Below, piece after piece: positions 1 to 64,000 of a stretch of DNA of 64,000 bases. Both the position numbers and the translations under genes were made by a program. Within the stretch, counting starts at the first letter, position 1, and every line of letters begins with the position of its first letter. The stretch comes from an uncultured Eubacteriales bacterium (GTDB lineage: Bacteria > Bacillota > Clostridia > Lachnospirales > Bianqueaceae). Under the pieces are notes generated by a model that searched no databases, had not been told where the DNA came from, and saw nothing but the letters and a program-made list of their open reading frames with translations. Location: positions 1-64,000 of the forward strand of contig OMYN01000012.1 in NCBI GenBank assembly GCA_900315265.1, in the 5' to 3' direction.

Positions 1-1
1 G

Positions 2-310
2 CGGAGAGAGTTCGCCATGCTGCGCTCCATCGGACTCGGGAACAATGGCTTCCGGAGAATGATGAATTATGAGTGCATCATCTATGGCGTCAAGGGCCTC
101 GTCTGGGGTCTCCCGGCCGCCATCGGCATAACGTGGGTCATCTGGAAGGTTACGAATCAGGCGTTTGAGAGCAGCTTCTATGTTCCGTGGTACTGCATCG
201 CCATTGCCGTCGGCAGCGTGTTTCTGGTCGTGTTTGTCACGATGCTGTATGCCATGGATAAGATCAGAAAGGATAATACGATCGACGCGCTGAAGAATGA
301 GAATATGTGA
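2..310 (+). CDS. FtsX-like ABC transporter permease, C-terminal fragment
   Basis: The frame is open from the first bases of the window, so the gene starts upstream and only about 102 C-terminal residues are seen. The ATG at 17 is an internal Met. The sequence REFAMLRSIG is the conserved cytoplasmic segment before the third membrane helix of FtsX/MacB permeases. Two hydrophobic segments follow (roughly GLVWGLPAAIGITWVIW and CIAIAVGSVFLVVFVTML), and the tail ends DALKNENM, typical of this family's C-terminus. Such permeases pair with an ATPase for peptide or drug export, or act mechanically on the envelope. The partner gene would lie to the left. A hairpin follows 44 bp after the stop. Confidence 0.85.
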   Translation, partial: RREFAMLRSIGLGNNGFRRMMNYECIIYGVKGLVWGLPAAIGITWVIWKVTNQAFESSFYVPWYCIAIAVGSVFLVVFVTMLYAMDKIRKDNTIDALKNENM

Positions 311-353
311 GGTAAGGCTATTGCCGTTTTCATTACAATCTCCCGCGCAAAAG

Positions 354-380
354 GAGCAGGGTACGAAATGTGCCCTGCTC
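354..380 (+). terminator. Hairpin after the permease gene
   Basis: An 11-bp stem (354-364 with 370-380, one G-U pair) encloses a GAAAT loop. There is no clear T tract, so termination is plausible but not certain. The remaining bases up to about 700 hold no convincing gene. Confidence 0.5.
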
Positions 381-539
381 TGAATCTTCCTATGGTTAAA
401 CAGATTATTCGAAGCTTAACACCCTGACCAAACCATGTGTTTATCTCTTTATGATGAAAGGCTTCGATAATGTAATCTGCGAGTTCCCCCGTTCTACTCT
501 CTTTTAAGAATCGGAAAGGGAGTCCTTTACTAAATGATT

Positions 540-584
540 AATGTCCTCGAAACTCTACGGTAGTTTCCAAAATGTCCTCGAAAC
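540..584. repeat. Two direct copies of AATGTCCTCGAAAC
   Basis: The 14-mer occurs at 540-553 and 571-584, 31 bp apart (about three helical turns). A small inverted repeat (GAAACT 549-554, AGTTTC 562-567) sits between. This lies in the 400-bp gene-free stretch between the permease and the defence-like operon. It may be a protein-binding site or the scar of a lost insertion. Nothing else in 381-705 is recognisable. Confidence 0.45.
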
Positions 585-705
585 ACCATATAAAAGCAGC
601 GATAGGTTCCAATCTGTCGCTCCCAAATAAGACGCTGGAAGCATTTGCGGCGGGCTAATAAGGAAGTAATCAATAGCCGGAATATTAGTGTTGCAAAGGC
701 AAGGA

Positions 706-743
706 ACAGGCCCGGAAAAGCCGAATGGCTTTTCCGGGCCTGT
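706..743. terminator. Perfect 17-bp hairpin ending the minus-strand defence operon
   Basis: Bases 706-722 and 727-743 are exact inverted copies with a 4-base loop (GAAT). The AAAAG/CTTTT in the stem and the position 38 bp past the stop codon at 781 suggest a terminator for the minus-strand operon, possibly acting in both directions. Confidence 0.7.
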
Positions 744-780
744 CTGTGTCCACGCAGTTCTATCAGATGTGTTTAGAAAA

Positions 781-3528
781 CTAATCATATTCATGATTCT
801 CTCGCTCCGCGACAAAACGCACGAGATAATTGTTGTCAGATCTCCCTTTATTGACGATTTGTTTCACATAAGCATCGTCATCAGCTTGTATCTGCCGAAG
901 CCTAGTTAAGATTGCAATCTTTTCTGCCTGAGATCCTGTGTTCATTATTTGTGATAAGTGAATCAGGGCAAGATGTTTCGTGCATTTAAAACAAGTCAAT
1001 TCAATTAGACACTTTGTTGCGTGATATTTGATATCTCGTTCCTTGTGTTTTGACATCAGTATGCTGTAGTACAAAAAGGCGATAAGAAGATTATCATCCC
1101 CAATCTGAGTTCTGGCGTCGTCGAGAAAAACTACAATGATCCGCAAAAACTGGATAATAGTGTAAGAATCATTAGCGCCTATCGAATAGAGCGTTTCAAC
1201 TAACAAGTCGCGTTTTGATTCAAAGAAAACACTAAGGAATAGATTGTATTGGAACGACAGAACAATATCTGTATCTTTAGAGAAAAAGCCCATTTCGCTT
1301 CCAACAGAGAATGTAGAAATGTTTTCTGCCATTTGGTCGCTTACAACATCCCAATCTTTTTTCTGTCCACAATTAGAAAAGTATAGCAGTTGTAAGAGTC
1401 TAACCGCTGAAAGTTTTGCACTGATAGTTTGTTTTTCTGCTGCCAGTGTTTCTATCGCCACATTCACTATGCTATCGAGCAACTCTGTATCGGGGAAAAC
1501 CTTACCATTCTTAATAATATTGTAGACTACATCAAGGCTTTCATAGGCATATCCAGAATATGTTCCATTCGCTCCCTGCGTTTTGCTGCGTGCCTTTGCT
1601 TCCTCCAAATACGACTTGATGTGCTCAGAAAAGTCTTGATCTCGTTGTGCTGACATTTCCAACATGAATGTATGCTTATAAAAACTAGGATACTTTTCCG
1701 CTATTACTGCCTCAAGGTCTTCGTATGACACCTCAGCAGTTTTGCAAAACCGGATAACTGCCGAAGAATAATATTGATCGAAGAGTTGTTCGTTTTCTGT
1801 CGATGTAACATCAAGTAGTATTTGTTTTATCTTGAACTGATCCTCTTGGGCAAATTTTTCAAAATCAATACTACTAAGCACCTTAAAACAATCCATATAA
1901 AAGCGCTTCAACCCATAATGAAACACCTCACATATAAAGGCAACGATATCCTTGCCATCTATACGGTGAGTGTTTTGCCGGAAAAAATCAAAAATATAAA
2001 CATTGGTATTGTAAACACGTTTATCGTCTTGAACCCACTTCATGGCGTATTCTATCAATTCGCTATAAACAGCGGAATACGCTGTATCGCTCATATAATA
2101 TCCAAGCCGGCTAGCCAGAAGATATTTAGACATCATTTGATGAAGAGGGTCTGACATATTATTGATACGATCCATAATAGCATCAATATCCTGACCATTG
2201 AGAATATCTATGGATTGATTATATGTCCTGATTACCGCATCAAGTTTCTTCACGTCTCGGTTGGTTATAAGATACTTAGTGTATTCGACAAGCAAATCGT
2301 GATCTTCATAAAGAGTACAGAGCATCGAGTAAATTGAAATAAGCCTGTCGCGAGTTATCTCTGTTTGAACAATAGATCCGTGTATTTCAGCAATACAAAA
2401 AGCATTTGCGAGCGGAGAAAAAATCTGATCCAATCCACCATAATTTGTGGTGTAGGGAGAAATGCTTAGTTGAGAATAATACTTTTTGGCTATCTCCTCC
2501 TGCATGTTTTCGACTTGTCTATCTAAGTATGGGAAATAAACCGGCTCGCCACTCGTATCAATCAGTTTTTGCCCCGGATTTTCAAGAGTAATTGTGCTAC
2601 TTCTTTCGTCAATGCGTCCTTGGACATGTCTGATATCGATTGCGATGTCGTTTGCAATCCACGTTGGAATACTTTGCTTCTCCATCGCAGAAGAAACAGA
2701 TTGCTGAAGCAACGCAAGGCATTCATCATACTTAGTGAGATAGTAGCATTTTTGAGCCTGATAGCGCAGTTGCAAAACTTCGCATATTTCCCCGTTATTC
2801 TCTTTGAGCACTTCGTTGCATATGCTATCGATAATAGTCTCATCAAAGGGCTTTTGAAAAATTACGATTTGTAGATGCTCGGACAGTAATCTTTCGAGCG
2901 ATGTTTCTTCATCCTCTTTCTTAAGCGGGTTCACCGGAAGAATATTATTTGTGAGCACACGTGCAACATGCGGGTATTTTGAAAAACTCGTGGCCGGCAG
3001 CGAATATGTCTCAGTGTTTAGTGCTTTAGTATTTATGGGATCGACTTCGCTCTTTTCGGTTGAAAATAGTTCTTCCTTCTTCTTATATACCGCAATAACA
3101 TCCTGCATCACACTATCGTATGCTTTGGAAACGATATCAGAAAACTCGTGTACAACAAAATACTTTTGTGAGAGCAATTTTCTGACTTCTTCCTGCATGG
3201 GAGTTGGCTCTTTCTTGTTCTCATCACAAAAAAGATAGAGCAATCTTAAGCGCTTGTCTTTTGCCCTTTTTTCTTCACTTAAGACGGCAGGAGGAACCCC
3301 ATCCTCGTTGTCGACAAGAAAGATACAAAGATTTGAATTGTCAACATACTCCAAATAAGCGCTCTGCGTATCTTCGCTACTGGCTGGATCTGTTTCAAAA
3401 ACATATGTTTCTACCAAGCCCGTTACTTCTAACAGCTTCTGCAGCGATTTCCTTGCAATTGTGTATTTTCCGCCGCATTTTGAGCTGATAAATACTCTCA
3501 GCTTGTGTTCAATGCCAGAATAACTCAT
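781..3528 (-). CDS. DUF4062-like N-terminal domain protein with helical/HEAT-like body
   Basis: A 915-residue protein of unknown function. Residues about 8-115 (LRVFISSKCGG, then ETDPASSEDTQSAYLEYVDNSNLCIFLVDN) have the pattern of DUF4062/TIR-like alpha-beta domains, in which a beta strand ending FISS precedes helices. This is a family guess from motif shape. The remainder looks all-helical, and the last 60 residues (ILTRLRQIQADDDAYVKQIV) resemble a HEAT repeat. DUF4062-type domains occur in NLR-like and other defence proteins, but no NTPase motif is visible here. It is the last gene of the minus-strand operon, 42 bp after the 282-residue gene. The stretch is visibly A+T-richer than the core genes, consistent with transfer. 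Confidence 0.8.
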   Translation of the reverse strand: MSYSGIEHKLRVFISSKCGGKYTIARKSLQKLLEVTGLVETYVFETDPASSEDTQSAYLEYVDNSNLCIFLVDNEDGVPPAVLSEEKRAKDKRLRLLYLFCDENKKEPTPMQEEVRKLLSQKYFVVHEFSDIVSKAYDSVMQDVIAVYKKKEELFSTEKSEVDPINTKALNTETYSLPATSFSKYPHVARVLTNNILPVNPLKKEDEETSLERLLSEHLQIVIFQKPFDETIIDSICNEVLKENNGEICEVLQLRYQAQKCYYLTKYDECLALLQQSVSSAMEKQSIPTWIANDIAIDIRHVQGRIDERSSTITLENPGQKLIDTSGEPVYFPYLDRQVENMQEEIAKKYYSQLSISPYTTNYGGLDQIFSPLANAFCIAEIHGSIVQTEITRDRLISIYSMLCTLYEDHDLLVEYTKYLITNRDVKKLDAVIRTYNQSIDILNGQDIDAIMDRINNMSDPLHQMMSKYLLASRLGYYMSDTAYSAVYSELIEYAMKWVQDDKRVYNTNVYIFDFFRQNTHRIDGKDIVAFICEVFHYGLKRFYMDCFKVLSSIDFEKFAQEDQFKIKQILLDVTSTENEQLFDQYYSSAVIRFCKTAEVSYEDLEAVIAEKYPSFYKHTFMLEMSAQRDQDFSEHIKSYLEEAKARSKTQGANGTYSGYAYESLDVVYNIIKNGKVFPDTELLDSIVNVAIETLAAEKQTISAKLSAVRLLQLLYFSNCGQKKDWDVVSDQMAENISTFSVGSEMGFFSKDTDIVLSFQYNLFLSVFFESKRDLLVETLYSIGANDSYTIIQFLRIIVVFLDDARTQIGDDNLLIAFLYYSILMSKHKERDIKYHATKCLIELTCFKCTKHLALIHLSQIMNTGSQAEKIAILTRLRQIQADDDAYVKQIVNKGRSDNNYLVRFVAERENHEYD

Positions 3529-3570
3529 AATAAACCTCTTTCTCTCATGTGATGCCAGGCCGATACCTTC

Positions 3571-4419
3571 TCACTCAAACTCCATAAGTGTATTATCATG
3601 CAAATACTTCATACAGCTCTCATCAATTAGATCAATGTTTCTCTTGAAAAATGCAGTTACAAACGGAGCGACCCAGTACTGAGATCCATCTGGCGGAGTC
3701 ATGTTGCAATCAAGACAGTCCACATAGTCTGTTGACATGATGGATAGTGGCGCACAAAGGGTAAGCAGAAACAGAAACGTGATCGTAATAGAACGCATAT
3801 CCGTCATTAACGACTGTAATTGCTTTTGCAGGGTTTTCCCTTGATAAGTGTTAACATTCCGATTATAGAAAGCTAACCCATTGCTATGTACATAGTCGTT
3901 TAACCTTTTGTTGAGAGTGTCGAAATAAGACTTCAAATTGTATTTCTGCACAGCATTTCTTACTCGGGAGGATTGCCCTATAGCCTGTAGGACAGTCCCA
4001 ATATGCAAGTCATCAAGGTTATTATTGATCCACCGCTCAATATTTGCCTCCATTTGATCAGTCTCTTGCGATTTGCCATCTAGCTTATTGCACGAATCGT
4101 AAACCACAATATACAGATAGAAGAACAAATCATCTCGATACTTTCGCGTCAATGAGTAGGCGTCCGCTATGCAACCCGATTCACAGCAGGAGATTATGCT
4201 GCCTGCCGTGAGCTCAAAGGCAGTTGAAACCATTTGCAGGGAAAACGTGTATTTACCGCAAAGAACAAAATCGCGGCCAAAAGACAGAAAGCCAAAATCA
4301 CTCAGGAATTTTTCGACAGCGTGCATTTCAGCAATTATCTTTTGGCATTCCAGATCCTGAGCTATCATTTCCTGATTCAGTTGGCGAATTGAACTTCCGC
4401 CATATTCATGGAAATCCAT
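3571..4419 (-). CDS. Uncharacterised 282-residue protein, possible HEPN-like motif and membrane segment
   Basis: No family is recognised with certainty. The N-terminal half is helical and cysteine-containing (SIISCCESGCIADAYSLTRKYRDDL). Residues 172-178 read RLNDYVH, an R-x5-H spacing as in HEPN nucleases, though the residue after Arg is not the usual polar one. A hydrophobic stretch at about 211-229 (ITITFLFLLTLCAPLSIMS) could be a membrane helix or a buried one. It lies 6 bp after the 114-residue gene and 42 bp before the DUF4062-like gene, so it is surely co-transcribed. A toxin or sensor role in phage defence is an inference from context only. Confidence 0.75.
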   Translation of the reverse strand: MDFHEYGGSSIRQLNQEMIAQDLECQKIIAEMHAVEKFLSDFGFLSFGRDFVLCGKYTFSLQMVSTAFELTAGSIISCCESGCIADAYSLTRKYRDDLFFYLYIVVYDSCNKLDGKSQETDQMEANIERWINNNLDDLHIGTVLQAIGQSSRVRNAVQKYNLKSYFDTLNKRLNDYVHSNGLAFYNRNVNTYQGKTLQKQLQSLMTDMRSITITFLFLLTLCAPLSIMSTDYVDCLDCNMTPPDGSQYWVAPFVTAFFKRNIDLIDESCMKYLHDNTLMEFE

Positions 4420-4425
4420 AGACAG

Positions 4426-4770
4426 TTACTCCTGCGGCATGATTGTAGATTCTATAAATGCTGCTTCATCAGTCGATAGTTGTTCCTGTGTTTTAATGCC
4501 CTTTTGAAGCAATATGGAGATTCCCTTCAGCCGCAGAAAGCTCTCGGCATTCAAATACGCCTGCTGCACGGTAGTGGGCATGGAGGGATGACCGGTGTTC
4601 CACGTGAGCGTTTCGATAAGGTATTTACCGGTCAGTTCGTTGATGTGCTGCTGCATTTTGTCATACTGCTGAGTGCGATAGTATTCCCGCAGCTTTTTGA
4701 CTTCGTCAATCAGATCGGCGATCTCCTTGACGTCTTTATACTGTTCAAATGTGGTCAGGTAATCATTCAT
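4426..4770 (-). CDS. Small protein sharing its C-terminal tail with the neighbouring restriction enzyme
   Basis: A 114-residue, probably helical protein (a charged N-terminal helix around DLIDEVKKLREYYRTQQYDKM). Its last residues, STDEAAFIESTIMPQE, match the end of the upstream 1347-residue protein (TADEIAFIEATIKPME) at most positions. The two genes are only 6 bp apart but differ clearly in DNA sequence, so this is not a recent duplication. The shared tail suggests a common docking peptide or a split-off C-terminal domain. Function is otherwise unknown. Confidence 0.75.
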   Translation of the reverse strand: MNDYLTTFEQYKDVKEIADLIDEVKKLREYYRTQQYDKMQQHINELTGKYLIETLTWNTGHPSMPTTVQQAYLNAESFLRLKGISILLQKGIKTQEQLSTDEAAFIESTIMPQE

Positions 4771-4776
4771 TTCCTT

Positions 4777-7700
4777 TTACTCCATCGGCTTTATTGTTGC
4801 TTCGATAAAAGCGATCTCGTCGGCAGTCAGATTATATTTCGCATACAGTTCTTCATCCGTCCACGGCTTTGAGAAATCTTGGAGGGGAACAAATCTGTAG
4901 GTTTTATTTGGTAAGTGTTGCTCTATCCTGCACGCCAGAACCAGCATTCTAAAGGTTTTTGTTTTTAAATACGAGATGAAATTACGAGCCTCATTTTCAC
5001 TATCAAATGCGGCGTATAGATAGGTCTGAGAGCAAACGGAATCTTTTTCGCCATATTCCGGCCGCCCAACTATCTGGTGCGGGAAATCCTCTCCTGCACC
5101 ATATGCAGCAGGAATAAACACTTTATACTTATCCACGTCTTGAACATTTTTTATAATGTCAGATTTGCGCATGAATGCGGTTTTTCTTACGGCTCTATCA
5201 AGATAATACAGTTTTACATTGTGATCCGCTGCCTTGCTATCAAAAATAGTAAACGGATTCTTTTTACTTGTTGCGGGATTTGTCGGAATTCCAAACGGAG
5301 TATCACTGGAGATAATATCGGCAACACTTCCAGTACCGGGATCGACTTGATCAGAAATCTTTTTAACGAGATCTGCCAAACGGGAGTTCTGAATAAGGAT
5401 ATCATACTCGTCCAGCTTGCGCATAGTCGTGAGTTCCTGCCCGCTTTGGACCAGCTTATAGGCACAATCGCCTGAATATGCTGCGTTGTATAGATAGTAA
5501 CACAGTCCGCCTTTGATATTAACACTTGGAAAAAGATCGCGAAAATCAGAATGTACCACCATCTTCTGAATACCGCGGTTTTCCAACATATGTTTCCGGA
5601 AGTCTCCAAGTAGGTTCTCCCTTCCGGCCGTAAACCACTTAGACGGCATGATGAGCGTTGCATACTTGGGATTCATGGACTGGGCTGCCTCAACGTAATG
5701 TTGATAGATTGGAGCATCATTAGTGCCACCAGAACCGCCTTTCAACTGGTAAGGTGGATTGCCTACAACTACATCAAATTTCACTTTCTCATCTCCTTCC
5801 GCAACCGTATCGTGCAGCGTGATTGTGTTGAACGGCTTTGCCTGCATCAGCAGAGCCGCAATCTTTTCATAGTCGATCTTTTGATCCTCGCCCTTCACTT
5901 CCAAGAGGTCATAGGCGGTGAACTTGTCTGCGAGGCAGGCAACATTCAGGCCGAGAATCTCGTATACCATACGGGTGAATTCATAGGTGATCCCCGAGGT
6001 CGGGATCGTGCAAATGGAATTCCGAATGGCTGCATCATCAAATCCCAGCCTCTTCATCCGTTCATAAGCAGCAAGGGCAAATTCGCCTGCCTTTCCAGCA
6101 ATATCAAGAATCTTGTGCCCATTGTGCAGCGCATTGGCAAAACCCTCATCAGGGATCAACGCAATCATATCCTCGCAGATATTCTTCGGGGTGATGACCT
6201 CCGATTCGCCCAGCTTGCCGAATTTGCGAACTGCCACAGACGCCCGTTCAATGGGGTCAACAGTATCATCATGGGAGAGCTTGTTCAGATTGTGAATTTT
6301 ATAGTCCAAATCCCGCAAGATGAACTTGTTGATATTGCCCTGGATGGCTTCCAAGATGGGTTTGGAAATGCCGATGTTTCGAGCGATTCTGGCATTTTCC
6401 GGCGCATCCATTTTCGCAATAATCTCTTCGAGGGAAATCAGTGTATCCCGCGTCAGGAACGCAAAGAACAGAATACGCGCATAATATGACCGGAACTGCT
6501 TGATGGGATCTTTTTTGCTTTCGTTCTGTTCAGCGCCGTTCTCTCCACCGGAGCCTTGGCCATCTCCATGGCCTTCTCCGCTCCCAGCGCCAGTATCGCT
6601 GCCAGTGCCATCCTCCGGCGTATCCAGGTCGCTGCCTTCACCCTCTCCCTCATGTGCCTTGGCGGAGAAGCCCGCTTTCGAACCGAGCTCGTTTTCCTGC
6701 TCAATAGCAGCCCGGATCGCAGCAATGTCCATAAGAGACAAATCAACAGGAATCTCTGCCGTCTCTTCTGCCACGCCGCGCGTCTTGGAATATTCGCTGA
6801 CTGCGTGGAGGATATCGGATGCCTGCACCTGCTCCATTTTATCGCTGTTCATAACGATAATCGGGGATACACGAAGTTCCTCGCGGATACGGTCTTCCAG
6901 GCGACTGTTGCCGGCCTCATCCACGTTCACGTTGTAGATTTGCGACTTCTGCTCCTGCATACGGAACATTCTGTCCGGCATGAAGTCTACAAGCAGTGTC
7001 TGGGGCTTCATGTTGTATTTTATGACGTGGCCGGCGTCATCCACATACCTTTTGATGAATTGATTCTGCAAGCGGAATATAGCTTGGTCATATTCCTGCG
7101 GAGACGCTGTATCCTTCAGAAACAGCATGGTGTCCCACTGTTCCACCGTACTGCCGGTGAGCATACGATTGACTGTTAGTGTCAGAGTTTTCCGACCTGC
7201 TTCTTCGCATTCTTGGATCTTCCGTTTGACGTCTGCGGGGCTCCTATATGCATTAGGCTGTTCAACACCGGAGATATTGATGATCTCATATTCGCCAAGG
7301 TTTCTAAATGTATCTGCATGACTACGGATCAGCGTCTCCATGGCATCACAGGAAGCGCAATACGGCAAAACGCAGACGATATGGCGGCACATATTTCCGG
7401 TTTTGATCTTTTCATAGTCCAGGAAACCAAGAAGCTCATCATCGTCTTTGCTTCCGTCAATGACTGAAAGGAGATCCAGAATTTCCTGCTCAAAAACGAA
7501 TTGCTTGTGGCTTCCATCCTCTGATTTCTTGATGGATCTCGGCTTCAGCAGGGCAGAAAATGCAAAAGATTCGCCTCTATTGCGCAGCTCTTTCAGCCGC
7601 CGGCGAGAGGATTCATTTGGATTGAAAGCAAAACGGATCATCTGGGGGAATCCGTAATACGGGTTCTCCCATTCTTCTTTCTGCTCTGTTTCTGCTTTTG

Positions 7701-8820
7701 CATTATTCTCTTGGATCCATTGTTCCTGGTCTTTGACGATATCGGTGAACTGGTAAAAGGCAATAATGTCTTCTTTGGAAAACTCGCTGCCCATCAGAAT
7801 CCGGTAAGGCGTGCCGGAGAGATGAAGTCTGATTTTGGCGTCGAGGTATTTCATTTGTTCTGCGGCTTCTGCCGCTTCAACAAAATCGTCCGTGTCACTA
7901 CTATGCTGTTTACCAGCGGCGCGAAGAACCCGCCCGTACTTTTCGGCACGAGCACCAAAGTGCGTTTCGTCTACAATCAAGAGGTCTATCTCACGCCCAA
8001 AGATTTCACGATGCTTTTCTTTGATCGTCTCTCCCTGCAGGTCTTGAAGTGTCAGAAACACTACCACTTTTCTGTCCGTATCCAGCTCTTCTGCAATTGC
8101 ATTCTCATTTGAGAGAAGCTGTTCGCCTGTAAGAAAATCATAATCAGCAAACCTTACATGGCTCTCAACGGTCTTTTTCCATTCTTCTTTTACATCGGCC
8201 TTTGCAGATACGACAACCACGATGCTAGCACTGATTTCCGTAGCGCAGCACATGGAAGTAAAGGACTTGCCGAATCGCATAACGGCGTACATCAACAGAT
8301 TCGTTCTTCCGTTCTCAACCGCTGCTTTGAATTGTCGAATGGTTTTATCCTGGTTCGGACGAGGCGGATATGTTTCTGTGCGTTCATAAGTATAGGTTTC
8401 AGGTAAACCGGTTTCAGCGCTATAAAACTGATATTTGCCCGTGTTCTCATCGTAATCCCGTTGAATATCATCAACGGCCTCAGCCAAGTCGCGAGCGGAT
8501 GTATCCTTGAAAAACTCTCTGGAATAGTATACGCCTTGTGCTATATCCGAGGGGAGCAGTCTGGAGCGGTGTCGCTCACCCTCCAGAAAACTGTGTACGG
8601 CATAATCCCGGAAGTAAATATCGTCACTTACTTTCGCAATATGCTCATATTCCTTTTGTAGATTCGGAAAGTGCTCGCGCCACTCCTGCAGACGAACAGC
8701 CACCGGACGATACGTATCGCCGACCTTGAGGTAATTCGGAATGGTATTCGTCGTAAAGGCATAAATGTGCGGATCGACCCTGCCAATGATCAATTGGTCC
8801 AGCACAGATAAATCTCTCAT
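4777..8820 (-). CDS. GIY-YIG-like nuclease / SF2 helicase / Eco57I-type DNA methyltransferase fusion
   Basis: A single 1347-residue restriction-modification polypeptide. Residues about 15-85 (HIYAFTTN, YLKVGDTYRPVAVRLQEW, AVHSFLE) have the layout of T5orf172/GIY-YIG nucleases. A superfamily 2 helicase follows: Walker A-type MRFGKSFTS near 185, VDETH near 283, LSGTPYR, then RLQNQF. A Gly/Glu/Asp-rich linker spans about 713-767. The methyltransferase has motif I-like ILDIAGKAGEFALA near 903 and catalytic NPPY near 1022, i.e. N6-adenine methylation, with a C-terminal target-recognition-like part. It should cut or translocate on unmodified DNA and methylate self DNA. Its start overlaps the upstream gene by 4 bp (ATGA), implying coupled translation. 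Confidence 0.88.
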   Translation of the reverse strand: MRDLSVLDQLIIGRVDPHIYAFTTNTIPNYLKVGDTYRPVAVRLQEWREHFPNLQKEYEHIAKVSDDIYFRDYAVHSFLEGERHRSRLLPSDIAQGVYYSREFFKDTSARDLAEAVDDIQRDYDENTGKYQFYSAETGLPETYTYERTETYPPRPNQDKTIRQFKAAVENGRTNLLMYAVMRFGKSFTSMCCATEISASIVVVVSAKADVKEEWKKTVESHVRFADYDFLTGEQLLSNENAIAEELDTDRKVVVFLTLQDLQGETIKEKHREIFGREIDLLIVDETHFGARAEKYGRVLRAAGKQHSSDTDDFVEAAEAAEQMKYLDAKIRLHLSGTPYRILMGSEFSKEDIIAFYQFTDIVKDQEQWIQENNAKAETEQKEEWENPYYGFPQMIRFAFNPNESSRRRLKELRNRGESFAFSALLKPRSIKKSEDGSHKQFVFEQEILDLLSVIDGSKDDDELLGFLDYEKIKTGNMCRHIVCVLPYCASCDAMETLIRSHADTFRNLGEYEIINISGVEQPNAYRSPADVKRKIQECEEAGRKTLTLTVNRMLTGSTVEQWDTMLFLKDTASPQEYDQAIFRLQNQFIKRYVDDAGHVIKYNMKPQTLLVDFMPDRMFRMQEQKSQIYNVNVDEAGNSRLEDRIREELRVSPIIVMNSDKMEQVQASDILHAVSEYSKTRGVAEETAEIPVDLSLMDIAAIRAAIEQENELGSKAGFSAKAHEGEGEGSDLDTPEDGTGSDTGAGSGEGHGDGQGSGGENGAEQNESKKDPIKQFRSYYARILFFAFLTRDTLISLEEIIAKMDAPENARIARNIGISKPILEAIQGNINKFILRDLDYKIHNLNKLSHDDTVDPIERASVAVRKFGKLGESEVITPKNICEDMIALIPDEGFANALHNGHKILDIAGKAGEFALAAYERMKRLGFDDAAIRNSICTIPTSGITYEFTRMVYEILGLNVACLADKFTAYDLLEVKGEDQKIDYEKIAALLMQAKPFNTITLHDTVAEGDEKVKFDVVVGNPPYQLKGGSGGTNDAPIYQHYVEAAQSMNPKYATLIMPSKWFTAGRENLLGDFRKHMLENRGIQKMVVHSDFRDLFPSVNIKGGLCYYLYNAAYSGDCAYKLVQSGQELTTMRKLDEYDILIQNSRLADLVKKISDQVDPGTGSVADIISSDTPFGIPTNPATSKKNPFTIFDSKAADHNVKLYYLDRAVRKTAFMRKSDIIKNVQDVDKYKVFIPAAYGAGEDFPHQIVGRPEYGEKDSVCSQTYLYAAFDSENEARNFISYLKTKTFRMLVLACRIEQHLPNKTYRFVPLQDFSKPWTDEELYAKYNLTADEIAFIEATIKPME

Positions 8821-9803
8821 TTGTCCACTCCGTTCTTCAAAAGCGAAACAAATTTTACCGTTTTATTTGTTTTCCAGTCTTTGATCCTACAATATATCCC
8901 CGTATGGAGCAGCGGATCATTTTTTGCACAACCCTCACAGGGGCGCTTTTGCGGCTCGTCATCAAAGAGCCGAAGTTGCCCATCGTCCACATCATTACAA
9001 CTCTCCGGAATTACAAACTTAAGCCCGTCCATCTGCCAAATGTTCCATGATAGGATTTCCGCTATTTTGCGCAGAGAGTCAGCTTCGGGTTCTTTTTCAA
9101 AGCGTGCCTTGTAATAATCTATATAGGATAGCAGCAGATTTTCTCTGGCAAGCAGAACATTATCCCCTTGCCAGTCAAATCCGTATATACTCTGGAACGC
9201 AATAGCTGCCCATTTGTGCCATGCGTCATCCGTCTCTGCATTTTCCATGACAACGCGCATTTTTCGATCCAGTAGACCGATTCGCTGGGGAAGGTCAATG
9301 TATTCACCTGTGACTGTATCATACCGGCTGGTTAGATATGGAGCTTCTCCGCAGGTGATTTCCAGGCGCACATCCCGAACATAGTCCCCCCAAGTTTTTC
9401 CGCTGGGAGATGGGAATGAGATTTTACCTTCTGCAGCAGTCCAGCTTTGCTCGTGTTCTACGTTAAATACATCTTCTGCTCCGAACCATGCGTTATCCAC
9501 CAAATTATTCTGTTTGTTGCAGATCCAGGAGGGCGTAAAAACTTCCGCCTTTTGCTTGATTCGGTCAATCTGTTCCTTTTTTGACTTCTCTACACGCGGC
9601 TTTACAACATTTCCGTGATATCCTGTTATTGATGAAATCTCAATATGGTCATGCCGCTGAAAGCCCGCCCCTCTATGGGCATAATTATCCGTTGCCCAAA
9701 TGATGTTTTTGCCCGATGAGTGGTCTTTAAGCATAATTGTAAGCAATTCCCAATCGAGGCGATAGAGGTAATTCTCTTTTATATCGATTTGTTTCTTATC
9801 CAT
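8817..9803 (-). CDS. Restriction-modification-associated protein (subunit M-like)
   Basis: A 328-residue protein. It carries KAEVFTPSWICNKQNNLVD, resembling the EVFTP segment at the start of N6-adenine methyltransferase domains, but I see no NPPY motif, so on its own it is unlikely to be a methylase. Similar proteins are often labelled restriction endonuclease subunit M. The C-terminal part has CEGCAKND, a possible metal-binding pair, and a basic end. It overlaps the large restriction gene by 4 bp, arguing for a stoichiometric partner, perhaps in specificity or as part of the methylation complex. Confidence 0.75.
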   Translation of the reverse strand: MDKKQIDIKENYLYRLDWELLTIMLKDHSSGKNIIWATDNYAHRGAGFQRHDHIEISSITGYHGNVVKPRVEKSKKEQIDRIKQKAEVFTPSWICNKQNNLVDNAWFGAEDVFNVEHEQSWTAAEGKISFPSPSGKTWGDYVRDVRLEITCGEAPYLTSRYDTVTGEYIDLPQRIGLLDRKMRVVMENAETDDAWHKWAAIAFQSIYGFDWQGDNVLLARENLLLSYIDYYKARFEKEPEADSLRKIAEILSWNIWQMDGLKFVIPESCNDVDDGQLRLFDDEPQKRPCEGCAKNDPLLHTGIYCRIKDWKTNKTVKFVSLLKNGVDK

Positions 9804-9864
9804 TATTTTCCCTTTATCCTTAGTAGCTGAACGAATAGTCCATCATCATGTGGTTGCTCCCACA

Positions 9865-11064
9865 TCATGTGCGATCCTTTAGCAGCCAATCGGCCACATC
9901 TACGATCTGGACGCCCTCGTATTGGTATACCTCCTGGCGTGTGCGAGCGAGGATCATTTTCGGATAAGCATCCTTGATCTTCAGAAGTGGATCGACTTCA
10001 CGCTGGAAAGTGTCGGGATCATCGACACTGCTTGCTACTTGGATATATAGCTTTTCATTGCGCTTGATGGCAACGAAGTCGATCTCCTTCTTATATAGTA
10101 CACCGGCATACAACTCATAGCCCCGGCGCAGCAGCTCAATTGCCACGATGTTTTCGATCATTCTGCCGTAGTCAGCATTTTTTGTGCCAAGCTTGGCATA
10201 CTTGAAGGAATGATCGCTGAGATAATATTTGTCGTTGGAGGCAAGATAGCGTTTCCCTTGAATATCGTACCTTCTGACCTTATAGAACGCGAAGGCGTTG
10301 CAAAGGTACTTGATATAGGCGCTGATCGTGCGGTCGTTTGTTTTGACCTGTTCACTGGTAAAAGCCGCTGCCACGCTGCGGGTGGAGGTCAAATTGGAAA
10401 TGTTGTCGATCAGGAAATCGCAGAGGCGCTCCATCAGCGGCATATTGCGGATTTTATACTTCTTTTGGATATCCCGGACGATCAACGTGTTGAATACGTC
10501 AGAAATATAATCATATTTTGCTTCCGGCGTTTTATAGAGATAGGATCCGGACATGCCGCCCTCTTGAATAAAGCGGGTAAAAGCGGCGTACTGGTCCGTC
10601 AACTCATAGTACTGCATGAACTCGCCGAACGAGAAAGGATAGACCTCAATTTCGAATGTGCGCCCGGTAAATAACGTTGCCAGATCGCTGCTCAGCAGGA
10701 AAGCGTTGGAGCCGGTGATATAGATATCATATTTTTCAGAGGCGTGAAGGCTGTTGATTGCTTTCTCAAAGCCAGCGCACATCTGCACTTCATCTATCAA
10801 AACGAAGTTGTTTTTTCCAACGATATATGCGCTCTCAATGTAGTTGTTCAACGCATGATACTCCGTCAGGTTTTCATATGCATTCAGATTAAAATTGATA
10901 TGGATGATATTTGCGTTTGAATCATTCTCCTGCACATAGCTTAAAAATGATTCCAGCAATTTGGATTTGCCGCTGCGTCGGACCCCTGTAATGACTTTGA
11001 TATCGGGGGTACCCATAACATCCTTCAGCTTGTTCAAATAAAAGATTCGTTCAATCAGTCGCAC
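9865..11064 (-). CDS. AAA-type ATPase with DUF4143 domain
   Basis: A 399-residue ATP-binding protein. Walker A is in TGVRRSGKSKLLESF (near residues 26-40) and Walker B in FVLIDEVQM (near 95), followed by ITGSNAFLLSSDL, a sensor-like segment of AAA_14. The C-terminal DUF4143 part (KKEIDFVAIKRNEKLYIQVAS) has the strand order of PD-(D/E)XK folds, but Q-V-A stands where E-x-K would be expected, so nuclease activity is doubtful. These ATPases are common in mobile islands and their role is poorly known. It is the first gene of the minus-strand operon, with a strong promoter just upstream. Only 61 bp separate it from the restriction genes. Confidence 0.88.
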   Translation of the reverse strand: MRLIERIFYLNKLKDVMGTPDIKVITGVRRSGKSKLLESFLSYVQENDSNANIIHINFNLNAYENLTEYHALNNYIESAYIVGKNNFVLIDEVQMCAGFEKAINSLHASEKYDIYITGSNAFLLSSDLATLFTGRTFEIEVYPFSFGEFMQYYELTDQYAAFTRFIQEGGMSGSYLYKTPEAKYDYISDVFNTLIVRDIQKKYKIRNMPLMERLCDFLIDNISNLTSTRSVAAAFTSEQVKTNDRTISAYIKYLCNAFAFYKVRRYDIQGKRYLASNDKYYLSDHSFKYAKLGTKNADYGRMIENIVAIELLRRGYELYAGVLYKKEIDFVAIKRNEKLYIQVASSVDDPDTFQREVDPLLKIKDAYPKMILARTRQEVYQYEGVQIVDVADWLLKDRT

Positions 11065-11083
11065 GGTTTATCACCTCACTGGC

Positions 11084-11133
11084 ATTATACCACATCTGTT
11101 TCGCGATATCAATCATTATTCAAAAACGCGAAA
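11084..11133 (-). promoter_or_regulatory. Promoter and overlapping inverted repeat for the defence operon
   Basis: On the minus strand a TTGATA box (11107-11112) lies 17 bp from TATAAT (11084-11089), followed by a GAGGTG ribosome-binding site before the ATPase start. Inverted half-sites TTTCGCG (11099-11105) and CGCGAAA (11127-11133) bracket the -35 box, suggesting a repressor operator. The rest of the gap to 11359 holds no gene I can support. Confidence 0.7.
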
Positions 11134-11359
11134 TAGCACGCGACTGTTCAGTCGCATTATTAAAGGGAATTTTAGGGTTCACCTATCAAGTGAATTGTGC
11201 CTCCACAATTCGTTGCTTGCTAAGACATAGCTGGGAGTGAAGCGGTTACCTATGTCAAGTCTGCATATCTGATTTTTGCACATTGGACTCTGGGGCGGCG
11301 CGGGGCTATCATGTACGCGAAGGGAAACCAAAACGATGCGTATATGAAGGAGGCGCGGT

Positions 11360-11638
11360 ATGGAAAACAGATTTGCAGCGGCGCGGAGGCGGTATCTGCG
11401 CACACACATGGACGGGATCTACACGGGAATGCTGTTGACGGGGACTCTGGAGCCGCATCTTGCCGAGATCGGTGAGTCGGCACAGGCAATGTTCGACCGG
11501 ATCGTGGAGCAAATGAAGAAGGCCGAAGGCGTCACAGAGCAACTCAAGGCCGCCGATCAGATGGGATGGGTCGGACGGATGAACAACATCTGGCAGCGAG
11601 CCGAGGAGGTCGTTCTGTCCGAGTTGATCTACTGTTGA
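11360..11638 (+). CDS. tnpV: TnpV-like transposon-encoded protein
   Basis: A 92-residue protein whose second half (ADQMGWVGRMNNIWQRAEEV, then VLSELIYC) is the signature of TnpV proteins of Tn4451-type elements. Family members average somewhat longer (about 110-125 residues) because of an extra N-terminal segment. Here AGGAGG sits 7-8 bp before this ATG, so the short form appears genuine. TnpV's function is unknown. It normally travels with TnpW and TnpX-type recombinases, both present downstream. Confidence 0.8.
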   Translation: MENRFAAARRRYLRTHMDGIYTGMLLTGTLEPHLAEIGESAQAMFDRIVEQMKKAEGVTEQLKAADQMGWVGRMNNIWQRAEEVVLSELIYC

Positions 11639-11647
11639 GGTGCGTCC

Positions 11648-11803
11648 ATGTTCGGACGAAGGAAAAGAGACCTGGTCCTGGTGCTCTGCGCCGACGAGCG
11701 CCGGCTGCTGACCTACGTGTTGCTGGCCTTCCGGAACAAGCTTCTGGTCGGCGGCAAGCCCACGGAGGACGTCAACGAGCTGTTGATCCGGCTGATGAAG
11801 TAA
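11648..11803 (+). CDS. Small conserved-type protein following tnpV
   Basis: A 51-residue frame starting MFGRRKRDLVLVLCADERRL and ending DVNELLIRLMK, 9 bp after tnpV and immediately followed by a good terminator. Arg/Lys-rich start, Leu-rich helical body. Small proteins like this often follow tnpV, but I do not know a function. The position and terminator make it credible despite its size. Confidence 0.6.
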   Translation: MFGRRKRDLVLVLCADERRLLTYVLLAFRNKLLVGGKPTEDVNELLIRLMK

Positions 11804-11818
11804 AAACTGAATAAAAAA

Positions 11819-11856
11819 AGAGCGTCTGCTTCTGAAAAGAGGCAGGCGCTCTTTTT
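11819..11856 (+). terminator. Intrinsic terminator after the tnpV pair
   Basis: An 11-bp stem (AGAGCGTCTGC 11819-11829 with GCAGGCGCTCT 11842-11852, one G-U pair) is followed by T5. Confidence 0.85.
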
Positions 11857-11904
11857 GCGCTTTGAGCCGTGGAATCCCACTAATTTGTGAATTTTCTGAG
11901 AACT

Positions 11905-12335
11905 TTCAAAATTCAATGTCGTTTTTCGGCCTCCGAGGTTGCGGTAAGAGAGTAGAAGGAGTTTTTGAAAAAAACTGCAATTTGATGTCGTTTTCAAGGC
12001 CTCTCATGTGGCTGTTAAGTAGTAGAGGAAAAAGTTTCGATGCCGTGTTTACTTTTTTGCTTTGGATGTTGCGGTACAGGAGTAGAGGTAATACGACGTT
12101 AGCTCCGCCAGGATCGGCCTCCGCTGACCGGCTCAAAAGAAAATCAAAACTGATGTCCATTTTGGGGGGCGATGTTGTGGTTATAGAGATAGGAAGTTTT
12201 TTGAGCGGATTTACAAATTCGATGTCGTTTTTTGAGGGGTGCAGGCTTCGGTTATATAGTAGGAAGATTTTTTGAAAAACCGTGTCGTTTTTCGGCTCTC
12301 AATGTTGCGGTAAGGGGGTGAGAGGAGTTTTCGCC
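11905..12335. repeat. Repeat family A: six diverged units of about 55-70 bp
   Basis: Six units begin near 11908, 11975, 12034, 12146, 12212 and 12275. Shared blocks are GATGTCGTTTTT, ATGTTGCGGTAA, GAGTAGAGGAG and TTTTTTGAAAA. An unrelated insert of about 45 bp follows unit 3. Several units can fold with a short stem around the GTTGCGGTAA block (CCTCT/AGAGG in unit 2, CTCTCA/TGAGAG in unit 6, CTCC/GGAG in unit 1). No open frame of interest runs through it. Possible roles are replication iterons, a partition site for the nearby ParB-like protein, or a structured RNA. Confidence 0.75.
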
Positions 12336-12344
12336 TTCGATATT

Positions 12345-12495
12345 GGCTCCGAGTCGGAGCCTCGTGACGAACCAATCAGATAATTGGCTCCGTTTCGGAG
12401 CCTTGAAAGAAAAAAACGAGAGCTTCTACGGTGTGGCATCAGTTTTGATGCCGTATTCAGAGGTCGAATCGGGCTATGGCATCAATTTTGACGCC
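12345..12495. repeat. Two pairs of short hairpins
   Basis: GGCTCCG/CGGAGCC with a 3-base loop occurs at 12345-12361 and again at 12386-12402. GGCATC/GATGCC with a 6-base loop occurs at 12435-12452, with a near copy ending GACGCC at 12478-12495. The two pairs separate repeat families A and B. Confidence 0.65.
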
Positions 12496-12529
12496 ACTAA
12501 AGAAAATTTCCCCTGATCCTTATATTTTT

Positions 12530-12960
12530 CGCCTTCCCATGACCTACCACTTGAGGGGGATTTCAAAATTCTTTTCGGAAGCACCCATAAAAACGGCCCT
12601 GCTTATTCCTTACTTAGTGAAGGGCTTCGAAAATTTTCTTCCGGAAGGCTTAATTTTTCCGCTTTCCCGTGATCTACCACTTGAGGGAGAAATTTTTCCC
12701 GGCAACACCCGTAAAAACGGTGCTTCCCATTCCTAAGTTAGTGAGAGGACTCAAAAAAACTTCTGCAAGGCTTAATTTTTCGCCTTTCTCGTGACCTACC
12801 ACTTGAGGGATAAATTATTTCTCTGCGGCACCCATAAAATCGCCCCCTCCCAATCATCCCTTAGTGAGGGGATATATCGAAACCGGCCGATCACAAAAAT
12901 ATTTTTTTCCGGCACCCCCATAAAGGCCCTCTCAAATTGCTTAACTAGTGGAGGGGTTCC
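12530..12960. repeat. Repeat family B: three full units and one partial of about 125 bp
   Basis: Units start at 12530, 12660 and 12781 with CGCCTTTCCCGTGACCTACC-like sequence followed by ACTTGAGGG. Each then carries a second block, GGCACCCATAAAAACGG (near 12580, 12704, 12828 and 12911), and a stem-loop with TTAGTG on its 3' side (GCCCT/AGGGC in unit 1, CCCCTC/GAGGGG in unit 3, CCCTC/GAGGG in the last). The final unit lacks the first block. No coding frame explains it. Confidence 0.75.
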
Positions 12961-12969
12961 TCAGGAGCA

Positions 12970-13410
12970 TCCGACACCCTCACCCGACAAGGAGGTGATA
13001 ACCACCCGACAACTGAATAACCGTCACCGAAACAGATATGACCTTGCGATAACAGGGTCCCCGCGAAAGCCCAACGGAGTGGGTTTCGTGGGGAGAGGAG
13101 GAGCAGCGGAATGAGCGAGACCCGCCGAACACGGCGGGGCGAGGGATATGAAGCTTGCGACGACGAAGCGAGGCGACGCTGCGGGGCAGCCGAAAGGTCC
13201 CGGGGCAGGCATAGAAAAACCCCGGTTTCGGAAGGACGGCGCTCTATCCCAATAAGTAATTAAGTAAGTAATTACTTTTCTACCAGCTCAAAAGAAGAAG
13301 TACCTACTGATAGAAGGACTGCGGCGGGAACAATTTCCCTCCCTTTGAGCCGGTAATACATAGGCGCGCGATCCCGCCCGCCTAAATCAAACAGAAAGGA
13401 GAAAACCGAA
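12970..13410. other. GC-rich gene-free region with inverted repeats upstream of the mobilisation genes
   Basis: No gene is supported here. It contains a long imperfect inverted repeat (CCCCGCGAAAGCCCA near 13060-13075 with TGGGTTTCGTGGGG near 13080-13093), a CCCGCC/GGCGGG hairpin (13121-13138), and an AT-rich stretch of TAAGTAAT-type repeats (13251-13277). Together with the nearby mobC this could include an origin of transfer or replication control. A good AAGGAG ribosome-binding site sits at its right edge. Confidence 0.45.
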
Positions 13411-13629
13411 ATGAAAGAAATCAAGAAAGAGATCGTGCGGCACATCGGCGTGATCTCGGAATCCACCAGGGGCTGGCAGCTGGAGCTGAACATGGTCCGC
13501 TGGGACGACGGCGAGCCGAAGCTGGACCTCCACGTCTGGTCCCCCGACCACGAGAAGTGCAGCACACGCGGGACCTTCACCCGTGAGGAAGCCAAGGCGC
13601 TGCTGCGGCTTCTGAAGAAGGAGGTGTAA
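13411..13629 (+). CDS. YdbC/PC4-like single-strand DNA-binding protein
   Basis: A 72-residue protein (EIVRHIGVISESTRGWQLEL, then DLHVWSPDHEKCSTRGTFTREEAKALLRLL) matching the YdbC family, bacterial relatives of the PC4 transcription coactivator that bind single-stranded DNA. Such genes are frequent in the mobilisation or replication modules of clostridial mobile elements. AAAGGAG lies 9 bp before the ATG. It likely forms an operon with the next gene, which begins 2 bp after its stop. Confidence 0.8.
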   Translation: MKEIKKEIVRHIGVISESTRGWQLELNMVRWDDGEPKLDLHVWSPDHEKCSTRGTFTREEAKALLRLLKKEV

Positions 13630-13631
13630 GC

Positions 13632-13928
13632 ATGAAGGACGACGTTTACACCCAGAACGATCTGCGGCGGTACAACATCCTCACCATGGACTACGTGCTG
13701 AACCTGGAGCCGGGAGACTTTCTTGCCGTGTTGGATCTGAAGGCGGAGGCCCGCCGCTGTCTGCGGGCCTTCTTCACCTTCGACGACGGGCGGCGGATCA
13801 TGTCCACCGTCCACTGGTGGCAGCGTTATCTGGGCCTCTACGAGATCCCCTGCAAGTCCAGAGTGAAGCTTCACTACGACGCCAACAGCCACGGCGAGGT
13901 GTATCTCACGGCAGTAGAGAGGCTGTGA
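13632..13928 (+). CDS. Hypothetical protein of the mobilisation module
   Basis: A 98-residue protein, acidic to neutral, rich in Tyr, Trp and Leu (MDYVLNLEPGDFLAVLDL, TVHWWQRYLGL). No family is recognised. It starts 2 bp after the YdbC-like gene, whose end supplies its GGAGG ribosome-binding site, so translation is coupled. The gene is probably an accessory of the element; function unknown. Confidence 0.7.
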   Translation: MKDDVYTQNDLRRYNILTMDYVLNLEPGDFLAVLDLKAEARRCLRAFFTFDDGRRIMSTVHWWQRYLGLYEIPCKSRVKLHYDANSHGEVYLTAVERL

Positions 13929-13950
13929 TGACACTGTCTTAACAAGCAAC

Positions 13951-13970
13951 GAATCTGTCCGTACAGATTC
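13951..13970. promoter_or_regulatory. Hairpin upstream of mobC, possible oriT element
   Basis: A perfect 8-bp inverted repeat (GAATCTGT/ACAGATTC, loop CCGT) lies 49 bp before the mobC start and is followed by GGGGATGACCCCTGACACCCC-like sequence. Inverted repeats next to mobC genes are often the relaxase recognition site. No nick site could be proven. Confidence 0.4.
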
Positions 13971-14018
13971 CACATTCAGGGGATGACCCCTGACACCCCA
14001 AGAGAAAGGAGAAGCAAC

Positions 14019-14357
14019 ATGAGAAAAAGAAAGAACCGGGTCGTGGTTTATTTCAACGACCGCGAGCTGGAGAAGCTCAACCGAATGGTGGAACGGACGG
14101 TCCTCAGCAGAGAGCAGTTTATCCGCGATATGCTGGCGGGCTTTTCGCTCCGGGAAGCGCCGCCCGCGCCGCTGATCGAAACGATACGCCTGCTGCGGAG
14201 CGCGGCAGGCATTATGAGCAGCATGATCAACAGAACCATATTCCGGGAAGAGTCTGACCGGGAGCTGTTACTGCAGACCGTAGACGAGATCCGTTCCTGC
14301 ACAACAGCTATTACAGAACAATGTATGCCAAAATTTAAGGAGGAAAAAAGAAAATGA
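14019..14357 (+). CDS. mobC: MobC-like relaxosome protein
   Basis: A 112-residue ribbon-helix-helix type protein: a basic MRKRKNRVVVYFNDRELEKL start, then SREQFIRDMLAG, matching MobC accessory proteins that melt or bend DNA at oriT for the relaxase. The start at 14019 is chosen over an upstream ATG because AAAGGAG lies 8 bp before it. It overlaps the ParB-like gene by 4 bp. No relaxase gene follows, which is unusual for MobC. Confidence 0.8.
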   Translation: MRKRKNRVVVYFNDRELEKLNRMVERTVLSREQFIRDMLAGFSLREAPPAPLIETIRLLRSAAGIMSSMINRTIFREESDRELLLQTVDEIRSCTTAITEQCMPKFKEEKRK

Positions 14358-15286
14358 AATTTGATACCATCAACCTGGGTCTGACCGGCTACGACGACCT
14401 GTTTATGAGCAGCGAGGAGCGGGCGGATAGGAAGAAGCCGAAGGTGGAGGAGATCGCCATCTCGGAGCTGCGTCCCTTCAAAGATCATCCCTTCCGGGTC
14501 AAGGAGGACGAGGAAATGGAGCAGCTGAAAAAGAGCATCCACGAGTCCGGCGTGCTGGTGCCGGCGCTGGCGCGACCCACGGAGGACGGCTATGAGCTGA
14601 TCTCCGGCCACCGGCGCATGGCGGCCTGCGCCGCGCTGGGGCTGGAGACCATGCCCGTTATCGTCCGCAAGCTGACCGACGAGGAGGCCGTGATCGCCAT
14701 GGTAGACAGCAACCTGCAGCGGGAGCACCTGCTGCCCAGCGAAAAGGCCTTTGCCTACAAGATGAAGATGGATGCGCTGAAACGCAAGGCAGGAAGACCC
14801 GAAAAGAATTCGTCGCAAGTTGCGACTAATTTCGATACGGCAGCTGAAATCGGCAAGAGCGCCGGGGAAAGCCGCGATCAGGTCTTCCGCTATATCCGCC
14901 TCACCAATCTGATCGAGCCCATTCTGAAGATGGTGGACGAGGGCAGGATCGCCCTCACGCCGGCGGTGGAGCTCTCCTACCTTACCTGCCATGAACAAGC
15001 AATCCTGTATGAAACCATGTCCCGCGACGAGGCCACACCTTCGCTGTCCCAGGCCCAGCGGCTTCGGAAGCTCAGCCAGGAGTACACGCTGACGGACGCA
15101 GGCATCTCGCAGATCATGTCGGAGGAAAAGCCCAACCAGAAGGAACAGATCCGTCTTCGGCGGGATGAGTTCAGCCGCTATTTCCCCTCTGGCTACAGTT
15201 CGAAGCAGATCAAGGCCGACATCATCGCCGGGCTGGATCTCCTGAAGCGGCAGCGGGAGCACAGCCGCGACCGTGATTCACGATAG
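14354..15286 (+). CDS. ParB/RepB/Spo0J family protein
   Basis: A 310-residue protein. A ParB N-terminal domain spans about 33-125 (ISELRPFKDHPF, then ISGHRRMAACAALGLETMPV, the GHRR arginine motif of CTP-binding ParB proteins), followed by helix-turn-helix-like DNA-binding helices near 165-215 and a basic tail. It would bind a centromere-like site for segregation, or regulate the element. No ParA ATPase gene is adjacent. Translationally coupled to mobC (ATGA overlap). The repeat tracts at 11.9-13.0 kb are candidate binding sites. Confidence 0.88.
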   Translation: MKFDTINLGLTGYDDLFMSSEERADRKKPKVEEIAISELRPFKDHPFRVKEDEEMEQLKKSIHESGVLVPALARPTEDGYELISGHRRMAACAALGLETMPVIVRKLTDEEAVIAMVDSNLQREHLLPSEKAFAYKMKMDALKRKAGRPEKNSSQVATNFDTAAEIGKSAGESRDQVFRYIRLTNLIEPILKMVDEGRIALTPAVELSYLTCHEQAILYETMSRDEATPSLSQAQRLRKLSQEYTLTDAGISQIMSEEKPNQKEQIRLRRDEFSRYFPSGYSSKQIKADIIAGLDLLKRQREHSRDRDSR

Positions 15287-15297
15287 GAGGTGCGCAA

Positions 15298-15489
15298 ATG
15301 ACAGAGAACAATGTGCAGACAGTGAGCGTAATTACAGCGGATTTGTTTCCCGACGAGGAGCGGTTTGAAATGCATCTCGGCGGCACCACCTACGAGGTCA
15401 GCACCCATTTCAACCCAGACGGACGGGAAAGCGTATTGGGGCAGTTTCTCTCCCTCATCCAAAAGGAAGACCTCGTCCCGCACATTTGA
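15298..15489 (+). CDS. tnpW: TnpW-like transposon-encoded protein
   Basis: A 63-residue protein with the TnpW pattern GGTTYEVSTHFNPDGRESVL followed by GQFLSLI. TnpW proteins of Tn4451-like elements are short, of unknown function, and lie directly before the large resolvase, as here. GGAGG is 7 bp before the ATG. Confidence 0.7.
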   Translation: MTENNVQTVSVITADLFPDEERFEMHLGGTTYEVSTHFNPDGRESVLGQFLSLIQKEDLVPHI

Positions 15490-15563
15490 CTATGGCAACC
15501 GGCAAATCTATCATGGTATCAGCCTTTGCAATGCCCGGTTGTCAGGAAAGGAGACAACAGAAC

Positions 15564-17288
15564 ATGACAACAGCATCAAAAATCGGGCAGGAAGAAAAGA
15601 TTACAGCCCTGTACGCCCGCCTCAGTGACGACGATCCGGAGGAGGAAAAGAAGAAGGGCAAAAGCAAACCGGAAGACAAGGAGTCGAACTCCATCCAAAA
15701 TCAGCGCACCATCCTGTATGACTACGCCCGCCGGAACGGGCATCTCCACCCGAAATTTTTCTATGACGACGGCGTCAGCGGCACCACCTTTGAGCGCCCC
15801 GGCTTCAAGGAAATGGAGGAACTGGTAGAAGCGGGAAAGGTCTCCACGATCATCGTGAAGGACCTCTCCCGCTTCGGGCGAAACTATCTGGAGGTGGGCA
15901 ACTACCTGGAGGTGGTCTATCCCACCCTGGGTGTAAAGTTCATCGCTATCCAGGAAAACGTGGACACGCTGGCGGGCACCGGTACGGAGATGATGCCCTT
16001 CCACAATATCTTCAACGAGTGGTACGCCTCCCAGACCAGCAAGAAGATCAAGGCGGTATGGGCGATGAAAGCCGCCAATGGCAAGCGTATCAGCTCTGCC
16101 GTGCCCTATGGGTATGTAAAAGATCCCACGGATCACGACAAGTGGTATGTGGACGAGCCCGCTGCAGAGGTGGTGCGCAGGATATTTGCGCTCTGCATCG
16201 GCGGTCTCGGTCCCTTTCAGATCGCCAAACAGCTGGAGAGCGAGTGTATCCTGACCCCAACAGCGTATTACCGATCCATTGGTCGTCCCACCTCCAACAA
16301 GGCACCGACAGACCCGTACCACTGGTCCGACAGTTCTATCGAAAACATCCTGGCCAACCGACAGTACACGGGCTGTACGGTAAACTTCATGACCACCACG
16401 GTCAGCTACAGGGTCCACAAGACCGTCTACAAGCCGGAGGAGGACTGGCAGATCATTCCCAATACGCAGGAGGCCATCATCGACGAAAACACCTGGCTGA
16501 GGGTCCAGGAGCTGCGGCAGAACAAACGCCGTCCTACAGCCACGGGACGCAAGAGCCTGTTTTCCGGTCTGGTGTTTTGCCCGGACTGCGGCGCAAAGCT
16601 GCATTTCAGCACGGCAAAAAGCCTGGGACGCAATCAGGAGCACTTCCGCTGTGCCAACTACAAATCCGGCCGCGGAAACTGCAAGATCCACTATATCCGG
16701 AATGTGGTGCTGGAAAAAATTGTATTGGCAGCAATCAGTGAGCTGGCGGATTTTGTCCGATGCTACGAATCCGTTTTCCTGTTCCTCCTGGCAAAGAAGA
16801 ATGATTCGCTGCGACAGAAAAGTTTGCAGGAGACGAAGTCCAAGCTTGTGAGAAGCCAAAAACGTGTGGGTGAGATCGACCGGATCATATCTCGCCTGTA
16901 TGAGGACAACATCGTCGGCAAGCTGAGCGATGAGCGCTTTTCCAAGATGTCCGCCAACTACGAAACAGAGCAGAAGGAACTGGTGAGAACCATCTCCCTC
17001 TGTGAGCAGGAACTGCGGGAGGCAGACAAGGCACAGGTCGGCCTCCGTATGCTACTGAAGGGACTGCGGGAATTCACTGAGGTGCGTGAGCTGACGCCCA
17101 CCATCATAAACACGCTGATCCGACGAATCGAAGTCCACAACAACGACAAGTACGACGGACACTGCCATGTAAAAGTGGATATCTACTTTACAGCAGCTGG
17201 GATGATTACGCTTCCCACAGAAAAGGAACTGGAAAAGCTGATGGATGAGATTCGCCAGAACCCTCAGCAGTATCGCATAACAGCATAA
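15564..17288 (+). CDS. TnpX-like large serine recombinase
   Basis: A 574-residue site-specific recombinase. The resolvase catalytic domain (ITALYARLSDDDPEEE, catalytic Ser in SNSIQNQR, then VKDLSRFGRN and EMMPFHNIFNE) spans about 12-165. A recombinase domain and a zinc ribbon (CPDCGAKLHF, then CANYKSGRGNC) come next, followed by a coiled-coil and a DUF4368-type C-terminus. It should excise and integrate the element as a circle. The start at 15564 follows GGAAAGGAG by 8 bp; an earlier ATG at 15486 would add 26 unconserved residues. The frame is intact. Confidence 0.92.
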   Translation: MTTASKIGQEEKITALYARLSDDDPEEEKKKGKSKPEDKESNSIQNQRTILYDYARRNGHLHPKFFYDDGVSGTTFERPGFKEMEELVEAGKVSTIIVKDLSRFGRNYLEVGNYLEVVYPTLGVKFIAIQENVDTLAGTGTEMMPFHNIFNEWYASQTSKKIKAVWAMKAANGKRISSAVPYGYVKDPTDHDKWYVDEPAAEVVRRIFALCIGGLGPFQIAKQLESECILTPTAYYRSIGRPTSNKAPTDPYHWSDSSIENILANRQYTGCTVNFMTTTVSYRVHKTVYKPEEDWQIIPNTQEAIIDENTWLRVQELRQNKRRPTATGRKSLFSGLVFCPDCGAKLHFSTAKSLGRNQEHFRCANYKSGRGNCKIHYIRNVVLEKIVLAAISELADFVRCYESVFLFLLAKKNDSLRQKSLQETKSKLVRSQKRVGEIDRIISRLYEDNIVGKLSDERFSKMSANYETEQKELVRTISLCEQELREADKAQVGLRMLLKGLREFTEVRELTPTIINTLIRRIEVHNNDKYDGHCHVKVDIYFTAAGMITLPTEKELEKLMDEIRQNPQQYRITA

Positions 17289-17293
17289 AAACA

Positions 17294-17327
17294 GGAATGG
17301 TGCAGTCCTGAAAGACTACACCATTCC
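17294..17327 (+). terminator. Hairpin just past the recombinase stop
   Basis: GGAATGGTG (17294-17302) pairs with CACCATTCC (17319-17327), extended by AGTC/GACT across one mismatch. There is no T tract, so it may be a terminator or part of the element end. Confidence 0.5.
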
Positions 17328-17562
17328 ATACATGTGAAAATACTTCCTTATGAGCCCGCAGCATTAGGCTTCCGGCGTTTTTTTGATTTATGGGCTTCAC
17401 CTTGCATCCGCGCAGGCCCCGGGCATTGAATTTCGCGGATTTTCACGCGAAGGGGGGCGACGGTCATTTAGGTGCGACCCCGTCGAGATTTGACCCGCCC
17501 CTCCCGGTCGGATAGAAAAACGGCGTTCGATGTGGGCGTTTATGCGATCTCATCCAGATGCA
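17328..17562. other. Gene-free junction between the two mobile elements
   Basis: No gene is supported. Small inverted repeats are present (TTCGCG 17432-17437 with CGCGAA 17446-17451; a CGACGG/CCGTCG pair shortly after). The right end of the first element and the left end of the second should lie here, but no duplicated att core was found by eye. Confidence 0.4.
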
Positions 17563-18162
17563 TTACCAGATCCTGCTCAGATAATCGTGAACGACAGCCT
17601 TGTATGTTTCATCATACAAATCACCTTTTTGGCGGAGCGTATATACCTGAATGAATTTTCGCAGAAAATCGTTTACCGAATAATTGCCCGTACTATTTCC
17701 ACCCGCAAGGATATCGGCGAACTGTGATCCATCAACATCTTCTTCCCCCGGCAGCCAGTAGTCTCTAAAGAACAACGCAGGGTATTGCATTTCCTTGTTA
17801 TACGGATCAGAACTTTCATGTGGCAAAGGCTCTGGATACACCTGTTCTGTCATGTTGACTTCAGAGAAGGAAACCTTACCACTCTCGATCAGTGTAATTA
17901 ACAAGTCGACTATCTCCCTATTGTTAGCTGCCGAATATGTCGTTCGTTTTCCTACCAGATAATCAACGGAAACGTTGTAGAAATCAGATATTCGGCAAGC
18001 CTGCTCCAAGGTAAAACATTTCTTGTATTTGAGATTAAGCGCCTTACTGACATTGGGTTGTGACATACCAAGATAATCTGCAAGTTCCTCCTGTTTTGTG
18101 CCGTGTTCATCCATTAGTTTTTGAACATTCCTCTTAAGAATATCGATATCAAAATTTTGCAT
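17563..18162 (-). CDS. XRE-family helix-turn-helix repressor
   Basis: A 199-residue regulator. The N-terminal HTH_XRE domain (residues 5-70) includes KQEELADYLGMSQPNVSKAL as the recognition region and ISDFYNVSVDYLVG, a classic ending of phage-type repressors. The C-terminal part (about 110-199) is unrelated to known cleavage domains I can recognise. The start at 18162 follows GGAAAGG by 8 bp; a Met seven codons earlier has no such site. Transcribed away from the element's replication genes, it is the likely lysogeny-type repressor. Confidence 0.85.
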   Translation of the reverse strand: MQNFDIDILKRNVQKLMDEHGTKQEELADYLGMSQPNVSKALNLKYKKCFTLEQACRISDFYNVSVDYLVGKRTTYSAANNREIVDLLITLIESGKVSFSEVNMTEQVYPEPLPHESSDPYNKEMQYPALFFRDYWLPGEEDVDGSQFADILAGGNSTGNYSVNDFLRKFIQVYTLRQKGDLYDETYKAVVHDYLSRIW

Positions 18163-18310
18163 AAACAGTTTCCTTTCCAGCATATTTACAACAATAAAGA
18201 ATACTTATTCAACCTTTGAATATATCCTAACACACAATGTACCATATTACCAGCCTAAAAAAGCAGAAACACAGCTGTTTCTGTCGATGAAAGGCTTAAA
18301 ACAATACGAA

Positions 18311-18412
18311 GCCTGATTACGTATAAGGGCCGGGATACATAGCATACCAGATCGCCTTGGGACAGGTATGCGTGTACCCCAGGATAAATGCGCCCTTTTT
18401 GCGTAATCAGGC
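18311..18412. other. 102-nt long inverted repeat before the sigma-like gene
   Basis: Outer arms GCCTGATTACG (18311-18321) and CGTAATCAGGC (18402-18412) match exactly. Inside, AAGGGC/GCCCTT and a further stem of about 15 bp (GGGATACATAGCATACC with GGTATGCGTGTACCCC) continue the fold to a loop around AGATCGCCTTGGGACA. It could be a structured RNA, a single-strand or replication origin, or a packaging-type signal. It lies in the divergent control region of the element. Confidence 0.7.
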
Positions 18413-18470
18413 ATTTATTCTGCGGCCAGTGCGTTCCGGCTCTTTCCGTTTCGGGCGGAAAGGAACGCAC

Positions 18471-18860
18471 ATGTTTATCGAGTACGAACTGGCAGACGGC
18501 ACCATCGTCCTGGTGGAGGTCGATGAGGAGACCGCGGCATTCCTCCGGGAGAACGACCGGGAGACCCGGAACGCAGATCGGCGGGAACGTTACCACGCGC
18601 CGTATCATCTGGATGCTCTGGACTATGAAGGCGACGCCTATGCCTACCATGAGACACCGGAGCGGCTGTGCATCCGGAAGGAGGATAGGGAGCGGCTGCA
18701 GCAGGCCGTGGATTTGCTCACACCGACGCAGTGGCGCCGCATGGAGATGCTGATGGACGGCATGTCTATCCATCAGATCGCCGCTGAGGAGGAAGCGGAT
18801 TATGCCTCTGTTTACGAGTCCATTCAGGCCGCGAAGAAAAAAATCAAAAAAAGTTTGTAA
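18471..18860 (+). CDS. Small sigma-70 region 4-like protein
   Basis: A 129-residue protein. The C-terminal half (QAVDLLTPTQWRRMEMLMDG, then IHQIAAEEEADYASVYESIQ, then AAKKKIKKSL) has the helix-turn-helix of sigma factor region 4 and phage sigma-like activators. No region 2 is visible, so it would act as an activator or anti-repressor rather than a full sigma factor. GGAAAGG lies 7-8 bp before the ATG. It opens the plus-strand gene run of the element. Confidence 0.75.
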   Translation: MFIEYELADGTIVLVEVDEETAAFLRENDRETRNADRRERYHAPYHLDALDYEGDAYAYHETPERLCIRKEDRERLQQAVDLLTPTQWRRMEMLMDGMSIHQIAAEEEADYASVYESIQAAKKKIKKSL

Positions 18861-18961
18861 AACCACCCCATCAAAATGGCCCTTTTTTCTCCGTATGGTG
18901 AGGGAACCCCTCAGAAGGGAGATACGCAAATGCGAAACACAAATGAAAGGGGGCTGCCGCC

Positions 18962-19477
18962 ATAAAGCCCATCACCCTGTACACAGCCAACTGCCGCGGG
19001 GACAGGTTCAACGCGCAGTATCCGGTCGAGCGGATTATCACGAGCGCAGAGGATCTGGCCGAGGCCGCGCAGTACGATCAGGTCTTTGCCGAGTACAGAG
19101 GCAATCACCGTTCCATCGCGGATTTCATCCGTTCGGACTGTCTGCCGTTTGACTGCGACAATGATCATTCGGATGTGGAAACCGACTGGAAAACGGCGTC
19201 TGACGTAGAGGCCGCGTTCCCCGGCGTTCCGTTCTATCTGATCTACAGCCGGCACCACATGGAATGGAAAGGCAAGCACAGTCCGCGTCCGAGATTCCAT
19301 GTCATCTTCCCAATCGATCCGGTGACGGACGGCAGCGCATATCGTCGGCTGAAGGAATCGGTCATCTCGCTCTTTCCATACTTCGACACCGGCGCGAAGG
19401 ATGCCGCCAGATTCTTCTTCGGCGTGCGGAAGCCGGTCGTGGAACAGCACGGAGGTGAGACCGATGCAGCTGAATGA
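18962..19477 (+). CDS. Primase-like N-terminal protein with apparent ATA start
   Basis: The frame reads KPITLYTANCRGDRFNAQYP and runs to 19477 (171 residues), resembling the N-terminal primase part that precedes D5/VirE-type helicases (RSDCLPFDCDNDHSD, then SRHHMEWKGKHSPRPRFHVI). Relatives start M-K-P-I, but here the codon is ATA at 18962-18964, 8 bp after an AAAGGGGG ribosome-binding site. The next in-frame candidate, GTG at 19175, would delete conserved sequence. So either ATA is used at low efficiency or the start has been lost by a G-to-A change. It overlaps the helicase gene by 14 bp. Confidence 0.6.
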   Translation: MKPITLYTANCRGDRFNAQYPVERIITSAEDLAEAAQYDQVFAEYRGNHRSIADFIRSDCLPFDCDNDHSDVETDWKTASDVEAAFPGVPFYLIYSRHHMEWKGKHSPRPRFHVIFPIDPVTDGSAYRRLKESVISLFPYFDTGAKDAARFFFGVRKPVVEQHGGETDAAE

Positions 19478-21272
19478 ATTCATGGCACAGCAGGCCCCGG
19501 CGGAGCAGCAGACCGACGCCTTTGCCGAGATGTCGGCGGAGCGGATTCCGGAGGGGCAGCGCAATACGACAATGTCCCAGATCGCCGGGAAGCTGATCAA
19601 ACGCTACGGCAATACGGATGAGGCCAAGCGGATCTTCGTGGAAAAATCGAAGGCCTGTGATCCGCCGCTCAGCCATGACGAACTAAGATCCATCTGGCGG
19701 AGCGCCGTCCAGTTTGGCAAGAAGGTATCAGCCCAGCCAGACTACATCCCTCCGGAGCAGTTCAACGATCCCACACCGCGCAAGCCGGAGGATTACTCTG
19801 ACGTCGGACAGGCCTACGCCTTCGCAAAGCATTGCCGGAGCTACGTGCGGTATTCCCCGGCAACGGACTACATCGTTTATGACGGCACCTGCTGGCAGGA
19901 GTCCAAGCCAAGATCCCAGGCTGCGCTCCAGCAGTTCACTGACGCTCAGTTGCGCGAGGCAGAAAAGTATCTTGAATTCACGGAGGAGCGCATGGAAAGC
20001 ACCGGGGCCAACGCGGTCATTGCCGAGCATGGCAAAGCCGCTCTCGATTATATGACCGAGGAGCAGAAGACGGCGCTCTATGGTCACCAGGCAGCGATCT
20101 CCTATAAGAAGTTTGTTCTGCAGCGCCGGGATTCCAAGTACCTGACCGCCACGCTGAAGGAGGCGCGTCCTATGGTCGAGATCGATCAGAGCGAACTGGA
20201 CGCCAATCCGTTCCTGCTGAATACGCCGGACTACACCGTGGATCTGCAGAAGGGCATGGACGGCAAACAGCCCCACAGGGCAGAGGACTTCATTACGAAG
20301 TGCACTTCCGTTGTCCCCGGCGACCAGGGAGCGGCTCTGTGGGCAGAGGCACTGCACACATTCTTCTGCGGCGACACAGAGCTGCAGACCTATGTGCAGC
20401 AGATCGCCGGTCTGGCCGTGATCGGGCATGTATATGTCGAGGCACTGATCATTGCCCACGGTGACGGCAGAAACGGTAAATCTACGTTCTGGAATGTCCT
20501 CTCCCGTGTCCTGGGCAGCTACAGCGGCAACATCTCCGCCGACGCGCTGACGGTCGGATGCAAACGCAACGTCAAACCGGAACTGGCCGAGACGAAAGGC
20601 AAGCGCCTGCTGATCGCCGCCGAGCTGGAAGAAGGGATGCGTCTGAACACGTCCCTGGTCAAGCAGTTCTGCTCCACGGACGAGATCTTCGCCGAGAAGA
20701 AGTACAAGGATCCGTTCGCGTTCACGCCCAGTCACACGCTCGTGCTGTACACCAACCATCTGCCGAAGGTCGGCGCGAACGATCCCGGCACCTGGCGCAG
20801 ACTGATTGTCGTGCCGTTCAACGCCAGAATCGAAGGCAGCGGCGACATCAAAAACTACGCCGATTATCTGTACGACAACGCAGGCCCGGCAATCCTTGCC
20901 TGGATGATTGAAGGAGCGAAACAGGTGATTGACGCCGACTTTCACATCACGCAGCCGGAATGCGTCCGGGCGGCGACGGCGCTCTATCGTGAGAACAGCG
21001 ATTGGCTCGATCATTTTCTGACCGAATGCTGTGATGTTGGTGATACCTACCGTGAACGATCTGGGAATCTGTATACCGAGTATCGCAGCTTTTGCGCCAG
21101 AACCGGAGAGTATGCCAGATCGACCACAGACTTCTATGCCGCGATCGATCTTGCCGGTTTTGAAAGGAAGCATACGAAAAAAGGCCGGATAGTGCTTGGC
21201 CTGCAGCTCAAATCTGAGTTCGTTTCTGAAGCGGATGAAGATGGTCAGATCCCGTGGGGTGATGGTCAATGA
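19464..21272 (+). CDS. D5/P4-type primase-helicase
   Basis: A 602-residue phage/plasmid replication helicase. The N-terminal part contains a primase C-terminal-like segment (residues about 20-85, NTTMSQIAGKLIKRYGNTDE). The SF3-type helicase core has Walker A GDGRNGKSTFWN near 338-349, then LLIAAELEEG and LVLYTNHLPKV, followed by WRRLIVVPFNARI, the arginine-finger region. A winged-helix C-terminus follows. The start is preceded by GGAGGTGAG; earlier Mets lack a site. It replicates the element after excision, together with the preceding primase piece. Confidence 0.92.
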   Translation: MQLNEFMAQQAPAEQQTDAFAEMSAERIPEGQRNTTMSQIAGKLIKRYGNTDEAKRIFVEKSKACDPPLSHDELRSIWRSAVQFGKKVSAQPDYIPPEQFNDPTPRKPEDYSDVGQAYAFAKHCRSYVRYSPATDYIVYDGTCWQESKPRSQAALQQFTDAQLREAEKYLEFTEERMESTGANAVIAEHGKAALDYMTEEQKTALYGHQAAISYKKFVLQRRDSKYLTATLKEARPMVEIDQSELDANPFLLNTPDYTVDLQKGMDGKQPHRAEDFITKCTSVVPGDQGAALWAEALHTFFCGDTELQTYVQQIAGLAVIGHVYVEALIIAHGDGRNGKSTFWNVLSRVLGSYSGNISADALTVGCKRNVKPELAETKGKRLLIAAELEEGMRLNTSLVKQFCSTDEIFAEKKYKDPFAFTPSHTLVLYTNHLPKVGANDPGTWRRLIVVPFNARIEGSGDIKNYADYLYDNAGPAILAWMIEGAKQVIDADFHITQPECVRAATALYRENSDWLDHFLTECCDVGDTYRERSGNLYTEYRSFCARTGEYARSTTDFYAAIDLAGFERKHTKKGRIVLGLQLKSEFVSEADEDGQIPWGDGQ

Positions 21273-21397
21273 CAGTCTATATATAAAACTCAGTTTAGGG
21301 CATTTTTTCAGAAAATCTCTCTATAGAGGGTTTTATGAAATGACTGTAGCGACCGTCACCCACACCCCACACACAGACGAAGAAAGGAATGAAAATC

Positions 21398-21679
21398 ATG
21401 AGATTCAGACCCTATGGGATTGCCCGGAAAGACGGTAAAAGCCGTATGCCCGTGCATCCGCAGGATTACAGCGACGCCCGGTTCGAGGGTATTCGCTGCG
21501 GATATGACCGGCACAAGAATCCAGTCATCATCATGCGCAGCAGACAGAACGATCCGCTGCGATGGAAGGTCGTGTACGGCTTCAGCGCCGTATTCTTTGA
21601 TTCGTTCAAAGAGGCGCTCGACTTCTGCAACAGCCGGGAGATGAAGATGATTACGGAGGGGGCAGACGATTATGACTGA
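21398..21679 (+). CDS. Hypothetical phage-type small protein
   Basis: A 93-residue basic protein (MRFRPYGIARKDGKSRMPVH, then WKVVYGFSAVFFDSFKEALDF). Family not recognised. The start at 21398 has AAAGGA at 9-11 bp; the ATG at 21389 is too close to that site. It overlaps the next gene by 8 bp, so they are translated together. The 125 bp before it carry no gene, only a small dyad near 21316-21341. Confidence 0.65.
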   Translation: MRFRPYGIARKDGKSRMPVHPQDYSDARFEGIRCGYDRHKNPVIIMRSRQNDPLRWKVVYGFSAVFFDSFKEALDFCNSREMKMITEGADDYD

Positions 21680-21974
21680 GCTCCTCTATTACCCGGTTGT
21701 GGATATGAATACCGACGGCAGCGAGAAGCAAACCATGCTGCCGACCTCAAACGCGGCCTCCGTTCGCGAGCATCATCGTTTCTGGCTGGAAGAGGCCGTG
21801 CCGCATTACTTCCGGCTCTGCGCAGCCGAGGAGCATCCCGCGGAGGAGGTCTCCGGTTTCAAGATCCATTGCCCCTACTGCGGCGATGTACTCAAGCCCA
21901 TCTCGGCGCTGACCGGGAAAAAGCGCTTTTACCTTTACGCATGCAATCACTGTACGAATAGAAAGGAAGATTAA
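21672..21974 (+). CDS. Zinc-ribbon small protein
   Basis: A 100-residue protein with CPYCGDVL and CNHC pairs (residues about 67-95), forming a likely treble-clef or zinc ribbon. The N-terminal part is acidic. It is one of two consecutive zinc-ribbon genes that end 2 bp apart, suggesting a related pair. Role unknown; possibly transcription or DNA-binding control during element replication. Confidence 0.7.
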   Translation: MTELLYYPVVDMNTDGSEKQTMLPTSNAASVREHHRFWLEEAVPHYFRLCAAEEHPAEEVSGFKIHCPYCGDVLKPISALTGKKRFYLYACNHCTNRKED

Positions 21975-21976
21975 AA

Positions 21977-22282
21977 ATGGCAGCATATGGACTCACCATT
22001 CCCAAAACCGGAAGATACATTCATCCCTCTCATACCGGCAACACTGCGGAGTATGTCAAGGAGCATTATGAAATGAGCCTTGTTGATCACCTCGTGTCGA
22101 ACGGCAGCGGAAACTGCGTTCACCGTTACAGGCTCCACACCCGCGAGGCGACTCGATTTGAAGATACCCTGGAATATGACATTGCCTGCCCGCGTTGCAG
22201 CAGTATGCTTCGCATCTGCGGAAAGCCCCTGGACTATTACGACCACGGCCTGTACAAGTGCCCGGTCTGCGATAAGCGCTGA
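21977..22282 (+). CDS. Second zinc-ribbon small protein
   Basis: A 101-residue protein with CPRCSSMLRICG and CPVCDKR at the C-terminus (four cysteines). It begins 2 bp after the preceding gene and shares its plan of variable N-terminus plus C-terminal ribbon, without close identity. The capsid gene follows after 12 bp with a GAGGAGG site. Function unknown. Confidence 0.7.
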   Translation: MAAYGLTIPKTGRYIHPSHTGNTAEYVKEHYEMSLVDHLVSNGSGNCVHRYRLHTREATRFEDTLEYDIACPRCSSMLRICGKPLDYYDHGLYKCPVCDKR

Positions 22283-22294
22283 GGAGGTGCCGCT

Positions 22295-23227
22295 ATGAGC
22301 TACATCGAAACTATGATCGAATGCGGTCGGAAAGACTACGGCCGCAATTTCTGGAGCTACATGCGCGGAGATATGTCGGCATACACCAGGCTGATGGAAA
22401 ACAGCGCACCCGATACCGGCGCGTTCCATATGCCTACCGGCTCCGACAGTAAATACGACAAGGCTATTCTGCGCGAGAGCATTGCCCGACAGCTTAGCTC
22501 TGTGTTTTCCAGCTACGATAGCGCAGCTAAGATCTGGGCAGCTGATTCCGATGATCTGGCCGAGTTCATTCCGGAGTTCGGCGACATTGCGATTCGGGAT
22601 GCTGTGAACGATTTTCAGAAGCTGCCTGTTGAACGATACAAACTGGCCACGCTGCTTCGCCTGCCTTCGGAATTTGTCGCTGACGCAGCCTTCGACTTTG
22701 AAAGCTACCTGATCAGACGCCTTGCGAAGTGCTTCGGTCGGGCAGAGGACAAAGCGTTCATCACGGGCACCGGCACGGGTGAGCCGACTGGCCTGCTCCA
22801 CGATACGGATGGCGCGGAAACCGGCACGTCAGCCGCTCTGTCCTATGACAGCGTGATCGACCTGTATTTCTCCGTCAAACCGGAATACCGCAGAGGCGGC
22901 GCCTGGCTCATGAATGATGGAACCGCTCACGCACTGAAGAAGCTGAAGGATGACTCCGGCAATTATCTCTGGCGCGGCAGCGACGATACGATCATGGGCA
23001 AGCCTGTGGTGATTTCGGAATACATGCCGAGTGCGGAGTCCGGGGCCAAGCCGATCCTCTTCGGAGATTTCAGCTATTACTGGCTCATCAAGCGCAGCCC
23101 GGTCACGGTCAAGGTGATCAAGGAGCTGTTCGCCCTCAACGGGCAGACCGGCTATCTGGCGTTTGAGTTCCTGGACGGCAAGCTGATCCGCCGCGATGCC
23201 GTGAAGGCGCTGCAGATCGGCGCATAA
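22295..23227 (+). CDS. HK97-fold major capsid protein, compact form
   Basis: A 310-residue protein with typical HK97 gp5-family segments: VERYKLATLLRLPSEFVADA, FITGTGTGEPTGLL, AWLMNDGTAHALKKLKDDSG, MGKPVVISEYMP, ILFGDFSYYWLIKRSPVTVK. Only about 50 residues precede the core, so the roughly 100-residue scaffold (delta) domain and its protease site appear absent. No protease, portal, terminase or tail gene is nearby. It may build a satellite-specific shell, be packaged using helper-phage functions, interfere with a helper capsid, or serve as an encapsulin-like shell. The assignment to the fold is strong; the role is inference. Confidence 0.88.
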   Translation: MSYIETMIECGRKDYGRNFWSYMRGDMSAYTRLMENSAPDTGAFHMPTGSDSKYDKAILRESIARQLSSVFSSYDSAAKIWAADSDDLAEFIPEFGDIAIRDAVNDFQKLPVERYKLATLLRLPSEFVADAAFDFESYLIRRLAKCFGRAEDKAFITGTGTGEPTGLLHDTDGAETGTSAALSYDSVIDLYFSVKPEYRRGGAWLMNDGTAHALKKLKDDSGNYLWRGSDDTIMGKPVVISEYMPSAESGAKPILFGDFSYYWLIKRSPVTVKVIKELFALNGQTGYLAFEFLDGKLIRRDAVKALQIGA

Positions 23228-23248
23228 TCTGATTCCTATCTCTGAGGC

Positions 23249-23325
23249 CACAGGCGCATCCTCCTCGCCTGTGTGATGCTCAAGGGGCAGTCGGAGTCTT
23301 TTCCAGAACTTCTCTCCGGCTGCCC
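23249..23325 (+). terminator. Two hairpins after the capsid gene
   Basis: CACAGGC/GCCTGTG (23249-23273) and a perfect 12-bp stem with one G-U pair (23285-23296 with 23314-23325). There is no strong T tract. Probably transcript processing or termination. The rest up to 23440 holds no gene. Confidence 0.55.
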
Positions 23326-23448
23326 TGTTTGAAAAAGGGTTAATTACCCGTTTGAATTCGATTTTTTGCACACGAGACCCCGCGCCGTTGCCCGAAGGCC
23401 AGCGCCGTAGAGATTCAGAGCCCCCTACGGGGCAGAAGAGAGGTTGAA

Positions 23449-23598
23449 ATGGACGATAATAAAAGAAAGAAGCCGTCCCGGCATCGGAACGACACGATTA
23501 TCATTGTTGAATACGCATGGAGCGAATCTGCGCGGGAATCCGTGTACGACAAGGTCAAGCGCATGATCATGAACGAGCCTGTTGATGCACAGAAATGA
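23449..23598 (+). CDS. Small protein preceding the recombinase
   Basis: A 49-residue frame, starting MDDNKRKKPSRHRNDTIIIV and ending MNEPVDAQK, with AGAGAGG before the ATG. Basic N-terminus. It ends 90 bp before the recombinase. Small genes at this position are common beside large serine recombinases and may act in directionality, but this is a guess. Confidence 0.5.
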   Translation: MDDNKRKKPSRHRNDTIIIVEYAWSESARESVYDKVKRMIMNEPVDAQK

Positions 23599-25335
<1,737 letters not shown>

Positions 25336-25336
25336 T

Positions 25337-25362
25337 GGCATAGCCGCGATTACGACTATGCC
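25337..25362 (+). terminator. Hairpin at the element's right end
   Basis: GGCATAG (25337-25343) pairs with CTATGCC (25356-25362), starting immediately after the recombinase stop. It may end transcription or belong to the attachment site. Confidence 0.4.
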
Positions 25363-25388
25363 ACTATTCCAGGAATCATTTAATCCCT

Positions 25389-26270
25389 ATGCCGCCCCTA
25401 CTGATGCTGGATTTTTATCAGGGCCTTCTGGGCCTTCCTATGGCCTTTGAGACCTATAAAGGAGAAAAAGGCTGGACCAGGGTTCTTAGAACGGCCGAGT
25501 GTCAGTATCTTGAGTTTTCCTATGACCCGGACCATCCCCGCAAGGATGCCCCGGACCGCTGGAACCATTACGGTTATACCAAATTTAATTTTGCGGTCGA
25601 CAACATTATTGCCCTGAGGGACTATCTGCTGGGGCAGGGGGTCGAACTTGACCAGGACCTTCATGCGACACTGGATGGGGCTTCTGAGATCGCAATGCGT
25701 GATCCCGACGGCAACACGGTGCAGTTTACGGTATACAGCCCGGACCCGGTCAAAGAGCTGAAGGACGATATCAACAGACAGGCCCGGAAGGCTCAGCCGC
25801 AGGCTTTCCGTCTGCTGGGCCTGACTCAGGCGGCGGTCAATACTCAGCATGAGCAGGCCATGCGAGATTTTTATACCCGCATGCTGGGGCTGACCCAGGC
25901 CGGCAGGCTGACGGCAGGGCTGCTTGCTTCTGCCATGGAGGAAGCTTTGAAGGATGATCCGCAAAGGCTGCAGAACCTTAAAGAGGCAGGAGACCGGCCC
26001 TGGATCGATTATCTGGATGCCTGCGACCATCAGTTTGTCGAGCTTTTTTATGATCTTGGAGGCCAAAAAGAAGCAGCCCTGCCGCTTTCTGAGTTTTATG
26101 GTTTCCAATGGATGAGCTTCGGAGTGGAAGATGTTTCTGCCGCCCGGGAAGCTTTCTTGTCCTCTAAGGATGCGGAAGCAGGCCCGATGATCCGTACGGT
26201 CGACGGCCTGGACGGCTTCTGGGTCAAGGATCCCGACGGAAACAAGGTCCTGATCAGCAATCTGGATTAA
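25389..26270 (+). CDS. VOC-family (glyoxalase-like) protein, 5'-truncated
   Basis: Two VOC repeats are visible: FYQGLLGLPMAFETY to MRDPDGNTVQFTVYS, and FYTRMLGLTQAGRLT to WVKDPDGNKVLISNLD. The first repeat normally begins with a strand carrying a metal-ligand His about 15 residues before MLDFYQ. Here this is missing, replaced by a few residues of element-derived sequence, and there is no ribosome-binding site before the ATG. The gene was therefore most likely cut by insertion of the mobile element, and its 5' part is not in this window. Expression is doubtful. Confidence 0.75.
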   Translation: MPPLLMLDFYQGLLGLPMAFETYKGEKGWTRVLRTAECQYLEFSYDPDHPRKDAPDRWNHYGYTKFNFAVDNIIALRDYLLGQGVELDQDLHATLDGASEIAMRDPDGNTVQFTVYSPDPVKELKDDINRQARKAQPQAFRLLGLTQAAVNTQHEQAMRDFYTRMLGLTQAGRLTAGLLASAMEEALKDDPQRLQNLKEAGDRPWIDYLDACDHQFVELFYDLGGQKEAALPLSEFYGFQWMSFGVEDVSAAREAFLSSKDAEAGPMIRTVDGLDGFWVKDPDGNKVLISNLD

Positions 26271-26316
26271 TGCAGAGTTTGCAATAAAAGTGTTACATAA
26301 TGTTAACTCTTCCGGA

Positions 26317-26345
26317 TTGAAAAATTCATGAGACTCTGTCAAAAT
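26317..26345 (+). promoter_or_regulatory. Probable sigma-A promoter of glycerol dehydrogenase
   Basis: TTGAAA (26317-26322), a 17-bp spacer and CAAAAT (26340-26345) precede the gene by 75 bp. Confidence 0.5.
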
Positions 26346-26420
26346 ATTAACGTGCTCTGCAAGTGAAAACAGCTGTGTTTTTATTAATTTCGTCAGAGCA
26401 GTAAACAGGAGGTTTATCCA

Positions 26421-27521
26421 ATGCGCAAATTATTACGTGCCATGCGTGAACCGCTGAAATATGTTCAGGGTTTTGACGCAACCAAGCAGTTTCAGAAAGA
26501 AATGGGATATATGGGCCACCGCTGGCTTTTCATCTGCTCCAACAGCGGTTATAAGGCAACTCATGACAACATCGAAGAGAGCTTCGGCGACAGCGATGAT
26601 TACCGTCGTTATGAGATCTTCGGCGGCATCTCCAGCAACGGAGAGATCCAGAAGATGATGCAGATCGTAAAAGACGATTCCATCGACGCGGTCGTTGCCT
26701 GCGGCGGCGGCTCGGCTGTGGATACCGCAAAAGCTACGGCTTACTACACCGGAAAACATGTTGTCATCGTTCCGACCGTAGCAGCAACCGATGCTCCCTG
26801 CACCGGCCTTTCCGTAATCTACAATGATGACGGAAGTTTCAATAAATATCTCTTCTATCCTACCAACCCGGATGCCGTTATGGTCGATACCAACGTCATC
26901 GCACATGCGCCGGTCCGCTTCCTGGTAGCCGGTATGGGCGACGCTCTGGGTACTTACTTCGAGGGACGTGCTTCCATCCGTACCGAGTCCACCAGCCTTG
27001 AAGGCACCGGTATCACCCGCGCCGGTATGGCTCTGGCAGAACTGTGCTATCACACCCTGCGCGACTACGGCAAGATGGCGATCGCTGCCTGCGAGAATCA
27101 CGTTGTGACCCCCGCGCTGGAGAATATCTGCGAAGCTAACGTATATCTATCCGGTGTCGGCGCCGATAACGTTAACTGTGCCGCTGCCCATTCCTTCTAC
27201 AATGGTCTGACCTCTCTGGGCGGCCACAGCGTACCTCACGGCTGCTGTGTTGCCTTCGGCACCCTGGTACAGTTGCAACTGGAAGGTGTTTCCAAAGAGG
27301 AATTCGAAGATATCCAGGGCTTCTGCCTTGAAGTCGGTCTGCCGGTAACTCTGAAAGAGCTGGGTATCACCACCAACGAACAGGCCAGGAAGATCGCCGA
27401 AGCTGCCTGCGTACCGGGTGAGACTGTTCACAACCTGGCCGGCGACGTAACTCCGGAAGAAATGTATGCCGCCATTATTGCTGCCGATAAACTCGGTGAA
27501 GCACGCCTGGCAAATAAGTAA
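26421..27521 (+). CDS. gldA: Glycerol dehydrogenase
   Basis: A 366-residue iron-type/family III alcohol dehydrogenase oxidising glycerol to dihydroxyacetone with NAD. The nucleotide-binding loop is ACGGGSAVDTAKA (near 94-106). Metal-site motifs are GMGDALGTYFEGR (Asp), AAAHSFYNGL (His) and GGHSVPHG (His). PTVAATDAPCTGLSVIY is the substrate/NAD loop typical of GldA. AGGAGG is 8-10 bp before the start. A terminator follows, so the gene is monocistronic. It points to anaerobic glycerol metabolism. Confidence 0.93.
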   Translation: MRKLLRAMREPLKYVQGFDATKQFQKEMGYMGHRWLFICSNSGYKATHDNIEESFGDSDDYRRYEIFGGISSNGEIQKMMQIVKDDSIDAVVACGGGSAVDTAKATAYYTGKHVVIVPTVAATDAPCTGLSVIYNDDGSFNKYLFYPTNPDAVMVDTNVIAHAPVRFLVAGMGDALGTYFEGRASIRTESTSLEGTGITRAGMALAELCYHTLRDYGKMAIAACENHVVTPALENICEANVYLSGVGADNVNCAAAHSFYNGLTSLGGHSVPHGCCVAFGTLVQLQLEGVSKEEFEDIQGFCLEVGLPVTLKELGITTNEQARKIAEAACVPGETVHNLAGDVTPEEMYAAIIAADKLGEARLANK

Positions 27522-27544
27522 TGAATAGTCATCTCAAACTAATT

Positions 27545-27575
27545 AAAGGAGCAGACGTAAAGCCTGCTCCTTTTT
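27545..27575 (+). terminator. Intrinsic terminator after gldA
   Basis: AAAGGAGCAG (27545-27554) pairs exactly with CTGCTCCTTT (27564-27573), followed by Ts. Confidence 0.9.
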
Positions 27576-27610
27576 CAGGTCTTTGAGCCTGCTTCCGGCT
27601 TCTTTATGCG

Positions 27611-27639
27611 TTAACAAAAATAAATGGATGTACTAAACT
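27611..27639 (+). promoter_or_regulatory. Probable promoter of the ATP-grasp operon
   Basis: TTAACA (27611-27616), a 17-bp spacer and TAAACT (27634-27639). Confidence 0.5.
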
Positions 27640-27679
27640 CTTCTTATAGCAATCATATGTACTTCTATGAAAGACAATG

Positions 27680-27708
27680 GCGTCTCAGAGTTTTCTGAGG
27701 TGCTTTTT
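27680..27708 (+). terminator. Possible attenuator hairpin in the ATP-grasp operon leader
   Basis: A 9-bp stem with two G-U pairs (27680-27688 with 27695-27703) and T5, located between the promoter and the ribosome-binding site of the first gene. This could terminate part of the transcripts. Confidence 0.4.
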
Positions 27709-27727
27709 GTTTATAAGGAGGCGTTTT

Positions 27728-29044
27728 ATGGCGGATATCCTGGAAGAAATGCAGCCGGTCATCAACCAGCAGCTCGCTCGCTATCAAGTACAGTTCGGCC
27801 TGTATAAAAACGGTGAGTTCCACGAAAGACTTTTCCCTTTCGATCCGGTAGCAAGAGAAATATCAGCGGAGAATTTCGCTTTTCTGGAAAAAGGCCTGAT
27901 CCAGAGGGTGGATGCCTTGAATGCCTTTATCAGGGACGTGTACGGCCCCAAGAAGATCCTTGAAGATGGGGTCGTCCCGCCGGATTTTGTGTTTGCGGGC
28001 AAAGGGTATCTGGCCCAGTGCGATGGTTTCGTGCCGCCCAAAGGGATTTACAGTCATATCTCCGGTATCGATCTGGTAGAAGGGACTGACGGGAATTGGT
28101 ATATCTTGGAAGATAACCTGAGGATCCCCAGCGGAGCCTCCTATCCCATGATCGCCCGGGAACTGGAAAGACGGGCCGCCCCGGATCTGTTCCGCAACGG
28201 ACGGATCGCGGACAACCGGGATTACGGGCTGTTGCTGCGACAGGTCATGGATTATGTAAATACGGGAGGGATCAATGTTATATACACTCCCGGACGTTAT
28301 AATGCCGCCTATTTCGAACACAGCTATTTAGCGGAAAAGACAGGAGCGACCCTGGCCGAAACAGGCGAACTGGTAACTCACGACGGCTATGTATGGTACA
28401 GGGGGATCGAAAAAGAGCAGAAAGTGGGAGCCATCTACCGCCGTATAGGGGACGATTTTCTGGATCCCTTATGTTTCCGGACGGACAGCCTGATCGGTAT
28501 CCCCGGACTGATGAGCGTATATCGGCAAGGCCATGTCGCGATCATCAATGCTCCCGGAAATGCCGTTGCCGACGATAAGGGGATCTACTATTTCGTTCCT
28601 AAGATGATCCGTTATTATCTGGATCAGGAGCCCATTTTGATGAACGCGCCAACCTACCTCCTTTATTATGAGAAAGACAGGCGTTATGTCCTGGACAACC
28701 TGACAAAGCTGGTCATCAAAGATGTAGCGGAGGCAGGAGGCTACGGGGTCATCTTCGCACGGGATCTTTCTCAGGAAAAGCTGGACCAGCTCAGACAGCT
28801 TCTGGAAAGGGAGCCGAGACGCTTTATCGCCCAGGAGATCATTGATTTCAAGGACCTGCCTATTCTGGAAAATGGAGAAAGAGTAATGCGCAAGGCAGAT
28901 CTGAGAGCCTTCGTACTTTCAGGAGAACATACATTGGTCTGGAAAAGCGGCCTGACTCGTTTTTCCAGAAATCCGGACAGTTTCATCGTTAACAGTTCAC
29001 AAGGAGGAGGGTTTAAGGATACATGGATTCTTTGTCAAAAATGA
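27728..29044 (+). CDS. Circularly permuted type 2 ATP-grasp ligase (DUF404/DUF407)
   Basis: A 438-residue amidoligase-type protein. Motifs of the family include FHERLFPFDPVAREI, QRVDALNAFIRDVYG, GSDLV-like GIDLVEGTDGNWYILEDNLRIPSG with metal ligands, and a C-terminal FVLSGEHTLVWKSGLTRF. It is thought to form peptide-like bonds using ATP. In other genomes it is grouped with alpha-E and transglutaminase genes, as here. The start at 27728 follows AAGGAGG. It overlaps the next gene by 22 bp. Confidence 0.9.
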   Translation: MADILEEMQPVINQQLARYQVQFGLYKNGEFHERLFPFDPVAREISAENFAFLEKGLIQRVDALNAFIRDVYGPKKILEDGVVPPDFVFAGKGYLAQCDGFVPPKGIYSHISGIDLVEGTDGNWYILEDNLRIPSGASYPMIARELERRAAPDLFRNGRIADNRDYGLLLRQVMDYVNTGGINVIYTPGRYNAAYFEHSYLAEKTGATLAETGELVTHDGYVWYRGIEKEQKVGAIYRRIGDDFLDPLCFRTDSLIGIPGLMSVYRQGHVAIINAPGNAVADDKGIYYFVPKMIRYYLDQEPILMNAPTYLLYYEKDRRYVLDNLTKLVIKDVAEAGGYGVIFARDLSQEKLDQLRQLLEREPRRFIAQEIIDFKDLPILENGERVMRKADLRAFVLSGEHTLVWKSGLTRFSRNPDSFIVNSSQGGGFKDTWILCQK

Positions 29045-29589
29045 AAACGGACCATCTTTTCTGGCTGGGCCGCTATATTATGCGTTCTTATACGGAGCTG
29101 GAAGCTGCGCTGGCGCTCAGGGATCAGATGCTGGACGGCAAGGAAGCGGACTATAAAGGGTTCTGCACCCGTATAGGCGCGGCTGATATTTATAAGGATG
29201 CGGACGACTGGAAAAAGCGGTTTTTCTTCGATGAAGGCGACCCGGAATCTATTGCTTCCAGCCTGTCCAAGGCTTATGATAATGCTATTGTCTGCCGGGA
29301 GACCATTTCTTCGGTAGCCATGTCCTATATCCAGATGGCGATCAGCGCCCTGGAAAAGGCGGAAAACAGCCCTTCGCCCGGAGTTGCCTTTCAGTGGGTA
29401 TTCGATGACCTTTTGGCCTTCAGAGGCTGTATCGAAGAAAAGATGGTCAGTGAGTATGGACTGGATGTTGTAAAAATAGGCCTGAGCCTGGAGAAACTGG
29501 ACCTTAGCCTGCGCCTTGGAAGACCGGCGGCTCGCTGCCTGCGAACAGCTGGCTCCGGGTCTGTAAAGGCAGGCGGGGTGATCTTATGA
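29023..29589 (+). CDS. Short alpha-E domain protein (DUF403-like)
   Basis: A 188-residue all-helical protein beginning with a HLFWLGRYIMRSYTELEAAL segment that matches the alpha-E family's LFWLGRY signature, and containing DNAIVCRETISSVAM. Usual members are about 300 residues, so this is a shortened form lacking roughly the C-terminal third. The frame is intact and overlaps both neighbours (22 bp and 4 bp), which argues for function. Its biochemical role is unknown; it always accompanies the ATP-grasp protein. Confidence 0.82.
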   Translation: MDSLSKMKTDHLFWLGRYIMRSYTELEAALALRDQMLDGKEADYKGFCTRIGAADIYKDADDWKKRFFFDEGDPESIASSLSKAYDNAIVCRETISSVAMSYIQMAISALEKAENSPSPGVAFQWVFDDLLAFRGCIEEKMVSEYGLDVVKIGLSLEKLDLSLRLGRPAARCLRTAGSGSVKAGGVIL

Positions 29590-30434
29590 GACGAAATGAG
29601 TATTCATTTGAGGTAAGGCTGACATTCGACAAGCCGGTAACGGATCATACTTTTCTTCTGCGCTGCCTTCCCGCCTGCTCCGACACGCAGACGGTGCTGG
29701 AGGAAAAGCTGGATCTGGATCCAGAGGTACATGTGACGGAGTCTTTGGATGGTTTCGGAAACCGTATCGTCTGCGGGACCATCACAGGGCCTCATGACCA
29801 TTTCTGCTATCACAGCCGCGGCATCGTAGAGGTAGACGACAGCCTCAGGCGTCCGGTTCCTTATTCCCAGAAAATGATCTATGCCGGAAGCGGTGAACTG
29901 ACCAAGGCAGACGCGCGTCTTTCGGCGGCTGCGGGCAGCCTCCTGCTTCTGACCGGGGGACTTTCGGACAGGGAAAAGGCGGATCTTCTGCTGGGAGAAG
30001 TACAAAACAGGATGATTTATGAACCCGGACTTACGGATACTCATACCTCAGCGGCCCGGGCTTTGGAACTGGGGCGGGGCGTCTGTCAGGATTTCACGCA
30101 TGTCTATATCGTTCTGGCCAGACAGATAGGCTTGACAGCCCGCTATTGCATGGGACTCGCTTCACAGGAGGGGCAGACCCATGCCTGGGCGGAAGTTTTG
30201 CTGGACGGCATCTGGCAGGGATATGATCCGACCAGGGGCTGCGTCTGCGGCGAAAACTATGTCCGCCTTGCCTGCGGCAGGGACGCGGCAGACTGCCCGG
30301 CAGAGGCAGGTATCATGAGCGGTTTCGCAAGGCAGAAACAGATGATCCAGACTTCGGTCACAACGGTCGAAGTCCATGAGGAGCAGAGAAAAGAGGAGCA
30401 GCGCCGGCAGCAGAGACAGCAGGTGCAGCAGTAA
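29586..30434 (+). CDS. Transglutaminase-like cysteine protease/amidase
   Basis: A 282-residue protein with an N-terminal beta-rich domain and a transglutaminase core. The triad is Cys in GRGVCQDFTH, His in GQTHAWAEV and Asp in GYDPTRG (residues about 159-220). The last 20 residues are a Glu/Arg/Gln-rich tail. It belongs with the ATP-grasp and alpha-E proteins (4-bp overlap), where it is proposed to cleave or transfer the peptide product. Presumably cytoplasmic, as no signal peptide is seen. Confidence 0.88.
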   Translation: MRRNEYSFEVRLTFDKPVTDHTFLLRCLPACSDTQTVLEEKLDLDPEVHVTESLDGFGNRIVCGTITGPHDHFCYHSRGIVEVDDSLRRPVPYSQKMIYAGSGELTKADARLSAAAGSLLLLTGGLSDREKADLLLGEVQNRMIYEPGLTDTHTSAARALELGRGVCQDFTHVYIVLARQIGLTARYCMGLASQEGQTHAWAEVLLDGIWQGYDPTRGCVCGENYVRLACGRDAADCPAEAGIMSGFARQKQMIQTSVTTVEVHEEQRKEEQRRQQRQQVQQ

Positions 30435-30464
30435 GGCAGTTACGAAAAGAGGAACAGGAAAGAT

Positions 30465-31457
30465 ATGAGTCCGGAGAAAGAAAAAGCATCAGGCACCGTA
30501 GTCACCGTTGCAAGGACCGACCTTCCGGTCAGAGAGCAGCTGATGCTGCAAAAAATGCATTATGTACCGGAAGCGGAAGATGCAGGCAAACGGATCTGTC
30601 TGGTGACCGGTATCCACGGAGATGAGCTGGAAGGGCAGCTGGTCGCCTATCAGGTCAACCGCAGGATACAGGAACATCCGGAATTTCTTCACGGAACGGT
30701 CGATATTTACCCGGCTATGAATCCTCTGGGCATCAATACGATCAAACGGGGCATTCCCGGTTTTGATCTTGACATGAACCGGACGTTTCCGGGCGATGAA
30801 CAGGGATCGATGATCGAGTATTTCGTCAATCAGGCATTTATGGATATGGAAGGAGCGGATTTCGCGATCGATCTGCACGCTTCTAATATCTTTCTGAGGG
30901 AACTGCCTCAGGTCAGGATATCGGAAGAAACCGAGGAAATGCTGCTGCCCTATGCACAGCTTTTGAACCTTGATTTTATCTGGATCCACGGGGCGGCAAC
31001 GGTCTTACAGAGCACGCTTGCGCATAGTTTAAACGATGTCGGTACGCGCTGCCTTGTGGTAGAGATGGGTGTTGGCATGCGCCTCACTCAAGAGTATGCT
31101 TCGCAGGTCACCGAAGGGATCTTCAACCTGATGAGGCACGAGGGGATCTGGGAAGGCCCGACCAGGCTGACTCACTTCCCGGTCACTTGCCGCGACCAGG
31201 TCGAATTTCTCAACGCGAATGCGGCCGGTATCTTCATACCCTCTGTTCAGCATGATATACATTTGAAAAAAGGTCAGACCATCGGTGTCATTGCGGATCC
31301 TTTGACAGGGACCGACCGGGAAACGATTAAAGCACCTCAAGACGGTCTGCTTTTTACCCTGCGGGAATACCCGGTCGTTTATCCCGGCAGCCTTCTGGGG
31401 CGGATCTTTGTATCGGGACCAAAAGCCCGGTCCGGAAAGGAAGAAGACAAGGCTTGA
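30465..31457 (+). CDS. M14-family AstE/AspA-like metallohydrolase
   Basis: A 330-residue zinc carboxypeptidase-fold protein of the succinylglutamate desuccinylase/aspartoacylase group. Zinc ligands are visible: His and Glu in TGIHGDELEGQ (near 45-55) and His in IDLHASN (near 138-145). The catalytic Glu is in VVEMGVGM. A C-terminal beta domain (KKGQTIGVIADPLTGTD) follows. It starts 30 bp after the transglutaminase gene, within the same operon. It probably trims an acyl-amino acid or peptide made by the ATP-grasp enzyme; substrate unknown. Confidence 0.88.
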   Translation: MSPEKEKASGTVVTVARTDLPVREQLMLQKMHYVPEAEDAGKRICLVTGIHGDELEGQLVAYQVNRRIQEHPEFLHGTVDIYPAMNPLGINTIKRGIPGFDLDMNRTFPGDEQGSMIEYFVNQAFMDMEGADFAIDLHASNIFLRELPQVRISEETEEMLLPYAQLLNLDFIWIHGAATVLQSTLAHSLNDVGTRCLVVEMGVGMRLTQEYASQVTEGIFNLMRHEGIWEGPTRLTHFPVTCRDQVEFLNANAAGIFIPSVQHDIHLKKGQTIGVIADPLTGTDRETIKAPQDGLLFTLREYPVVYPGSLLGRIFVSGPKARSGKEEDKA

Positions 31458-32389
31458 AAGAAGAAGTTATTTTTTCGCTGGATACGCCCTACCGTGAGTC
31501 ATGCCGTATCAGAGCTTTTTCATTCGGATCCGGCCATAAGACCTGCGCAGTAGTAGCCGGCATCCGGGGGAACGAAGTCCAGCAGATGTACGTCGCGTCC
31601 CTGCTTGTGAATAAACTCCGCCGCCTGGAAGAGGAGAACGGATTTTTAAGGGACCACCAGGTCCTGGTCATACCCTGCGCCAATCCCTTCTCCATGAATG
31701 TCAACAGCCGCTTCTGGCCTATGGACCAGACGGACATCAATCGCATGTTTCCCGGATACGACAAGGGAGAAACCACGCAGAGGATCGCGGACTCGATCTT
31801 TCAGGTGGTCAGAAAATACGAATACGGTATTCATCTGGCAAGCTTTTACCTGCCGGGCGATTTCATCCCTCATGTGAGGATCATGAATACGGGTTATGAA
31901 AACGCCGGCCTGGGCAATCTGTTCGGCCTTCCCTTTGTGGTGGTCAGCGAACCGACTCCTTTTGATACGACCACCCTCAATTACAACTGGCAGATCTGGG
32001 ATGCCAAGGCTTTTTCGGTCTATACAAGAGAAACGGAAATGATCGACAGCCAAAGCGCAAAGATGGCCAGGAACGGTATCCTGCGTTTTCTGAACCGGGT
32101 CGGCTGTATCCGCTATCCCAGCAGTAACGGATTTTTGCCGACGGTGGTCGAAGAGAAAAAAATGCTCAAGATCCATACCGAGCACGCCGGTATTTTCCAC
32201 CGCCTCAGGGATCCCGGAGACGAAGTGGAAGAGGGAGAGATCCTGGCAGAGATCCTGGATCCGCTGACAGGAGATATTACAGACCGGATAAAGGCGCCGG
32301 CCCACGGGATCGTATTTTTTGCTATGAGACAGCCCCTGATCAGTATCCATGAGATCGCTTTCAGGATCATCACGGATCTTCACTCATAA
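31454..32389 (+). CDS. M14-family paralogue lacking zinc ligands
   Basis: A 311-residue relative of the preceding protein with the same domain plan, but the HGDE site reads GIRGNEVQQ (His to Arg) and the DLHASN site reads IHLASFY (Asp to His, zinc His to Ala when aligned on the following VRI). At least two of three metal ligands are gone, so it is probably a non-catalytic partner or has a changed activity. It uses a TTG start overlapping the upstream stop by 4 bp, which implies tightly coupled synthesis of the two. Confidence 0.85.
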   Translation: MKEEVIFSLDTPYRESCRIRAFSFGSGHKTCAVVAGIRGNEVQQMYVASLLVNKLRRLEEENGFLRDHQVLVIPCANPFSMNVNSRFWPMDQTDINRMFPGYDKGETTQRIADSIFQVVRKYEYGIHLASFYLPGDFIPHVRIMNTGYENAGLGNLFGLPFVVVSEPTPFDTTTLNYNWQIWDAKAFSVYTRETEMIDSQSAKMARNGILRFLNRVGCIRYPSSNGFLPTVVEEKKMLKIHTEHAGIFHRLRDPGDEVEEGEILAEILDPLTGDITDRIKAPAHGIVFFAMRQPLISIHEIAFRIITDLHS

Positions 32390-32417
32390 AGGTGCAGAAA
32401 AGACTGTATCGAACTTC

Positions 32418-32491
32418 TTGAAAATGGATGCCTTCCCACTTACAATGATTGTTATGATTGATATGTCATCTGTAAGTGGGAGGGCTTTTTT
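32418..32491 (+). promoter_or_regulatory. Interlocked terminator, promoter and SD of the MBL gene
   Basis: A near-perfect 15-bp stem (32430-32444 with 32471-32485) followed by T6 ends exactly at the ATG (32492), forming an intrinsic terminator for the upstream operon. TTGAAA (32418-32423), 17 bp, TACAAT (32441-32446) forms a promoter whose -10 box lies in the stem's left arm. Transcripts starting near 32453 contain only the right arm, with a free GGGAGGG ribosome-binding site. Confidence 0.75.
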
Positions 32492-33364
32492 ATGGAATTT
32501 ACTTTTTTAGGCACGGCCGCGGCGGAAGGCTATCCCGGCCTCTGGTGCCGCTGTCCTTATTGTCAGCGGGCAAGACAGCTGGGAGGACGCAACCTTCGTA
32601 AAACTTCATCGGTCCATTTCGCGGATCACTGCCTGATCGATATGGGACCCGACACTTTTTCACAGGCTGAAAAATTCGGTGTAGACCTTATCGACACCGA
32701 CCTGCTGCTGGTGACTCATGCTCACGAGGACCATTTTTATCCTCAGCATCTGGTATGGCGCCAGCGGGCTCTGAAGGCGGCCGGGGAAACGCCCCAGCAG
32801 CGGTTTGAAAACGGTTATCCCCGCCAGCAGGACATCCCCGCTCTGCATATTTTCGGCAGCGAGTGCGTCGGAAAATATCTGAAGCAGGGCCTGGGGGATC
32901 TGACCTTCGAGGAGGCCGCCCTGGATTTTACCCAGGTGGTCCCCTACCGCAGGTACGAGTGCAAGGGAGTCACTTTTATTCCCATGACGGCTTCTCATAT
33001 CGATAAAGACGGATCTTTCGGCATGATCTATTATGTCAGCACCCGGGGACGGTCTTTCCTCTACGCCACCGATTCGGGCCCTTATTGTCAGGAAACGCGC
33101 GACTGCATAGCCGGCCTGAAAGTAGATGCCGTCATCATGGAGGAGACTTTTGGAAAAGCCCAAAAGGGGAAATATCACCAGACCTGGGACTCGGCTATGG
33201 AGGAAATCGACTTTTTCCGGGAAAAAGGCATCTTCAAAGGCCAGCCCCGTGTCTTTTGGACTCATATCAGCCCTCATAAAAATCCTCCTTATGACGATAT
33301 GGTCGGCATGCTGAAGGGGACGCCGGTTACGCTGGCTTATGACGGACTCAGGCTCGACCTTTGA
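32492..33364 (+). CDS. Metallo-beta-lactamase-fold hydrolase (PhnP-like)
   Basis: A 290-residue MBL-fold protein. It has the THAHEDHF metal motif (near 75-82) and further His ligands (TASHID, THISPHKN). A CRCPYCQRARQLGGRN segment near residues 18-33 resembles the cysteine insertion of PhnP-type phosphodiesterases. It likely cleaves a phosphodiester or cyclic nucleotide; exact substrate unknown. It has its own promoter, although the GH31 gene follows after 53 bp and may be co-transcribed. Confidence 0.85.
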   Translation: MEFTFLGTAAAEGYPGLWCRCPYCQRARQLGGRNLRKTSSVHFADHCLIDMGPDTFSQAEKFGVDLIDTDLLLVTHAHEDHFYPQHLVWRQRALKAAGETPQQRFENGYPRQQDIPALHIFGSECVGKYLKQGLGDLTFEEAALDFTQVVPYRRYECKGVTFIPMTASHIDKDGSFGMIYYVSTRGRSFLYATDSGPYCQETRDCIAGLKVDAVIMEETFGKAQKGKYHQTWDSAMEEIDFFREKGIFKGQPRVFWTHISPHKNPPYDDMVGMLKGTPVTLAYDGLRLDL

Positions 33365-33417
33365 GCACGCGTCCCGGCATAACAATTAAACGAAAATCGA
33401 TAGCTAAGGAGAAGGTT

Positions 33418-35730
33418 ATGAAATTCAGCAACGGTCAATGGCTGACGGCTAAAGGCTTTCATATTTTCGGTGCCTGCCAGGTCAGCGAAGTTATCAGGGA
33501 AGACAAAAAAGTTACCGTCATCATGCCTGCCCACCGCAACAAGGGCCGCGGGGACACCTTAGGCGGCGTTACCCTCACGCTTGAGATCACCTCGCCCCGC
33601 CCCGACATGATCGCCCTGAAAGCCAGCCACTTTATGGGCACATTAAACAACGAGCCGGCTTTCGAGTTAGACACCGACTATCAGCCCCTGACGGTCACGG
33701 AAGAGGATGATGGGTCCGTCAGCGCCGTCGATCTATCTTCCGGTATTGCCCACCCGGGAAGCGTTGCCGTTCAGGCAGGCCGCTCCAGGGTCGTTATCAA
33801 TAAGGATAACGGCGACATCGAATTTTACTTTGACGATGAGCTCAAATGCAAAAGCCAGGGCAGCCGCCGCGATCTGGCTTACGTGCTGGACGATTATACG
33901 GATGATGCCTATGTAAGTAATGATCAGCCCCACTATATGCGCCAGTGCCTGTCGATCGGGGTAGGAGAGCAGATCTACGGACTGGGAGAGCAGTTTACCC
34001 CTCTGGTCAGAAACGGCCAGAGCCTGACTATGTGGAACGCCGATGCGGGAACTTCCAGTGACCAGGGCTATAAGAATATTCCTTTTTACCTGTCCAGCCG
34101 AAGCTACGGTATTTTTGTCAACAGCTCCGACAAGGTATCCTTTGAAGTGGGCAGCGAGTATGTGGACAAGGTCGAGTTTTCGGTGCCGGATCAGCATCTG
34201 GAGTATGTCTTTATAGGAGGAAGCAGCCCCAAAGATGTCCTTAGCCGTTATACGGATCTGACCGGCAAACCGGGACTTCCCCCGGCCTGGAGCTTCGGAC
34301 TTTGGCTGTCGACTTCTTTTACCACTGACTATGATGAAAAAACCGTTATGTCCTTTATCGACGGCATGCAGGAGAGGGGGATCCCGCTGAGGGTCTTTCA
34401 TTTCGATTGTTTCTGGATGAAGGGCAATCACTGGTCCGACTTCCTTTTCGACCCGGCCGTGTTCCCGGATCCCAAGGGCATGCTGAGCCGTATCAAGGCA
34501 AAAGGTCTGAAGATCTGTGTCTGGATCAACCCCTACATCGCTCAGGCTTCCCGTCTTTTCAAAGAAGGAGCACAAAAGGGATATTTTCTGAAGCGGCCGG
34601 ACGGATCGGTCTGGCAGTGGGATATGTGGCAGTCCGGCATGGCTATCGTGGACTTTACCAATCCTCAGGCCAAAGCCTGGTACCAGAGTAAGCTGGACCA
34701 GCTGCTGGATCTGGGAGTCGACTGCTTCAAGACGGATTTCGGAGAGAGGATCCCTGTTGACTGCGTCTATTACAATGGTGCGGATCCCCGGTCCATGCAT
34801 AACTATTACACCTACCTTTACAATCAGGCTGTCTACCAGGTGCTGCAGAAAAGAAAGGGAGGAGCCGCAGATAATGAACCTAACGGGGCAGTCCTTTTTG
34901 CCCGTTCGGCTACCGCGGGCTCTCAGAAATTCAGTGTGCACTGGGGCGGCGACTGCTGGGCCAACTATCCCTCCATGGAGCAGTCCCTGCGGGCCGGCCT
35001 TTCCCTTCTGAGCAGCGGTTTCGGCTTCTGGAGCCATGACATAGGCGGATTTGAAGATACATCGACTCCGGATGTGTATAAGCGCTGGTGTGCTTTCGGA
35101 CTGCTTTCGTCCCACAGCCGCCTGCACGGGTCCAGTTCCTACCGGGTACCGTGGGCCTATGACAAGGAGTCGGTGGACGTGCTCCGGTTTTTTACCCGTT
35201 TGAAAGCCAGTCTTATGCCTTATTTATACCAGTGCGCCGTCGAAACGCATCAAAGCGGCGTCGGTCTGATGAGGCCCATGTTCCTGGAATTTCCCGAAGA
35301 CCGCAGCTGCCGGTATCTGGCTAACCAGTATATGCTGGGTCCTTCCCTGTTAGTTGCCCCCGTCATGGATCCTCAGGGCATCGTTGAATACTATCTTCCC
35401 TCCGGGATCTGGACGGACTATTTTACAGGTCAGACCTGTCAGGGGGGCTGCTGGAAAAAGGAAAAAGTCAGTTACCTGGACATTCCGCTGTGGGTGCGCC
35501 AGGGAGCCGTGCTGGCTGTCGGGCAGCACGAGGATAGGGCGGATTACGATTATGCGGACAATGTCACCTTGAAGGTTTATCAGCCTCAGGAGAAAGAGAC
35601 CGTGACAGTGACCGTTCCGGACCTGTACGGGCGCGTGGATTCGCAGTTCGAAGTCACGACCCTTGACGGAGTCACCAAGGTCAGCCGGGTCAAGGGCAGC
35701 AAACCGTATCAGATCCGGATCTTTAATTGA
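33418..35730 (+). CDS. yicI: Alpha-xylosidase, glycoside hydrolase family 31
   Basis: A 770-residue GH31 enzyme of YicI type. The nucleophile Asp is in CFKTDFGERIP (near 440), a YicI-specific variant of the family motif. Other conserved parts are VFHFDCFWMKGNHW, VWINPYIAQAS and HWGGDCWANY; the acid/base Asp lies in the latter region. It removes alpha-xylose from xyloglucan-type oligosaccharides or isoprimeverose in the cytoplasm, as no signal peptide is seen. The start at 33418 follows AAGGAGAAGG. It sits near GH130 and pullulanase genes, a glycan-use setting. Confidence 0.93.
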   Translation: MKFSNGQWLTAKGFHIFGACQVSEVIREDKKVTVIMPAHRNKGRGDTLGGVTLTLEITSPRPDMIALKASHFMGTLNNEPAFELDTDYQPLTVTEEDDGSVSAVDLSSGIAHPGSVAVQAGRSRVVINKDNGDIEFYFDDELKCKSQGSRRDLAYVLDDYTDDAYVSNDQPHYMRQCLSIGVGEQIYGLGEQFTPLVRNGQSLTMWNADAGTSSDQGYKNIPFYLSSRSYGIFVNSSDKVSFEVGSEYVDKVEFSVPDQHLEYVFIGGSSPKDVLSRYTDLTGKPGLPPAWSFGLWLSTSFTTDYDEKTVMSFIDGMQERGIPLRVFHFDCFWMKGNHWSDFLFDPAVFPDPKGMLSRIKAKGLKICVWINPYIAQASRLFKEGAQKGYFLKRPDGSVWQWDMWQSGMAIVDFTNPQAKAWYQSKLDQLLDLGVDCFKTDFGERIPVDCVYYNGADPRSMHNYYTYLYNQAVYQVLQKRKGGAADNEPNGAVLFARSATAGSQKFSVHWGGDCWANYPSMEQSLRAGLSLLSSGFGFWSHDIGGFEDTSTPDVYKRWCAFGLLSSHSRLHGSSSYRVPWAYDKESVDVLRFFTRLKASLMPYLYQCAVETHQSGVGLMRPMFLEFPEDRSCRYLANQYMLGPSLLVAPVMDPQGIVEYYLPSGIWTDYFTGQTCQGGCWKKEKVSYLDIPLWVRQGAVLAVGQHEDRADYDYADNVTLKVYQPQEKETVTVTVPDLYGRVDSQFEVTTLDGVTKVSRVKGSKPYQIRIFN

Positions 35731-35731
35731 T

Positions 35732-35780
35732 TTGCATCGGGAGGGCAAATACAGTACAATGGTAGGAAATAAACTGTATT
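35732..35780 (+). promoter_or_regulatory. degV promoter with inverted repeat
   Basis: TTGCAT (35732-35737), a 17-bp spacer and TACAAT (35755-35760). The half-sites AATACAGT (35748-35755) and ACTGTATT (35773-35780) straddle the -10 box and could bind a regulator. Confidence 0.55.
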
Positions 35781-35821
35781 GACGACAAGCAGGGTCTGCT
35801 CGTTCGTATAAGAGGTTACCT

Positions 35822-36697
35822 ATGAAAAAAATTGCGATCGCTACCGACAGCAATGCCGGTATCCGTCAGGCCGAGGCCAAAGATCTTGGCATCTTCGTGC
35901 TGGCTATGCCTTTTTATATCGATAAAAATGAATATTACGAGGATATCTCCCTGACCCAGGAGCAGTTTTATCAGAAATTAGCTGAAAACGTGGATATCTC
36001 AACCTCTCAGCCGACTCCCGGTCATGTCATGGATTTCTGGCAGCAGATCCTGAACCTGGGCTTTGACGAGGTCGTTTACCTGCCTATGTCCAGCGGACTG
36101 TCTTCCTCCTGCCAGAGCGCCGAGATGCTGGCCCGCAACTTTGACGGGAAGGTACAGGTGGTCGATAATCAGCGGATCTCACTTACCCTGCAGCAGTCGA
36201 TCCTGGACGCGCTGACACTGGCTAATGCCGGCTATGACGCAAAAGCCATCAAAGAAAAACTGGAAGAGACCAAGCATGACCAGACCATTTATATTTCTCT
36301 GGAGACTTTGTACTACTTGAAAAAAGGCGGCCGCATTACTCCTGCCGCGGCCGCGATCGGAACCATGCTCAACCTGAAGCCGGTCCTGCAGATCCAGGGC
36401 GGCAAGCTGGACGCTTATGCCAAGGCTCACGGTATGAAGGCCGCCAGGATGACAATGATCAAAGCCATCCAGCATGATCTGGATACCCGCTTCAAGGAGT
36501 GGGATAGTAAAGGGGAGACCCAACTGGGTATCTCCTACAGCGGGGTGGATATGACAGCTCCCAACGACTGGAAAGAACAGGTGCAGAAAGCCTTTCCCGG
36601 CCGCTCCATTTATATGGCGCCTCTGTCGCTGAGCATCAGCTGCCACATCGGTCCCGGAGCACTGGCTATTACCGAGACCCGTATCCTGAAGCCTTAA
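35822..36697 (+). CDS. DegV family fatty-acid-binding protein
   Basis: A 291-residue protein with DegV signatures: an IATDSNAGI start, STSQPTPG (near 60), MSSGLSSSCQSAEM and YLKKGGRITPAAA. DegV/FakB proteins hold a fatty acid in a buried pocket and present it to the kinase FakA for phosphorylation before entry into phospholipid synthesis. No fakA gene is nearby. It is monocistronic between a clear promoter and a terminator. Confidence 0.93.
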   Translation: MKKIAIATDSNAGIRQAEAKDLGIFVLAMPFYIDKNEYYEDISLTQEQFYQKLAENVDISTSQPTPGHVMDFWQQILNLGFDEVVYLPMSSGLSSSCQSAEMLARNFDGKVQVVDNQRISLTLQQSILDALTLANAGYDAKAIKEKLEETKHDQTIYISLETLYYLKKGGRITPAAAAIGTMLNLKPVLQIQGGKLDAYAKAHGMKAARMTMIKAIQHDLDTRFKEWDSKGETQLGISYSGVDMTAPNDWKEQVQKAFPGRSIYMAPLSLSISCHIGPGALAITETRILKP

Positions 36698-36734
36698 GGG
36701 ATCATGCCCGGGACCTGATACCGGCCAACTTAAA

Positions 36735-36783
36735 AAGCGCTCTTTCCGATGGATACCACCAGAAAGAGCGCTTATTATATTAG
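36735..36783. terminator. Bidirectional terminator between convergent degV and GH130 genes
   Basis: AAGCGCTCTTTC (36735-36746) pairs exactly with GAAAGAGCGCTT (36772-36783), with A runs before and T-rich sequence after. Confidence 0.85.
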
Positions 36784-36827
36784 AAAATCAAATCGGATCC
36801 ACTGCTTGAAAACCCCCGTGCGATTTA

Positions 36828-37820
36828 TTACAGGATCAGAGGATGATCGTCCATGTACTGCATCAATTCATCGAGGGTAGTAAAGGCAAGACCGGTCACG
36901 GTATCGGCACAGCCGTAATAAATGGCGATGCGTCCGGTGTCCGCGTCGGTAAGAGTAGCGCAGGGGAAGGTAACGTTGGGAACATCTCCGGCCAGCTCGT
37001 ACAGCTCCTGAGGCCCCAGGATATAGTAAGCACTGCGCTTTTTAACGATCCAGGGCTGATCGATGTCCAACAGGGCTACGCCTACCCGGTATACAAAACC
37101 GTTGCAGGTGTTGATGACACCGTGGTAGATCAGCAGCCAGCCCTCATCAGTCTCGATCGGAACGGGGCCGGGACCGATCTTTTTGGACTGCCAGGCTGAA
37201 ACGTCACCATTTACCGTGCCCATTACATAGCGGTGTTTGCCCCAGAAGGTCAGATCAGGGCTCTGTGAGCAGAAAATGTCTCCGAAGGGAGTATGTCCTG
37301 TGTCGGACGGGCGGCTCAGCATCATATACATGCCGTTGATCTTGCGGGGGAAGAGGACGCCGTTGCGGTTATAGGGCAGGAAGGCGTTTTCCAGTTGGTG
37401 GAAAGTTTTGAAATCATCGGTCCAGCCCAGACCGATGGTGGGTCCGTGATAGCCGTTGCACCAGGTGATGTAATATTTGCCGTCCATGTACAGCACACGG
37501 GGATCATACCGGTATTCTCTTTTGGTAACATCCGGGTCGCCTTCGAAATGGACAGGATCCGGGTTGATGTTCCAATGGATACCGTCATCGGAAAAACCGG
37601 GGAAAATGTCCATGCTGATCGACTTGGAATCGCAGCGGAAGACACCGGCAAACTTGCCTTTATAAGGAACGACGGCGGAGTTAAAGATACTGTTGGAAGA
37701 AGGGATCTGATGGCGCTGAATGATCGGGTTGCCCGTATAACGCCATACCGGCATATCATAGCCCTGGGGTTTATCCTGCCAGGGGATGTTCGGAAGACTT
37801 TGTCCGATAATATGACTCAT
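36828..37820 (-). CDS. Beta-mannoside phosphorylase, glycoside hydrolase family 130
   Basis: A 330-residue five-bladed propeller enzyme of GH130. Key segments are [20 protein letters not shown] near the start, [20 protein letters not shown] containing the catalytic Asp and Arg, [20 protein letters not shown] and [12 protein letters not shown]. Members phosphorolyse beta-1,4-mannosyl-glucose or mannooligosaccharides to mannose 1-phosphate. The subfamily is not certain; length and motifs favour mannooligosaccharide phosphorylases. A TATAAT (minus strand, 37859-37864) and an AGGAGGTCG ribosome-binding site lie upstream. Confidence 0.9.
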
Positions 37821-38052
37821 GTCGACCTCCTGTAAAAGTATTTTGAAACTGCACTAATATTATAGCATGAATGTGTAAAAATAGAAAATGTTGAGCCGGG
37901 ATGATTACGGTCCCAGCTAATGATTTATACAGTCTTCGCAGCCGGACAGCGGCACCTGCCGGGACAAAATCAAGGAGGCAGGTCTTTATTTCTTGTGAAA
38001 AGAATGTTATACTTTTATTCTGTAAATTTAACGAAAACCATGAGGGTGAGCT

Positions 38053-39654
38053 ATGAGCTTTATGACAGGAACTATGATGCTGATGAGCGGCGGAAGCCGT
38101 TTTGCGCTGATTTTGCTGATAATATTAGTGATCGGCGGAGGTTTGACTTTCCTGATCGTGAAAGAAAGGATCCGCCAGCAGAAGGCAAAAGAGAAGGCAG
38201 CAGAACGCAGAAAACGCCGTGAGGAGGCCCTTGCCCGGGCAAGGAGCGGCAATATCGAGGCTTTCCGCGAGATGCCGAGCGAGGCTGAGGCAGCCAGGAT
38301 CAATACCCGGGAAACAAAAGAAGAGACCTACGAAAAATTCCAGGAAACAGCGCGCCTTAATACCATGAGGAACGATCTGGACACTCTGAGGGATGTCCGT
38401 ACCATGTCCGATAAGGCGCCCTCCCGTAAAGAGTTGGCGCAGAAGGAACGTGACTGGGCGGCCAGCGGCCATTTTTCTACCGAAGAATTAGGCACATCTT
38501 CTGTGCAGAGCACCCTTTCTATCAAACCGTCCGATAAAACAGCCGGGCAGCCTGCCTTAGAGGATGCGGCGGCTGATGTCCCCGCACAGCGGGCTCCGGA
38601 ACGGGTGAAGAACGTACCGCTCGACGGGATCGCTCCCAATGCTGCCAAGCCTGAGAAAAAGATCGACTTTGCCTATTTGGCCAGTAAGCTTGATGAAGAC
38701 GTTTCTGTAGATGCCCCTCAGGAGAAAGCAGCAGCAGAAGAGGAGGCTCCGGAAAAGGCAGTTCAGGCAAGGCAGCCTGCTCAAAAAGCACCCGCCAAAG
38801 AAGCTGTCGCTGACGAGAGTGCCCATCTGACCAGGAAGGTCGTACAGCCTTTTACGGACGATGAGGACGATGCCTTTGAAATCGAGAGTTTTGCCAAGGA
38901 AGTCAAGAAAAAGAATAAAAAACCGGTAGAGGAACCGCAGGAGGCTGAAATTTCTGAACCGCAGCCTGAACCTGAGCCGCAGCCCGAACCTGAGCCCGAG
39001 ACGGAAATTGAACCTATGCCCGAGCCTGAGCCTCAGCCCGAGCCGGAACCCGAACCGGAGCCTGAAGAAGAGCCTGAACCGGAACCGGAGCTTGAACCCG
39101 AGCCGGAACCGGAACCTGAACCGGAGCCCGAAGAAGAAGATTACGATTTCCAGCCTTATCAGGACCAGTCCGATGATGACGGTCAGGAAGAAGAAGCTTC
39201 CGATCAAATGCTGGACGAAGAGGCCGAAGCTCAGACCCGGGAGGAAGAAGCGTCTGTCCAGCCGGCTCCTGAAGAAGAAAAGACCGAGCGTGTCCGTACT
39301 GTTAACGGGATCGAGCGCATGACCCCTGAGGAAGCTCAGGAGTATCGGACCCAGCGCCTGGAGGAGCTCGACAAATATGCTGCCGAGCTGGCTGCTGCGG
39401 ACGATGAGAGCACTTACAGTGATAATGACCCGGATGACGATGATACCTATTATTCCAAACCGAAAAAGAAACACAATGTCGGCCGTGTGATCCTGTGGAT
39501 CCTGGCAGCGATCCTGGTCCTGGTCTGTGTCGGAGCCATCCTTTATATGATGTTCGGCTCCTTCCTGAAACCATCGGATATCGCATCTCCATCGGCTTCG
39601 ATCAAGGAAACGGTGCGTCTGGCTATTCAGTCGATTTTGAATAAAATCTCATAA
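38053..39654 (+). CDS. Membrane protein with Pro-Glu repeat spacer
   Basis: A 533-residue protein of unknown function. One membrane segment near the N-terminus ([20 protein letters not shown]) is followed by a basic charged region. A long disordered acidic segment has [12 protein letters not shown]-type repeats at about residues 300-362. A second hydrophobic segment near the C-terminus ([20 protein letters not shown]) precedes a short tail. The spacer could span the cell wall or keep two membrane anchors apart. It lies alone between GH130 and the arginine operon with its own terminator. Confidence 0.8.
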
Positions 39655-39678
39655 AGATTTAATAAAAATACAAATTTG

Positions 39679-39721
39679 GCCGGGAAAGCTGGGGATAAAA
39701 CCTGACTTTCCCGGCTTTTTT
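39679..39721 (+). terminator. Intrinsic terminator before the arginine operon
   Basis: GCCGGGAAAG (39679-39688) pairs with CTTTCCCGGC (39706-39715), followed by T6. Confidence 0.92.
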
Positions 39722-39734
39722 ATGAGCTAAAAAC

Positions 39735-39772
39735 GAATAAATATAAATATTCACCAAGAAAGTATGTATAAT
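39735..39772 (+). promoter_or_regulatory. Possible ArgR box and -10 box of the arginine operon
   Basis: GAATAAATATAAATATTCA (39735-39753) is a near palindrome resembling the TGAATAATTATTCA arginine-repressor box. TATAAT lies at 39767-39772, with a weak -35 overlapping the box. Repression by ArgR is inferred. Confidence 0.5.
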
Positions 39773-39867
39773 TATAAGTGATTTTCGGTTCCTTTGCCAA
39801 TTTACCCGGACACGAAAAAGGAATATTGTTATCGTACACGATTTTCACGAGTCAATCATATATCAGT

Positions 39868-39877
39868 GGGGGGGGGG
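39868..39877 (+). promoter_or_regulatory. G10 tract acting as argC ribosome-binding site
   Basis: Ten consecutive Gs end 5 bp before the argC ATG (39883). This occupies the Shine-Dalgarno position. Homopolymers of this length can slip during replication, or be miscounted in sequencing. Confidence 0.6.
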
Positions 39878-39882
39878 ACGCT

Positions 39883-40923
39883 ATGATCAAAGTTGGAATT
39901 ATTGGAGCTACCGGTTATGCAGGTGCGGAAATCGTCCGCATCCTAATGCGTCATCCCGAGGCCAAGATCGTCTGGTACGGATCGCAGAGCTATGTCGATC
40001 AGTCTTTTGCTTCGGTTTACGGCAATTTTTTCAAGATAGTCGATGATGTCTGCAAAGGTGATGACATGGACCGGCTGGCCGAAGAGGCGGATGTCATTTT
40101 TACGGCTACGCCCCAGGGTTTCTGCGCATCCATGGTCAACGAAGACATCCTTTCAAAAACCAAGATCATCGACCTGTCCGCGGATTTCCGCCTGAAAGAT
40201 GTCAGCGTCTACGAACAGTGGTACAAGATCAAACACAAGAGTCCTCAGTATCTGGATGAGGCCGTTTACGGACTGTGCGAGATCAACAGGGACAAGATCA
40301 AAGAAGCCCGCATCGTGGCCAACCCGGGCTGCTATACGACCTGCTCCATCCTGACGGCTTATCCTCTGGTCAAAGAGGGACTGATCGATCCCAACAGCCT
40401 GATCATCGATGCTAAATCCGGTACTTCCGGAGCCGGCCGTTCCGCCAAGACCCAGAATCTTTTCTGTGAAGTCAATGAAAACATCAAGGCCTACGGTGTC
40501 GGCACCCACCGTCATACCCCGGAGATCGAGGAACAGCTGGGCTATGCGGGAGGAAGTCCCATACACATCACCTTCGTGCCTCATCTGGTTCCCATGAACC
40601 GTGGCATCCTGGTGACCGCTTACGCAAGTCTTAAGCCGGGCGTCAGCGACAGCGACATTCGCACAGCGTACGAAAAGTATTATCAAAACGAGTACTTCAT
40701 CCGTCTGCTGGCCCCCGGAACGACTCCCGAGACCCGCTGGGTCGAGGGAAGCAACTTCGTGGACATTAATTACAAAGTGGATGCCCGGACGGGCCGGGTG
40801 GTCCTGATGGGCGCTTTGGACAATCTGGTCAAAGGGGCTGCGGGACAGGCCGTTCAGAACATGAACCTTCTGTTCGGGCTGAATGAAAAGACAGGGATCG
40901 ATTTTGTCCCCGTCTTCCCGTAA
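39883..40923 (+). CDS. argC: N-acetyl-gamma-glutamyl-phosphate reductase
   Basis: A 346-residue enzyme reducing N-acetylglutamyl phosphate to the semialdehyde with NADPH, step 3 of arginine synthesis. It has the NAD-binding GATGYAGAEIVRIL (residues 8-21), catalytic Cys in NPGCYTT (near 148), and GTHRHTPEIEEQLG. The start at MIKVGIIG is the conserved one; an upstream ATG at 39778 would add 35 unrelated residues. It is the first gene of the argC-GNAT-argJ-argB-argD operon. Confidence 0.95.
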   Translation: MIKVGIIGATGYAGAEIVRILMRHPEAKIVWYGSQSYVDQSFASVYGNFFKIVDDVCKGDDMDRLAEEADVIFTATPQGFCASMVNEDILSKTKIIDLSADFRLKDVSVYEQWYKIKHKSPQYLDEAVYGLCEINRDKIKEARIVANPGCYTTCSILTAYPLVKEGLIDPNSLIIDAKSGTSGAGRSAKTQNLFCEVNENIKAYGVGTHRHTPEIEEQLGYAGGSPIHITFVPHLVPMNRGILVTAYASLKPGVSDSDIRTAYEKYYQNEYFIRLLAPGTTPETRWVEGSNFVDINYKVDARTGRVVLMGALDNLVKGAAGQAVQNMNLLFGLNEKTGIDFVPVFP

Positions 40924-40947
40924 TTTTACAGAGAGACAGGAAACAGA

Positions 40948-41451
40948 ATGCAGGACAGCACGAGCAAACATAAGGAAGAAGATCCGGAAAAGGAACTTAA
41001 AGTAACGATCCGTCCCATGAGGGAAGAGGATTACGACATGGTCATCAAGCTGTGGAAAACGATCAGCGGATTCGGGATCCGCACCATTGACGACGCAAAG
41101 GACGGAGTGGTCCGTTTCCTCAGGCGCAATCCCGGGATCAGCGTAGTGGCCCAGCAGGAAGACGGCAGCATCGTAGGAACGGTCCTGTGCGGACATGACG
41201 GACGGCAGGCCTGTTTTTATCACGTCTGCGTTAAAAAAGAACTGAGGCGGCGCGGCATTGCAACCCGCATGGTTAAGACCGTTCTGGACACGCTGACAGC
41301 GGAGCATATCAACCGGGCCTACCTGATCGCCTTCAAATCCAATGAGGGCGGCAACGAATTCTGGCAGCGCCAGGGCTGGTCCTTTAAGACGGATCGCAAT
41401 TATTACGAAATGTACCTGAATCAGGACAACAATACGATTTTCAATCAATGA
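40948..41451 (+). CDS. GNAT acetyltransferase inside the arginine operon
   Basis: A 167-residue Gcn5-type acetyltransferase. VCVKKELRRRGIATRMVKTV is the acetyl-CoA-binding motif A (near 94-113), preceded by GTVLCGHDGRQACFYH and followed by NEFWQRQGW. It lies 24 bp after argC and 35 bp before argJ, so it is co-transcribed. Its substrate is unknown. It is not the usual ArgA, but a side role in N-acetylglutamate supply or in modifying a neighbour is possible. Confidence 0.85.
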   Translation: MQDSTSKHKEEDPEKELKVTIRPMREEDYDMVIKLWKTISGFGIRTIDDAKDGVVRFLRRNPGISVVAQQEDGSIVGTVLCGHDGRQACFYHVCVKKELRRRGIATRMVKTVLDTLTAEHINRAYLIAFKSNEGGNEFWQRQGWSFKTDRNYYEMYLNQDNNTIFNQ

Positions 41452-41486
41452 TCTGACAGGCAGCATCCTTACGAAAGGAGTCCATC

Positions 41487-42731
41487 ATGAAATTGACAAA
41501 AGACGGCGTTACGGCCGCAAAGGGATTTTGGGCAGCCAGCACAGCAGCGGGTATCAAATATACGGGACGCGATGATATGGCATTGATCGTCAGCAGCGTG
41601 CCCTGTAAGGCAGCTGGTGTTTTCACAAAAAATGTGGTCAAAGCCGCGCCGGTCGTTTATGATCAGAACGTCGTAGCCAAGGGACAGGCCACAGCGATCG
41701 TGGTCAACAGCGGTATTGCCAATGCCTGCACCGGTGTCAATGGTCTGATGGCCTGCGAAGCAACGGCTGAAAAGGCAGGCGCTGCCCTGGGGATCGATCC
41801 CGGGCAGGTACTGGTCGCTTCTACCGGAGTCATAGGAATGCCCCTGAACATGGATAAAGTCAAAGCCGGCATCGACCAGCTGGTTAAGGATCTGGCGGAC
41901 GAAAAAGAAAATAACGGCGCAGAGAGCCTGGAAGGCGGCCACAAGGCAGCCAAGGCTATTATGACAACAGACACCCATCCCAAGGAAGTGGCGGTGGAGT
42001 TTGAAGTCGGCGGTAAAAAGGCTGTTCTGGGCGGCATGTGCAAAGGTTCCGGGATGATCCATCCCAACCTGGGGACCATGCTCTGCTTTTTAACGACGGA
42101 TGTCAGTATCGATCAGAAACTGCTGCAAGAGGCTCTTCTGGACAATGTGCAGGAGACATTCAACATGGTATCGGTAGACCGGGATACCTCCACCAACGAT
42201 TCCGTCCTGCTGCTGGCAAACGGTCAGGCAGGCAACCCGACGATCACGGAAAAGAATGAAGATTATAAAACTTTCTCAGAAGCTCTTCACCAGGCTGCTC
42301 TTACCCTCTGCAAGATGATCGCCGGCGACGGCGAGGGAGCTACCGCGCTTCTGCAGATGGATGTAGTGGGAGCCAAGACTCATCAGCAGGCAAAAGTCAT
42401 TGCCAAGTCAGTGATCACCTCCAACCTGGTCAAGACAGCGATCGCCGGCCATGACGCCAACTGGGGACGCATCATTTGCGCCATGGGTTATTCGGGAGAG
42501 GATTTTGATCCTGCCCTTGTGGATCTGTTTTTTGAGAGCAAAGCCGGTAAGATCCAGATCCTGAAAAACGGGACAGCCCTTGCCTACAGCGAAGAAGAGG
42601 CTACCAGGATCCTGTCCGAGACGGAGATCACCTGCAAGGCGGATCTGCATTTAGGAAGCGAAAAGGCAACCGCCTGGGGCTGCGATCTTACCAAACAGTA
42701 TGTTTCCATCAACGCCGATTACCGGTCATAA
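41487..42731 (+). CDS. argJ: Bifunctional ornithine acetyltransferase / glutamate N-acetyltransferase
   Basis: A 414-residue precursor that self-cleaves between Ala and Thr in the motif [10 protein letters not shown] (near 283-292), giving alpha and beta chains. It transfers acetyl from N-acetylornithine to glutamate, recycling the acetyl group in the arginine cycle. Conserved STGVIGMPL and [16 protein letters not shown] are present. The gene follows the GNAT gene with an AAAGGAG site and precedes argB by 11 bp. Confidence 0.95.
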
Positions 42732-42742
42732 GGAGTGAAAAG

Positions 42743-43642
42743 ATGACAGATAAAGATATGAAGCCCATTCTGGAAAAGGCCAACGTGCTGATCGAGGCCC
42801 TGCCTTATATCCAGCGCTTTAACCGCAAGATCATCGTCATCAAATACGGTGGGAGCGCTATGGTCAATGATGACCTTAAACAGAGCGTGATCGAGGATGC
42901 GGTCCTTTTGAAGCTGGTCGGCTTCAAGCCCATCATCGTGCACGGGGGCGGCAAGGAGATCAGCAAGTGGGTCGGCAAATTAGGGATGGAGCCTCAATTC
43001 GTCAACGGACTTCGCGTGACGGACGAAGCCACCATGGAGCTGGTGGAGATGGTGCTGAACAAGGTCAATAAAAATCTGGTCCAGCGGGTGGAAAAGCTGG
43101 GCGTAAAAGCGGCCGGCATCAGTGGAAAAGACGGCGGCCTTTTGACGGTGACCAAGAAATATTCGGAAGGACAGGATATCGGTTATGTGGGACAGATCAC
43201 CAAAGTCGATCCCAAGATCCTGTATGATCTTCTGGAAAAGGATTTTCTGCCCATCGTCTGCCCGGTAGCTCTCGGTGAGGATTATCATACTTACAATGTC
43301 AATGCCGATGATGCCGCCAGTGAGATCGCAAAAGCCATGAAGGCCGAAAAGCTGGCCTTTTTGACGGATATCGAAGGAGTCTACAAAGATCCCAAAGACG
43401 AGTCCACTCTGATCTCGGAACTGATCGATACCGAGGCTAAGGAACTGATCAGGAGCGGATATATCGGCGGCGGTATGCTTCCAAAGCTTTCGAACTGTAT
43501 CGACGCGATCGAAAGCGGGGTACAGAGGGTCCACATCCTGGACGGGCGTATCCCTCACTGCCTGCTTCTGGAGATCTTCACCAATAAAGGTATCGGAACT
43601 GCTTTCATTAAAGACGAAGATGTAAAGTACTCGGCCGTATAA
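42743..43642 (+). CDS. argB: Acetylglutamate kinase
   Basis: A 299-residue amino-acid kinase phosphorylating N-acetylglutamate, usually the arginine-inhibited step. Motifs are KYGGSAM (near 33-39), VHGGGKEIS, the [15 protein letters not shown] substrate region, and [12 protein letters not shown]. The N-terminal extension (about 25 residues before KIIVIKYGG) is the kind linked to arginine feedback inhibition in hexameric enzymes. AAGGAG lies upstream. Confidence 0.95.
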
Positions 43643-43723
43643 TCGTTTGCTATGCAGCCGCCTTTCTTTGGCCCGGCTGCTGATTTTTTACAGAGTCTGA
43701 TAGGATTGGAGAGGAATAGTTTT

Positions 43724-44917
43724 ATGACGAATCAGGAGGTCATGGATCTGGCGGAAAAATCGCTGATCCATACGTATAATCGTTTTCCCATAGCGCTGGA
43801 TCATGGGGACGAGGTTTATCTATACGATGTAGAAGGTAAGAAATATCTGGATTTTGCCGCCGGTATCGCGGTCATGGCCCTGGGCTATAATGTGCCGGAG
43901 TATAATCAGGCGCTCAAGGATCAGATCGATAAGCTGATCCATGTTTCCAACCTGTATTATACGGAGCCTATGGCTAAAGCCGCTGCCAATCTGGCAAAAG
44001 CCAGCGGCCTGAAAAGGGTATTCTTTACCAACAGCGGTACCGAGGCCATCGAGGGGGCCATCAAAGTAGCCCGTAAGTATGCCTGGCTGAAAGATAACGG
44101 CGCGACGGATCATGAGATAATCGCTATGAATCATTCCTTCCACGGACGCAGTTTAGGATCTTTGTCAGTAACGGGAAGTGCTCATTATCAGGAAGCTTTC
44201 AAACCGCTGATCGATAAGATCGTTTTTGCCGATTTTAACGACTTGGATGACGTTGCTTCCAAGGTGACCGATAAAACTTGTGCCATCCTTTTTGAAACCA
44301 TCCAGGGCGAAGGCGGTATCTATCCGGCTTCGAAAGAGTTTGTACAGGGCATCCGCAAGTTGTGTGATGAAAAAGACATCCTGATGATCCTGGACGAAGT
44401 TCAGTGCGGCATGGGCCGCAGCGGCAAGATGTTTGCCTATCAGTATTACGATGTCCTTCCGGATGTAATGTGCTCGGCCAAGGCGCTGGGCTGCGGTGTC
44501 CCGATCGGCGCTTTCGTAGTCGGTGAAAAGGCAGAAAATGCTCTGACAGCCGGAGACCATGGTTCGACCTACGGAGGCAATCCCCTGGCTACGGCAGCAG
44601 CCAATGCCGTCTTCGATTTGTACGAGAAGAAGCATGTTTTGGACAATGTCAATGAGGTAGGTGCTTATCTATATCAGAAGTTGGAAGAGGTCGAGCAGCA
44701 GTTTCCCTGCGTTTGCGACCACCGCGGCATGGGCTTGATGCAGGGTCTGGAGTTTACCGTTCCGGTAGGTCCCATCGTTGCAGGCTGCATCAAGAACGGC
44801 TGCCTGCTGATCTCGGCCGGTAGCAATGTGATCCGTTTCGTACCTCCGCTGGTCATCGGCAAGGAACATGTCGATCAGATGATCCAGGTCCTTAAAGGGG
44901 TGCTGGAGACCATGTAA
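43724..44917 (+). CDS. argD: Acetylornithine aminotransferase
   Basis: A 397-residue class III PLP enzyme. It has VFFTNSGTEAIEGAIK (near 99-115), the LDEVQCGMGRSGKMFAYQ cofactor loop, Lys in SAKALGCGVPIGA as Schiff base, and GSTYGGNPLA. It makes N-acetylornithine from the semialdehyde. The start at MTNQEV follows GGAGAGG; an upstream ATG lacks a site. This is the last gene of the operon, followed by a hairpin. No argF/carbamoyltransferase gene appears in this window. Confidence 0.94.
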   Translation: MTNQEVMDLAEKSLIHTYNRFPIALDHGDEVYLYDVEGKKYLDFAAGIAVMALGYNVPEYNQALKDQIDKLIHVSNLYYTEPMAKAAANLAKASGLKRVFFTNSGTEAIEGAIKVARKYAWLKDNGATDHEIIAMNHSFHGRSLGSLSVTGSAHYQEAFKPLIDKIVFADFNDLDDVASKVTDKTCAILFETIQGEGGIYPASKEFVQGIRKLCDEKDILMILDEVQCGMGRSGKMFAYQYYDVLPDVMCSAKALGCGVPIGAFVVGEKAENALTAGDHGSTYGGNPLATAAANAVFDLYEKKHVLDNVNEVGAYLYQKLEEVEQQFPCVCDHRGMGLMQGLEFTVPVGPIVAGCIKNGCLLISAGSNVIRFVPPLVIGKEHVDQMIQVLKGVLETM

Positions 44918-44920
44918 AAT

Positions 44921-44983
44921 ATTTGCCTCCGTCAATTACTGATCGCTCGGCTGGTTGCCAGTCAGCAATTGTCGGAGGCAAAT
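44921..44983 (+). terminator. Long hairpin ending the arginine operon
   Basis: ATTTGCCTCCG (44921-44931) pairs with CGGAGGCAAAT (44973-44983), and the inner CAATT/AATTG and CTGA/TCAG continue the stem. Confidence 0.75.
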
Positions 44984-44994
44984 TTCGTTATAAA

Positions 44995-45029
44995 CAAAAA
45001 AGCGGAACCATCATTTGGTTCCGTTTTTT
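44995..45029 (-). terminator. Terminator of the tRNA-Trp transcript
   Basis: CGGAACC/GGTTCCG (45003-45009 with 45017-45023) is flanked by A and T runs. Read on the minus strand it lies just after the tRNA. Confidence 0.8.
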
Positions 45030-45037
45030 ATGTTCAG

Positions 45038-45108
45038 CAGGGGTACTAAGAGTCGAACTCAGATTAACGGTTTTGGAGACCGCCGTTCTACCATTGAACT
45101 ACACCCCT
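45038..45108 (-). tRNA. tRNA-Trp (anticodon CCA)
   Basis: The minus strand folds as a cloverleaf: acceptor AGGGGTG/TACCCCT with one G-U, an anticodon stem GCGGT/ACCGT around the loop CTCCAAA (anticodon CCA), a T stem CTGAG/CTTAG with loop TTCGACT, and discriminator G. CCA is not encoded. Each of these three stems has one G-U pair. Promoter and terminator flank it, making a single-gene unit. Confidence 0.93.
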
Positions 45109-45146
45109 TTGCACCGCTCAAACATATTGTTACAAGCGACTTTCTT

Positions 45147-45175
45147 ATAATATGGTATTTCCGGTTAAAAGTCAA
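45147..45175 (-). promoter_or_regulatory. tRNA-Trp promoter
   Basis: On the minus strand, TTGACT (45170-45175), a 17-bp spacer and TATTAT (45147-45152) lie about 38 bp upstream of the tRNA. Confidence 0.8.
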
Positions 45176-45465
45176 TAGGATTTTTGCGATTCCCGGAGGG
45201 ATCTTGTGTGAGGATGGGATTATGCAACAAGCATAAGACCTTATATAAAAAACCAACGGTACTTATATAATTTTTCTATTGAGTGCAGCATTAATTATTT
45301 ATATGAAGCGGCCGCCTGCATTATATCTACCGTATTGTTTCTCTATGAAATTGCTTAAATATATGTTACAATCACTAACTATAAAGAAATGAAATACAGG
45401 GTCTTCCAGAAAGTGATAAAGATTCGTAAGACCCTTAAGATTCAAGAGGAGCAAGCAGGTAAGGC
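45176..45465. other. AT-rich intergenic region before the methyltransferase gene
   Basis: No gene is supported. It holds the leader of the methyltransferase-pullulanase operon, including a perfect 8-bp hairpin (AGGGTCTT 45398-45405 with AAGACCCT 45428-45435) before the ribosome-binding site. A TACAAT (near 45367-45372) could be a -10 box, but no good -35 is at the proper distance. Confidence 0.5.
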
Positions 45466-46722
45466 ATGACTCTACAGGAAGCAGTGGGCCAGCTGTGCCA
45501 GCTGACCATTCAGCGGCTGATCATCAGCGATCCAAGACAAAAAAGCACAGACGGCTTCCGCAAAGCCGAAGTCCGTCCGGTGCTGGTCCAAAAGCAGCCC
45601 CGGTGGCAGATCGTTCGGTACACCGAAAAGCAGTCTTTTCAGCAAAACATCGAGACCGGGCAGCTGCAGCAGGCGCTGATCGATGAACTCTCCGATCATT
45701 TCAGCCAGCTAGACGGCTTCTGCACACAGGGAAGCGTCCTGATCCGCGTATCCAAAAAGGGAAAGATCCTTTATCGTTTCAAAAAAGCAGACAGCGGGGG
45801 TGACTTGGTCCCATGCCCTGCCTGCGATATAGAAAATCAAAATCGGCAAAAAAATTATCTCCTTTCGGCCGAGGACGCTCCGCGTCCTCTGATCGATCTG
45901 GGTGTCGTTACCAGGGACGGAAAGGTCGTTCAGTCCCGCTATGATAAGTTTCGCCAGATCAACCGCTTTGTCGAAATCATAGACGAGGGGATCGAACCGT
46001 CGATCCGCCATTTGAATATTATTGATTTCGGCTGCGGCAAGTCTTACCTTACTTTTGTTTTATATGATTACCTGACCAGGGTCAGAAAAATAGAAGTAGA
46101 TGCCGTCGGCCTGGATCTGAAGGCGGACGTGATCGCTCACTGCAACGAGATCGCCGGGCGATACGGCTATGATCATCTGCACTTTGAAGTCGGCGACATC
46201 CATGGCTATCAGCCCCAGTTTGATGTCGACATGGTCATCAGCCTGCATGCCTGCGATACCGCGACGGACTATGCCCTCTACAACGCCATCAGCTGGGGGA
46301 CCAAACGCATTTATTCGGTCCCCTGCTGCCAGCATGAAATCAACCTGGAAAGCGGAAAAGACATGGCTCTGTCGTTAAGCCAGTACGGCCTGATCAAAGA
46401 ACGCTTCTGTGCCTTACTGACGGATTCCATCCGAGCCGATTTGTTACGGTCGGAAGGGTATAAAGTCGATGTGCTGGAATTTATACCTCTTGAACACACT
46501 CCTAAAAACCTGATGATACGGGCCATCCGGCAGCCTTCGCAGTTGGAAAGCGCCAAAGAAGCCAACAGGAAGCTTTACAAAGAGTCGAAGAAACAATGGC
46601 TGCCTATCATTTACAGGGGCAGACCCTTTACAATATGCTGCAGGCCGAAAAAAGGGACCGTCACAAAGCCGGAAGGGACCTGGACGGGCAGCAGGACCCG
46701 GCCGGGTTACAAACTACCCTGA
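45466..46722 (+). CDS. SAM-dependent methyltransferase (Methyltransf_32/GSTCD-like)
   Basis: A 418-residue protein. An N-terminal domain of about 180 residues precedes a class I methyltransferase core: IIDFGCGKSYLTFVLYDYL (motif I, near 184-202), GLDLKADVIAHC, MVISLHACDTATDYAL and the characteristic YSVPCCQHEIN (near 285). The CCQH motif is shared with Methyltransf_32 proteins and human GSTCD. The substrate is unknown, possibly RNA. It lies 26 bp before the pullulanase gene, so they share a transcript. Confidence 0.82.
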   Translation: MTLQEAVGQLCQLTIQRLIISDPRQKSTDGFRKAEVRPVLVQKQPRWQIVRYTEKQSFQQNIETGQLQQALIDELSDHFSQLDGFCTQGSVLIRVSKKGKILYRFKKADSGGDLVPCPACDIENQNRQKNYLLSAEDAPRPLIDLGVVTRDGKVVQSRYDKFRQINRFVEIIDEGIEPSIRHLNIIDFGCGKSYLTFVLYDYLTRVRKIEVDAVGLDLKADVIAHCNEIAGRYGYDHLHFEVGDIHGYQPQFDVDMVISLHACDTATDYALYNAISWGTKRIYSVPCCQHEINLESGKDMALSLSQYGLIKERFCALLTDSIRADLLRSEGYKVDVLEFIPLEHTPKNLMIRAIRQPSQLESAKEANRKLYKESKKQWLPIIYRGRPFTICCRPKKGTVTKPEGTWTGSRTRPGYKLP

Positions 46723-46748
46723 CCTATCCCAACAGAAAGTGAGACCAG

Positions 46749-48794
46749 ATGTCAAATCCAGCAAAGCCTATTCACATTACCATAGGCGGAAAAACTTTTG
46801 CCAGCGTTCCGGAGCTGGCGGCTTATTACAGTTCCGCCGAATTTGAATCGGTCTATACCTATTACGGAAATGACCTGGGAGCCCGTGTGACCAGCCGTGG
46901 CGTGACATTTAAAGTATGGAGCCCGGCGGCTGAGTCGATCGAGGTCAATCTGTATAAAACCGGTACGGATCAGGAAAAAGGAGCCCGCTTTCTGGGAGCT
47001 TATCCACTGCATCAGGACACGGACTATCCGGGCATATGGAAAACCAGTCTGAAGGGGCATCTAGCCTGCCTTTACTACACCTACTCCATAACCATCGGCG
47101 GGCAGACGCAGGAAACGGCCGATGTGTACGCCAAAAGCTGCGGGGTGGACGGGCGGCGCAGTATGATCATCGACCTTCCTTCGACCAACCCGCGGGGCTG
47201 GCAGGAAGATCATTATAAATTTACCGGCAGCAATACCCAGGCAATCGTCTGGGAGACCCATGTCCGGGACTTTTCCTACGCTCATACATCGGGTATGCAG
47301 CACCGGGGACAATACCTGGCCTTTACCGAGAATGGGACCACCGTCATGGGAGACGGCATCCATCCCACCGGCGTGGACTATTTAAAACAGCTGGGCATTA
47401 CGCACGTTCATCTGCTGCCCTGTGCGGATTATGCAACGCAGTCTACATACAACATACACAGCGATGCCTACAACTGGGGCTATGATCCCCTTAATTACAA
47501 TTGCCCTGAGGGGTCGTACTCGACGGATCCTTATCACGGGGCAAAAAGGGTAAGGGAGATGAAGCAGATGATCCTGGCCCTGCACCGGGCAGGCATCGGC
47601 GTCATCCTGGACGTGGTCTACAATCATACCTATTATTCGGATAAATCGTTTCAGCATCTGACCATGCCCTATTATTATCACCGCACCATGCCGGACGGCA
47701 GCTTTGCCAACGCCAGCGGCTGCGGCTGTGAAACGGCCAGCGACCGCAGCATGATGCGGCTTTATATGCTGGATTCCATCCGCTACTGGGCTCAGGAATA
47801 TCATGTCGACGGTTTCCGCTTTGATCTGATGGGCATCCATGATGTTGAGACCATGAACGAGATCAGGGCCATGCTCGACGACCTTAACAACGGCAAATCC
47901 TATATCCTGTACGGGGAGCCCTGGTACGCCCTGCCACCTGTCATGCCCAAATGGGCTCACCCGGCGGATATGGCCCACCGCGATGAACTGGCAGAAGGCA
48001 TCGCCGTTTTTTCGGATGCTACCCGCGACGCCATCAAGGGATCCGCTTTCAATGTCAATGATCTGGGCTTTATCAATGGAGGAAAAGGTTTCGAAGGGCG
48101 GATCGTAAGTGCTGTGAAAGGGCAGGTAAGGGATCCGGCAAAGCAAAGGCCGACCCGGACCGTCACTTACGCCAGCAGCCATGATAATTACACTTTGTGG
48201 GATAAGATCTCACTGACCATAAGGGGAGACGGGTCCGGATACGATGATCCGGAGATGATCCGGCTGGCGGTCAATAAACTGTCGGCGGCCATCGTCCTGA
48301 CCAGCCAGGGCATGCCCTTTTTCCAGTCCGGTGAGGAGTTCGGGCGCAGCAAATACAGCATCGAAAACAGCTATAACTCCGATACCACCATTAACGAGCT
48401 CCGCTGGCAGCGGACCATATCGTTCAAGGAACTGGTCGACTATTATAAAGGGCTGATCCGTATCCGCAAGTCTTTCTCTCCCTTCAGCGACCCGACTTCC
48501 AAGGCCCTTTCTTCCATTACCTTCTGCCAGGCATCGGATCAGGTGGTCGCTTACACTATCAAAGGGCAGAAAAAGGGAGAGCCCAGAATGATGGCAGTCT
48601 GCTTCAACGCTTCAAATGAAGGCAAATGGGTTGACCTGAAAAACGGTCAGAAGGAGCCGGTATGCACTCAGTGGCGGGTACTGGCCAATGAAACGTCGGC
48701 CGGGACCAAAACCCTGTCGGAAGTCAGCGGGACGCGGCTGTTCGTCTATCTTAGAGGGGTCCTAATCGCCGCGTCGGAAGAGCTTTTGATTTGA
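46749..48794 (+). CDS. pulA: Type I pullulanase
   Basis: A 681-residue GH13 enzyme cleaving alpha-1,6 branches of pullulan, glycogen or amylopectin. An N-terminal CBM48-like domain (near 35-130) precedes the barrel. The type I motif YNWGYDPLNYNCPEGSYS (near 241) is present. Catalytic residues are Asp in VDGFRFDLMGIHD, Glu in ILYGEPWYA and Asp in YASSHDNYTLWD. No signal peptide is seen, so it acts in the cytoplasm, probably on stored or imported glucans. Confidence 0.95.
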   Translation: MSNPAKPIHITIGGKTFASVPELAAYYSSAEFESVYTYYGNDLGARVTSRGVTFKVWSPAAESIEVNLYKTGTDQEKGARFLGAYPLHQDTDYPGIWKTSLKGHLACLYYTYSITIGGQTQETADVYAKSCGVDGRRSMIIDLPSTNPRGWQEDHYKFTGSNTQAIVWETHVRDFSYAHTSGMQHRGQYLAFTENGTTVMGDGIHPTGVDYLKQLGITHVHLLPCADYATQSTYNIHSDAYNWGYDPLNYNCPEGSYSTDPYHGAKRVREMKQMILALHRAGIGVILDVVYNHTYYSDKSFQHLTMPYYYHRTMPDGSFANASGCGCETASDRSMMRLYMLDSIRYWAQEYHVDGFRFDLMGIHDVETMNEIRAMLDDLNNGKSYILYGEPWYALPPVMPKWAHPADMAHRDELAEGIAVFSDATRDAIKGSAFNVNDLGFINGGKGFEGRIVSAVKGQVRDPAKQRPTRTVTYASSHDNYTLWDKISLTIRGDGSGYDDPEMIRLAVNKLSAAIVLTSQGMPFFQSGEEFGRSKYSIENSYNSDTTINELRWQRTISFKELVDYYKGLIRIRKSFSPFSDPTSKALSSITFCQASDQVVAYTIKGQKKGEPRMMAVCFNASNEGKWVDLKNGQKEPVCTQWRVLANETSAGTKTLSEVSGTRLFVYLRGVLIAASEELLI

Positions 48795-48819
48795 CGGTCC
48801 GTCAGACGCGTGTTATCAT
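48791..48819 (+). promoter_or_regulatory. Promoter of the aminotransferase-scp gene run
   Basis: TTGACG (48791-48796, overlapping the pulA stop), a 17-bp spacer and TATCAT (48814-48819). It drives the long gene run to the window end, in which no clear terminator is seen. Confidence 0.6.
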
Positions 48820-48859
48820 TATTAAATTGAACTATGAATTTTAATCAGAGGTGTGATTC

Positions 48860-50050
48860 ATGATTTCTCAAAAAATGCAGGATCTGGCCAAGAACGGCTC
48901 TGCCATCCGGGCCATGTTTGAAGAAGGTAAAAAAATGGCGGCTCAGTTCGGAAAGGACAATGTTTATGACTTCTCCCTGGGCAACCCCTGTACGCCGACC
49001 CCGGACAGCGTCCGCACGGCCGCTATCGATCTGCTCAACAACACCGACACGCTCACTCTTCACGGCTATATGAGCAACGCCGGGTATGAGGATGTGCGCG
49101 AAGCCGTAGCAAAAAGCATAAACAGCCGTTTCGGCATGGATTACACGGCCGCCAACCTGGTCATGTGCGTCGGAGCCGGCGGAGCTCTTAACGTTGCCCT
49201 GAAAACGGTGATCAACCGGGGCGATGAAATCGTTCTGCAGGCCCCCTATTTCGGCGAGTACAACAACTATATCAATAACTTTGACGGTGTGCGCGTGGTC
49301 GCGGAACCGAACTATGATGATTTTTCGCTGAACCTTCCCGACATCGAGAAGAAGATCGGCCTCAAGACTAAGGCCGTCATCATCAACAGTCCCAATAACC
49401 CCACCGGCGCGGTCTACAGCGAAGAGCAGATCAAAGAACTGGCGGATCTTCTGGACCGCAAGCAGAAAGAATACGGCCACGAGATCTATCTGATCTCGGA
49501 TGAACCTTACCGCGAGATCGTGTACGACGGACACACCGTTCCCTATCTTCCCAAATATTACGCCAATACCTTTGTCGGTTATTCCTACAGCAAATCTCTG
49601 TCACTTCCGGGAGAGCGCATAGGTTTCCTGGTCATCAATTCGGCTATGACCGACTTTGAAGAGGTCGCTCAGGCGGCATCGACGGCCAACCGCATCCTGG
49701 GCTATGTCAACGCCCCCTCCTTATTCCAGAAAGTGATCGGACGCTGCGTGGACGAAACGACCGATATCAGCCTTTACAAACGCAATCTGGCGGTGCTTTA
49801 CGATGAACTGACCCGGGACGGCTACCAGATGGTCAAACCTCAGGGAACTTTCTATATGTTCCCCAAGAGCCCGGTAGCCGATGAGCGCATCTTTACCGAA
49901 GCCGCGAAAAAATATCATATCCTGATCGTGCCCGGCTTTACCTTTGCCTGCCCCGGCTACTTCCGCCTGGCCTTCTGCGTATCCGAAAAAACCGTGGACG
50001 GGTCGCTGGAAGGCTTCCGCAGCCTGGCTAAAGACTTCGGCATGATCTGA
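48860..50050 (+). CDS. Class I/II pyridoxal phosphate aminotransferase
   Basis: A 396-residue fold-type I PLP enzyme of the aspartate-aminotransferase superfamily. It has GAGGALNVALKTVIN (near 97-111), INSPNNPTGAVYSEEQI, ISDEPYREIVYDG and the Schiff-base Lys in SYSKSLSLPGERIGF (near 254-268). The amino-acid substrate cannot be assigned by eye; aspartate or aromatic amino acids are candidates. The ribosome-binding site AGAGGTG lies 7 bp before the ATG. Confidence 0.9.
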   Translation: MISQKMQDLAKNGSAIRAMFEEGKKMAAQFGKDNVYDFSLGNPCTPTPDSVRTAAIDLLNNTDTLTLHGYMSNAGYEDVREAVAKSINSRFGMDYTAANLVMCVGAGGALNVALKTVINRGDEIVLQAPYFGEYNNYINNFDGVRVVAEPNYDDFSLNLPDIEKKIGLKTKAVIINSPNNPTGAVYSEEQIKELADLLDRKQKEYGHEIYLISDEPYREIVYDGHTVPYLPKYYANTFVGYSYSKSLSLPGERIGFLVINSAMTDFEEVAQAASTANRILGYVNAPSLFQKVIGRCVDETTDISLYKRNLAVLYDELTRDGYQMVKPQGTFYMFPKSPVADERIFTEAAKKYHILIVPGFTFACPGYFRLAFCVSEKTVDGSLEGFRSLAKDFGMI

Positions 50051-50079
50051 TCTTCAAGGAGCAAAATGCATAGAATGCA

Positions 50080-50853
50080 ATGGACGATCAACTGAAGGTC
50101 TCGCTGCCGGTCTTTGAAGGTCCCCTTGACCTTCTGCTGCATCTGATCCGCAAAAATAAGGTCGATATCTACGACATTCCCATCCTGGAGATCACCCGCC
50201 AGTATCTGGCCTATCTGAAAAGCTGGGACGATATGAACATGGACGTGGCCTCCGAATTTATCGTGATGGCGGCCACACTGATCAGCATCAAGGCCCGCAA
50301 ACTGCTTCCCATGGCCCAGCAGCAGGACGAGGAGGAAGACGACCAGGAGCAGGAGCTGATCCGGCGCCTGCTTTTGTATCAGCGTTTCAAAGAAGCAGCC
50401 GCCCGTTTGAGACAGGCCGAGGCAGATCCTCAGCACGGTTTCGTTCTGCGTCAGCCGGAAACGATCCGGGGACAAAAACTGCTGCCCAGTGTCCGCACTC
50501 TTCTTGACAAGGTGGATCTGGAGAGCCTGAGGGATCTGTACCGGGGCCTTTTGATCAGCCGGCAGGAAAGTATCGATTACCAGAGAGCTTCCTTTAAAGG
50601 GGTCCCCAAAGAGCGCTACCGGGTGGCCGATAAGATCCGGGCTCTGGAAGAGACCCTGGAGAAGGTGGAAAAGATCAGTTATTATGATCTGCGCAGGAAA
50701 AGCCGCTCCCGCGAGGAAGAGATCACCTATTTTATGGCCATGCTGGAGCTGTCCCGCATGGACCAGGTGGCGCTGACTCAGAAGGAATTGTTCGGCGATA
50801 TCATTGCCAGCAGCAAATCAGAAGGGGAACACACCGATGGAAATGACCGATAA
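50080..50853 (+). CDS. scpA: Segregation and condensation protein A
   Basis: A 257-residue kleisin subunit of the SMC-ScpAB condensin. VSLPVFEGPLDLLLHLIRKN (residues 7-26) is the signature N-terminal helix, VDIYDIPILEITRQYL follows, and the C-terminal winged-helix end is ITYFMAMLELSRM. It bridges SMC heads during chromosome segregation. It overlaps scpB by 17 bp. Confidence 0.95.
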   Translation: MDDQLKVSLPVFEGPLDLLLHLIRKNKVDIYDIPILEITRQYLAYLKSWDDMNMDVASEFIVMAATLISIKARKLLPMAQQQDEEEDDQEQELIRRLLLYQRFKEAAARLRQAEADPQHGFVLRQPETIRGQKLLPSVRTLLDKVDLESLRDLYRGLLISRQESIDYQRASFKGVPKERYRVADKIRALEETLEKVEKISYYDLRRKSRSREEEITYFMAMLELSRMDQVALTQKELFGDIIASSKSEGEHTDGNDR

Positions 50854-51442
50854 AGGGCGCGACCTTCGCCTGGAGCTGAATAAACTGGAGGCGATGCTGT
50901 TTGCATCGGGCGATCCCGTTTCGGTGACGGCGCTGTCCGGGGCACTGGGCATCACCGAAGACCAGTGCCGGGTACTGGCGGAAGAGCTGAGAAAAAGCTA
51001 CCGGCAAAGGGGAAGCGGCATCCGTATCATCCGGTTGGAAGATCAGTACCAGATGACGACGGAACCAGCTTACTATCCGGACATCGTCAGGTTATATAAG
51101 GTGAAACAGCAGACCAGGCTGACTCCGGCCCAGATGGAGGTCCTGTCCATCGTGGCTTACCGCCAGCCCGTCACCAGACAGGAGATAAACGATATCCGGG
51201 GAGTTTCTTCGGATGCCGTCATCAGCCGCTTGATCGAACTGGATCTGATCGAAGAAAACGGACGCTTAAAGGCGCCGGGAAGGCCGGTCCTGTTATGTAC
51301 GACCGACAGTTTCCTGCGTCATTTCGGACTGAGCAGCATCAAAGAACTGCCGGATTTTCCACAGGAGAAAAATCCGCAGGCAGATTCACTTAAAGACATA
51401 TCGGACGGAGAACAAGAAGATAAGGAGACCGAAACAGACTGA
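50837..51442 (+). CDS. scpB: Segregation and condensation protein B
   Basis: A 201-residue dimeric winged-helix protein of the condensin complex: LEAMLFASGDPVSVTALSGA near the start, then the conserved TPAQMEVLSIVAYRQPVTRQ followed by EINDIRGVSSDAVI. The start at 50837 follows AGGGG inside scpA; an earlier ATG at 50804 lacks a site. The C-terminal 30 residues are acidic and disordered. Confidence 0.94.
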   Translation: MEMTDKGRDLRLELNKLEAMLFASGDPVSVTALSGALGITEDQCRVLAEELRKSYRQRGSGIRIIRLEDQYQMTTEPAYYPDIVRLYKVKQQTRLTPAQMEVLSIVAYRQPVTRQEINDIRGVSSDAVISRLIELDLIEENGRLKAPGRPVLLCTTDSFLRHFGLSSIKELPDFPQEKNPQADSLKDISDGEQEDKETETD

Positions 51443-51456
51443 AAAAGAGGTAAGGG

Positions 51457-52176
51457 ATGGAAGAAAGACTGCAAAAGTTTTTGGCTGACTGCGGCATTGC
51501 CTCCCGCCGCCGCTCGGAGGATCTGATCCGTCAGGGACTGGTAGCTGTCAACGGCAGTGTCGTAACAGAGATGGGACAAAAGATCGACCCCGATAAGGAC
51601 GAAGTTACCTTCCGCGGGCAGAAAGTAACGGCAGAGCAGCCGCTTACGACGGTCATGATCAATAAGCCGGCAGGCTATGTGACTACAGCTCACGACCAAT
51701 TTGCCCGCCCCTGTGTGACGGATCTGGTCGACATGCCGGGCCTTCGCCTGTATCCGGTAGGGCGGCTGGATTATCAGACCACGGGACTTCTGCTGCTGAC
51801 CAACGACGGAGAGCTGACCAATTATCTGACCCATCCGGGCCATCATATCCCTAAGACCTATGAGGCAAAGCTCAAGGGCGCGATAGGCGAAAAGGAGCTG
51901 GGCCAGCTGCGAAACGGCGTCCTCTTGGATGACGGATACAGGACTTCGCCGGCCCAGGTGGAACTGGTATTGAAAGCAAAGGACTACAGCCGCATCCGCA
52001 TCACGATCTATGAAGGAAAAAATCATCAGGTGCGCCGTATGGCCAAGGCAGTCGGCTTCCCGGTCCTTAAGCTGAAAAGGATCCAGGAAGGGCCCCTTAA
52101 GCTTGGAAATTTAAAAGAGGGACAGTATCGCATTTTAAGTGATAGTGAAATACAATCTTTGAAAAGTGAGGACTAA
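51457..52176 (+). CDS. Pseudouridine synthase RsuA/RluB family
   Basis: A 239-residue enzyme with an N-terminal S4 RNA-binding domain (RLQKFLADCGIASRRRSEDL) and a catalytic domain with Asp in VGRLDYQTTGLLLLTNDG (near 102-119). KTYEAKLKG and HQVRRMAKAVGFPV are further family motifs. It modifies uridine in rRNA, probably 23S as RluB, which often follows scpB. Gap to scpB 14 bp. Confidence 0.9.
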   Translation: MEERLQKFLADCGIASRRRSEDLIRQGLVAVNGSVVTEMGQKIDPDKDEVTFRGQKVTAEQPLTTVMINKPAGYVTTAHDQFARPCVTDLVDMPGLRLYPVGRLDYQTTGLLLLTNDGELTNYLTHPGHHIPKTYEAKLKGAIGEKELGQLRNGVLLDDGYRTSPAQVELVLKAKDYSRIRITIYEGKNHQVRRMAKAVGFPVLKLKRIQEGPLKLGNLKEGQYRILSDSEIQSLKSED

Positions 52177-52180
52177 TTTC

Positions 52181-53077
52181 ATGAAACAGGATGACGTACT
52201 GATCAGGATCCGTACAATGTACCCCACGTTCAGCAAAGGACAGAAACTCCTGGCCGATTATATTACCGATCATTACGATAAGGCCGTGTATCTGACCGCT
52301 GCTAAACTCGGTTCGGTGGTAGGCGTGTCCGAATCGACGGTCGTGCGTTTCGCAAGCGAACTGGGCTATGACGGGTATCCGGGCCTGCAGCGGGCTATCT
52401 CCGAGATCATCCGCACCCGGCTGACCACCCTGCAGAAGATGGAAGTCAGCCGCAGCCGGATGGATGAAAATCATCCTATGATTTCGATCATGAACGATGA
52501 TATCGCCAATATTAAGGAGACCATGAGCCTTCTGGACGAGGACACCTTAAAAAAGTCCGCCGATATGATCCTGAAGGCCAAAACGGTATATGTGCTGGGT
52601 GTTCGGTCATCCGCTCCTCTGGCTTTCTTCCTGGGCTATTATCTGAATTTCCTGCTGGATGATGTCCATCAGATCAGTACCAACACTTTCAGCGAGACTT
52701 TTGAGCAGATGATGAAGGTAAGCCCTCAGGACTGCGTCATCGGTATCAGTTTCCCCCGCTATTCCAAACGGACCGTCAAGGCCATGGAGTTTGCCAAAAA
52801 CCGGCAGGCTTCGGTCATAGCCGTTACCGATTCCGATCAGTCGCCCATAGCGGCCTGCGCGGATTGCGTGCTGAAGGCTTATACGGACATGGCTTCCATG
52901 GTGGATTCGCTGGTAGGGCCCATGAGCCTTTTGAATGCGCTGTTGGTACTTTTGTCTGAAAAACGGACCGAAGTCGTCGAACAGCGTTTTGACCTTCTGG
53001 AAGGGATCTGGAAGGATTACGACGTTTACGAAACGATGACCGAGGACCAAGACAGCAACAAGGTAATACTTTCATGA
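52181..53077 (+). CDS. MurR/RpiR family transcriptional regulator
   Basis: A 298-residue regulator. An HTH_6 N-terminal domain (GSVVGVSESTVVRFASELGY, near 45-64) is followed by an SIS sugar-phosphate-binding domain (VYVLGVRSSAPLAFFLGYYL and GISFPRYSKRTVKAMEFAK). It should respond to a phosphosugar and control sugar or cell-wall recycling genes, but no such genes adjoin it. GTGAGGA lies 8 bp before the start. Overlaps the next gene by 4 bp. Confidence 0.92.
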   Translation: MKQDDVLIRIRTMYPTFSKGQKLLADYITDHYDKAVYLTAAKLGSVVGVSESTVVRFASELGYDGYPGLQRAISEIIRTRLTTLQKMEVSRSRMDENHPMISIMNDDIANIKETMSLLDEDTLKKSADMILKAKTVYVLGVRSSAPLAFFLGYYLNFLLDDVHQISTNTFSETFEQMMKVSPQDCVIGISFPRYSKRTVKAMEFAKNRQASVIAVTDSDQSPIAACADCVLKAYTDMASMVDSLVGPMSLLNALLVLLSEKRTEVVEQRFDLLEGIWKDYDVYETMTEDQDSNKVILS

Positions 53078-54387
53078 CAGATACGAATAGGCAAGGGTCT
53101 TTCCAGAAGAGCGCGGATGTGATCGTGGTCGGGGCAGGGGCTGCCGGTATGATGGCGGCTGCCCGGGCTGCTTCGATGGGCTGCTCCGTGCTGCTTTTGG
53201 AAAAGAACCAGAAGGTGGGACGAAAGATTGGTATAACCGGAAAAGGCCGCTGCAACCTGACCAATAATTGTGATATGCGGGAATTTATGACCCACGTGGT
53301 CAATAATCCCCGCTTTTTGTACTCTTCACTAAGCCGCTTCGCCCCGGCGGACATGATCGCCCTAATGGAAGAAAACGGTGTTCCGGTAAAGACCGAAAGG
53401 GGACGCCGCGTCTTTCCGGTCTCCGACCGGTCTTTTGATGTCATCGACGGGCTGCTTGGCCTGGTCAAACGGTCCGGAGCCAGGGTCTTATGCGGCCGCA
53501 ACGTTGATTCGATAAGTTTTGATCCCGGACGAAACCTTTTTACGGCCCGGACCGGCAGCGAACAGTTTAGCGCACCTGCCATGATCGTTACGACAGGCGG
53601 CTTGTCCTATCCGTCGACCGGATCGACCGGAGACGGCCTTCGCTGGGCCTCTCATCTGGGCCTAGATGTTACCGACTGCCGTCCTTCTCTTGTCCCCTTT
53701 ACCTGCCGGGAATTGTGGTGCCGGGAGCTGATGGGCCTGTCCCTGAAAAATATCTCCATCCGGATCCGGCGGGAAGAAGATCACTCCTCAAAGCCTCTTT
53801 TTTCAGAGTTCGGCGAGATGCTGTTTACCCATTTCGGAGTTTCCGGACCTGTGATCCTAAGCGCTTCCTCCTTTATTCAGCAGTATCTGCGAAAGAAACA
53901 TCTAACCTACGAGCAAGCCGGTCTGGTCCTGTCGATCGATCTGAAGCCTGCTCTGGATAAGGAAACGTTGGATAAACGGCTGATCCGCGATCTGGAAACC
54001 TACCATAATTCCGAGATGAGACATGCTTTAGAGGATCTTTTACCTAAACGGCTGATTTCGATCGTATTGAAAGAGGCGGATGTCCGGCCCAACAAGGTTG
54101 CTCACGATCTGACCCGCGAAGAAAGGCAGAGGCTGGTAGATGTCTTGAAGGATCTGCCTCTTCACATCACAGGCTGCGGGGGATATAACGAGGCTATTAT
54201 CACCATGGGTGGAGTCAGTGTGAAAGAGATCGATCCCTCGACCATGATGGTCAAAACCATTCCGGGCCTGTTCATGGCCGGCGAGATGCTGGACGTGGAC
54301 GCGGTGACCGGAGGCTATAATCTGCAGATCGCATTTACGACCGGTCGCGCGGCTGGAGAAGGCGCGGCCCGTTTTCTGAAAGGATAA
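53074..54387 (+). CDS. HI0933/BaiN-like FAD-dependent oxidoreductase
   Basis: A 437-residue flavoprotein. The dinucleotide-binding motif is VIVVGAGAAGMMAAARAASM (near 14-33). KVGRKIGITGKGRCNLTN is the family hallmark, and MLFTHFGVSGPVIL and GEMLDVDAVTGGYNLQIAF follow. Relatives include BaiN, linked to bile-acid reduction, and YhiN; the natural substrate is unclear. It overlaps the regulator gene (ATGA) and precedes cmk by 4 bp. Confidence 0.9.
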   Translation: MTDTNRQGSFQKSADVIVVGAGAAGMMAAARAASMGCSVLLLEKNQKVGRKIGITGKGRCNLTNNCDMREFMTHVVNNPRFLYSSLSRFAPADMIALMEENGVPVKTERGRRVFPVSDRSFDVIDGLLGLVKRSGARVLCGRNVDSISFDPGRNLFTARTGSEQFSAPAMIVTTGGLSYPSTGSTGDGLRWASHLGLDVTDCRPSLVPFTCRELWCRELMGLSLKNISIRIRREEDHSSKPLFSEFGEMLFTHFGVSGPVILSASSFIQQYLRKKHLTYEQAGLVLSIDLKPALDKETLDKRLIRDLETYHNSEMRHALEDLLPKRLISIVLKEADVRPNKVAHDLTREERQRLVDVLKDLPLHITGCGGYNEAIITMGGVSVKEIDPSTMMVKTIPGLFMAGEMLDVDAVTGGYNLQIAFTTGRAAGEGAARFLKG

Positions 54388-54391
54388 AGCC

Positions 54392-55093
54392 ATGAATATC
54401 GCTATTGACGGACCCGGCGGAGCCGGGAAAAGCAGTGTTGCCAAAAGGGCTGCTGCGCAAATGGGACTGCAGTACATGGATACCGGTGCCATGTTCCGGG
54501 CCGCCGGTTATGCGCTCAGGCAAAAAGGGGCCGATCTGGATTCCGAAGAAAGCGTGGAAAAGGCGCTGGACGGTATCGACATTTCGGTGATCTACGACAG
54601 CCAGAACCAGCAGCACGTCCTGGTCAACGGTCAGGACGTCAACGGAGCCATCCGCACGCCCCAGGCCGGGGCGGATGCCAGTAAGGCTGCTGTCTATCCC
54701 TGTGTGCGCCGGAAGCTGCTGGCTCTGCAGCGCCGTACGGCTGAAAAATATGACGTGATCATGGACGGTAGGGACATAGGCACGGTGGTCCTTCCTAATG
54801 CGGACCTCAAACTCTTTGTTACGGCAGATCCGGCCGAACGGGGACGCCGCCGTTTCCTGCAGCTGGAAAAAGCCGGAAAACCGCATCCCGATCTGGACAC
54901 CATTATCGAGGAAATCAAAGAGAGGGACTATCGCGATACGCACCGCGAGATCGCCCCGCTGAAACAGGCGGACGATGCCGTTTTGATCGACACCACCCAT
55001 ATGACCGAAGACCAGGTCGTTGAAAAAGTCTGCGGCCTGATCGAGGAATGCCGGGCAGGAAAGAAAGCCGCCGGCAGCCGGGCATCGGTATGA
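54392..55093 (+). CDS. cmk: Cytidylate kinase
   Basis: A 233-residue nucleoside-monophosphate kinase phosphorylating CMP and dCMP. The P-loop is IDGPGGAGKSSVAKRAA (residues 5-21), followed by YMDTGAMFRA, MDGRDIGTVVLPNADLKLFV and RDTHREIAPLKQADDAVLID. It overlaps ispH by 4 bp (ATGA). In many clostridia cmk precedes ispH, supporting both calls. Confidence 0.95.
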   Translation: MNIAIDGPGGAGKSSVAKRAAAQMGLQYMDTGAMFRAAGYALRQKGADLDSEESVEKALDGIDISVIYDSQNQQHVLVNGQDVNGAIRTPQAGADASKAAVYPCVRRKLLALQRRTAEKYDVIMDGRDIGTVVLPNADLKLFVTADPAERGRRRFLQLEKAGKPHPDLDTIIEEIKERDYRDTHREIAPLKQADDAVLIDTTHMTEDQVVEKVCGLIEECRAGKKAAGSRASV

Positions 55094-56001
55094 AATCTTC
55101 TTATACGGACGGCAGTCTGCACATGGCCCAACATCCGGAAACGAGGATCGTGGTAGCAAAGACAGCGGGCTTTTGTTTCGGTGTCCGGCGGGCTTTGGAT
55201 ATTTGTTTCCACCAGCCGTCAGCCTGGACTTGGGGCCCTATGATCCATAACAAAGATCAGGTAGACCGTTTGGAAAAGGCCGGTATCCATGCCTTGGATA
55301 TCGACAGCGTGTCGGAAGAGGAAGCTTTGAAAATGGCGGATACTCTGCCTTCCGGTGCTGCTTTGATCCTGCGGGCCCATGGAGTCAGCCGGACCGTCGA
55401 GGAGACGCTCAGAGCCAAAGGCCTGAACCTGATCGACGGGACCTGTCCTTTTGTGAAGGCTATCCATCAAAAGGTGGGAGAGGAAGAGAAGCTTGGACGC
55501 ACCATCCTTGTCCTTGGCGACCCCGGCCATCCCGAGGTCAGGGGGATCAGGGGCTGGTGCCGGAAAGAACCTCTGATCTATCGCAGCTTTGACGAAATCA
55601 AGAAGGACCCACCTCCTAAGGATCGGCAATATTCCTGTGTCCAGCAGACTACCTTCGACACTTTCGAGATGGAGCGGGTCGTTGAGTTTCTGAAGGGGCA
55701 AGGGTATAATGTGAATGTTTGCTCGACGATCTGCACGGCAACACGGGCTCATCAGAAAGAAGCAGTAGAACTGGCCGCTCAAAGCGATTTTTGCCTGATC
55801 ATCGGGGGAAGGAACAGTTCCAATACCAATAAATTGCTCAAGCTGTGCAGCCGGCAGTGCCAAAGCAGCTATCTGATCGAGAACGCATCCCAGCTGGATC
55901 AGGTCCCCATTCCCTCAGGCTGCCGCCAGATCGGCATCACCGCCGGAGCGTCCACTCCCGATGACATCATCGAAGGCGTGGTCAATGCGCTGACCCGGTA
56001 A
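55090..56001 (+). CDS. ispH: 4-hydroxy-3-methylbut-2-enyl diphosphate reductase
   Basis: A 303-residue iron-sulfur enzyme, the last step of the MEP isoprenoid pathway. Cluster cysteines are in AGFCFGVRRA, IDGTCPFVKAIHQKV and CSTICTATRAHQ; RAHGVSRTVEETL and GGRNSSNTNKL bind substrate. The start at 55090 overlaps the cmk stop. A second Met 11 codons later is an alternative. It ends without the ribosomal S1-like fusion seen in some clostridia. Confidence 0.95.
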   Translation: MKSSYTDGSLHMAQHPETRIVVAKTAGFCFGVRRALDICFHQPSAWTWGPMIHNKDQVDRLEKAGIHALDIDSVSEEEALKMADTLPSGAALILRAHGVSRTVEETLRAKGLNLIDGTCPFVKAIHQKVGEEEKLGRTILVLGDPGHPEVRGIRGWCRKEPLIYRSFDEIKKDPPPKDRQYSCVQQTTFDTFEMERVVEFLKGQGYNVNVCSTICTATRAHQKEAVELAAQSDFCLIIGGRNSSNTNKLLKLCSRQCQSSYLIENASQLDQVPIPSGCRQIGITAGASTPDDIIEGVVNALTR

Positions 56002-56023
56002 CCTTGGAAAAAGAGAGGTTTTT

Positions 56024-57214
56024 ATGCGTGTGATCGAGTCCGCTATCGTGGAAACGGCCCAAGAAAGAGAGAAAAAACAAGGAGTCCTGTCGACCTTCGG
56101 GGACCCCGGAAAGATCTGCTTTCTGGACATCGAAACGACCGGCTTTTCACGGACTTACGACACCATTTATCTGATCGGCCTGGTCTATTATACAAATGAC
56201 ACCGTCATGGCCCGTCAGTATCTGGCCTCGCGCAGGCAGGACGAAGCCTTGCTGCTGAAAGAAGCCCTGGAATTTCTGAGCGGTTTCGATACTCTTATCA
56301 CCTATAACGGAGACATGTTCGACCTTCCCTTCATCAGGGAGCGGGCCCGGCTCTTACGGCAGTGGACGCCTGAGGCGGCCGGAAAGGCTGATCTTGTCCG
56401 ATCCGTCGATCTGATGAGGCGTTACCGCCGACATCAGAAATTCTTCGGCTGGCCCAACATGAAGCTGAAAACGGTCGAATCCTGTCTGGGCATAGGCCGT
56501 GAAGACCCCTTTGACGGGGGACAGCTGATCGACGTCTTTGATGAATACGAAAAGACTCAGGATCCGCGGCTTGAAAAGACGCTGCTTCTGCACAATTACG
56601 AAGATATCGTCAACCTGCGGGACCTTTTGAAAGTAGATGAATTATTGGGGATCCTGGAAAAGGGACATCCCCTCATGGCAAGGCTCAGGGGCAGTACCGT
56701 CGTTTTTGCCTGGAACAGTCAGATGCCCGTCAGTCTGGAAGCCCGTGTCCCCTTCGAAGCAAAAGCAGGCCCGGGATCGCCGTCTTTTCTTCTTCGTATG
56801 GAAGCGGGACTTGACGAGATCCAGATCGTCCTTCCGGAGGCAGAAGATGCCGGACAGCTTAAGTATTATTTGTCCGATCCCGGAAATTATTATTATCTCC
56901 CCGCCACCTCTGAGATCGTCCATAAAAGTCTGAGTTTCGATATACCGGCCTCCGAACGCAGACCGGCCAGGGCAGCCCAGTGCTACCTGAAGGCGCCGGA
57001 GGACATCTATCTGGAAGTGCCCAAGGAAGCATTCACGGATCGATCAACGGATAAATCCACGGATCCATCCGCGGATCGATCCGTTGCGATCTTTAAAGAT
57101 TCACTGAAGAGCAAGCGTCATTTCGTCCGCAAAAGCGATCTTTTCCGATTTTTTGAGAAAGCGGACCCGCAGGAGATCGGCTCTTTTTCCAAAACCTTTC
57201 TTGACCGGATCTGA
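56024..57214 (+). CDS. yprB: YprB-like RNase H-fold exonuclease
   Basis: A 396-residue protein with a DEDD exonuclease domain (residues about 25-205): Asp and Glu in FLDIETTGF, Asp in YNGDMFDLPFI, and HNYEDIVNLRDL near the end. The family is called YprB; its substrate is unknown. The remaining 180 residues are poorly conserved and contain four 12-bp direct repeats (57035-57082) encoding Asp/Ser-rich units. Gap to miaB 21 bp. Confidence 0.85.
   Translation: MRVIESAIVETAQEREKKQGVLSTFGDPGKICFLDIETTGFSRTYDTIYLIGLVYYTNDTVMARQYLASRRQDEALLLKEALEFLSGFDTLITYNGDMFDLPFIRERARLLRQWTPEAAGKADLVRSVDLMRRYRRHQKFFGWPNMKLKTVESCLGIGREDPFDGGQLIDVFDEYEKTQDPRLEKTLLLHNYEDIVNLRDLLKVDELLGILEKGHPLMARLRGSTVVFAWNSQMPVSLEARVPFEAKAGPGSPSFLLRMEAGLDEIQIVLPEAEDAGQLKYYLSDPGNYYYLPATSEIVHKSLSFDIPASERRPARAAQCYLKAPEDIYLEVPKEAFTDRSTDKSTDPSADRSVAIFKDSLKSKRHFVRKSDLFRFFEKADPQEIGSFSKTFLDRI
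57035..57082 (+). repeat. Four 12-bp tandem repeats within yprB
   Basis: Four adjacent units follow the pattern [A/G]CGGATnnATC[A/C], at 57035, 57047, 57059 and 57071. They keep the reading frame and encode Asp/Ser-rich four-residue units. Confidence 0.85.
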
Positions 57215-57235
57215 GAATACATACAGGAGTGACCC

Positions 57236-58684
57236 ATGGCAAATAATGACCGTACAAAGGGGATAAAAGACCTTCGCCCCGCCTATCACCAGGAAGGAGC
57301 CGAAGAGGCTCAAAGGGAGCGGGCCTGTATCGAGCGCATCAAAAACCGCCCGGACCGCCCCCGGACTTACTTTGTCGCTACGATGGGCTGTCAGATGAAT
57401 GCCCGGGATTCCGAAAAACTGACCGGTATCCTGGAGAGCATCGGCGCCAGACCCGTTGCGGAGGAAGAGGCCGACATCGTCATTTACAATACCTGCTGCG
57501 TCCGGGAAAACGCTGAACAGCGGGTGTACGGCCGCCTGGGTTATCTGAAATCCTTCAAGCAGAAACGTCCCGGCATGAAGATCGTCCTGTGCGGATGTAT
57601 GATGCAGGAAAACACGGTCATTGAAAAGCTGAAAAAATCGTATCCCCAGGTGGATCTGATCTTCGGGACCTATAACATTTATAAATTTCCCGAACTGATG
57701 GAAGCCATGCTGGACAGCCCAGATCAGATCATCGATCTGTGGCAGGAGCAGAAAGACATCGTCGAAGACCTGCCTTCCATCCGTAAATATCCTTTTAAAG
57801 CCTCTGTCAACATCATGTACGGCTGCAACAATTTCTGCACCTATTGTATCGTCCCTTATGTACGGGGCCGTGAGCGCAGCCGCGAGCCGGAAAACATCGT
57901 AGCGGAAATCGAGGCCCTGGTCAAAAGCGGGGTCAAAGAAGTGCAGCTTTTGGGCCAGAACGTCAATTCTTACGGCAGGGGGCTGGATCATCCCATCACC
58001 TTTGCCCAGCTTTTGGAAAAAGTCAATGCAATCGAGGGCCTGGAGCGTATCAGGTTTATCAGTTCTCATCCCAAGGATCTGTCCCAGGAGTTGATCGATG
58101 CCATGGGACGCCTGGATAAGGTCTGCCCCCAGTTTCATCTGCCTCTGCAGTCCGGGAGCGACCGTCTGCTCAGGCTCATGAACCGCCATTACACAAAAGA
58201 CCAGTATCTGGATGAAGTCCGCCGTCTGAAAGAGGCGGTCCCCGGTGTTTCCATCACCACCGACATTATCGTAGGCTTTCCGACCGAAACCAGGGCCGAT
58301 TTTGAAGAAACCCTGGACGTGGTCCGAAAAGTCCGCTTCGACGGGGCTTTCACTTTTATTTATTCACCCCGCGTCGGCACTCCTGCCGCGTCCATGCAGC
58401 AGGTGCCGCCTGAGGAGAGCAAAAAGAATTTCCAGGAACTGCTGGATGTCCTGGAAGAAATCGGTACAGAGAACATGAAAAAGTGGAAGGGACAGACGGT
58501 GAGTGTGCTGGCAGAAGAGGTCAGCAAAAACGACAGCCGTATGCTGTCCGGCCGCACGGTCGAAAACCATCTGGTGCATTTTACGGCGCCCCAGTGCCTG
58601 ATCGGGCAGACGGTGGATGTCGTGATCGACCAGACGACGGCGTTTTATATGATCGGACATTTACGAGATGAGGTTGCAGAGTGA
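57236..58684 (+). CDS. miaB: tRNA-2-methylthio-N6-dimethylallyladenosine synthase
   Basis: A 482-residue radical-SAM methylthiotransferase acting on i6A37 of tRNA. The N-terminal UPF0004 cysteines are in ATMGCQMNARDSE, NTCCVRENAEQRVYG and LCGCMMQENT. The radical-SAM cluster is YGCNNFCTYCIVPYVRGRE (near 197-215), and a TRAM domain ends the protein. Its partner MiaA, which makes i6A, lies at the window's end. It overlaps mutS by 4 bp. Confidence 0.95.
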   Translation: MANNDRTKGIKDLRPAYHQEGAEEAQRERACIERIKNRPDRPRTYFVATMGCQMNARDSEKLTGILESIGARPVAEEEADIVIYNTCCVRENAEQRVYGRLGYLKSFKQKRPGMKIVLCGCMMQENTVIEKLKKSYPQVDLIFGTYNIYKFPELMEAMLDSPDQIIDLWQEQKDIVEDLPSIRKYPFKASVNIMYGCNNFCTYCIVPYVRGRERSREPENIVAEIEALVKSGVKEVQLLGQNVNSYGRGLDHPITFAQLLEKVNAIEGLERIRFISSHPKDLSQELIDAMGRLDKVCPQFHLPLQSGSDRLLRLMNRHYTKDQYLDEVRRLKEAVPGVSITTDIIVGFPTETRADFEETLDVVRKVRFDGAFTFIYSPRVGTPAASMQQVPPEESKKNFQELLDVLEEIGTENMKKWKGQTVSVLAEEVSKNDSRMLSGRTVENHLVHFTAPQCLIGQTVDVVIDQTTAFYMIGHLRDEVAE

Positions 58685-61377
58685 GCGAAAAGGTAGACCA
58701 GAGCCAGGAAAAACTGGATAAAAACAGCAAGCTGACCCCTATGATGGACCAATACCGGGCTATCAAGGCGGAATATCCGGACTGCCTGCTTTTTTACCGC
58801 CTGGGCGATTTTTATGAGATGTTTTTCGAGGACGCGGTAACGGCGGCCAAAGAACTGGAGCTGACCCTGACCACCCGGAATTCGGGCCTGGAACAAAAGG
58901 CTCCCATGTGCGGCGTCCCCTATCATGCGGTGGAAAGTTATATCCAGCGCCTGGTCAATAAAGGCTATAAAGTGGCCGTCTGCGACCAGCTGGAAGATCC
59001 CAAGCTGGCAAAAGGGCTGGTCAAGCGGGATATCACCCGTATCGTGACCCCCGGCACCTCCATGAACGCCCAGCTGTCTGAAAATAACAATTACATTGCC
59101 TGCGTCAACCGCATCGCCGATGCGATCGGCCTGGCGGTGGCGGATATTACGACCGGAGAGTTTCTGGTGACGGAGATAGCGGAAGAGGAAAAGCTGATGG
59201 ACGAACTTGCTAAGTTTCAGCCTTCCGAGATCCTGGTCAATCAGGAACTGGCCGACATGCAGAGCCTGAGCTTCGACTCTTTGAGGGACCGTATCAAGGT
59301 GTACGTCAATCCCTATCCCTCTTTTCACTTTCAATATGACCGTACCAAAGACAAGGTCCTTCATCAGTTCGGAGTGCTCAACCTGGAAGGGCTGGGCATG
59401 GAAAGCATGGACATCGGCGTTACGGCAGCCGGGGCTTTGCTGGAATATCTGGAAGAGACCCAGAAGAGGGAACTGACCCACATCAATCATGTCAAGACTT
59501 ATTCGGTGGCGGATTATATGGTGCTGGATGCGGCTACCCGCCGCAATCTGGAACTGACCGAGACCCTGCGCGATAAAAGCTATCACGGCAGCCTTCTGTG
59601 GGTGCTGGACCAGACGCAGACCGCCATGGGCGGGCGCCTTTTGAGAAAATGGCTGGAACAGCCCCTGATCCGCAAGGACGCGATCGACCAAAGGCTGGAC
59701 TGCGTGGAGAATTTTGTCCGCGACCCCATGCTGTCCCAGGAGCTCAAGGAGCTTTTGTCCGGCATCTATGATATGGAGCGCCTGATGGGTCGTGTCAGCT
59801 ATGGCTCTGTTAATGCCCGGGATCTGGTCGCCTTGAAAAATTCTCTGCTGCTTCTGCCGGGCATCATCAACCTGCTGTCCAATACGACAGCTGACAGGCT
59901 GTTACAGATCCAGAAAGAACTGGACCCTCTGGACGATATTGCCGGACTTCTGGATAAAGCCATCAGTGACGAACCGCCCATATCCCTTCGGGAAGGCGGA
60001 CTGATCAAGACCGGTTATGACCCGGAAGTCGACAGGCTCAGGAGTGCCGCCACAGACGGCACTTCCTGGCTGGCACAGCTGGAAGCAAAGGAAAAGGAAG
60101 CGACCGGCATCAAAAATCTGAAGGTCGGTTACAATCGTGTGTTCGGCTATTATCTGGAGGTCAGCAAGGGACAGACCAGCCTGGTACCGGACCGTTATAT
60201 CCGCAAGCAGACCCTGGTCAACGGCGAACGATATATTACTGAAGAACTGAAAAATATAGAGGACACCCTTCTGGGAGCCAAGGACCGGCTGGAGGAGCTG
60301 GAATACGATCTGTTCCAGAAGATCCGCCAGACGGTGCTGGGAGCCATGGGGCGTATACAGAGCGCTGCGAACCTGGTAGCCGAGCTGGACAGCCTTCGGT
60401 CCCTGGGGGATACCGCTTACCGTTATCAGTACGTAAGGCCCCAGATCCTGCCGCCCGGCGGCGAACTGGTCATTAAAGAAGGCCGTCATCCCGTAGTAGA
60501 AAGGATGCTGCCGGATAATACTTTCATCGCCAACGACACCGATATGAATATGCAGGATGACCGCATCGCGATCATCACCGGCCCCAACATGGGCGGAAAA
60601 TCGACCTACATGAGGCAGGTGGCCGCCATCGTCCTGATGGCTCAGATCGGCAGCTTCGTTCCGGCGGACAGCGCGCGCATCTCTATTGCGGACCGTATTT
60701 TTACCCGCGTCGGTGCTTCGGATGACCTGGCCCGCGGCCAGTCAACCTTTATGGTCGAAATGAGCGAAGTTTCCAACATCCTCCGCCATGCTACCCGCAA
60801 CAGCCTGCTGATCCTGGATGAGATCGGGCGCGGCACCAGTACTTTCGATGGACTTAGTCTTGCCTGGGCGGTCGTCGAATACATAAGCGACCCCAAGGTC
60901 ATTGGAGCCAAGACTCTTTTTGCGACCCATTATCATGAGCTGACCCAGCTGGAGGGACAGATCAAGGGTGTCCGCAATTATTCGGTCACCATCAAAGAAA
61001 GCGGAGAAGATTTTATTTTTCTGCATAAGATCCAGGAGGGCGGCGGTGATCAGAGCTACGGTATCGAGGTTGCCCGTCTGGCCGGACTGCCCCACTGGGT
61101 ACTGAAAAGGGCTCATGAGATCCTGGCAGATCTGTTAGGGCGGGATATTGCCAAGAATGCCGAAAATATCAAGGCCAAAGCGGTCGATCTGTCCGAAGAA
61201 CAGATGTCGCTTTTTGCGGCCGAAGATGCGGAAGAGCCGAAGAAGGCCCCTCAGGAACATAAGAGGAATACGAAAGAAGAAAAGGTTTTGAAAGACTTGC
61301 GCGGGCTGGACCTTAACCATATGACTCCTCTTCAGGCCCTGCAGAAGATCTATGAGTGGCAGAGCACGATCGATTAA
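58681..61377 (+). CDS. mutS: DNA mismatch repair ATPase MutS
   Basis: An 898-residue MutS1. The mismatch-binding F-x-E is in RLGDFYEMFFEDA (near 40-52). Connector, lever and clamp domains follow. The ATPase has Walker A GPNMGGKSTYMRQVA (near 634), MVEMSEVSNILRHAT, Walker B LLILDEIGRGTSTFDG and THYHELTQL. It uses a GTG start overlapping the miaB stop. The C-terminal 70 residues include a coiled-coil dimerisation segment. Confidence 0.96.
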   Translation: MSEKVDQSQEKLDKNSKLTPMMDQYRAIKAEYPDCLLFYRLGDFYEMFFEDAVTAAKELELTLTTRNSGLEQKAPMCGVPYHAVESYIQRLVNKGYKVAVCDQLEDPKLAKGLVKRDITRIVTPGTSMNAQLSENNNYIACVNRIADAIGLAVADITTGEFLVTEIAEEEKLMDELAKFQPSEILVNQELADMQSLSFDSLRDRIKVYVNPYPSFHFQYDRTKDKVLHQFGVLNLEGLGMESMDIGVTAAGALLEYLEETQKRELTHINHVKTYSVADYMVLDAATRRNLELTETLRDKSYHGSLLWVLDQTQTAMGGRLLRKWLEQPLIRKDAIDQRLDCVENFVRDPMLSQELKELLSGIYDMERLMGRVSYGSVNARDLVALKNSLLLLPGIINLLSNTTADRLLQIQKELDPLDDIAGLLDKAISDEPPISLREGGLIKTGYDPEVDRLRSAATDGTSWLAQLEAKEKEATGIKNLKVGYNRVFGYYLEVSKGQTSLVPDRYIRKQTLVNGERYITEELKNIEDTLLGAKDRLEELEYDLFQKIRQTVLGAMGRIQSAANLVAELDSLRSLGDTAYRYQYVRPQILPPGGELVIKEGRHPVVERMLPDNTFIANDTDMNMQDDRIAIITGPNMGGKSTYMRQVAAIVLMAQIGSFVPADSARISIADRIFTRVGASDDLARGQSTFMVEMSEVSNILRHATRNSLLILDEIGRGTSTFDGLSLAWAVVEYISDPKVIGAKTLFATHYHELTQLEGQIKGVRNYSVTIKESGEDFIFLHKIQEGGGDQSYGIEVARLAGLPHWVLKRAHEILADLLGRDIAKNAENIKAKAVDLSEEQMSLFAAEDAEEPKKAPQEHKRNTKEEKVLKDLRGLDLNHMTPLQALQKIYEWQSTID

Positions 61378-61424
61378 GAAAAAGGCAGATAGTCCGGCGG
61401 GACTTTGTATCAAGGAGCGAAATT

Positions 61425-63494
61425 ATGCCAACAATCAGACTGCTGGATCAGGCGACCGTAAATAAGATCGCTGCCGGAGAAGTGGTGGAGCGGCCCGCTT
61501 CGGTGGTCAAGGAAATGGTGGAAAATTCCATCGATGCCGGGGCTTCCAAAGTTACCGTGGAGATCGAAGGGGGCGGTATCCGCCTGATCCGGATCTCGGA
61601 CAATGGATGCGGCATCGATAAAGAACAGGTGCGCACGGCCTTCCTGCGCCACAGCACCAGTAAGATCCGCAAGGTCGAGGACCTGGAAGAAAAGGCAACC
61701 CTGGGCTTTCGGGGCGAGGCACTGGCTTCCATTGCCGCGGTAGCCAGAGTAGAGATGGTGACCCGTACCGAAAGCGAACTGACCGGTATCCGTTTTATTA
61801 TCGAGGGCGGAGAAGAAAAGTTGTACGAAGAAGCCGCCTGTCCGGTGGGTACCATGGTCAAGGTGGAAAATCTGTTTTACAACACCCCGCCCCGCTTCAA
61901 GTTTTTAAAGAAACCGGCAGCGGAAGCCGCCTATATCACCGACCTTATGCAGAAGATGGTACTGGGACATCCGGAGATCTCTTTCCGTTATATGAACGGT
62001 AAGAAGGAAGCGGCCTTGTTTTCGGACGGCAGCGGCAGTTTGAAAAACAGTATCTATGCAGTCTACGGAAGGGAAATCGTTGATAAGATGATCGGTGTCA
62101 AGGGGACGGTCGATCTGTCGGAGCACAGTCAGATGACCCTTACCGGTTTTATATCCCGCCCCCAGATGATGAGGGCCAACCGCAATTACGAAAACTTTTT
62201 CATCAACGGCCGTTATGTAAAAAGCGCCATGCTGGAAAAAGTGCTGGACGAAGCCTATAAGGACTATGTCTTCCCGTCCACTTTCCCGGTAGCGATCCTG
62301 CATTTGAACATGGATCCGGCCTGTCTGGACGTAAATGTCCATCCTACTAAGATGGAGATCCGTTTTCTGCAAGAGGAGAGGACCCGCCTGGGCGTATATG
62401 ATCTGATCTCCAAAACATTGAAGGAAGAAAACCTGATCAGCCGGGTAGGTGGTTTTTATATCTGGCCCGAAGCCAAGGCTCGAAACGAAGAATCTGAGCC
62501 CAAGGAGCCTCGCCAGACCGTGTCCGCCATAGACAAACAGCTTCGAAATGCGAATGCAATGTCCGCAGAAGAGCAACATGCCGGTACTTGGCGGACGGAT
62601 GCGCCGGCTTATTATCTTCCTCCCAAGGGGGCCCGGATAACAAAGGATTATCAGGAACATTGGCAGAAACCTTCGACAGACAGACCGTTTGCCCTTAAGG
62701 AGGAGCCGGCTTCGTATAAGCCTACCATGCAGGCGTACAGTGAAGACTCGGACAAGGTCAAATATGAATCTGAGCCTGAAACGGGGAAGTCGGAAGAGAA
62801 TCCGCAGCCGGTTGCCCAGCCTTTCTCCGGCGAACAGATCACGGTTCACGAGGATAGGACTCAGGCGCCTGAGCTTCCTGTGGAAGAAGAGGCCGCTGTT
62901 TCGGACCGGAGCCGGCCTCATCATTTACGCCTGATCGGTCAGGTGTTTAAGACTTACTGGCTGGCCGAGGAGGGGGACGTGTTTTACATAGTGGACCAGC
63001 ACGCTGCCCACGAGCGGGTCTACTATGATAAGTTCCGGGAACTTCTGGATAAGGGCGGGATCAGCTCTCAGGATCTGATGACGCCGGTCGTGTGCCATGT
63101 GGCTCCTAAAAGCGTGGTCCAGCTGGATAGCTGCCAGCCCGTTTTTGAAAAGCTGGGCTACCGCCTGGAGGCTTTCGGCGAGGATTCGGTCATCGTGCGG
63201 GGAGTCCCCTTCCTGTTCGGAAAGCCTCTGCCCGCCGAGGACATTGCCGCTTTGATCGATATGATCTGCGACGGTCAGATGGACGCGACGCGGGATCTAT
63301 TGTTCGAAAAGATTGCCATGATGAGCTGCAAAGCGGCTGTCAAAGGCAACGATGCGATCAGTTTTATGGAAGCGGATAGTTTGCTCAAACAGCTGTTTGC
63401 CTGCCGGAATCCTTACAATTGTCCTCACGGACGCCCCACCATTATCTCGATCGCCCGTTACGAGATGGAAAAGCGTTTTAAGAGGATCGTGTAG
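61425..63494 (+). CDS. mutL: DNA mismatch repair endonuclease MutL
   Basis: A 689-residue GHKL ATPase with an endonuclease C-terminus. N-terminal motifs are EMVENSIDAGASKV, ISDNGCGID and GFRGEALASIAAVARV. A disordered linker (about 365-500) follows. The C-terminal nuclease motif reads DQHAAHERVYYD (the final acidic residue is Asp where Glu is usual), with CPHGRPTIIS near the end for metal and clamp binding. The start at 61425 follows AAGGAG. It works with MutS, 47 bp upstream. Confidence 0.95.
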   Translation: MPTIRLLDQATVNKIAAGEVVERPASVVKEMVENSIDAGASKVTVEIEGGGIRLIRISDNGCGIDKEQVRTAFLRHSTSKIRKVEDLEEKATLGFRGEALASIAAVARVEMVTRTESELTGIRFIIEGGEEKLYEEAACPVGTMVKVENLFYNTPPRFKFLKKPAAEAAYITDLMQKMVLGHPEISFRYMNGKKEAALFSDGSGSLKNSIYAVYGREIVDKMIGVKGTVDLSEHSQMTLTGFISRPQMMRANRNYENFFINGRYVKSAMLEKVLDEAYKDYVFPSTFPVAILHLNMDPACLDVNVHPTKMEIRFLQEERTRLGVYDLISKTLKEENLISRVGGFYIWPEAKARNEESEPKEPRQTVSAIDKQLRNANAMSAEEQHAGTWRTDAPAYYLPPKGARITKDYQEHWQKPSTDRPFALKEEPASYKPTMQAYSEDSDKVKYESEPETGKSEENPQPVAQPFSGEQITVHEDRTQAPELPVEEEAAVSDRSRPHHLRLIGQVFKTYWLAEEGDVFYIVDQHAAHERVYYDKFRELLDKGGISSQDLMTPVVCHVAPKSVVQLDSCQPVFEKLGYRLEAFGEDSVIVRGVPFLFGKPLPAEDIAALIDMICDGQMDATRDLLFEKIAMMSCKAAVKGNDAISFMEADSLLKQLFACRNPYNCPHGRPTIISIARYEMEKRFKRIV

Positions 63495-63548
63495 AACGTT
63501 TTTAGACAGACATTCCAAGACCGGAAAATCAGAAAGGAGCGTATTGTC

Positions 63549-64000
63549 ATGAAGCAGCCGCTGCTGATCATTGCCGGACCGACCGCCTCGGGCAAAACGT
63601 CCCTGTCGGTCGAGCTGGCTCTGAAAATGAACGGGGAGGTGATCTCAGCCGACTCCATGCAGGTATACCGGGGCATGGATATAGGTACGGCCAAGATAAG
63701 GCCGGAAGAGACCAAGGGGGTACCTCACCATCTGATCGACATCTGCGATCCCGATGAGGAGTGGAACGTGGCCCGTTTCTGCCGGGAAGCCGCCGCGTCG
63801 ATCGAAGACATTTCCTCCCGGGGCCGTCTGCCCATCCTGTGCGGGGGGACCGGTTTTTACATCCATGCCCTGGCTTACGGAGCAGAATTTGCCGAGGAGG
63901 CGACGGACGGGCCTTTGCGGCGGGAACTGGAGGAGCTTTCTACGGACGAGCTGCACCGCCGGCTGACGGCCCTGGACCCGGAAAGCGCTGCTTCCATTCA
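63549..64000 (+). CDS. miaA: tRNA dimethylallyltransferase, truncated by the window end
   Basis: About 150 residues are seen. The P-loop is IIAGPTASGKTSLSVELA (near residues 7-24), followed by VISADSMQVYRGMDIGTAK and VPHHLIDICDPDE, all diagnostic of MiaA, which adds dimethylallyl to A37 of tRNA. Its product is the substrate of MiaB, encoded 5 kb upstream in the same gene run. AAAGGAG lies about 10 bp before the ATG. The 3' end lies outside the window. Confidence 0.94.
   Translation, partial: MKQPLLIIAGPTASGKTSLSVELALKMNGEVISADSMQVYRGMDIGTAKIRPEETKGVPHHLIDICDPDEEWNVARFCREAAASIEDISSRGRLPILCGGTGFYIHALAYGAEFAEEATDGPLRRELEELSTDELHRRLTALDPESAASI

Follow-up and report, generated by a model that had tools for sequence, protein, structure and literature searches.

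A predicted terminator hairpin overlapping a putative promoter and a ribosome-binding site between two tandem genes, and similar hairpins in related bacteria

How can a gene be expressed when its start codon directly follows the T-run of what looks like the terminator of the preceding gene, and when its Shine-Dalgarno (SD) sequence lies within the stem of that terminator? The question is raised by a 74-bp unit (32418-32491, plus strand) upstream of a gene for an MBL-fold protein in the window, i.e. the whole 64-kb stretch of DNA analysed here. The answer that we consider likely is that the unit forms a composite element at the junction of two tandem genes under different control, and that the MBL gene is driven by its own promoter only.

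Every piece of the unit that the first-pass annotation had described, with a -10 box in the left arm of the hairpin, the SD in the right arm and the T-run abutting the ATG, was located (Table 1). The two hexamers match the promoter consensus at 10 of 12 positions, the top score among the four promoter-like sites listed for 30000-36000, and the position of the -10 would predict a transcription start at about 32453-32454. The alternative box in the apical part resembles the extended -10 consensus. The arms form 15 pairs, one of them G-U, and 40 nt lie between the stop codon of the co-directional upstream gene and the foot of the stem. The hairpin is absent from the list of a simple terminator scan, probably because that scan permits only a loop of 3-8 nt around an unbroken stem. 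As full-length homologs of the MBL protein align from residue 1, this ATG is very likely the true start.

Table 1 Features of the junction between the upstream gene and the MBL-fold protein gene
Feature	Coordinates	Strand	Basis or remark
Upstream co-directional gene, succinylglutamate desuccinylase/aspartoacylase-like (AstE/AspA-like), PF24827, last before junction	31454..32389	+	Pfam
-35 hexamer TTGAAA	32418..32423	+	Promoter scan; 17-nt spacer to -10
Left arm GCCTTCCCACTTACA of terminator/SD-occluding stem	32430..32444	+	RNAfold, arm pairing
-10 hexamer TACAAT, overlapping left arm and upper stem	32441..32446	+	Promoter scan
Apical part, 10 more pairs and 4-nt loop	32445..32470	+	RNAfold
Alternative extended -10-like TGT-TATGAT, within apical part	32450..32458	+	By eye
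Right arm TGTAAGTGGGAGGGC	32471..32485	+	RNAfold, arm pairing
Shine-Dalgarno GGGAGG inside right arm, 8 nt from ATG	32478..32483	+	Sequence
T6 run, terminator U-tract and part of SD-to-ATG spacer	32486..32491	+	Sequence
MBL-fold protein gene, Lactamase_B_2, PF12706, ATG at 32492	32492..33364	+	Pfam, homologs

RNAfold of 32418-32520 gives 25 pairs (32430-32485) around a 4-nt loop at -36.7 kcal/mol, against a shuffle mean of -20.4 (z -5.8), and none of 200 shuffles was equally stable. This stable, G+C-containing stem is immediately followed by T6, as in an intrinsic terminator. The predicted probability that the SD is unpaired is 0.001 in read-through RNA versus 0.67 in RNA from an internal start (32453, 32454 or 32465), which agrees with the annotation's further claim that read-through transcripts would terminate or hide the SD and that those from the internal promoter escape both.

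Under the composite reading, a polymerase arriving from the AstE/AspA-like gene would make the entire hairpin and mostly terminate at T6. RNA that leaks through would retain both arms, so that the SD would be buried and the MBL gene untranslated. A sigma-A-type promoter with its -10 in the left arm would instead begin the mRNA in the apical part, and such an mRNA, lacking the left arm, would form no terminator and would present GGGAGG exposed in front of the ATG. The first-pass annotation had proposed that the unit isolates the MBL gene from upstream transcription; folds, position and recurrence (see below) support this computationally, with promoter use, termination and the isolating role as predictions.

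The same features could, however, belong to an ordinary terminator whose right arm contains an SD by accident and whose promoter-like sequence arose by chance, in which case expression of the MBL gene would be weak or would depend on read-through. The 6 kb around the element show no excess of promoter-like sites (4 found in 30000-36000, 4.4 expected from shuffles), and 75 of 5000 local shuffles (about 1.5%) produce a promoter that scores 10/12 or better and would start transcription between the arms; the promoter rate of the 64-kb window gives an expectation of 0.0022 for such a promoter between the arms. Against this explanation, the MBL start codon is backed by homology and its SD lies within the stem. 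Over six frames, the window has 106 start codons that follow an SD and open a frame of 150 codons or more, alternative starts and non-genes included; at 18 of these the SD is paired within a fold more stable than -15 kcal/mol. The start at 32492 has six T in the preceding nine bases, and the next highest among these 18 (27728) has four. As the combination of features is also enriched beyond shuffles in other genomes, as set out below, an accidental arrangement is unlikely.

The arrangement is uncommon among the MBL-related loci examined. Homolog searches returned 30 rows, from which 28 loci were inspected (L017 and L019 being further pieces of genes already inspected). No close ortholog of the MBL gene was found among them, the relatives being 26-38% identical over the longer matches. 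With the gene's own copy (L002) excluded and folds judged by eye, an SD-burying hairpin with a T-run precedes one of the 27 other loci: a very distant MBL-like gene (L021, 28% identity over a third of the protein) whose hairpin contains TG-G-TACAAT. In front of a paralog encoded elsewhere in this genome (L013, 38% identity) the leader is ordinary. Within this genome, the pattern GGAGG, 0-6 nt, TTTTT, 0-4 nt, ATG occurs 21 times versus once for the reversed pattern, and most of the 21 matches, inspected by eye, are ordinary SDs outside any terminator stem. One further long hairpin of the same genome, GGCACC...GGTGCC, encloses the SD, T5 and ATG of an ORF beginning MCSIF (L042, G000:C25 near 71921); Rfam has no match at this locus.

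Recurrence was surveyed in 196 genomes of the order with the pattern CCTCC, 10-40 nt, GGAGGTTTTT, 0-6 nt, ATG. The element of the window itself fails this pattern (its left arm reads CTTCC, and GC lies between GGAGG and the T-run), and the survey therefore collects look-alikes, to whose class the window's element belongs by anatomy. By hand count the pattern gave 128 rows in 80 of the 196 genomes; the reversed pattern gave 6 matches in 4 genomes, and replacing ATG by CAT gave 43 rows (hand count) in 30 of the 196. After removal of five identical copies in G125 and two in G053, and after collapsing identical or overlapping stretches, 116 places were left, 58 with frames of at least 80 codons and 58 with shorter ones. 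IS-like places (1 and 9, respectively) were left out, giving 57 and 49. Counts were compared with 200 shuffles that preserve the arms and with the opposite strand, and were repeated with one count per gene cluster, the clusters being defined by a crude shared-4-mer rule.

A -10 box of at least 5/6 with the predicted start between the arms was found in 34 of the 57 longer frames (shuffle mean 17.9, max 25; opposite strand 18) and in 24 of 42 gene clusters (mean 13.2, max 19; opposite strand 15). The short-frame places, which are mostly ordinary terminators, gave 5 of 49, with a shuffle mean of 5.2 and 6 on the opposite strand. Under a stricter rule (-10 of at least 5, total of at least 8) the counts were 27 of 57 frames (mean 10.7, max 17; opposite strand 13), 19 of 42 clusters (mean 7.8, max 15; opposite strand 11) and 2 of 49 short-frame places (mean 3.2; opposite strand 3). 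There is thus an excess of -10 boxes in the real genes of the order sample, yet roughly half of the 34 may be due to chance, as the AT-richness of these hairpins produces many matches in shuffles and on the opposite strand. In the 34 cases, median predicted SD accessibility rises from 0.0 in read-through RNA to 0.48 with the internal start, and it increases in 33 of them (not in L145); the predicted start lies merely 0-2 nt before the SD in 11 of the 34. In 30 of the 34 cases with a -10, a same-strand frame of at least 90 codons has its end no more than 250 nt upstream; this also holds for 15 of 23 cases without a -10 and for 46 of 58 short-frame places. Within 50 nt, the counts for a same-strand frame are 24 of 34, 8 of 23 and 24 of 58. 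These nearby co-directional frames place the promoter-bearing units where the terminator of a preceding gene is expected.

A second sample of 119 genomes across the phylum, all new except G000, repeats the excess of -10 boxes, although less strongly than the order sample. The pattern matched 40 of these genomes in 55 rows (hand count); with two G000 rows left out, the remainder collapsed to 50 places, 28 with real frames and 22 with short ones. Eleven of the 28 real frames have a -10 that puts the predicted start between the arms (shuffle mean 5.7, max 11, a value reached by 1 of 200 shuffles; opposite strand 6), two of these eleven (L216 and L230) being identical in hairpin and protein start, and the short-frame places gave 1 of 22 (shuffle mean 2.8). 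Promoters found in this sample include TTGACA-17-TATAAT before a gene for an exonuclease-domain protein (L233) and TTGACA-17-TACAAT before an rpiB gene (L222). A same-strand frame ends within 250 nt upstream of all 11 places with a -10 and within 50 nt upstream of 9 of them, versus 10 and 9, respectively, of the 17 without.

Conservation was followed in two gene families, with stem pairs read from individual folds, since the MAFFT alignment misplaced the arms. Seventeen BioY homologs were examined out of 22 matched rows (L193-L197 left out). In four of them (L176-L179), TTGACA, the 17-nt spacer, the -10, the SD-burying stem, the T-rich run and the ATG are all kept, while the sequence varies and stem pairs change in both arms: the -10 boxes read TACAAT, TATACT, TACAAT and TAAAAT, the stem pair at -3 relative to the -10 is G-C, A-T, A-T and T-A, and that at -9 is G-T, C-G, A-T and G-T. 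L177 has a bulge, with one arm longer by one base. Three homologs keep parts of the unit: L183 keeps the promoter (TTGACG-17-TATACT) with a shifted hairpin, L180 keeps both hexamers with only four SD pairs, and L184 keeps the -35 with a weak SD stem and no T-run. The remaining 10 of the 17 have no such unit when inspected by eye. For the C_GCAxxG gene, of which six of seven loci were examined (L175 left out), TATAAT stands at or near the hairpin tip in five and AATAAT in the sixth; the -35 is weak, and the T-run is interrupted in L173 and L174.

A different possibility is a regulated attenuator, similar to a riboswitch leader or to the cplR leader with its controlling uORF: the transcript would start further upstream, and formation of the terminator/SD hairpin would depend on a signal. 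In related genomes the same terminator-plus-SD hairpin is found beside TPP and THF aptamers, where it presumably serves as the expression platform: in 9 of the 18 order-sample clusters without a -10 the hairpin directly follows a riboswitch (TPP in eight, THF in one), and the other 9 have neither a -10 nor a riboswitch. For the phylum sample, an Rfam scan covered 20 of the 50 places, 8 of them among the 17 real frames that lack a -10. One of these eight (L221) has a SAM riboswitch ahead of its hairpin, and one short-frame place (L232) has a cobalamin riboswitch there. A T-box (L212) and an L10 leader (L217) were rejected as hairpin leaders, both being downstream of the hairpin. The cplR terminator of C. 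difficile is reported to bury an SD, with mutants tested by reporters (PMC10201436). Two enolase genes would have the hairpin in their own leader. In these genes (L053 and L078, genus g3, same family) the SD forms part of the right arm of a hairpin some 20 bp long, which is followed by a T-run and the ATG. A TATATT or TATAAT box lies just upstream of the hairpin, which would place the hairpin at the 5' end of the mRNA and make it a candidate for a regulatory leader, not for an insulator.

At the MBL gene, however, Rfam at gathering scores finds no family at the element and no known aptamer or leader upstream of the hairpin, the sole match in the 64-kb window being a tRNA (45038-45108). Only 40 nt separate the upstream stop codon from the stem, the RNA made before the right arm (32390-32470) folds to only -14.6 kcal/mol, and a putative promoter is located inside the hairpin. 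An attenuator at this site is therefore quite unlikely. Downstream of a minus-strand tRNA, a 22-bp inverted repeat (91%; 44921-44983) is probably a terminator; a plus-strand gene seems to end there.

An SD-in-terminator hairpin also precedes multi-copy genes in G125, G053 and G182 (e.g. L142, L163, L082 and L098), and the G125 copies have TATAAT inside it. These multi-copy genes are probably IS-type; the label IS-like, given to ten loci of the order sample, follows their resemblance to transposase N-termini. Pfam applied to IS-like loci gave mainly helix-turn-helix matches for L143 and none for a 27-aa fragment, and a -10 was found in 6 of the 10 IS-like places (shuffle mean 2.3, max 7). Although these presumed IS genes have a hairpin of this kind, it is very improbable that the element of the window derives from a mobile element (an IS or REP-like end) adopted as a gene leader, and a repeated or mobile origin was rejected, as the 98-nt stretch containing it matches its own genome once, the tested flanking genes are not transposases and an MBL gene lies downstream.

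Such hairpins thus seem to be of four kinds: expression platforms of riboswitches, junctions with a promoter, guards of mobile elements, and plain terminators. SD-burying terminator hairpins in L146, L161, L147, L152, L215, L243 and L244 contain CATATATT, CATATAGT, CATATGTT, CATACTAA or CATACTG, boxes that resemble sporulation sigma-E/K -10 boxes; the first four loci are presumably DUF3794-like. This resemblance suggests versions of the element that use other sigma factors. In L056, L076 and L086, similar, presumably vWA-like genes from different families, SD-burying terminators have an internal -10-like box at differing positions, which suggests repeated re-invention. On balance we lean towards the wider view that Bacillota-type bacteria carry recurrent, repeatedly evolved terminator-promoter-RBS elements at tandem-gene junctions, which would isolate both transcription and translation. 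The versions at housekeeping genes (purC, rpiB, bioY, a gene for a CDP-alcohol phosphatidyltransferase and probably argG) would depend on sigma-A, whereas those at genes of sporulation type may depend on other sigma factors.

If the composite reading of the MBL junction holds, the element would be a compact natural insulator in which some 75 bp uncouple adjacent genes at the levels of transcription and translation in a crowded genome, one hairpin replacing a separate terminator, spacer, promoter and leader. In that event, not every terminator that adjoins a start codon would be an attenuator, and three kinds of SD-occluding terminator could be told apart: the platforms of riboswitches, the guards of mobile elements and junctions that bear a promoter. 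Such elements would also offer a ready design for insulated tandem genes.

Several known systems share parts of this arrangement. Tn10/IS10 and IS200 are reportedly protected from outside transcription (Davis 1985 and Beuzon 1999 are said to describe this); these are mobile elements, whereas the element described here has an MBL gene downstream and a single genomic copy. That IS elements can block RNA that enters from outside is noted as known (PMC2965389). The same article, by Naville and Gautheret (2010), treated a terminator that hides the RBS as possible and, at that date, undemonstrated; RBS-sequestering terminators are proposed there as attenuators, and the excerpted text (PMC2965389) places no internal promoter in them, in contrast to the predicted promoter inside the hairpin here. 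The TPP and THF expression platforms (9 loci) share the geometry of arms, SD, T-run and ATG, but they have an aptamer, whereas the MBL element has none at gathering scores and has its putative promoter inside the hairpin. Within the part of the literature covered, no title or abstract describes a terminator, an internal promoter and an RBS in one chromosomal hairpin.

The closest likenesses are found in phage T4 and in C. difficile. In the T4 genes e, soc, 49 and I-TevI, long upstream transcripts are reported to bury the SD in a leader hairpin, and the late promoters of gene e are situated in the DNA that encodes the hairpin's 5' strand, so that their transcripts lack this strand and are well translated (PMC3014915). 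The MBL element is like gene e in that the SD is buried in read-through RNA and free in internally started RNA, here by fold prediction, and in that the DNA for the hairpin's 5' strand includes promoter sequence, here a consensus match. The T4 leaders depend on phage late promoters and are not described as terminators in the excerpted text (PMC3014915), unlike the present case with its T-run, putative sigma-A-type promoter and chromosomal genes. In cplR, a poly-U terminator hairpin buries the SD of the downstream gene, which is said to suppress expression from non-terminated transcripts, and both stem and poly-U mutants were assayed (PMC10201436). This terminator hairpin with a buried SD before a downstream gene is what cplR has in common with the element; cplR is, by that account, an antibiotic-controlled attenuator with a uORF, an anti-terminator and a promoter upstream of the leader, whereas the predicted promoter here is inside the hairpin. 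By analogy, the translational half of the MBL element resembles the logic of T4 gene e, and the half made up of a terminator with a buried SD would have its precedent in cplR.
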